This document shows positions 1-23,839 of a stretch of DNA of 23,839 bases, in pieces. Within the stretch, counting starts at the first letter, position 1, and the number at the start of each line of letters is the position of its first letter. Below the pieces are notes generated by a model that was given only the letters and a program-made list of their open reading frames with translations, was not told the DNA's origin and did no database searches. The position numbers and the translations under genes were made by a program. Source of the DNA: a virus; the IMG/VR virus record IMGVR_UViG_3300008450_000450, positions 1 through 23,839 of that record. One strand, 5' to 3'.

Positions 1-1
1 T

Positions 2-115
2 CAAGGAATAAACGATGCAGCCATTCTAGCTCTTACAAAACGTATAAATGGAGGTACACATGGTCTTGAAGATAGAAACCAGAAAACTAAAAAATATTAC
101 GAATTTGTAAAATAG
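2..115 (+). CDS. C-terminal end of a GH19-type endolysin (partial)
   Basis: An open frame enters from the left edge and stops with TAG at 113-115, giving 37 residues that include ALTKRINGG and GLEDR. The pattern (T)-(K/R)-RINGG-(T)-x-GL-x-DR is typical of the C-terminal part of glycoside hydrolase family 19 chitinase/lysozyme proteins used by phages to cut peptidoglycan. The catalytic part lies outside the window. The holin-like gene 11 bp downstream supports a lysis cassette. The family call rests on one short motif, so a related muramidase is possible. Confidence 0.7.
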   Translation, partial: QGINDAAILALTKRINGGTHGLEDRNQKTKKYYEFVK

Positions 116-126
116 TTACATATAAG

Positions 127-552
127 ATGAAAGCCTCATTAATAATTACACTTACATTGACAACAGCATTAGCATTTATAAGTTCCTATTTTATGGAGCT
201 AACAATGGACAACATTGAACAATATCTTTCAGTAGCATTTGTAGTATTTGCTGATGGATTTTTTGGTGTATGGTCCGGAGTAAAAAAAGAAGGTTTTCAA
301 ACTCGCAAAGCATTAAAAGTATTAAAAACATTTGGATTTTGGATAGTAATGTTATCTGCTATTCTAACAATAGAAAAAGGATTTACTGGAACTTCTTGGT
401 TAAGTGAAACTATCATGGCTCCATTCTTAGTATTCCAATTAATCTCTATTCTAAAAAATGCCTCAATGGTAGGTGTAGTGCATAATGAATTACTAACTCA
501 AATCTTAGATAAATTAGATAAACATAAAGGAGAAAGAAATGTTACAGAATAA
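127..552 (+). CDS. Phage holin-like membrane protein
   Basis: The 141-residue protein has about four hydrophobic segments (roughly 4-22, 35-55, 70-88 and 95-112) and a short charged C-terminus (KLDKHKGERN). This size and layout match the multi-span toxin-secretion/phage-lysis holins common in Bacteroidota and Firmicutes phages, which form inner-membrane lesions that release the endolysin. It lies directly after the endolysin end and overlaps the next gene by 14 bp, as expected of a lysis operon. The exact holin family was not verified, and an antiholin is possible. Confidence 0.7.
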   Translation: MKASLIITLTLTTALAFISSYFMELTMDNIEQYLSVAFVVFADGFFGVWSGVKKEGFQTRKALKVLKTFGFWIVMLSAILTIEKGFTGTSWLSETIMAPFLVFQLISILKNASMVGVVHNELLTQILDKLDKHKGERNVTE

Positions 553-886
553 ACAAAATATATTATTACTAATTGCTATACTTCTATTAGGGTATATGGT
601 ATTTACAACACAGGGAATTAAAACTGATGTTAGAGGTTATAAGCAAAAAATCGAACAACTACAGACAACAGTAGATTCTGCTAAATCAGTTGATAAAAAA
701 ATAACAACCAAAATAGATTCAGTACAACAAAAGGTATTTGGAATCTCAAAAGAAATTCATTATATTGATAAGAATATAAACATAATAAAAAAACAAACAG
801 ATGAAAAGGTTAATACTATTGGTACCTATACTGCTTCTGAGCTTGAGCAGTTTTTCGCAGAAAGATACAACGAAAGTAAAGATTAA
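539..886 (+). CDS. Rz-like inner-membrane spanin candidate
   Basis: The 115-residue protein has one N-terminal membrane segment (about 7-24, rich in L/I) followed by a long polar stretch with coiled-coil character (about 30-105, many K/Q/I/D). This is the layout of an Rz-type i-spanin, anchored in the inner membrane with a periplasmic coiled coil. It follows the holin with a 14-bp overlap, and its 3' end overlaps the next gene by 86 bp in another frame, recalling the nested Rz/Rz1 arrangement. Spanins share little sequence, so the call rests on architecture and position. Confidence 0.5.
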   Translation: MLQNKQNILLLIAILLLGYMVFTTQGIKTDVRGYKQKIEQLQTTVDSAKSVDKKITTKIDSVQQKVFGISKEIHYIDKNINIIKKQTDEKVNTIGTYTASELEQFFAERYNESKD

Positions 887-1202
887 TACTCCAATTGCAA
901 AACTTGTAGTAAAAGATTTAATTATAGGAGATGGATGTAAAGAAGAACTAAAACTTACTCAAGAAAAAGTTATTAAATTACAAGCAAGAGAAGCACAAAA
1001 GGATACAATCATTTCTCTCTATAAAGATAAAGATGATAATAATAAATTAATCATTCACACTCAAGAATTACAAATAAATCAATATGAAAAACTTTCAGAT
1101 GATTTACACAAAGAATTAAGAGCTACTAAACGTTCCAGTATTTTTTGGAAGGTAACAACAGGAGCAGTAACATTTCTAAGTATAATACTTTTAATAAATT
1201 AA
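801..1202 (+). CDS. Secreted coiled-coil protein with C-terminal membrane anchor (spanin-like partner)
   Basis: The 133-residue product starts with a signal-peptide-like segment (KRLILLVPILLLSL, cleavage plausible near SSFS-QK). A coiled-coil-like centre (about 45-105) follows, then a C-terminal hydrophobic segment (about 115-132, ending in SIILLIN). It begins inside the previous gene in a different frame. An N-terminal export signal plus a C-terminal membrane segment is the u-spanin layout, but the lipobox cysteine is missing after the signal. It may instead be an atypical o-spanin working with its upstream neighbour. The gene ends 5 bp before a terminator. Confidence 0.5.
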   Translation: MKRLILLVPILLLSLSSFSQKDTTKVKINTPIAKLVVKDLIIGDGCKEELKLTQEKVIKLQAREAQKDTIISLYKDKDDNNKLIIHTQELQINQYEKLSDDLHKELRATKRSSIFWKVTTGAVTFLSIILLIN

Positions 1203-1207
1203 AATAA

Positions 1208-1233
1208 AAGGCTTGTTTTTTCAAGCCTTTTTT
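1208..1233 (+). terminator. Rho-independent terminator after the lysis genes
   Basis: AAGGCTTG at 1208-1215 and CAAGCCTT at 1222-1229 form a perfect 8-bp stem with a TTTTTT loop and a run of T. It lies just after the stop codon at 1202. The TTG of its 5' arm is also the upstream box of the next promoter. Confidence 0.85.
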
Positions 1234-1250
1234 CTTATATTAAAGTTATA
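1213..1250 (+). promoter_or_regulatory. Promoter overlapping the lysis terminator (degenerate box)
   Basis: TTG at 1213-1215 is followed by exactly 20 bp and then TATATTAAAGTTATA at 1236-1250. This matches the window-wide pattern TTG-N20-TATMTTTAGGTAT with a few mismatches. The terminator hairpin occupies most of the spacer. The DUF3310 gene starts at 1264. Confidence 0.6.
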
Positions 1251-1263
1251 TAAAAATGTTATT

Positions 1264-1536
1264 ATGAATGATAGAGAAGCAATGTTTATTATTGACGGAG
1301 ATAAACCAAAAAAAGAAATGGTTAATCATCCAAAACACTATGGAGGAAAAGATAATCCCTATGAAGCAATTAAGGTTATTGAAGCCTGGAACTTAGGATT
1401 CTGTTTAGGAAATACTTTAAAATATATTGCCAGAGCTGGTAAGAAAGATGCTACATTACAAGAATTAGAAAAAGCTAAATGGTATTTGGATAGAGAAATT
1501 GAAAAGCTAAAGGCAAATGGCAAAGAAAGTAAATAA
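1264..1536 (+). CDS. DUF3310-family phage protein (possible nucleotide-kinase relative)
   Basis: The 90-residue protein carries the hallmarks of DUF3310: NHPKHYGG near the N-terminus, then YEAIKVIEAWNL, LGNTLKYIARAGKK and ELEKAKWYLDREIEKL. This small family is common in phages and, as I recall, is related to T7 gp1.7, a nucleotide kinase. That suggests, but does not show, a role in nucleotide metabolism. The ATG at 1264 was chosen because it leaves a short leader after the promoter, whereas an upstream TTG would lie inside the terminator. The 3' end overlaps the nuclease gene by 20 bp. Confidence 0.8.
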   Translation: MNDREAMFIIDGDKPKKEMVNHPKHYGGKDNPYEAIKVIEAWNLGFCLGNTLKYIARAGKKDATLQELEKAKWYLDREIEKLKANGKESK

Positions 1537-2452
1537 GAATATTCAAATCATAAAAGAGTTTTGTAAGCCTAATATAGATTATACCTATCAAAAATCAATC
1601 TCATATAGTCAAACTCTATCCTACAACACTTGTCCACATCAATGGGCATTAAAGTATGTAAAAGGATTACAGGAGTATAAGCCATCTATTCATACAGTAT
1701 TTGGTACAGCACTTCATGAAGTAATGCAGGAATGGTTAACAGAACTGTATGAAGGAACTGTAAAGAAGTCAAATGAGATGGATTTAGGATTACTTTTACA
1801 GGAAAAACTATTTAGTATCTACGCTCAAGAAAAAGAAAAGTATGGAAAGCATTTCTCTACCTCTCAAGAGTTATCTGAGTTTCATAATGATGGTATTGAA
1901 ATCTTAGAATACGTTCGTAAGAAACGCTCTGTTTACTTCGGTACCAAGTACTATAAGCTGGTAGGAGTAGAAATTCCACTATTACATCAAATAGCTGAGA
2001 ATGTTTTCTTTAAAGGGTATATTGATATTGTTCTCTATGATGAGCAGGATGATAAATATATTATTCTAGATATTAAAACATCAACCTCAGGATGGAATGA
2101 TTATGCAAAGAAGGATGATAAAAAGCTAGCACAATTACTTCTTTATAAAGAATTCCTAGCAAGACAGTTTAATATAGATGTAGATAAAGTAGATGTAAAA
2201 TATTTTATTGTAAAGAGAAAAGTTCCTGCCAATCCAGAATTTCCGGCAATGGGTAGGAGAGTTCAAGAATTTATACCTCCCTCAGGAAAAATAAAAAGAG
2301 GACAAGCCACAACAGCTCTTGCAAAATTTATTAATGATGCTTTTGATAAACACGGACAATATATTGATAAGGAATATGAAAAGACACCTTCCAGATCAAA
2401 TTGTATGTTCTGTGAATTTAAGAATACTGAGTACTGTACAGCGACTTTCTAA
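1517..2452 (+). CDS. PD-(D/E)XK nuclease, Cas4/RecB-like, with probable Fe-S cluster
   Basis: The 311-residue protein shows the Cas4/AddB/RecB nuclease motif series: GTALHEVM with His67, GYIDIVL with Asp170, ILDIKTS with Asp185 and Lys187, and LAQLLLY with Gln206. Cys39 (TCPHQW) at the N-terminus and Cys296, Cys299 and Cys307 at the C-terminus match the four-cysteine pattern that holds a 4Fe-4S cluster in this clade. Proteins of this type are single-strand DNA exonucleases in recombination or replication. Full length and all key residues argue for activity. Its exact substrate cannot be read from sequence. Confidence 0.85.
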   Translation: MAKKVNKNIQIIKEFCKPNIDYTYQKSISYSQTLSYNTCPHQWALKYVKGLQEYKPSIHTVFGTALHEVMQEWLTELYEGTVKKSNEMDLGLLLQEKLFSIYAQEKEKYGKHFSTSQELSEFHNDGIEILEYVRKKRSVYFGTKYYKLVGVEIPLLHQIAENVFFKGYIDIVLYDEQDDKYIILDIKTSTSGWNDYAKKDDKKLAQLLLYKEFLARQFNIDVDKVDVKYFIVKRKVPANPEFPAMGRRVQEFIPPSGKIKRGQATTALAKFINDAFDKHGQYIDKEYEKTPSRSNCMFCEFKNTEYCTATF

Positions 2453-2456
2453 AAAG

Positions 2457-2494
2457 TGGTATATTTATATATAAATATAATTATATAAGTATGA
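2457..2494 (+). promoter_or_regulatory. Weak promoter-like site before the ribbon-helix-helix gene
   Basis: The gap holds very AT-rich DNA ending in TTATATAAGTATG, whose last three bases are the start codon at 2491. AAGTATG matches the end of the stronger box at 6435, but the TAT-TTTA core is degenerate and no TTG lies 20 bp upstream (TGG instead). Confidence 0.3.
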
Positions 2495-2673
2495 ACACAA
2501 AAAAGCTAACATCGGTTAAAGTAGAGGAGAATCTTCTACAGGAATTTAAAGAACAATGCGTAAGGCATAAATTTTCTCTACAAAAGCTTGTAGACAGAGC
2601 AATTTTTTTATATCTTACAGAAGAGGAGTTTAAAGATAAACTGCATACACAAACAAATATTAAATTAAAATAG
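2491..2673 (+). CDS. Small ribbon-helix-helix-type DNA-binding protein
   Basis: The 60-residue protein has the layout of CopG/Arc-type ribbon-helix-helix regulators. A short strand (KLTSVKVEENLLQEF, about 5-19) is followed by two helices (about 15-28 and 32-50, with FSLQKLVDRAIFLYL). Such proteins bind DNA as dimers through the N-terminal strand, as repressors, antitoxins or centromere-binding proteins. No toxin gene is adjacent. It sits alone just before the glycosyltransferase genes, so it could regulate them or its own promoter. Confidence 0.6.
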   Translation: MNTKKLTSVKVEENLLQEFKEQCVRHKFSLQKLVDRAIFLYLTEEEFKDKLHTQTNIKLK

Positions 2674-2677
2674 TTAC

Positions 2678-4123
2678 ATGAAAGAAAAATTTCGTTATGT
2701 AAAAAGAGAAGATCGTAAAAAGATTCTTCTGTTATGTGATGATATTAGGATGCATTCCGGTATCGCTACTATGGCAAGAGAGATTGTTATAGGAACAGCA
2801 CATCACTTCAATTGGCTGAACGTAGGAGCAGCAATCAATCACCCTGAAGTAGGAAAAGGATTAGACATCTCTCAAGATGTAAATAAGTTTGCAGGTATGG
2901 AAGATGCTTGGGTAAGAGTATTTCCAAATAATGGATATGGAGATGCTATGCTTATTCGTTCTTTAATTCAGCAAGAAAAACCAGATGCAATTTTTATCTT
3001 TACAGATCCTAGATACTGGACTTGGTTGTTTGAAATAGAAAGAGAAATAAGAAATGAAATTCCTTTATTCTATTTAAACATTTGGGATGATCTCCCAGCT
3101 CCTTTATACAATAAAGCATACTACGAATCATGTGATTTATTAATGGCTATTTCAAAACAAACTAAAAATATTAATGAAATAGTATTAGGAGAGTCTGCAA
3201 AGGATAAAGTAATCAAATACGTACCGCATGGTATAAATGAAAATCATTTCTTCCCTATCAGAGAAGGACATGAAAATTATAAACTACTCCAGGATTTTAG
3301 AAAGAATATGTTTAAGGATAAGGAGATAGACTTTGTAGTTGTTTTTAATTCTAGAAATATTAGAAGAAAATCTCCAGGAGATGTAATACTATCCTACAAG
3401 ATGTTTTGTGATATGATTGGAAGAGAAAAAGCAAGTAAATGTGCGTTAGTAATGCATACACAAGCTGTAGATGATAACGGTACAGATCTTTATGCTGTTC
3501 GTGAAGCATTATGTGATCCTGAATATGTAAACGTATACTTCTCTCAAGATAAATTAGACACTCCTCAGATGAATTTACTATATAATGTATCTGATGTGAA
3601 TATGTTAATTACTTCAAATGAAGGATGGGGATTATCGTTAACAGAAGCTATGATGGCAGGTAAAATGATTATTGCCAATGTAACTGGAGGTATGCAAGAT
3701 CAAATGAGGTTTACAGATAAAGACGGAAAATGGATTGATTTTACTCCTGACTTTCCTTCCAACCATAGAGGTACAGTTAGAGATTGTGGAGATTGGGCAG
3801 TACCGGTATTTCCTTCAAACATATCATTAGTTGGTTCAGTTCCTACACCTTACATTTTTGATGATAGATGTCGACCAGAGGATGTAGCTGAAGCTTTACT
3901 ACAGGTATATAACCTTCCTAAAGAAGAAAGAGATGCTAAAGGATTAAAAGCAAGAGAGTGGGTAACATCTGATGAATCAGGAATGTCAGCAAGACAGATG
4001 TGCGAGAATGTAATTGATGCAATGAATGAATCATTCGATAAATTCAAACCAAGAGAGAGATTTGAATTACATAAAATTACAGACAGACCTAAAAAACGTA
4101 TAACACATAAATTAATATACTAG
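2678..4123 (+). CDS. GT-B glycosyltransferase (GT4-like), first of the cluster
   Basis: The 481-residue protein has an N-terminal Rossmann-like half (KKILLLCDDIRMHSGIAT, about 14-31). Its C-terminal half carries SNEGWGLSLTEAMMAGK (about 311-327), the E-x7-E-type nucleotide-sugar-binding motif of GT4 family enzymes. MAISKQT and YVPHGIN are also typical GT-B landmarks. It should transfer a sugar from a nucleotide donor, with the acceptor unknown. The tail (about 440-481) is basic. It starts 4 bp after the ribbon-helix-helix gene and 2 bp separate it from the next GT-B gene, suggesting co-transcription. Confidence 0.85.
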   Translation: MKEKFRYVKREDRKKILLLCDDIRMHSGIATMAREIVIGTAHHFNWLNVGAAINHPEVGKGLDISQDVNKFAGMEDAWVRVFPNNGYGDAMLIRSLIQQEKPDAIFIFTDPRYWTWLFEIEREIRNEIPLFYLNIWDDLPAPLYNKAYYESCDLLMAISKQTKNINEIVLGESAKDKVIKYVPHGINENHFFPIREGHENYKLLQDFRKNMFKDKEIDFVVVFNSRNIRRKSPGDVILSYKMFCDMIGREKASKCALVMHTQAVDDNGTDLYAVREALCDPEYVNVYFSQDKLDTPQMNLLYNVSDVNMLITSNEGWGLSLTEAMMAGKMIIANVTGGMQDQMRFTDKDGKWIDFTPDFPSNHRGTVRDCGDWAVPVFPSNISLVGSVPTPYIFDDRCRPEDVAEALLQVYNLPKEERDAKGLKAREWVTSDESGMSARQMCENVIDAMNESFDKFKPRERFELHKITDRPKKRITHKLIY

Positions 4124-4125
4124 TT

Positions 4126-5421
4126 ATGAGTAAACCTACATTAGTAGTAAGTTGTCCAGTAGATACTTACAGCGGTTATGGAGCAAGAGCAAGAGATTTT
4201 GTACAATCAATTATAGACTTAGACAAGTATGAAGTAAAAATACTATCTCAGAGATGGGGAGGAACTAGATTTGGTTATTTAAAAGATCATAAAAACGATT
4301 CTTTAGCTTCTAGAATTATTCCTCAAATGACACAGCAGCCAGACATCTGGGTTCAAATCACAGTGCCTAATGAATTCCAAAAGGTAGGTAAGTATAATAT
4401 CGGAGTAACAGCAGGAATAGAAACAACACTTTGTGATCCTTCTTGGGTTCAAGGATGTAATAATATGGATTTGGTATTGGTATCTTCTGAGCATGCTAAA
4501 AAAGTATTTGAAGATTCTAAATTCAATATGCAGGATAATAGAACAGGACAAGTAACAGGAGTAGTTGAATTAAAAACAAAAGTAGAAGTATTATTTGAAG
4601 GAGTTGATACTAAAAAGTATTTACCACTTGCACTTCCTACAAAATTAAAACTTGACGAAATAGATGAGCAATTCTGTTTTCTAGTAGTAGGACATTGGTT
4701 ACCTGGAGTTGTAGGAGAGGATAGAAAGAATATGGGGTATACTATTAAATCTTTTCTAGAAACATTTAAAAACAAGCCTAAAGGAAAACAGCCAGCTTTA
4801 GTGTTGAAAGTACAAGCAGGATCAGGAACATCTATTATGGATAGAGAAGAAGTTCTTAACAGAATTGATGCAATAAGACAAACAGTAAAAGGAACTCTTC
4901 CAAATATTTATTTACTTCATGGTGATATGACTGATGAAGAAATCAACGAACTATACAATTCAGGAAAAATAAAAGCAATGATCTCTTTAACAAAAGGAGA
5001 AGGATTTGGAAGACCGTTACTTGAATTTAGCTTAGTAAATAAACCTATCGTAGCATCAGCTTGGTCAGGTCATGTTGATTTCCTTGATAAAGAATTTGTA
5101 AAATACATAGGAGGAAATCTTACAAATGTACATCCTTCAGCAGCAGTTAAGAATATGATTCTTACAGAGAGTCAATGGTTTTCACCAGATCCAATCCAGG
5201 TAGGTCAAGCATTAAAAGATGTTTATGACAATTATAAAACGTATAAAGAATTGGCTAAAAGACAGGGACATAAGAGCAGAACACAATTCTCATACGAAAA
5301 GATGAGAGAGACGTTAGATTCTTTTCTAACACAGTATGTTCCTGAGTTTCCTAAACAAGTACAATTGAAATTACCTCAATTGAAAAAAATTGAATTACCA
5401 AAATTAAAAAAAGTAGAATAG
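4126..5421 (+). CDS. GT-B glycosyltransferase (GT4-like), second
   Basis: The 431-residue protein begins with VVSCPVDTYSGYGARARD, a GT-B N-terminal glycine loop. It carries KGEGFGRPLLEFSLVNKPIV at about 290-309, the GT4-type motif E-G-F-G-x4-E. The last 25 residues are an L/P/K-rich tail with a near-repeat (LPQLKKIE then LPKLKKVE) that may be an interaction peptide. It directly abuts the next gene, whose ATG follows its stop codon. Together with the preceding gene it is probably a paired set of sugar transferases of the same fold but distinct sequence. Confidence 0.85.
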   Translation: MSKPTLVVSCPVDTYSGYGARARDFVQSIIDLDKYEVKILSQRWGGTRFGYLKDHKNDSLASRIIPQMTQQPDIWVQITVPNEFQKVGKYNIGVTAGIETTLCDPSWVQGCNNMDLVLVSSEHAKKVFEDSKFNMQDNRTGQVTGVVELKTKVEVLFEGVDTKKYLPLALPTKLKLDEIDEQFCFLVVGHWLPGVVGEDRKNMGYTIKSFLETFKNKPKGKQPALVLKVQAGSGTSIMDREEVLNRIDAIRQTVKGTLPNIYLLHGDMTDEEINELYNSGKIKAMISLTKGEGFGRPLLEFSLVNKPIVASAWSGHVDFLDKEFVKYIGGNLTNVHPSAAVKNMILTESQWFSPDPIQVGQALKDVYDNYKTYKELAKRQGHKSRTQFSYEKMRETLDSFLTQYVPEFPKQVQLKLPQLKKIELPKLKKVE

Positions 5422-5964
5422 ATGAGAGCCTTGTCAATACTAGCAACAGAAATTTACAAAAAGATGGGGCACTACTTAAATTTAACAGAAAGGAAAGAAG
5501 CTACAAAACAATACCTTCTTACAGAAATAACTCAATGGGGTATAAGGAAATTAAATCAAGGGGAGGTTTTAATATTCAAACCAAAAGAATTTAAAGGAAC
5601 TAATGACAGTTCTCCTTTCGAAGTCAGACTGGTGTACGATCCAAGTGATAATTTTTGGGAATTAAAATTTGGGAATCTAAATGCATCTACTCCCGAAGAG
5701 CAATTTAAGTGGGATGATAATGACCCAAATCGATTACCTAAAGCATTATTTTTACAGAAAGTGATGAATAGTGAAATCATTCCTTTTCTAAAGAATACCG
5801 ATAGTGAGGGTATAAAATTTGAACCTTATGATGGAGATGGTCTTGGAGATGACAGATTAAGTTATTTTCAAAACATATTTAGGAAATTAAATAGTAGTGA
5901 GTTTGAATTTAATAAAGGGTACTCTGAAGATGACAGTACCTATTACATAACTAAAAAAATATAA
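5422..5964 (+). CDS. Phage protein of unknown function (180 aa)
   Basis: I do not recognise this protein. It is soluble, moderately acidic and begins immediately after the stop codon of the GT-B gene. The stretch GDGLGDDRLSYFQNIFRKL (about 138-156) looks like a conserved block, and similar wording occurs in hypothetical proteins of large phages as I recall. There are no membrane segments, cysteine clusters or signal peptide. The track start at 5422 was kept; ATG at 5464 (MGHYLNL) is an alternative. Confidence 0.7.
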   Translation: MRALSILATEIYKKMGHYLNLTERKEATKQYLLTEITQWGIRKLNQGEVLIFKPKEFKGTNDSSPFEVRLVYDPSDNFWELKFGNLNASTPEEQFKWDDNDPNRLPKALFLQKVMNSEIIPFLKNTDSEGIKFEPYDGDGLGDDRLSYFQNIFRKLNSSEFEFNKGYSEDDSTYYITKKI

Positions 5965-5966
5965 TA

Positions 5967-6428
5967 ATGGAAAAGGATCAATTAAAGGATTGCCCTTGTG
6001 GGGGGAGTAATGCATGTTATGAACAGCAAGTGGAGAAGGATCTTACAACTTGGCTTTGTTTTGGATGCGGAAAAAGCTCCTCGACAGCTATGAAAGTAGG
6101 AAGTACTCCTGTACTTCAAGCCATTGAATCAGCACCAGAACTTTATAAAGATATCATGTACACGGATAAGGATAATCAAGTATGGTTTCCTTCTACTATA
6201 ACACTTCCAAATAAAGGAATGGTATTTGTGGATGGTACTTCTGCTGAGAATTGGAGATGGGCTGCTGTTAAATCTGCAGAAATTCCAGAAGAAGAAAAGA
6301 AAAACTTCCCGGAAGGACAAACACATAAAATGGATATGAAGAATATTAAATATTTTTCTGAAAGAGATTTTATGGATGCATTATCTGAGATAGGATTTTT
6401 TGATCTAGAAGTTGCTTCCGAAGAATAA
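5967..6428 (+). CDS. Zinc-ribbon phage protein of unknown function
   Basis: The 153-residue protein has an N-terminal zinc-ribbon-like cysteine set: CPCGGSNAC at about 9-17, then CFGCGKSS at about 31-38. After it lies a domain rich in aromatics (VWFPSTITLPNKG, NWRWAAVKS) of a kind recurrent in unannotated proteins of large phages. The C-terminus is acidic. It starts 2 bp after the previous stop. The promoter of the large glycosyltransferase operon begins inside its last codons. A role in nucleic-acid binding is possible but not shown. Confidence 0.7.
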   Translation: MEKDQLKDCPCGGSNACYEQQVEKDLTTWLCFGCGKSSSTAMKVGSTPVLQAIESAPELYKDIMYTDKDNQVWFPSTITLPNKGMVFVDGTSAENWRWAAVKSAEIPEEEKKNFPEGQTHKMDMKNIKYFSERDFMDALSEIGFFDLEVASEE

Positions 6429-6447
6429 TCTTCATATATTTAAGTAT
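6412..6447 (+). promoter_or_regulatory. Promoter of the large glycosyltransferase operon
   Basis: TTG at 6412-6414, exactly 20 bp, then TATATTTAAGTAT at 6435-6447, matching the shared pattern with A for G at one site. The box runs into the start codon at 6446, so the mRNA would have almost no leader or the ATG would be upstream of the start site. It is the only such promoter seen before 15074. Confidence 0.65.
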
Positions 6448-7063
6448 GAAAATAAGTTATGCAATAACAGTTTGTAATGAATTGGAGGAGATCAAGCGAT
6501 TGGTTGATTTCCTTCATTCAAATAAACGTGAACAAGATGAAATTGTTATCCTACTAGACCATTCAAATGGTAAAGATGAAGTATACAGATACTTATTAAC
6601 AATACCTTCTGATATAAAACTTTACAGAGATAGATTTGAAGGACATTTTGCTGATTGGAAAAACCTACTTACCTCATTCTGTGAAGGAGATTATATCTTC
6701 CAGATAGATGCTGATGAATTACCAACAGAGGATCTTATTAATAACTTACCTTACATTTTAGAAATTAATCAAGAGGTAGATATTTTTCTTGTACCAAGAA
6801 TTAATACAGTAGAAGGATTAACACAAGAACATATTAATAAATGGAGGTGGAATGTAAATCAAAAAGGTTGGGTGAACTTCCCAGACTACCAATGGAGAAT
6901 TTATAGAAATATTTCTAGCATAAAATGGAAAAATAAAGTACATGAAGTACTGGAAGGATTTAAAACATCTACCCTATTACCAGCTGAGGAAGAATATTGC
7001 TTATATCATCCAAAGACAATTGAAAGACAAGAAAGACAGAATAATTATTATGAAAGTTTATAA
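6446..7063 (+). CDS. Family 2 (GT-A) glycosyltransferase
   Basis: The 205-residue protein opens with KISYAITVCNELEEIKRLV, the classic GT2 start. It has the metal/nucleotide-binding D-x-D at Asp88-Ala-Asp90 in QIDADELP. NKVHEVLEG and EEEYCLYHPKT near the end resemble the acceptor-side part of LPS-type GT2 enzymes. It is short but complete in key residues. Its ATG overlaps the promoter box. Its 3' end overlaps the next gene by 14 bp. The donor sugar and acceptor are unknown. Confidence 0.85.
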   Translation: MKISYAITVCNELEEIKRLVDFLHSNKREQDEIVILLDHSNGKDEVYRYLLTIPSDIKLYRDRFEGHFADWKNLLTSFCEGDYIFQIDADELPTEDLINNLPYILEINQEVDIFLVPRINTVEGLTQEHINKWRWNVNQKGWVNFPDYQWRIYRNISSIKWKNKVHEVLEGFKTSTLLPAEEEYCLYHPKTIERQERQNNYYESL

Positions 7064-7868
7064 ACTAAGCCTCTACACAGACGAAAAAGAATTAACAGAA
7101 ATAAATCTGAACGAACTTTTTGAAGTTGTAGATACTTTTGTATTTTTAGAACCATCTCACACGCATCAGAAGCAACGTAGAGAAGAATTTCCAAACTTCC
7201 CATTTACAGGCTCTAATATATGTTATAGGACATATACAGACTTTTCGGAAGATATATTAAAGCTGCAACCAGATCAAGTAGAAAAGACAATATCACAAAC
7301 ATTTACAACAATACTAAAAGAACTGGAAGTACAGCCTGAGGATATTATATTGTTTGGAGATGCAGATGAAATTCCATATAAGGAAACATTGAAAGAATTA
7401 ATACCGCATGTAAAGACAGGTGAAATCTATGCACTTGATATGATCTTTTGTAATTATTGGATTAATTGCTTATCTTTTGAGAATCCTTGGACAAGATTTA
7501 AAGTATTTAATTACCAAACACTTCTAAATATACAACAGGAGTTAGGAGGTGCTTGCTCATTACATAAAGACGTTCGTGAAAAGTATACAGGCATAATCGT
7601 TCCAAATGGTGGTTGGCATTGGAGTTGGTTCGGAGGGAAAGCCCAACTGATTAAGAAATTAGAATCCTATGGACATTATGAACTTAATTTACCGCACTTT
7701 AAGACTGATCAACATATAGAATATTGCTTACAGACTGGTGCAGATTTATTTTTAAGAGGTCCAGGTAAAGTACTAGAGTTAAACGATACTACAATGCCTC
7801 AATATGTAATTGATAATATAGAAAAATATAAACATTTTATTCATCCTAACCATAGAGAAGCTATATGA
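7050..7868 (+). CDS. GT17-like glycosyltransferase
   Basis: From ATG at 7050 the product is 272 residues. VVDTFVFLEPSHTHQ near the N-terminus, ILFGDADEIP with Asp104-Ala-Asp106, and NGGWHWSWFGG at about 186-196 are the marks of glycosyltransferase family 17, whose animal member is beta-1,4-N-acetylglucosaminyltransferase III. An upstream in-frame ATG at 6942 would put 36 poor residues (KYWKDLKHLP...) inside the previous gene and was rejected. Its stop overlaps the next ATG (ATGA). An N-acetylglucosaminyl or related transfer is a guess from the family. Confidence 0.85.
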   Translation: MKVYKLSLYTDEKELTEINLNELFEVVDTFVFLEPSHTHQKQRREEFPNFPFTGSNICYRTYTDFSEDILKLQPDQVEKTISQTFTTILKELEVQPEDIILFGDADEIPYKETLKELIPHVKTGEIYALDMIFCNYWINCLSFENPWTRFKVFNYQTLLNIQQELGGACSLHKDVREKYTGIIVPNGGWHWSWFGGKAQLIKKLESYGHYELNLPHFKTDQHIEYCLQTGADLFLRGPGKVLELNDTTMPQYVIDNIEKYKHFIHPNHREAI

Positions 7869-8824
7869 GAAAATTAAATTTTTATAGTTTCCATAAAGGT
7901 ATAGCAGATTATAGATTTGATTATAATAACTCAATAGCTCTTGAAAGAGATCTAAGAAAAGTATACGAAGTACAGAGGTTTGAATACCAAGGCAATGGTG
8001 AGCATGTATTTCAAGGTATTTATATAACTCATGGATCAATTCTTATATTTGAGTATGAAGATACTAAGGAATTTAAGGTGTATGATTTTGGAGACAGTCC
8101 TCAACTTACTGTAAAATTATCAAAACTATCAACATTTAGAGGTGCAGTAGTAGGGCAATATAATTCACAATACTGGGATAGTGTTGTAGATGGTTCAATT
8201 AGGCACACTATAACAGGAGGAGTATATCCTGAAACAGTTTGGCAGTTTGGAGAATTAAACTACGAAGCAGTACAGGAATATAGAAATTCAATAGAACTTG
8301 ACAGTAGATTACATTGGCGAGGTAGTCTGTACAATGTAGGAGTACCTCAGGAGTACTTAGGAGTGAGAAAGTCTCTCGAAGTACTGCCAAACTACCTTAC
8401 CCCACAACAACTTAATATGCAAGGAAGTCCTGTTCAGTTTGACTACTATATACAGGAAGCTCTAAACTTTAAATTAGTACTGTCAATTGGCGGTGGTGGA
8501 GGTGCGGTGTGTGGTGATCTCTGCCTAAGAGATATAGAAATGTTTGGATTAGGAATACCTTTAATTAGACCAAAGTATATCACAGAAGCTGCGGATCCAC
8601 TCATACCAGATGTACACTACATAGCAGTAGACACTGAGTTTGATAGTACCTATAGGTATGCTGATCATGAAAAACTTTCTCAACAAATTGCAAAACGTTA
8701 TTTGGAAGTTATAAAAAATAGTAGTATATTAGTAGAAGTAGCAGCTAATGCAAAAGAGTGGTACACGAGAAATCTAGTAGAACCAACCATTACAGCAAAT
8801 TTAATTAAAGCACTAAAGTTATGA
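7865..8824 (+). CDS. GT-B-like glycosyltransferase, possibly CAP10/GT90-like
   Basis: The 319-residue protein has LHWRGSLYNVG at about 149-159 and GGGGGAVCGDLCLRDIEMFG at about 209-228. IPLIRPKY and DVHYIAVD follow. A 'W/F-R-G-S' motif, a late 'fixed on one location, visible as VHYI-V-D' segment and the size resemble CAP10/GT90-type O-glycosyltransferases, though the likeness is partial. The five-glycine loop may bind a nucleotide sugar. It is joined by ATGA to both neighbours, so it belongs to the same operon. The fold call is firmer than the family. Confidence 0.6.
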   Translation: MRKLNFYSFHKGIADYRFDYNNSIALERDLRKVYEVQRFEYQGNGEHVFQGIYITHGSILIFEYEDTKEFKVYDFGDSPQLTVKLSKLSTFRGAVVGQYNSQYWDSVVDGSIRHTITGGVYPETVWQFGELNYEAVQEYRNSIELDSRLHWRGSLYNVGVPQEYLGVRKSLEVLPNYLTPQQLNMQGSPVQFDYYIQEALNFKLVLSIGGGGGAVCGDLCLRDIEMFGLGIPLIRPKYITEAADPLIPDVHYIAVDTEFDSTYRYADHEKLSQQIAKRYLEVIKNSSILVEVAANAKEWYTRNLVEPTITANLIKALKL

Positions 8825-9675
8825 AAAAAGATCTAATAGTAACCACAATCAGCAGTAACTATGACTGGGTGGATATAAAGAATTGGCTTCATTCAATTAA
8901 AAAAACAGACTACGAAGGAGACATATTGGTAATGGCTTATAACTTCAAAGCACAAGATCCGTTTATAACACAGCTACAGGAAGCAGGTTGCATGGTGATT
9001 ACACCAAACAGTACATATAGAGGAGAGCATCATGAAACTTTTTTAACCCACTCAGGATATGTTACTCCTCAAAATGCAAACGAATTAGTACATAACGTAA
9101 GGTTGTTTCACTTATGGCAGTACTTAATAGAGACCGAACTGGATAATCAATACAACAGAGTTGTCTTTACAGACGGTAGAGATGTTATTTTTCAAACCAA
9201 TCCAACACACTGGTTAGATGCAAACATGTACAAAGACATTCTAGTTCCATCAGAAGGAATTCTATATAAGGACCAACCTTGGAATAAAGATAACGCACTA
9301 AAGAACTACGGAGGATATATTTACGAGTACTTACTTAAAGATCGATTTGTATGTAATGTAGGTACGTTTGCTTGCACTGCAAGTATTTGTAAAGACCTAT
9401 GCCTAACTCTATACCTGATGTCAAACAACATAGGACATGCCGACCAACCTTCGTTTAACATACTCACAAGTACCCTACTAAAAGACAAATGTCAATGGGT
9501 AGACTACAAAGACTCATGGGCTTTCCAGATAGGAGCTATAGTTGATAACATTTCCGAATACTCAGAAGAAAGGGAGAGTGTACTGTATACAAAAACAAAC
9601 AAAGAACCTTACTGCATAGTTCACCAGTATGATAGAATTCCACACCTTAAGCACCACTACGATACAACACTATGA
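8821..9675 (+). CDS. GT-A-like nucleotide-sugar transferase
   Basis: The 284-residue protein has an N-terminal strand (DLIVTTISSNYDW) and VVFTDGRDVIFQTNP at about 114-128. D-x-R-D-V-x-F-Q is a signature seen in several GT-A families, where the first aspartates bind metal and the sugar nucleotide. CNVGTFACTA and NNIGHADQPSFN resemble the acceptor-binding part of the same families. No signal or membrane segment is present. It overlaps both neighbours by 4 bp. The GT family number is uncertain. Confidence 0.7.
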   Translation: MKKDLIVTTISSNYDWVDIKNWLHSIKKTDYEGDILVMAYNFKAQDPFITQLQEAGCMVITPNSTYRGEHHETFLTHSGYVTPQNANELVHNVRLFHLWQYLIETELDNQYNRVVFTDGRDVIFQTNPTHWLDANMYKDILVPSEGILYKDQPWNKDNALKNYGGYIYEYLLKDRFVCNVGTFACTASICKDLCLTLYLMSNNIGHADQPSFNILTSTLLKDKCQWVDYKDSWAFQIGAIVDNISEYSEERESVLYTKTNKEPYCIVHQYDRIPHLKHHYDTTL

Positions 9676-10403
9676 AATACTCAATCATAATACCATACCG
9701 CAATAGGGAGGAGCATTTGAAGATAATGCTTCCAAGACTTCAAGAATTTTTTAAAAACGAGTCTTACGAAATCATTGTATCAGAACAAGATGACAATGAT
9801 AATTTTAGGATAGCTTGTGTTGAGAATATAGGATTCAAATATGCTAAGGGAGACATAATTGTTTTACAGCAAGTAGATTACTACCCAACCGATGATGTAA
9901 GCTACGAAGTAACAGACCACCCAGTCCTACCAGCACGTAAAGGGATCTTCTTAGGAAAGGACAATCAATCTCCAAGAGAATTCCTAGACATCCCAGGAGG
10001 ATATAGAAAGTGGTCTGAAGAGATCGACTCAGCCTTTTACGGTGGAGTGATTGCCCTAAAGAGAGAACACTTTGAAGCAATCAACGGATTAAATCCACTA
10101 TACAAAGGATGGGGTAATGAGGACGAGGACCTAAGAGAAAGATTCGTGTGGGCTGGTATTCCTGTACAAAGGAACGAAGTAGGAACATTTCTATGTCTGT
10201 ATCATGAAGATAATGGGGACATGAGCAAGAAACAAGAAGAACATCAGAAAGACTTCTTTGAAGGAAAACAATATTACTTAACACAAGCCTATAACGATAG
10301 GCACATAGGATATAAAAATCTAACAGCAGATGTTGAAGAACTTTCAACAGGTTTAGAAAATGTTAGATGGATTAAAAGTACTAATTATAAAGTAACAAAA
10401 TAA
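9672..10403 (+). CDS. Beta-1,4-galactosyltransferase-like (GT7-like) glycosyltransferase
   Basis: The 243-residue protein opens with SIIIPYRNREEHLKIMLP, as in animal beta-4-galactosyltransferases. It contains FYGGVIALKREHFEAINGL (122-140) followed by GWGNEDEDLRER (146-157), the GT7 C-terminal hallmark (GWGxEDxD). The usual metal-binding DVD is replaced by Gln67-Val68-Asp69, so metal use may differ. This is one of the clearest family likenesses in the cluster. The stop overlaps the next start as TAATG. Donor could be UDP-galactose or UDP-GalNAc, but this is inferred only from the family. Confidence 0.85.
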   Translation: MKYSIIIPYRNREEHLKIMLPRLQEFFKNESYEIIVSEQDDNDNFRIACVENIGFKYAKGDIIVLQQVDYYPTDDVSYEVTDHPVLPARKGIFLGKDNQSPREFLDIPGGYRKWSEEIDSAFYGGVIALKREHFEAINGLNPLYKGWGNEDEDLRERFVWAGIPVQRNEVGTFLCLYHEDNGDMSKKQEEHQKDFFEGKQYYLTQAYNDRHIGYKNLTADVEELSTGLENVRWIKSTNYKVTK

Positions 10404-11044
10404 TGAACATTACAACTACACACATTGGAGGAGGTCATTTTGAATTTACAACTCTATCAAATCCCGGCAATACTTTTGTATTATCTCAAATGCCTAAAAT
10501 TATTCCCTATTTTGAAAAATTTCTAATTGATGAACAATTTGACTTGATTATTGAGATTGGAACATATAAAGGAGGGCTTACAGTATTGTTAGATGAAATC
10601 AAGCAAAATAATAATCTAAAAGTTAAAATACATACAATAGATATTGGAATATGGGACGAAGCAGAATTTAGCAAAGTATTAGACGTATTTAACGAGAGAC
10701 AGGTATCTTTCTACAAAGTAGATATATTCTCTGAAGAAGGTAAGTCGCTTATATCAAAATTCTTAAAAGATACTAAGTTAAAAGTTTGCGTACTATGTGA
10801 TGGAGGAAATAAGATTGAAGAGTTTAATTACTTTTCACAATTTATCAAGCAGGGAGATTTTATCATGGCACATGATTATAACCACAACTCAGACAACATA
10901 GATGGGCTAACTTACGAGTGTAGTTGGGGTTGGCAGGAAATAAACTACACTGACATATCAAAATCAATACTGCACAATAACCTGCAAATGAACACCGAGA
11001 TAAGATTCCCAGAAGTAGCTTGGGCTTGTTATAAAAAAGTATAA
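10403..11044 (+). CDS. SAM-dependent methyltransferase-like protein in the glycosyltransferase operon
   Basis: The 213-residue protein carries a Rossmann-type SAM loop, IIEIGTYKGGLTVLLDEI (about 49-66). It also has HTIDIG (77-82) after strand 2, a late strand VCVLCDGG, and QGDFIMAHDYNHN. This pattern matches the class I methyltransferases annotated as cephalosporin-hydroxylase-like or Methyltransf_24, often found in LPS and glycan clusters. O-methylation of a sugar is the natural guess from context. It ends 21 bp before the next gene, one of the few gaps in the operon, where a 14-bp perfect palindrome lies. Confidence 0.7.
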   Translation: MNITTTHIGGGHFEFTTLSNPGNTFVLSQMPKIIPYFEKFLIDEQFDLIIEIGTYKGGLTVLLDEIKQNNNLKVKIHTIDIGIWDEAEFSKVLDVFNERQVSFYKVDIFSEEGKSLISKFLKDTKLKVCVLCDGGNKIEEFNYFSQFIKQGDFIMAHDYNHNSDNIDGLTYECSWGWQEINYTDISKSILHNNLQMNTEIRFPEVAWACYKKV

Positions 11045-11054
11045 GATATCTTAT
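11041..11054. repeat. 14-bp perfect palindrome between two operon genes
   Basis: ATAAGATATCTTAT overlaps the TAA stop of the methyltransferase-like gene and lies 12 bp before the next ATG, next to the purine-rich AAGAGG. It might bind a regulator or form a weak hairpin. In such AT-rich DNA it may also be chance. Confidence 0.4.
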
Positions 11055-11065
11055 AAGAGGTTTTT

Positions 11066-11950
11066 ATGAAAGTACTTATAAATTGTACAGGTTACATAGG
11101 AGACATATTATTTGCATCCTCAGTAGCAAAGCAGCTACATTGGCAAGATAATCCAGGATACAGTGACCACAACAAAATAGTCGTAGACTATTTAATACAC
11201 CTATACCAGCCATACGAACTCCTATGCAACAATCCATTCATTAACAAAGTATATCTCTTCGATTGTGACAGAACTGCTTATGATATTGTTTATGATTTAC
11301 ATGAAATAGATTTCAATATACAGCCACCAAAGTACTACCAAATGAAATGTGGTATTAAAAATCCTACAACAGAGTTTGAAGTATATACAAATAAGGCTTT
11401 TGATCTAGCTGTTGAAAAATCTCTAAAACCTTTTAAAGATCAAGGATTAAAAATAGTAGCTTATCTAAGTAACTGGGAGGAACGGTCATTTATATTTACA
11501 GAAGAGGAGTATAAAAAAGGTATTGATATACCTGGATATGGATACGGAGGTAAACATAGAAACACGGATTGGATTATAGAACAACTCAACAACCATTCAG
11601 GCATACTACTAACACCGGTAGGAATGCCACCGGGTTACAATGTAAGGGAGGCTGATTTCAATAATGTGGCAGAGTATTCAATGCAAGCATCGTTCTTAAA
11701 GAACTGCGATTATTTCATAGGAGCAGAGGGAGGTCTCTGTAATCTAGCAGCAGGAGTAGGAACAAAAACAATCATCACAGGAGACTTTATACATCAACTA
11801 TACGGGTGGAACGGAGTGTTAAGAAAGATACAAGAACCTAAACTAGGTCCAGAACATTACTTTACATCAGTTGGACATTTAACTTTAAATCCTTATCTTA
11901 CTGATAAGGAAGTTGTAGAACAAATACAAAACATATTAAATGAAAAATAA
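11066..11950 (+). CDS. GT9/heptosyltransferase-like glycosyltransferase
   Basis: The 294-residue protein starts with VLINCTGYIGDILFASSVA (about 3-21), the G-x-x-G-D-x-L motif of ADP-heptose:LPS heptosyltransferases and related GT-B enzymes. FLKNCDYFIGAEGGLCNLAA (about 210-229) is the equivalent of their D-x-GxxHxA motif, with His replaced by Asn. It resembles a GT9-like transferase that may use a different donor. It is preceded by AAGAGG close to its ATG, a weak Shine-Dalgarno. Its 3' end overlaps the next gene by 11 bp. Confidence 0.75.
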   Translation: MKVLINCTGYIGDILFASSVAKQLHWQDNPGYSDHNKIVVDYLIHLYQPYELLCNNPFINKVYLFDCDRTAYDIVYDLHEIDFNIQPPKYYQMKCGIKNPTTEFEVYTNKAFDLAVEKSLKPFKDQGLKIVAYLSNWEERSFIFTEEEYKKGIDIPGYGYGGKHRNTDWIIEQLNNHSGILLTPVGMPPGYNVREADFNNVAEYSMQASFLKNCDYFIGAEGGLCNLAAGVGTKTIITGDFIHQLYGWNGVLRKIQEPKLGPEHYFTSVGHLTLNPYLTDKEVVEQIQNILNEK

Positions 11951-12653
11951 ACTCTTTATTTTAGGATACTCAGCAATAGATTACTTTAGCGAATGGTATG
12001 ATCACGGTAACTATCCAAATACAGAACTACATATTATAGATAATAATAAGCAGATAATCCCCGAAAAGTTTAAAAATAACATAACGTATGTTACTTCTCA
12101 AAATATAGGATGTTCTGGAGGTTGGAACGTAATATGTGATATAGGGTTTAATCATTTCGGATACGATATAATCATAGTAGGGCAGGAAGATGCTAGATTT
12201 AGTGAAGAAATTTTAGATGCAATTACAGATGCAGTAACTCCAACTACTATTGTAGGTACTTATAATAATTCTTTTGAATTTTCATTGTATGGAATACATA
12301 GAGATACTTTTAATAAAGTAGGTAGGTTTGATGAGAACTTTATTTACGCAGGCTGTGAGGATAATGATTATAAATATAGATGTAAGCTTAGAGATGTAAA
12401 TATTGAATGCTTAGGTGTACCGCATAGTTATAATGCTAACGCAACAACCTATGAAGGTAGTCCATATATTCCAAACCCTATACGAAAGTATAACGAAAAT
12501 TACGTACATACTAAGTGGAACCACTATACAAACATTCTACCTTTTAGTACTGCTGCACCAATTAAAATGACAGATACCTTTGTTAATGTATATGGTCACC
12601 TAGATGAATTTCCTAGTGTGACTGAGTATAGATTATTTAAAAAACAGTACTAA
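11940..12653 (+). CDS. GT-A (GT2-like) glycosyltransferase
   Basis: The 237-residue protein has LHIIDNNKQ (about 30-38) and SQNIGCSGGWN (about 53-63), the 'N-x-G-x-SGG-x-N' block of rhamnosyl-type GT2 enzymes. VGQEDARF (80-87) sits where D-x-D is expected, and GRFDENFIYAGCEDNDYKYR (128-147) is the typical catalytic-base ED-x-D region. The DxD is replaced by E-D, which is tolerated in some GT2 enzymes. The stop overlaps the next start as TAATG. Confidence 0.75.
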   Translation: MKNKLFILGYSAIDYFSEWYDHGNYPNTELHIIDNNKQIIPEKFKNNITYVTSQNIGCSGGWNVICDIGFNHFGYDIIIVGQEDARFSEEILDAITDAVTPTTIVGTYNNSFEFSLYGIHRDTFNKVGRFDENFIYAGCEDNDYKYRCKLRDVNIECLGVPHSYNANATTYEGSPYIPNPIRKYNENYVHTKWNHYTNILPFSTAAPIKMTDTFVNVYGHLDEFPSVTEYRLFKKQY

Positions 12654-13606
12654 TGATTAAAATCGCTTTTCACAGTAATCAACTCAGCATCAGGGGCACA
12701 GAGGTTGCACTATACGATTACGCATACTACTTTCAAAAAATACTAAAAGGGAAAGCATATATCATTTCAGATAAAAACCAAGATCTTTCAACTTTAGAGA
12801 AGTTCCAAAAAGAATTTGAAGTATTTTTATATAACGATTTCTCAGAAGTTTCTAAGTATCTGGCAGTAAAAGACATTAATTACATATACTACCATAAAGC
12901 AGGATTTGCTGACAGTAAAATAGTTGCAGGAGTTACTAATCTAGTGCATGTTGTATTTAAGATAAACGAACCTCACGGAGAATATTACACATATATTTCA
13001 AAATGGCTATCAAAAACTGTAACAAATAATCATGATAATTACATTCCGTATATTGTAACACTTCCAAAAGTAACTGAAAATTATAGAGATGTTTTAGGTA
13101 TACCTAATAATGCAATCGTAATAGGTAGGCATGGAGGTTTTGACCAGTTTGATATATCCTTTGCACAGCAAGCTGTTTATGAAGTTGCTACTAACTACCC
13201 TAACATATACTTTATATTCTTAAATACGAAACAGTTTTGTGAAGAGCATTCAAATATCATACACCTAGAACCAACCTGGGATTTAGAAAAGAAAACAGGT
13301 TTTATCAATACATGTGATGCTATGATACATGCTAGGAGTGGAGGAGAATCTTTTGGACTAGCTGTAGCAGAGTTTCTTTATCAAGACAAACCAGTTATTT
13401 CATGCCCACTACCTTTGACAGATACAGATGCTAATCACATAGAAATGTTAGGAGATTTAGGAAAGTGGTATACAAATAAGGAAGAGTGTATTGAACAGAT
13501 ATTATCTATTAAACACAAAAACCATGAGGGTATTTATAAAAATTTAGTACAAGAGTTTAGTCCTGAAGTAGTAATGAAACGATTTAAAAGTATTTTTAAA
13601 CTATGA
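12653..13606 (+). CDS. GT-B glycosyltransferase (GT4-like), third
   Basis: The 317-residue protein begins KIAFHSNQLSIRGTEVALYDY, the glycine-loop start of GT4 enzymes ('R-G-T/G-x-E'). It carries SGGESFGLAVAEFLYQDKPV at about 228-247, the E-x7-E nucleotide-sugar motif. RHGGFDQFD at about 158-166 matches the hinge. The length is near the lower end for the family but both halves are there. It overlaps neighbours by 1 and 4 bp. Confidence 0.85.
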   Translation: MIKIAFHSNQLSIRGTEVALYDYAYYFQKILKGKAYIISDKNQDLSTLEKFQKEFEVFLYNDFSEVSKYLAVKDINYIYYHKAGFADSKIVAGVTNLVHVVFKINEPHGEYYTYISKWLSKTVTNNHDNYIPYIVTLPKVTENYRDVLGIPNNAIVIGRHGGFDQFDISFAQQAVYEVATNYPNIYFIFLNTKQFCEEHSNIIHLEPTWDLEKKTGFINTCDAMIHARSGGESFGLAVAEFLYQDKPVISCPLPLTDTDANHIEMLGDLGKWYTNKEECIEQILSIKHKNHEGIYKNLVQEFSPEVVMKRFKSIFKL

Positions 13607-14301
13607 AAATAATATACAGAATATCAGATGCAGGATACAGTAAAGTTAAGCCAGACTATATAGGTAATGAGGCTTGTCTGAAAAACTTTTGCAATGTATT
13701 TTTTGATCATATACATGATATACAAATTATAGCAGACAACTGTAGTGAAGAAACATTAACTGTGATTGCAAAGTATATTGATCCAATTAATATAGAAAAA
13801 GTATCTGTAGGACATGGAGCAGGTACATTTAATTTAGCCTTAAACAAAGCGTTGAAGTTAGACGATAAAGAAGTAGTATACTTTGTTGAGAATGATTATT
13901 TACACAGACAGCAGTCACCAAAAGCTATTAAAGAGGGTTTGAGCTTAGGAGCTTCTTTCGTATCTTTATATGATCATCCTGACAAGTATCTAGATCCTTC
14001 CAAAGGAGGTAATCCATATTGTGAAGGAGGAGCAGAAGATACTAGAGTGTACTTAACAGAGTCATGTCATTGGAAGATTACAAATTCAACTACTATGACG
14101 TTCGCATCAACAGTAAAAACATTAAAGAGGACAGAACCTATCCTAAGAAAATATACAAATCAAGGGCACTACCCAGATGACTTTAAAATGTTTTTAAACT
14201 TAAGAGAGCAGAATGAATTACTAGTAACACCATTACCCGGTTATGCAACACATGGAGAAACAGCTTGGCTATCACCTCTAACAGATTGGTCAAAGATATG
14301 A
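13603..14301 (+). CDS. GT-A-like glycosyltransferase of phage type
   Basis: The 232-residue protein opens with KIIYRISDAGYSK and has VVYFVENDYLHRQ with Glu96-Asn-Asp98 in place of a D-x-D. ASFVSLYDHPDKYLDP and CHWKITNSTTMTFAST follow. The general pattern (N-terminal strand, E-N-D, acceptor half rich in conserved aromatics) is that of a GT-A transferase, and the operon position supports it. I do not recognise a defined GT family. It ends in an ATGA overlap with the following GT2 gene. Confidence 0.6.
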   Translation: MKIIYRISDAGYSKVKPDYIGNEACLKNFCNVFFDHIHDIQIIADNCSEETLTVIAKYIDPINIEKVSVGHGAGTFNLALNKALKLDDKEVVYFVENDYLHRQQSPKAIKEGLSLGASFVSLYDHPDKYLDPSKGGNPYCEGGAEDTRVYLTESCHWKITNSTTMTFASTVKTLKRTEPILRKYTNQGHYPDDFKMFLNLREQNELLVTPLPGYATHGETAWLSPLTDWSKI

Positions 14302-15074
14302 TATCAGTAATAATTCCAACATATAAATCTCCTCAAGCATTAGACCTTTGTTTAAGATCAGCAATAGAAGGACAGCTACATAGTAATGAAATTATTGTAG
14401 TTGTAGATGGATTCTACGATCTGAATAAGGAAGTACTTGAAAAATGGAAAGATCATATTGAAATACTAAACCTGGAAGAGAATGTAGGGCTTTGTAGAGG
14501 AACTAATCTAGGAGTATCAAATGCAACAAATAGAAAAGTTCTGATAGTAAATGACGATAACGTATTTCCAGAGCATTGGGATGAGCATTTAGAGAATGAA
14601 TGGGAAGAAGGATGTGTAATTACTCCAAATCAAATAGAGCCTTTTCCTAGTATGTTTAAACAGATTCATATAAAAGATCTAGGAAGAGATCCTGCTATAT
14701 TTGATCTAGAAGATTTTTGGAGATATAATTATCATATAGTATCTGGAGATAAAAAAGATCTTACAGGATCAACACTTCCTATCTTTATGGATAAGTACGA
14801 TTATTTAAGAGTTGGAGGTTGGGATGAAAATTACGATCTTGGAGTAGTAGCAGATTGGGACTTCTTTATGAAATGTCAAATGTCAGGACTGAGGATGGTT
14901 AGAAATTATAATGTACATTTTTACCATTTTGTATCTTTATCAACAAATGATACAGAAGAAAAGAAAGCAAGAAGACAACAAGCAGAGATAGAAGGACATC
15001 AGTATGCTAAATACAAGTGGGGACATTATATACAGCATAATCCAGAGACAAATCTAAAATACATAAATCTTTAA
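14298..15074 (+). CDS. Family 2 (GT-A) glycosyltransferase, last of the operon
   Basis: From ATG at 14298 (ATGA overlap) the product is 258 residues: ISVIIPTYKSPQALDLCLRS at the N-terminus, then IIVVVDGF, NVGLCRGTNLGVSNA (about 62-76), and VLIVNDDN with Asp86-Asp87 as the D-x-D region. VGGWDENYDLGVVADWDFF is the catalytic ED/WD region typical of GT2 enzymes. An upstream TTG at 14265 would add 11 residues inside the previous gene and was rejected. The following 21 bp hold no clear terminator. Confidence 0.85.
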   Translation: MISVIIPTYKSPQALDLCLRSAIEGQLHSNEIIVVVDGFYDLNKEVLEKWKDHIEILNLEENVGLCRGTNLGVSNATNRKVLIVNDDNVFPEHWDEHLENEWEEGCVITPNQIEPFPSMFKQIHIKDLGRDPAIFDLEDFWRYNYHIVSGDKKDLTGSTLPIFMDKYDYLRVGGWDENYDLGVVADWDFFMKCQMSGLRMVRNYNVHFYHFVSLSTNDTEEKKARRQQAEIEGHQYAKYKWGHYIQHNPETNLKYINL

Positions 15075-15095
15075 CTATTTATATAAAAAACAAAT

Positions 15096-15437
15096 ATGAC
15101 TCTATTAAACGAAATAAAACAAATACTTTCAGAAGTAACTAAAGTAAACTTTAAAGGACATAAATTTGTTCTTAAGATTGATGTAAATGAAGATCCAAAT
15201 AAAAAAGGAGTGAAGGTACAATTCCTTCCTACCACATTCACAGGCATGTCTAAGAAAGAACAAGACGACATCGCTATGGAATTACAACAAAAATTAAACC
15301 AAGGATTATCACCTCTAGGGTTAGCTGTTGAGAGAGACAGGGAATTAAAGGATAAGACGATTATAGGATTCTTTATCTATATTGAATATCTTAATAAAAT
15401 TATAATTAATGCTCTAAGTCAAGCAGCAAAAGGATAA
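15096..15437 (+). CDS. Hypothetical phage protein (113 aa)
   Basis: I do not recognise this protein. It has an amphipathic start (LLNEIKQILSEV), a lysine-rich centre (NEDPNKKGVKVQFLPTTF) and no membrane segment or cysteine. FTGMSKKEQDDIAMELQQKL (about 49-68) is probably a helix. It starts 21 bp after the glycosyltransferase operon, preceded by A-rich DNA but no recognisable promoter box. Other unknown genes follow on the same strand. Confidence 0.65.
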   Translation: MTLLNEIKQILSEVTKVNFKGHKFVLKIDVNEDPNKKGVKVQFLPTTFTGMSKKEQDDIAMELQQKLNQGLSPLGLAVERDRELKDKTIIGFFIYIEYLNKIIINALSQAAKG

Positions 15438-15457
15438 GTAACTTAAAATAATATAAT

Positions 15458-15664
15458 ATGCCACAGTTTTGTTTTTATTCAAAAAATAATCCTACACAAG
15501 AACCAGTAGGAGTAATTTATGCAGCAAGTAAAGAAGAAGCGATAAAATTCTTCTCATTGACAAAACAGTTACCTGTAAATGATTTTTTAACAATTTTCGA
15601 AGTAAAAAACTATACATATGAAGAAAGTAATCAGGCAGGCGATAAACAATTACTTAAAGGGTAG
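15458..15664 (+). CDS. Small hypothetical protein (68 aa)
   Basis: This unrecognised 68-residue protein begins MPQFCFYSKNN. It has an 'x-A-x-S-K-E-E-A-I-K-F-F' stretch (about 23-32) as in small phage and host proteins that bind or mimic short alpha/beta folds. Its last 47 bp overlap the next gene in another frame. Coding is supported by the ATG after an A-rich leader and the absence of competing ORFs upstream. Confidence 0.6.
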   Translation: MPQFCFYSKNNPTQEPVGVIYAASKEEAIKFFSLTKQLPVNDFLTIFEVKNYTYEESNQAGDKQLLKG

Positions 15665-16022
15665 TATAAGAATTTCAGAGAAAGAGCTGGATAGAGATGT
15701 TATGGAAAAGAAATTGTTTGTACAGAGTATATTATTACTCCAGGAAATAGAAGATAGAAGAGATTTTATGGAATCAGAACTAGGAGTAGATATGACTATA
15801 TACGAAGAAAAGTTCTTACAAGTAATTGAAAATCTATTTAAAATACATTTCAGTAAAGAACAACTTGCTCTTATTCAATACTACATCTATCAAGTACCTA
15901 CCCTAGACAATTGGGATGGAAAAATAGATCTGTCAGATGGTAAAGAAATGATCACCGTTGATTTCGAAACACCAGAACAAGTATGGAGTGTTATCTCCAG
16001 TTTAAAAAAACAGAAAAAATAG
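15618..16022 (+). CDS. Hypothetical phage protein (134 aa)
   Basis: This unrecognised protein is helix-rich: KLFVQSILLLQEIEDRRDF (about 33-51) and FLQVIENLFKIHFSKEQLAL. It shows no motif I can name. The start at 15618 overlaps the previous gene by 47 bp, so ATG at 15702 (MEKKLFVQ) is a credible alternative giving 106 residues. The stop at 16022 is immediately followed by the terminator-promoter module. Confidence 0.65.
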   Translation: MKKVIRQAINNYLKGSIRISEKELDRDVMEKKLFVQSILLLQEIEDRRDFMESELGVDMTIYEEKFLQVIENLFKIHFSKEQLALIQYYIYQVPTLDNWDGKIDLSDGKEMITVDFETPEQVWSVISSLKKQKK

Positions 16023-16043
16023 TTGCCTCTTTGGAGGCAATTT
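16023..16043 (+). terminator. Terminator hairpin inside the next promoter's spacer
   Basis: TTGCCTC at 16023-16029 and GAGGCAA at 16034-16040 form a perfect 7-bp stem with a TTTG loop, followed by TTTCTTAT. It begins at the base after the stop codon. The TTG of its 5' arm is the upstream promoter box. Confidence 0.8.
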
Positions 16044-16058
16044 CTTATATTTAGGTAT
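16023..16058 (+). promoter_or_regulatory. Promoter TTG-N20-TATATTTAGGTAT
   Basis: TTG at 16023-16025, 20 bp, TATATTTAGGTAT at 16046-16058. It matches the shared pattern exactly and lies 22 bp before the ATG at 16080 with an A-rich leader. Confidence 0.8.
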
Positions 16059-16079
16059 AATTAATAAACAAAAACGGTT

Positions 16080-16484
16080 ATGAATTTAGAAATGATTCCT
16101 TGTTCAAGATGTGGCAATGATATGCCAAAACTCCGATTAGATAAATTCGGATATGACTTCTGCGTTAACTGCTCAGATGTAAAACCAAAGGTAGGGCGTA
16201 TTAGAGTAATTGGTGAAGGAGACTACACCGTAACAGAGTTAGATGTTCTAGATCAAGATACAGCTAGAAAACTTCAAGAAATGGAGAATACATCCAGAGG
16301 AGTGAGAAATGTTCCTTTAGAGGTTTTAAATTACGACGAAGATGAATTAGCAGACGATGCTAAAGCACTTGTAGCAGTTGTGGACAAAGCTCTAGATGAT
16401 GAACTAGAAGAAGAAATTGTCGAAGAAGAAGTAGAAGATCTACAAGATGTAGAGGATTTAGAATTAGAAGACGACGACGAATAA
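16080..16484 (+). CDS. Zinc-ribbon protein with acidic tail
   Basis: The 134-residue protein has a zinc-ribbon-like pair of CxxC, CSRCGND (8-14) and CVNCSD (28-33), which resembles small phage transcription or replication accessory proteins. The second half is strongly acidic (LDDELEEEIVEEEV, ending DLELEDDDE), a feature often used to bind polymerases or other basic partners. It is the first gene of a new transcription unit and abuts the HNH-like gene directly (stop, then ATG). No specific function can be named. Confidence 0.75.
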   Translation: MNLEMIPCSRCGNDMPKLRLDKFGYDFCVNCSDVKPKVGRIRVIGEGDYTVTELDVLDQDTARKLQEMENTSRGVRNVPLEVLNYDEDELADDAKALVAVVDKALDDELEEEIVEEEVEDLQDVEDLELEDDDE

Positions 16485-17147
16485 ATGCCAAAAGCTAAAT
16501 TTATATCTAAAGAAGATTGTTTAAGAGCGATGCAGAACTCTAAAAGTAATAGAGGAGCTGCTCGCTTTCTTAGATGTAGCTTTGTTCATTACAAAAAGTT
16601 TGCAAAGACTTATGTAAATGAAGAAGGAGTATCTCTATGGGAGGCACATAAGAATATGTCTGGGGTAGGTATTCCTAAATTTATTTCCAATAAAGGAAAG
16701 CAAGCACCTCTAAAAGATCTTATAGAAGGAAGACTTGCTGTTGAGAGTTTTGAACCAGCTAAAATTAAACAACGACTAATATTTGAAGGATATTTAAAAG
16801 AAGAGTGTAGCCGATGTGGCTTTCATGAACCTCGAGTTGTAGATCAAAAAATACCTTTAATACTTCAGTTTAAAGATAGAAATAAAAAGAACTACGAATT
16901 GGATAATATAGAACTTATGTGCTACAATTGTTCTTTCCTATATTCAGTATCACCTATTACTGATAAACAAGTTCTTGCTATGGAGGATTATGTAGACAAA
17001 CAAGGAGGAGAACCAGATTGGGAATTAGACGAGCATCATCTAGAACATCTTAAAGAATTAGGATTGTGGGAGAGTGAAGAAGATCCTACAGATGGAAGAA
17101 ATTATATCTCAGAGAATTACAAAGGATATGGCAAAGAAGAAAACTAA
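16485..17147 (+). CDS. HNH-like protein with zinc-binding cysteines but lost catalytic residues
   Basis: The 220-residue protein has an N-terminal helix-turn-helix-like part (DCLRAMQNSKSNRGAARFLRC, about 11-31). An HNH-type region follows: CSRCGF with Cys108/Cys111, then IPLILQFKDRNKKN and ELMCYNC with Cys146/Cys149. In active HNH nucleases the segment reads roughly L-x-[D/H]-H-I-D-G-x-x-x-N. Here the D-H or H-H is Gln128-Phe129, and the His after the last CxxC is Ser150. The zinc site is retained but catalysis is probably lost, so a DNA-binding regulator is likely. It directly follows the acidic zinc-ribbon gene. Confidence 0.75.
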   Translation: MPKAKFISKEDCLRAMQNSKSNRGAARFLRCSFVHYKKFAKTYVNEEGVSLWEAHKNMSGVGIPKFISNKGKQAPLKDLIEGRLAVESFEPAKIKQRLIFEGYLKEECSRCGFHEPRVVDQKIPLILQFKDRNKKNYELDNIELMCYNCSFLYSVSPITDKQVLAMEDYVDKQGGEPDWELDEHHLEHLKELGLWESEEDPTDGRNYISENYKGYGKEEN

Positions 17148-17259
17148 ACCTACCAGACAACAGATTGTAGCCAATCAATTGGTTAAACAGCATGAGAAGA
17201 ATGAGAGGTTAAAGGAGAAAAATATAAGTACAGATTTTTTTAAATTATTTAAAAAATAG
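17128..17259 (+). CDS. Small basic hypothetical protein (43 aa)
   Basis: From ATG at 17128 the product begins MAKKKTKPTRQQIVANQLVK and is very rich in lysine, ending in FFKLFKK. It overlaps the previous gene by 20 bp, as the nuclease gene at 1517 also does with a start of MAKK. An upstream ATG at 17074 would add 18 residues inside the previous gene and is less likely. A nucleic-acid-binding role is only a guess from charge. Confidence 0.55.
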   Translation: MAKKKTKPTRQQIVANQLVKQHEKNERLKEKNISTDFFKLFKK

Positions 17260-17285
17260 TTCATATTTATAAGAAAGTATAAAAA

Positions 17286-17609
17286 ATGGAAAATTTTAAT
17301 ATAGGTGATTGGAAGAAAAACTTCCTACTAAAAGAACAAAAAGAAGATACTTTAGATGAATTTGCAGTAAATTTTGTAGAGAAGCCTGGGTTAAATTTTG
17401 AATTGGTAGAAGAAGAAGATATTGATAGAGCTATTCACGACTTAGCAGTTATATTCGGAGATTATCTAAGTAGAGCTAAGAAAGCACCTCAAGGAAGATA
17501 TGCAGCTATGCAACAGTATCAAAGAGATGCTGAAGATATTATTGTGAAACTTATTACAAAAGCAGCATGGAACGCTCATGACCATATACTTTCAATTACA
17601 GAAAAGTGA
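17286..17609 (+). CDS. Hypothetical phage protein (107 aa)
   Basis: This unrecognised 107-residue protein begins MENFNIGDWKKNFLLKEQ, a start common among phage virion-associated or scaffold-like proteins as I recall. It continues with an acidic segment and a helical part (AIHDLAVIFGDYLSRAKK, about 49-66). No membrane segment is seen. Its stop codon overlaps a 20-bp perfect palindrome that may end transcription. The A/T-rich gap before it includes CATATTTATAAG, a poor match to the promoter box. Confidence 0.65.
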   Translation: MENFNIGDWKKNFLLKEQKEDTLDEFAVNFVEKPGLNFELVEEEDIDRAIHDLAVIFGDYLSRAKKAPQGRYAAMQQYQRDAEDIIVKLITKAAWNAHDHILSITEK

Positions 17610-17627
17610 TAGTTTTTAAAAACTATC
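17608..17627. terminator. 20-bp perfect palindrome, possible weak terminator
   Basis: GATAGTTTTTAAAAACTATC starts inside the stop codon of the preceding gene. It can form a hairpin with an A/T stem and GATAG/CTATC base, followed by TATTTATATT. The stem is AT-rich, so terminator strength is doubtful. It marks the boundary with the GIY-YIG insertion. Confidence 0.5.
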
Positions 17628-17649
17628 TATTTATATTAAATAACAGGTA

Positions 17650-17705
17650 CTTGCCCTACCGAAGAAAGACATTACGGAGATTTTAGAATACTACCTATGG
17701 GCAAG
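17650..17705 (+). other. Long-range inverted repeat upstream of the GIY-YIG gene
   Basis: CTTGCCC at 17650-17656 pairs with GGGCAAG at 17699-17705 across 42 bases, in a 110-bp stretch without a gene. The stretch carries an open frame of about 30 codons starting near 17640 with no usual start codon (TGTCPTEERHYGDF...), which could be a gene remnant. An RNA element or homing-site scar is an alternative. Confidence 0.35.
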
Positions 17706-17739
17706 ATGGGTGTATCTAATTTCTCCTTTTTTATTTAAT

Positions 17740-18429
17740 ATGATAGGAATTTATAAAATAACAAGTCCAACCGGAAAAGTATATATTGGACAAGCAGTAG
17801 ATATTACTGGAAGAAAAAAGAAGTATAGTAGACTTAGTTGTAAGAAACAGCCAAGACTGTATAACTCATTATTAAAATACGGTTTCTCTGAACATATCTT
17901 TGAGGTAGTAGAAGAGTGTGAGGTGGAAGAGTTAAACACACGAGAGAGGTACTGGCAAGATTTTTACAACGTGCTAGGAAATAGAGGATTAAACTGTAAA
18001 TTGACAGAAACAGAAAACATATCCGGACACCTATCAGAAGAAACAAAAAGAAAGATAGGACAAAGCAATAAAGGGAAGCAACGTACATTACAGGTGCGGG
18101 AGAAACTTTCAAGAATTAAAAAAGGAAATATACCTTGGAATAAAGGTATAAAAATGACTGAGGAATGTAAAGATAAGATATCTAAAAGTAAAAAAGGAAA
18201 ACCATCAAAAAAGAAAGGTAGTAAACTTTCAGAAGATATAAAAAAAGTTATGAATCAATCAAGAATTAAGTATAAGAATATTGTAAAATTTAATAAAAAG
18301 GGTATGCAAGTATATTCTACAATTAAAGAAGCTGTTGCAGAAGGGTATAATAGGGAACAGATAAGACTCTGTTTAACAGGAAAAGCAAAAACTCATAAAG
18401 GATTTTTTTGGAAAATGTTTGATAAGTAA
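17740..18429 (+). CDS. GIY-YIG homing endonuclease with NUMOD domains
   Basis: From ATG at 17740 the product is 229 residues and begins MIGIYKITSPTGKVYIGQAV, the GIY...YIG catalytic motif. The conserved arginine lies in ITGRKKKYSR and the metal-binding glutamate in LNTRERYWQDFYN. Two or three NUMOD3-like repeats follow (SEETKRKIGQSNKGK; WNKGIKMTEECKDKISKSKKGK; SEDIKKVMNQSR). A NUMOD1-like helix-turn-helix ends the protein (STIKEAVAEGYNREQI). It is a complete, probably mobile DNA-cutting element. A GTG at 17710 could add 10 hydrophobic residues and was rejected. It seems free-standing, not in an intron. Confidence 0.9.
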   Translation: MIGIYKITSPTGKVYIGQAVDITGRKKKYSRLSCKKQPRLYNSLLKYGFSEHIFEVVEECEVEELNTRERYWQDFYNVLGNRGLNCKLTETENISGHLSEETKRKIGQSNKGKQRTLQVREKLSRIKKGNIPWNKGIKMTEECKDKISKSKKGKPSKKKGSKLSEDIKKVMNQSRIKYKNIVKFNKKGMQVYSTIKEAVAEGYNREQIRLCLTGKAKTHKGFFWKMFDK

Positions 18430-18453
18430 AAAATAATTCTTATATTTAGGTAT
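18419..18453 (+). promoter_or_regulatory. Promoter TTG-N19-TATATTTAGGTAT
   Basis: The box TATATTTAGGTAT at 18441-18453 is exact. The nearest TTG (18419-18421) lies 19 bp upstream, one less than elsewhere, within the last codons of the endonuclease. ATG at 18473 follows after an A-rich leader ending GTTATG. Confidence 0.7.
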
Positions 18454-18472
18454 AGAAATTAAAAAAAAAGTT

Positions 18473-18802
18473 ATGGCAGAGAAAACAGGAAATACCGTAA
18501 AACTGGTATATGATTTTAATACCTCAGGAGTATGTGAGGTCTGTATAAAAGGTAAATGGTACCGCACTACAGCTCGAGAATTCAGATCATTTGACGGAAA
18601 TAGAAGAATAACTGAGCCTATTAAACAGCCAGGATTAGGAGATAGTATGTTTAATGTTCCTATGCATACATATGAGTATAATGGTCCGGTTTATATCTTA
18701 GGAACTAATACAGAAGTAATTAGAATGGATAGCGAGACTATTACAACAAATCCATTCCTACCAAAAATAGAAAAATCTTTACCAAATAGTAGTAGAATAT
18801 GA
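18473..18802 (+). CDS. Hypothetical phage protein (109 aa)
   Basis: This unrecognised 109-residue protein begins MAEKTGNTVKLVYDFNTSG. It has a small beta-rich look (CEVCIKGKWYRTTAREF, VYILGTNTEVIRMDSE). CEVC and FRSFDGNRRI could be a small zinc or KOW-like site but this is unproven. It is the first gene behind its promoter. Its stop overlaps the next ATG (ATGA), so it is translationally coupled. Confidence 0.7.
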   Translation: MAEKTGNTVKLVYDFNTSGVCEVCIKGKWYRTTAREFRSFDGNRRITEPIKQPGLGDSMFNVPMHTYEYNGPVYILGTNTEVIRMDSETITTNPFLPKIEKSLPNSSRI

Positions 18803-19101
18803 AACAGTTACATTTTGATTCACCCTATGCTTTTGCAGAATTCTTCAAAGAAAAATCTCCAGAAGTAACTAATATGATTGTACATGCAATAAGAGAGTCT
18901 ATAGAATTCCAAAAGAAGACTGCCAAGCTTTTTGAAATGACAATTGGAAATGAAGACTCTGTATTTGAATTATCTCTTCCTAGAAAGGAATGGGTAACAG
19001 TATTAGAGAATTGTTTAAAGCATTATGAAGAATGGGAAATGTCTGATGATGCAATCGATACATGGCAATTAATTCAACAAGTAAAAGAATGGAAAAATTA
19101 A
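18799..19101 (+). CDS. Hypothetical phage protein (100 aa)
   Basis: This unrecognised 100-residue protein is mostly helical and acidic (PYAFAEFFKEKSPEVTNM, SIEFQKKTAKLFEMT, LENCLKHYEEWEMSDDA). It overlaps the previous gene by 4 bp and the next by 13 bp. No motif is evident. It may be a DUF-type phage protein conserved among relatives of this genome. Confidence 0.65.
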   Translation: MKQLHFDSPYAFAEFFKEKSPEVTNMIVHAIRESIEFQKKTAKLFEMTIGNEDSVFELSLPRKEWVTVLENCLKHYEEWEMSDDAIDTWQLIQQVKEWKN

Positions 19102-19340
19102 TATCAAAATTTACATGTCCTATAACAGGAATAATCACAACCTATACCTATAGAGGTAAAAGTATTGCAAGCGGAATAGAAAAAGCAGAGTTCGATTACC
19201 CTAAAGAATATTTAGAAGAATTTGCTAAGAAAGAAAAATATCAGAAGAATCTTCCAAAGACAAAACAGATGTTTTTAAATCCTAAGACAGGTAAAGAAGT
19301 AAGTTATTACAGAGCTAAGATTTTAGGATTGGTAAAATAA
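19089..19340 (+). CDS. Small hypothetical protein (83 aa)
   Basis: From ATG at 19089 the product begins MEKLISKFTCPITGIITTYT and has a single cysteine motif (FTCPITG) that recalls a half zinc finger. It is lysine-rich with YRGKSIASGIEKAEFDYPKEYL. An ATG at 19062 would add 9 residues and a larger overlap. The shorter start leaves a 13-bp overlap and was preferred. Function unknown. It is the last gene before a promoter. Confidence 0.6.
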   Translation: MEKLISKFTCPITGIITTYTYRGKSIASGIEKAEFDYPKEYLEEFAKKEKYQKNLPKTKQMFLNPKTGKEVSYYRAKILGLVK

Positions 19341-19363
19341 ATTAAAAAAAGTTTGTGAATTAG

Positions 19364-19399
19364 TTGCCTCCTATTATTTAAGTTCATATATTTAGGTAT
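19364..19399 (+). promoter_or_regulatory. Promoter TTG-N20-TATATTTAGGTAT
   Basis: TTG at 19364-19366, 20 bp, TATATTTAGGTAT at 19387-19399. Full match. GTTGCC at the upstream box is shared with several other copies. No hairpin is seen in the spacer. The DUF932 gene starts at 19424. Confidence 0.8.
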
Positions 19400-19423
19400 A
19401 TTAATCAATTAAAAATAAAAGTT

Positions 19424-20245
19424 ATGTTAATGAGATTTCAAACAGGTTTAGCAGATTCTTACCTTACAAAAGAACAAATCAAAGATATATGCCCAGTAGC
19501 ATTTAAGACGGCTCCTACAAGTGATAAAGTGAGCTCAAAATATGCTATGGTAAATACTGAGACGGTCATTAATGACTTGAAAGAATTAGGATGGCTTCCG
19601 GTTCAAGCAGCTCAAAGAAAGTCAAGAGGAAAAGAAACAATCTTTTCAAAGCATATGATTTCTTTTCAAAATCCAGAGATTAAAATTAAAGGTAAAAATG
19701 GAGATGATGCTTATCCTAGAATCATCTTAACAAACTCTCATGATGGATTTAATTCATTTCAATTTAGAGTAGGAATCTTTAGAGTAGTATGCTCAAATGG
19801 ATTGGTAGTAGCAGATGAAAACTTCTCATCTTTTAAGATCCGTCACACAGGATATACTTTTGAAGAATTAAGAACTATTATGAATCAAGTGGTAGAGGAT
19901 CTTCCAAATAAAATTCAGGTGTTAAACAAGATGCAAGCAAAGATTCTTTCACCGGAAGAGATGAGAGAGTTGGCTGTTAAAGCAATGCAAATCAGAACTG
20001 AGAAATTAGATGCTGAGTTTGATGATGCTTCAATTGTAGATATTTTAACTCCTACTAGAAAAGAAGATGAAGGAGAAGATCTTTGGACAGTGTTTAATAT
20101 CCTTCAAGAGAAAATTACACAAGGAGGATATGCAGCAGCATTGAAAGGAGCTAAAGTAAGAAAGGTAAGAAAGATTAAATCTTTTGAAAAAGACCTAAAA
20201 GTAAATCAAGAGCTATTTAAACTAGCCTCAGAAATGGTAGCTTAA
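19424..20245 (+). CDS. DUF932-family phage/plasmid-like protein
   Basis: The 273-residue protein contains RIILTNSHDGFNSFQFRVGI and VVCSNGLVVADENF (about 108-140), the hallmark of DUF932 / phage-plasmid-like proteins. Other marks are VNTETVINDLKELGW, a long helical tail (QVVEDLPNKIQVLNKMQAKIL) and a basic C-terminus. The family is common on phages and plasmids and its biochemical role is unknown to me. The start could be 19424 or the ATG at 19430. The stop overlaps the next ATG (TAATG). Confidence 0.85.
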   Translation: MLMRFQTGLADSYLTKEQIKDICPVAFKTAPTSDKVSSKYAMVNTETVINDLKELGWLPVQAAQRKSRGKETIFSKHMISFQNPEIKIKGKNGDDAYPRIILTNSHDGFNSFQFRVGIFRVVCSNGLVVADENFSSFKIRHTGYTFEELRTIMNQVVEDLPNKIQVLNKMQAKILSPEEMRELAVKAMQIRTEKLDAEFDDASIVDILTPTRKEDEGEDLWTVFNILQEKITQGGYAAALKGAKVRKVRKIKSFEKDLKVNQELFKLASEMVA

Positions 20246-20484
20246 TGAACAAAGAACAGTATATTAATATGAGAAAAACAGGTCAATACGACTTTGGCCT
20301 GTTTTATCAATACTACCTTCAGCATAAGGATAGTAGTAAAGCAGTCATTCCATTTGAAATGTTTGTACAAGCTTTTAGAATGTACTTTCAAATGACAGCA
20401 AGAGAGGTATTAGACTTATTAGATAAGAAGTTTGAAGTACAAAAAATAGAGGATCAACAAGGAAATTTATTATACATAAACTAA
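20245..20484 (+). CDS. Small hypothetical protein (79 aa)
   Basis: This unrecognised 79-residue protein is probably helical (FEMFVQAFRMYFQMTAREVLDLL, about 38-60). It has a tyrosine-rich N-terminus (GQYDFGLFYQYYLQ). It overlaps the DUF932 stop by 1 bp, so it is likely co-translated. No motif is seen. Confidence 0.6.
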   Translation: MNKEQYINMRKTGQYDFGLFYQYYLQHKDSSKAVIPFEMFVQAFRMYFQMTAREVLDLLDKKFEVQKIEDQQGNLLYIN

Positions 20485-20490
20485 AATACA

Positions 20491-20703
20491 ATGACAAAGC
20501 CAATCGAAAAATCAAAAAATTATTTTCAAGTAATATTAAAAAACGGTAAGACACATCCTAAGCTTTATAAATCGCCTTTAAGAGCTTTAAGAGAGGTAGG
20601 ATCAGAGAATATTAAAATGTTAAGAGAAGTATTAGCAGAACAAGTAAATGCAAAGTATGCAGATATAGATGCTATTACAGGAACAAAAGAAAACGAATTA
20701 TAA
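20491..20703 (+). CDS. Small hypothetical protein (70 aa)
   Basis: This unrecognised 70-residue basic protein begins MTKPIEKSKNYFQVILKNGK. YFQVILKNGKTHPKLYKSPL reads as a beta-hairpin and a helix follows (RALREVGSENIKMLREVL). It sits 6 bp after the previous gene and 2 bp before a membrane protein, all on the same strand. Confidence 0.6.
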   Translation: MTKPIEKSKNYFQVILKNGKTHPKLYKSPLRALREVGSENIKMLREVLAEQVNAKYADIDAITGTKENEL

Positions 20704-20705
20704 TT

Positions 20706-20915
20706 ATGGAAAAAGTAGGAATAGTATTAACAGCAGTAGCATTGCTTGCAGTAGGAGCAATTATATTAGCATGGCCAGTTCAGTTATTATGGAATTACTC
20801 TCTGGTAGGAGCAATAGATGGAATCAATCTAATTACATTTTGGCAAGCATTAGGAATCACTTTCTTATTTGGAATATTATTTAAAAATTCAAGCTCAAGT
20901 AAATCATCAAAATAG
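20706..20915 (+). CDS. Small membrane protein with two helices
   Basis: The 69-residue protein has two hydrophobic segments (about 4-27, VGIVLTAVALLAVGAIILAW, and about 40-60 around FWQALGITFLFGILF) joined by WNYSLVGAIDGINLIT. The pattern W-N ... I-T-F-W-Q-A-L-G ... L-F recurs, as I recall, in small proteins of many phages and bacteria of Bacteroidota. The C-terminus is Ser/Lys-rich. Function is unknown. A membrane role is firm, the rest is not. Confidence 0.7.
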   Translation: MEKVGIVLTAVALLAVGAIILAWPVQLLWNYSLVGAIDGINLITFWQALGITFLFGILFKNSSSSKSSK

Positions 20916-20945
20916 TCATTTTGATCTAAGGTATATTTTATCTAT

Positions 20946-20977
20946 GACTTATAAATAAGTCCCATATATTTAAGTAT
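20946..20977 (+). promoter_or_regulatory. Box TATATTTAAGTAT with hairpin in the spacer, no TTG
   Basis: TATATTTAAGTAT at 20965-20977 matches the shared box with one change. No TTG lies 20 bp upstream (CTA). A perfect palindrome, GACTTATAAATAAGTC at 20946-20961, fills the spacer and could act as a terminator or operator. It drives the secreted-protein gene at 21001. Confidence 0.55.
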
Positions 20978-21000
20978 AAATTTTAAAAACAAAATAAATC

Positions 21001-21348
21001 ATGAAAAAGTTATTATTAGTATTTACATTATTTTTATTCTCTTTCTCTAATGCTCAAAAAATAACTCCTAAATTCTTAGAAGGTAATTGGGAAACAGAAT
21101 TTCACAATGTTGAATTTAAAGTAGTAAACAAAAAGGAATTAAAAATAACTATAGTGTTAAAAGAGATTAATGAACCAATTGATGTTTTGTCATATAAAAT
21201 TCATGATGGAGCTCTTTACATGGAAACATACTATGCTCCTAATGACTGGAAAGCAGTTGGTAAAGTTATTTTTATGAATGATAATACTATGGTAGAGGAT
21301 GTACATTCTTCAGCTCCAGGTTTATTAATATATAAAAGAAAGTTATGA
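21001..21348 (+). CDS. Secreted small protein of unknown function
   Basis: The 115-residue protein begins with a clear signal peptide: KK, then LLLVFTLFLFSFS, and a likely cleavage at NA-QK (about 18-19), as in flavobacterial secreted proteins. The mature part (FLEGNWETEF, LKITIVLKEI, HDGALYMETYYAPNDW) is beta-rich, like small lipocalin-type folds, but I cannot assign a family. It may act on the host envelope or be a host-fitness gene. It has its own promoter and a 1-codon overlap with a tiny membrane ORF. Confidence 0.7.
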   Translation: MKKLLLVFTLFLFSFSNAQKITPKFLEGNWETEFHNVEFKVVNKKELKITIVLKEINEPIDVLSYKIHDGALYMETYYAPNDWKAVGKVIFMNDNTMVEDVHSSAPGLLIYKRKL

Positions 21349-21452
21349 TACATGCAATAGTAGGAACAATAGCAGCAGGATGTGTCTTTTCTGGATTTGT
21401 GATAGGGATTATGTTACTCCTTGAAAACTCAAATAGATCTAGAAAAAGATAA
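21345..21452 (+). CDS. Tiny single-span membrane protein (35 aa)
   Basis: An ATG at 21345 overlaps the stop of the secreted protein (ATGA) and opens a frame of 35 codons: MIHAIVGTIAAGC then VFSGFVIGIMLLLENSN, ending in RSRKR. It reads as one membrane helix (about 3-26) with a basic tail. Coupling to the previous gene and the strong hydrophobicity support it. It is short and unverified. Possible roles include a secretion or lysis accessory. Confidence 0.5.
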   Translation: MIHAIVGTIAAGCVFSGFVIGIMLLLENSNRSRKR

Positions 21453-21456
21453 TTAC

Positions 21457-21485
21457 AAAAAGGCTTGCTTATGTGAGTCTTTTTT
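21457..21485 (+). terminator. Terminator inside the next promoter's spacer
   Basis: AAAAAGGCT, a loop from about 21466 to 21475, then AGTCTTTTTT pair with one G-U (GGCT/AGTC) and an A/U continuation. It follows the tiny ORF and contains the TTG of the next promoter. Confidence 0.65.
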
Positions 21486-21500
21486 CTCATATTTAGGTAT
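21465..21500 (+). promoter_or_regulatory. Promoter TTG-N20-CATATTTAGGTAT
   Basis: TTG at 21465-21467, 20 bp, CATATTTAGGTAT at 21488-21500, one change from the shared box. It starts about 100 bp before the gene at 21602, leaving an unusually long leader. Confidence 0.7.
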
Positions 21501-21502
21501 AG

Positions 21503-21601
21503 TTAGCAACTTAGGAGAGGGGGCGTTTTTATATCAAGTCATGTCGCGCAAATTCTCCCAACCTTCCAGGTTGATAGAGTTAAAATCAAAATAAAAGTTA
21601 T
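21503..21601 (+). promoter_or_regulatory. Long, GC-richer 5' leader with possible RNA structure
   Basis: This leader is atypical: GGAGAG near 21513 followed by GGGGGCG, then TCATGTCGCGCAAATTCTCCC and AACCTTCCAGGTTGATAG. GGAGAG can pair with TTCTCC, and AACCT with AGGTT across TCC. It could be a regulatory RNA or attenuator. The compared leaders in this window are short and A-rich. No known riboswitch is recognised. Confidence 0.4.
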
Positions 21602-21799
21602 ATGAATATAGAAGACGTAGTATTATACCGTAAGAAGTATAGAGGAAGTAAAATAGCTTTTAACTCTAGAAAAGGGGTAGGAAAGATTATAGAAGGAATA
21701 GCCGTACAGGTGGTAAAGGAAGCAGGAGGATTAGTAATCCTTAGAGACTATGATAACTTCCCTCATTGTGTATCAATATTAACATTGGAGGAGATATGA
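21602..21799 (+). CDS. Small hypothetical protein (65 aa)
   Basis: This unrecognised 65-residue protein has a beta-rich reading: VVLYRKKYRGSKIAFNSRKG, GKIIEGIAVQVV, VILRDYDN, CVSILTLEEI. It resembles small KOW/SH3-like phage proteins in layout, without a definite match. It follows the long structured leader. Its last codons carry GGAGGAG, the Shine-Dalgarno of the next gene, and the genes overlap as ATGA. Confidence 0.65.
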   Translation: MNIEDVVLYRKKYRGSKIAFNSRKGVGKIIEGIAVQVVKEAGGLVILRDYDNFPHCVSILTLEEI

Positions 21800-22032
21800 C
21801 CGTAAGAGAATTAATTGAAAGTCTAAGTAAGATAGAAGATAAGGAGATAAGAGTAATGGTAAGAGGATATGAAGGAGGGTATGATGATATAATAATAGAT
21901 AATACTCCAGCAATCGTAGATATAGCCTTAGGTATAAATGAAGAATGGTATTATGGAAGACATGAAAGAATAGAAGATGTAATAATGAATGCAAGGGGAG
22001 AATATACTATAGTAAAGGCAATTATTCTATAG
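21796..22032 (+). CDS. Small hypothetical protein (78 aa)
   Basis: From ATG at 21796, directly preceded by GGAGGAGAT (a strong Shine-Dalgarno, rare in this window), the product is 78 residues: MTVRELIESLSKIEDKEIRV, then GYEGGYDDIIIDNTPAIVDI. TVRELIESLSKI-x-D-KEI-V-V reads like small regulatory/antirestriction phage proteins, but I cannot name a family. An upstream ATG at 21766 was rejected. Its stop is 4 bp before the repeat array. Confidence 0.65.
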   Translation: MTVRELIESLSKIEDKEIRVMVRGYEGGYDDIIIDNTPAIVDIALGINEEWYYGRHERIEDVIMNARGEYTIVKAIIL

Positions 22033-22036
22033 AGAG

Positions 22037-22114
22037 ACCCGTTCATAGACCCGTCTAAGAACCCGTTTACTAACCCGTCTTGATACCCGTCTCTATCCCC
22101 GTTCTCATACCCGA
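22037..22114. repeat. 12-bp direct-repeat array, block 1 (7 units)
   Basis: Seven units of ACCCGT plus 6 variable bases start at 22037, 22049, 22061, 22073, 22085, 22097 and 22109, exactly 12 bp apart. Five are exact ACCCGT; unit 6 is CCCCGT and unit 7 is ACCCGA. The six-base parts differ (TCATAG, CTAAGA, TTACTA, CTTGAT, CTCTAT, TCTCAT). All three plus-strand frames contain stops, so it is not coding. Confidence 0.95.
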
Positions 22115-22388
22115 TTTATATTGATATGGACTGGGGAAGATACATGGAGAGGTATAGGGAGAATCATTAAGAAACGATATAAAAGGTAAAGGACTTTGGT
22201 TAATCATAAAGAGTAGTAAAAAGAAAGGAAGGGTATAAAACATATAGTACTTGGTATTAAAAGGTACTGTAAAGGTAATAGGATGTGTAGTAAAAAGAGA
22301 AAGGGATGGTAAAATAAGGATAGGAAAAATATAGGATAGGTGTACCCTTGGTGACTTTTTCCTATAATAAGAAAAATCTATACTTATA
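22115..22388. other. Purine-rich non-coding stretch between the two repeat arrays
   Basis: About 270 bp without an ORF of note. The plus strand is rich in A and G (runs such as GTAGTAAAAAGA occur twice about 80 bp apart, near 22213 and 22284, each followed by a GGG-x-GGTA-type run). GGTA words recur. I see no promoter box. The plus strand is pyrimidine-rich in the flanking arrays, so strand composition flips here. Confidence 0.6.
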
Positions 22389-22558
22389 ACCCGTTCTATA
22401 AACCCCTTTTTCCTTCCTAGTAACTCGATTCGATACCCGTTATAAAACCCTTTCCGGAACCCAATTGAGACCCGTTTTGTAACCCGACCTCTTACCCGTT
22501 TGGAGACCCGTCTTATGACCCGATTTGTTACCCGATTGAGACCCGTTTTAGTCCCCGG
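22389..22558. repeat. 12-bp direct-repeat array, block 2 (about 14 units, partly degenerate)
   Basis: Units begin at 22389, 22402, a decayed one near 22412, 22423, 22435, 22447, 22459, 22470, 22482, 22494, 22506, 22518, 22530, 22541 and 22553. Six are exact ACCCGT and three are ACCCGA; the others are variants (ACTCGA, ACCCTT, ACCCAA, ACCCCT, CCCCGG). Spacing is 12 bp except two 11-bp units with the same spacer TTGAG (from 22459 and 22530). Orientation is the same as block 1. Confidence 0.9.
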
Positions 22559-22564
22559 TTACTT

Positions 22565-22580
22565 CCCCCCTTCGGGGGGT
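22565..22580 (+). terminator. C6/G6 hairpin with UUC loop (possible terminator or structural hairpin)
   Basis: CCCCCC at 22565-22570, TTC, then GGGGGG at 22574-22579 form a very stable hairpin (a UUCG-type loop is also possible). It is followed by TAAAAAAG, not a T run, so on the plus strand it is not a normal intrinsic terminator. It closes the repeat region. Confidence 0.5.
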
Positions 22581-22599
22581 AAAAAAGTTGTTAAAAAAG

Positions 22600-22635
22600 T
22601 TGCCTATATGGCCTATGGTTCTTATCTTTAGGTAT
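22600..22635 (+). promoter_or_regulatory. Promoter TTG-N20-TATCTTTAGGTAT
   Basis: TTG at 22600-22602, 20 bp, TATCTTTAGGTAT at 22623-22635, a full match. Just upstream AAAAAAGTTG is duplicated (22581-22590 and 22593-22602). The spacer has GCC-TATAT-GGC, a weak hairpin. Confidence 0.8.
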
Positions 22636-22653
22636 ATTAAAAAAAGATATACT

Positions 22654-22869
22654 ATGGATAAGATAAAGGAATTGACTGAGGTAATAGGAAAGGATTGTTC
22701 TTGTAATGGTTCTCCTACACTGAGAGCTAAATTAATAACTGTAGGACCTCTTTGGTGCGTACTTGAAATATCTCCTACTATGTATAATAGGAACCAATGG
22801 GCAAATACCTCAGTGGGTAAACAATTCAAGGTACCAACCAGCATAACTCACAATATGTATTTCTTCTAA
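22654..22869 (+). CDS. Small hypothetical protein (71 aa)
   Basis: From ATG at 22654, 19 bp after the promoter box, the product is 71 residues: MDKIKELTEVIGKDCSCNGS, TLRAKLITVGPLWCVLEISP, TMYNRNQWANTSVGKQF. CSC and LWCV are its cysteines. An in-frame ATG at 22588 lies before the promoter and was rejected. The protein is unrecognised and may be a small DNA- or protein-binding factor. Confidence 0.65.
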   Translation: MDKIKELTEVIGKDCSCNGSPTLRAKLITVGPLWCVLEISPTMYNRNQWANTSVGKQFKVPTSITHNMYFF

Positions 22870-22872
22870 GCT

Positions 22873-23022
22873 ATGAAAACAATTCAAGTTACTCTCCAGG
22901 AGAGATGGGCAGCATCCAAGCACCAAGTCCACAGGTCAAAAAAATCCTACACCAGGAAAGACAAGCATAAGAAAAAGGGCTCCAATCAGGGCTCTTCTTT
23001 TTTAGTTAAAGCATCACTTTAA
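22873..23022 (+). CDS. Small very basic protein (49 aa)
   Basis: ATG at 22873, 3 bp after the previous stop, opens 49 codons: MKTIQVTLQERWAASKHQVH, then RSKKSYTRKDKHKKK, ending ...FLVKASL. The basic core strongly suggests nucleic-acid binding. A terminator hairpin (22975-23003) overlaps its last codons, so the mRNA might end before the stop, or the C-terminus may be spurious. The call is by composition, tight spacing and an ATG, not homology. Confidence 0.5.
   Translation: MKTIQVTLQERWAASKHQVHRSKKSYTRKDKHKKKGSNQGSSFLVKASL
22975..23003 (+). terminator. Terminator overlapping the 49-aa ORF
   Basis: AAGGGCTC at 22975-22982 and GGGCTCTT at 22989-22996 pair with two G-U wobbles around CAATCA, followed by C and six T. 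A good intrinsic terminator that lies inside an apparent coding end. Confidence 0.6.
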
Positions 23023-23040
23023 GTTAAAGCTTTGCTTTAA
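23005..23040. repeat. Tandem 18-bp palindromic repeat (2 units)
   Basis: GTTAAAGCATCACTTTAA (23005-23022) and GTTAAAGCTTTGCTTTAA (23023-23040) are adjacent 18-bp units; each is a hairpin TTAAAG...CTTTAA. They may be operator sites or a decayed terminator pair. They lie just before the leftward transcript region. Confidence 0.7.
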
Positions 23041-23150
23041 GTGGGTAGTAACAGGTAGTAGGTATTACCAACTACAGAATATAAGGTACCGGCCCGTCTA
23101 CTCTTCCGACTCTCTTTCAAAGCCAGGCCCCTTATTTCTCCGTTAATCTT
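23041..23150 (-). ncRNA. Candidate leftward non-coding or antisense RNA
   Basis: The minus-strand promoter at 23156-23191 would start a transcript near 23150 running left. No minus-strand ORF with a usual start and useful length begins here; the first ATG near 22970 gives only 7 codons. Read on the minus strand, AAGG-GGCC (about 23133-23126) can pair with GGCC...CCTT (about 23095-23084), giving a structured element. The 3' end is unknown; it could run into and be antisense to the genes at 22654-23022. Predicted only. Confidence 0.35.
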
Positions 23151-23155
23151 CTAAT

Positions 23156-23191
23156 GTACCTAAAGATACGAACAAAGATTTTAATAGGCAA
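23156..23191 (-). promoter_or_regulatory. Leftward promoter TTG-N20-TATCTTTAGGTAC
   Basis: On the minus strand, TTG (CAA at 23189-23191), exactly 20 bp, then TATCTTTAGGTAC (23168 down to 23156). Twelve of 13 box bases, the spacing and the flanking AGTTGCC all match the plus-strand family. It is the only leftward copy noticed and points away from the 23246 promoter. Confidence 0.7.
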
Positions 23192-23245
23192 CTATTTCCA
23201 TAAAAAAGTTTAAAAAAAATAAAATAAAAAAAGTTGTAAAAAAAG

Positions 23246-23281
23246 TTGGACCCTAAGGTAAAAGGTCTTATCTTTAGGTAT
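23246..23281 (+). promoter_or_regulatory. Promoter TTG-N20-TATCTTTAGGTAT
   Basis: TTG at 23246-23248, 20 bp, TATCTTTAGGTAT at 23269-23281, full match. AAAAAAAGTTG is duplicated just upstream (23226-23236 and 23238-23248). The spacer has GACC...GGTC, a weak hairpin. It forms a divergent pair with the leftward promoter. Confidence 0.8.
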
Positions 23282-23302
23282 CAATATTAAAACATATACA
23301 TC

Positions 23303-23698
23303 ATGATCAACAACATCAAAGGATTAACAGTAGTAGATTTCATCTCAGGTAGAAAAGGTATCTTCCAGGCCATAGTAAAAGTACCAGCAGGCTTTATGGT
23401 AGCATATGAGATAGGTTGTGAATTACCCTCTCTTAATAGATGGAAGAAAGGAGCTTTACAAACTATTGAATTCCAGCCTGAAGGAGCCAAGCATTGGTTA
23501 ACAGTATTTGCTAAAAAAGGTAATAAGGTAATCTTAATAGATGAAAAGATAGCTGAGACTATTACAGTAGGAACAATTAATTCTTTATTCTACAATACAA
23601 ATTTAATGGACCAGGTACAATACAGAGCAGTAAGTGCTAAGACTTGGGCAGATAAAGTTTTTGTTGTGAATGAAAATAATTTGGAAAAAGTTGTATAA
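23303..23698 (+). CDS. Hypothetical phage protein (131 aa)
   Basis: The 131-residue protein begins MINNIKGLTVVDFISGRKGI and reads as beta-rich (FQAIVKVPAGFMVAYEIG, LQTIEFQPEGAKHWLTVF, KVILIDEKIAETITVG). It has no membrane segment or recognisable catalytic motif. It has its own promoter and its stop (23696-23698) immediately precedes the next terminator-promoter module. Function unknown. Confidence 0.7.
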   Translation: MINNIKGLTVVDFISGRKGIFQAIVKVPAGFMVAYEIGCELPSLNRWKKGALQTIEFQPEGAKHWLTVFAKKGNKVILIDEKIAETITVGTINSLFYNTNLMDQVQYRAVSAKTWADKVFVVNENNLEKVV

Positions 23699-23702
23699 AA
23701 AG

Positions 23703-23738
23703 TTGCCTCCTTAAGGGAGGCTTCTTATCTTTAGGTAT
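23703..23738 (+). promoter_or_regulatory. Promoter TTG-N20-TATCTTTAGGTAT with hairpin in spacer
   Basis: TTG at 23703-23705, 20 bp, TATCTTTAGGTAT at 23726-23738, full match. AAAAAGTTG is duplicated upstream (23686-23693 region and 23697-23705). It drives the partial gene at 23761. Confidence 0.8.
23705..23725 (+). terminator. Terminator hairpin in the promoter spacer
   Basis: GCCTCC at 23705-23710 and GGAGGC at 23716-23721 form a 6-bp GC-rich stem (loop TTAAG), followed by TTCTTATCTTT. It sits 6 bp after the stop of the preceding gene and fills the promoter spacer. Confidence 0.75.
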
Positions 23739-23760
23739 CAATAATTAAAACATATACAAT

Positions 23761-23839
23761 ATGACAGATTTACAAACAAAAGTAGCAGAGTTAAGAAGAG
23801 TATTGGAATTGTTCGATTTATTCCAACAAGATGATGAAG
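23761..23839 (+). CDS. N-terminal end of a small protein (partial)
   Basis: An ATG at 23761, preceded by an A-rich leader and a full-match promoter, opens MTDLQTKVAELRRVLELFDL before the window ends. The visible 26 residues are helical with a heptad-like L pattern (L4, V8, L11, V14, L17), suggesting a coiled coil. Its function and length are unknown. Confidence 0.55.
   Translation, partial: MTDLQTKVAELRRVLELFDLFQQDDE

Follow-up and report, generated by a model that had tools for sequence, protein, structure and literature searches.

A conserved pair of 12-bp repeat arrays around a purine-rich core in a relative of Flavobacterium phage immuto

What could be the role of a non-coding phage region in which one short motif recurs, at a nearly constant pitch, in two separate blocks? 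The question is raised by positions 22037-22564 of the window, i.e. the whole stretch of 23,839 nucleotides of viral DNA that was analysed, where a pair of ACCCG-type arrays surrounds a non-coding core. The source is related to Flavobacterium phage immuto, a T4-like myovirus of 160 kb whose genes lie nearly all on one strand; 47% of the window matches immuto, at an identity of 81%.

Organization of the element and of its surroundings

The first array (22037-22120, plus strand) is composed of seven 12-bp units, ACCCG(T/A) followed by variable bases, and aligns with immuto from position 66317. The units start at 22037, 22049, 22061, 22073, 22085, 22097 (the sixth, which reads CCCCG) and 22109, a spacing of exactly 12 bp throughout. 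The second array (22389-22564, plus strand), kept in relatives, contains 14 units with at most one mismatch to ACCCG, located from 22389 to 22553 with successive pitches of 13, 21, 12, 12, 12, 11, 12, 12, 12, 12, 12, 11 and 12 bp. All units of both arrays have the same orientation. The original prediction of two arrays, seven units and then about 14 more in one orientation after roughly 270 bp, is confirmed, the gap measuring about 268 bp; the 12-bp pitch that it assigned to them is strict in array 1 and, with one 21-bp gap, holds mostly but not strictly in array 2. The pattern ACCCGT-N6-ACCCGT, with at most one mismatch, was observed 10 times, whereas 100 dinucleotide shuffles gave no match at all (mean 0.00).

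The core between the arrays (22121-22388, plus strand; 268 bp) is non-coding and purine-rich; it is supported by an alignment of 18 cores and by nhmmer matches in relatives. Its best conserved block in this alignment reads GTATAAA..ACATATAGTACTTGGTA..AAAAGGTACTGT...GATGTGTA, followed by GTGT(C)TCC-type and T-run/TATA(A)T blocks. Purines make up a fraction of 0.34 in array 1 and 0.37 in array 2, both of which are pyrimidine-rich, against 0.74 in the core (22126-22340). As had been claimed, the core is thus purine-rich: it is the maximum of the window over 215 nt, the next highest value being 0.73 (215-nt windows, 10-bp steps).

The gene upstream (21790-22032, plus strand, 80 aa) ends with a stop codon 4 bases before array 1 and differs among relatives. 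Directly 3' of array 2 lies a GC hairpin, CCCCCC-TTC-GGGGGG (22565-22579, plus strand), found in many, not all, relatives with ACCCG units and absent from the inspected relatives with AACCG units; its role as an intrinsic terminator is unproven because no T-run stands behind it. The early-type promoter of the next gene, TTG-N20-TATCTTTAG (22600-22631, plus strand), starts about 35 bases past array 2, and the same motif precedes many genes of the immuto early region. In immuto the element aligns, through array 1, core and array 2, with 66.3-66.96 kb, where the annotation places two very short hypothetical genes over it. It stands there among the early-type promoters, which cluster at 60.9-76 kb, while late genes carry TATTTATA-like promoters, and an intrinsic-terminator-like hairpin with a T-run is located immediately 5' of array 1. 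The GC skew of immuto has no sign flip, which is not decisive on an origin because essentially all genes share one strand. Among relatives, array 1 begins in most cases right at the upstream stop codon or no more than a few bases from it, though the upstream gene varies, and the element usually sits just 5' of an early-type promoter.

Distribution in relatives and selection on the motif

Relatives were gathered by means of a nearby DUF932 protein, core words and the unit code; many of the records are fragments. Checked for the 12-bp pitch, immuto and more than 20 IMG/VR contigs were found to keep the array 1-core-array 2 layout, therefore neither of the outcomes set against the original prediction, no such pitch in relatives or a decayed gene, was encountered. 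In searches of whole records the arrays occurred at one locus per record, and a control pattern gave none. Group A, with ACCCG units, has 13 to 15 members, whose core E-values (1e-47 to 1e-83) include those of sequences used to build the profile. Group B has AACCG units at a pitch of exactly 12 bp and heterogeneous spacers (L207, L159, L161 and L208), with core E-values of 1e-7 to 1e-10 against the group A profile, and it has further members. The layout was also found in L348, L350, L355, L378 and L390, and L372 is a distant ACCCG-type member. Group C (L175, L203, L212, L193 and L157) consists of weaker relatives whose arrays are altered or of 11 bp, or which show just the 3' half of the core; with core E-values of 1e-4 to 0.2, their homology is suggestive only.

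In the DUF932 tree the phages of groups A and B share a single clade, which counts 27 rows and has an SH-aLRT of 98. L207 is nested there among ACCCG phages, so that two changes or more are required to account for the AACCG type. As the core of L207 groups with B, the element may have been exchanged as a whole. An apparent loss of the arrays in the close relative L135, where none lie within 8 kb, was rejected: a single copy of the two arrays is present about 12 kb away. L154 has no array match within its 30-kb fragment. Most ACCCGT-N6 matches listed in IMG/VR look like coding or simple tandem repeats; the same appearance was noted for the matches in low-GC bacterial genomes that were inspected among those listed, and the layout was absent from every one of these bacterial matches. 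Five or six AACCGTTT units at a pitch of about 12 bp were seen in L343 (3440-3500), L345, L364 and L359 (4005-4085), unrelated viral contigs of higher GC (0.43-0.45) that have no core and are perhaps independent arrays.

It had been proposed that selection acts on the motif and its spacing rather than on a duplicated unit, and the comparison of relatives agrees with this. Pooled over four pairs (window-L135, L136-L140, L012-L148 and L152-L156), substitutions affect 22 of 308 motif sites and 122 of 580 spacer sites, i.e. about 0.07 versus 0.21 per site, a difference of about threefold; motif sites were defined on one sequence per pair, a choice that does not itself lower the motif rate. Spacers vary from one unit to the next, which speaks against the mere re-duplication of a single unit. 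Deviations in pitch offset one another (lag-1 r -0.40, computed, like the position-2 counts below, on related phages and hence not on independent events).

The motif consensus is A-C-C-C-G-T-Y-Y in group A (256 units) and A-A-C-C-G-W-Y-Y in group B (169 units). Conservation extends beyond the C-rich tract to the first A (96-100%) and the G (82-91%). At position 2, the 15 ACCCG-type phages have C in 255 of their 256 units, and the 9 AACCG-type phages have A in 168 of 169. Single mismatches were allowed in this count, so that the letter of the other group was acceptable; one such case occurred among 425 units. The switch is made in lockstep in both arrays, therefore one trans-acting, sequence-specific reader is indicated, and this is the best evidence pointing to such a putative reader. 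The consensus of AACCG-type units, AAACCGTTT, forms a pseudo-palindrome (AAAC-C-GTTT), which on our reading of the unit table fits the site of a dimeric DNA-binding protein, whereas the ACCCG-type consensus is far less palindromic.

Coding capacity, folding and candidate proteins

The claim that the element is non-coding is borne out: every plus frame of the window is interrupted by one stop or more in each array and by many in the core. Among 20 members, no frame is open across array 1, core and array 2, and the cores are stopped in every plus frame, so a repeat-containing gene, decayed or live, was rejected. Folding gave no common structure either. RNAalifold applied to 18 cores yielded a consensus with practically no structure (4 pairs, -0.44 kcal/mol), cores and arrays are no more stable than shuffles, and the arrays fold weakly, array 2 often below its shuffles. 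Two core hairpins picked by hand, AGUACU...GGUACU and GAGG...CUCC, look compensatory in some members and are lost in the 18-sequence alignment. With the Rfam 15 covariance models, two weak matches far below the gathering score were obtained in 21950-22680 and none at gathering across the window. The suggestion that G3 runs of the minus strand form G-quadruplexes is disfavoured because GGG is not kept in the AACCG-type arrays, the minus strand of which gives GG.

Candidates for the reader were sought among phage proteins. A ribbon-helix-helix-like protein of 60 aa (window 2491-2673) is 82-95% identical among array phages and 37-63% in most others. It was rejected as the reader of position 2, its strand LTSVKVE being identical in ACCCG and AACCG phages, and its presence in phages devoid of arrays counts against it as well. 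A small basic protein of 49 aa, MKTIQVTLQERWAASKH... (window 22873-23019; unlisted, with a weak likeness to DUF7230), is encoded 3' of the element in almost every array phage with a locus reaching far enough. This candidate was also discarded: it occurs where no array is near (L209 and L184) and does not follow the motif type, L012 combining an AACCG-like version of the protein with ACCCG arrays. The tubulin family PF00091 was absent from the records of 8 relatives (0/8), with 13 of 14 control genomes positive. Neither ParR nor ParM was found, but here the search was uninformative, as PF06406 (actin-like ParM) matched none of 8 records and no control genome either. No replication initiator was recognised among the neighbouring genes.

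Possible roles and comparison with known systems

The units of the R1 parC centromere are 11 bp long and those of pBtoxis tubC 12 bp, while plasmid iterons are usually about 17-22 bp. The phage element has split blocks of 11-12-bp direct repeats, as type II and III centromeres do, and tandem direct repeats at fixed spacing, as iteron origins do. In R1 parC two repeat sets lie around the par promoter, and in tubC direct repeats form two or three blocks (PMC5016525). The element resembles parC/ParR (type II partition) in that two short direct-repeat blocks flank a middle part and one protein would read them in trans, and differs from it in its units of about 12 bp, its purine-rich middle of about 270 bp with no recognised promoter, and its carrier, a lytic-type T4-like phage. 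With tubC/TubR (type III partition) it shares direct repeats arranged in blocks; its motif and context are unrelated, and the tubulin family is missing as described above. Like iteron origins, it associates selected direct repeats of one motif with A/T-rich, asymmetric sequence; unlike them, it has shorter units and no recognised initiator in its neighbourhood. The likeness to origins and centromeres first proposed extends to the split direct-repeat blocks and stays an analogy, with no reader protein and no tubulin-family gene found. T4-like phages have several origins, and T4 oriE is reported with 12-nt repeats of unproven role (PMC3016281). The present arrays differ from these in being non-coding, in two blocks and of another sequence, and oriE was rejected as a homologue, the T4 repeats detected having a 24-nt period inside the coding sequence of gene 5. 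These T4 repeats (NC_000866 79430-79550; about 4930-5050 of L215) are the only regular ones detected near oriE and may bear on the iterons reported there. As the partner proteins or activities that define the above classes are absent, not found or beyond sequence analysis, membership in any of them cannot be claimed.

The explanation we favour, with a confidence slightly short of even, is a nucleoprotein platform at the DNA level, iteron- or centromere-like and possibly a replication origin. A sequence-specific protein, of phage or host, would bind each unit of about 12 bp, reading A-(A/C)-C-C-G-(T/A)-Y-Y; the constant pitch would allow the subunits, once bound, to polymerise along the two arrays, and this polymer would draw the purine-rich core into a nucleoprotein complex. 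By analogy with R1 parC, tubC and iteron origins, the likeliest use would be starting replication or handling the phage genome, and the core, with its purine-rich, RNA-like strand, would lend itself to priming by an R-loop. In immuto, the terminator-like hairpin would stop upstream transcription from entering array 1. Such a platform is consistent with a layout conserved in immuto, in 13 ACCCG-type phages, in AACCG-type phages and in further members, with a lockstep switch that is hard to account for without a common reader, and with the pseudo-palindrome, the compensating pitch, the motif reaching beyond its C-rich tract and the lack of a core fold or of any stability above shuffles. Against it stand the failure of all candidate readers tried, the weakly palindromic ACCCG consensus and a 12-bp pitch that is out of phase with the DNA helix. 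The element also always runs along transcription, right after a stop codon, as expected of an RNA element; the orientation is hardly informative, since these phages have all their genes in one direction. We infer that the putative reader acts on DNA and not RNA, that it polymerises and that it may serve replication; between the two levels, we lean slightly towards DNA.

The main competitor is an RNA element, either the 3' UTR of an early operon transcript or a non-coding RNA of its own, in which unpaired A(A/C)CCGWYY units would gather or titrate an RNA-binding protein. This would suit an array 1 that abuts the stop codon of differing genes, weakly folded units all pointing with transcription, a new promoter downstream and the GC hairpin closing the element in many members, and the lockstep switch fits an RNA reader equally well. 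Yet the cores are essentially structureless, a terminator-like hairpin with a T-run precedes array 1 in immuto, no internal promoter was recognised and several members lack the hairpin behind array 2, so we regard this reading as possible and rather unlikely. Rho prefers pyrimidine-C, and the C-rich arrays could be oversized rut sites that end early transcription or sequester host Rho. Described rut sites are richer in C than in G over about 78 nt and have a C residue every 11-13 nt (PMC6407284). ACCCG-type arrays come strikingly close to this pyrimidine-rich, C-spaced geometry (C/G 2.0, pitch of 11-13 in 145 of 146 steps, 7 x 12 = 84 nt), the two plus-strand 78-nt stretches of the window with the greatest excess of C over G are the two arrays, and a position right after a stop codon suits Rho. 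However, AACCG-type arrays keep the exact pitch with a C/G of 1.14 and a purine content of 0.44-0.58, hence are not C-rich, and Rho loading leaves unexplained the base-specific 8-nt motif, with its near-invariant first A, conserved G and concerted change at position 2, and gives no reason for a conserved core; we consider it improbable. Slightly more doubtful still is another role of the DNA, as a packaging or recombination site or as an insulator between mosaic gene modules. Upstream neighbours do switch exactly at array 1 across relatives, but such a role alone gives no account of two arrays with a common reader, and T4-like phages are thought to package by a headful mechanism that would need no defined site.

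The two-array element seems to be previously undescribed. It is conceivable, at a likelihood well below even, that it represents a new kind of lineage-specific control element in phages, with two polymerisation arrays, a putative reader and a shared 8-base code rewritten in both arrays, together with the core, from phage to phage; it would perhaps be an origin of Bacteroidota T4-like phages or an RNA that acts as a sponge for a host factor. Its presence in a Flavobacterium phage available in culture, as three immuto isolates, lets the origin, centromere and RNA-sponge models be tested directly, and the ACCCG/AACCG switch is a natural specificity swap for finding the reader protein.

Other features were observed around the element and in immuto. 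A sequence GGAGAGGGGGCG...TGTCGCGCAAATTCTCCCAACCTTCC (window 21510-21580), which recurs in immuto in front of two genes (42449 and 64758) and is also present in L012, resembles a small structured leader RNA, with zero Rfam matches at gathering. A second conserved C-rich non-coding element, GTACCGGCCCGTCTACTCTTCCGACTCTCTTTCAAAGCCAGGCCCC (window 23085-23131), lies about 0.5 kb past array 2; it is also found in immuto, L012, L136, L142 and L148, with diverged copies in L203 and L212. Tandem TTTAAGTTAAAGC repeats forming inverted pairs (window 23000-23042) are longer in immuto and L012. In immuto (L126, 18607-37015), queuosine-type genes are annotated together with DpdA (7-deazaguanine in DNA).
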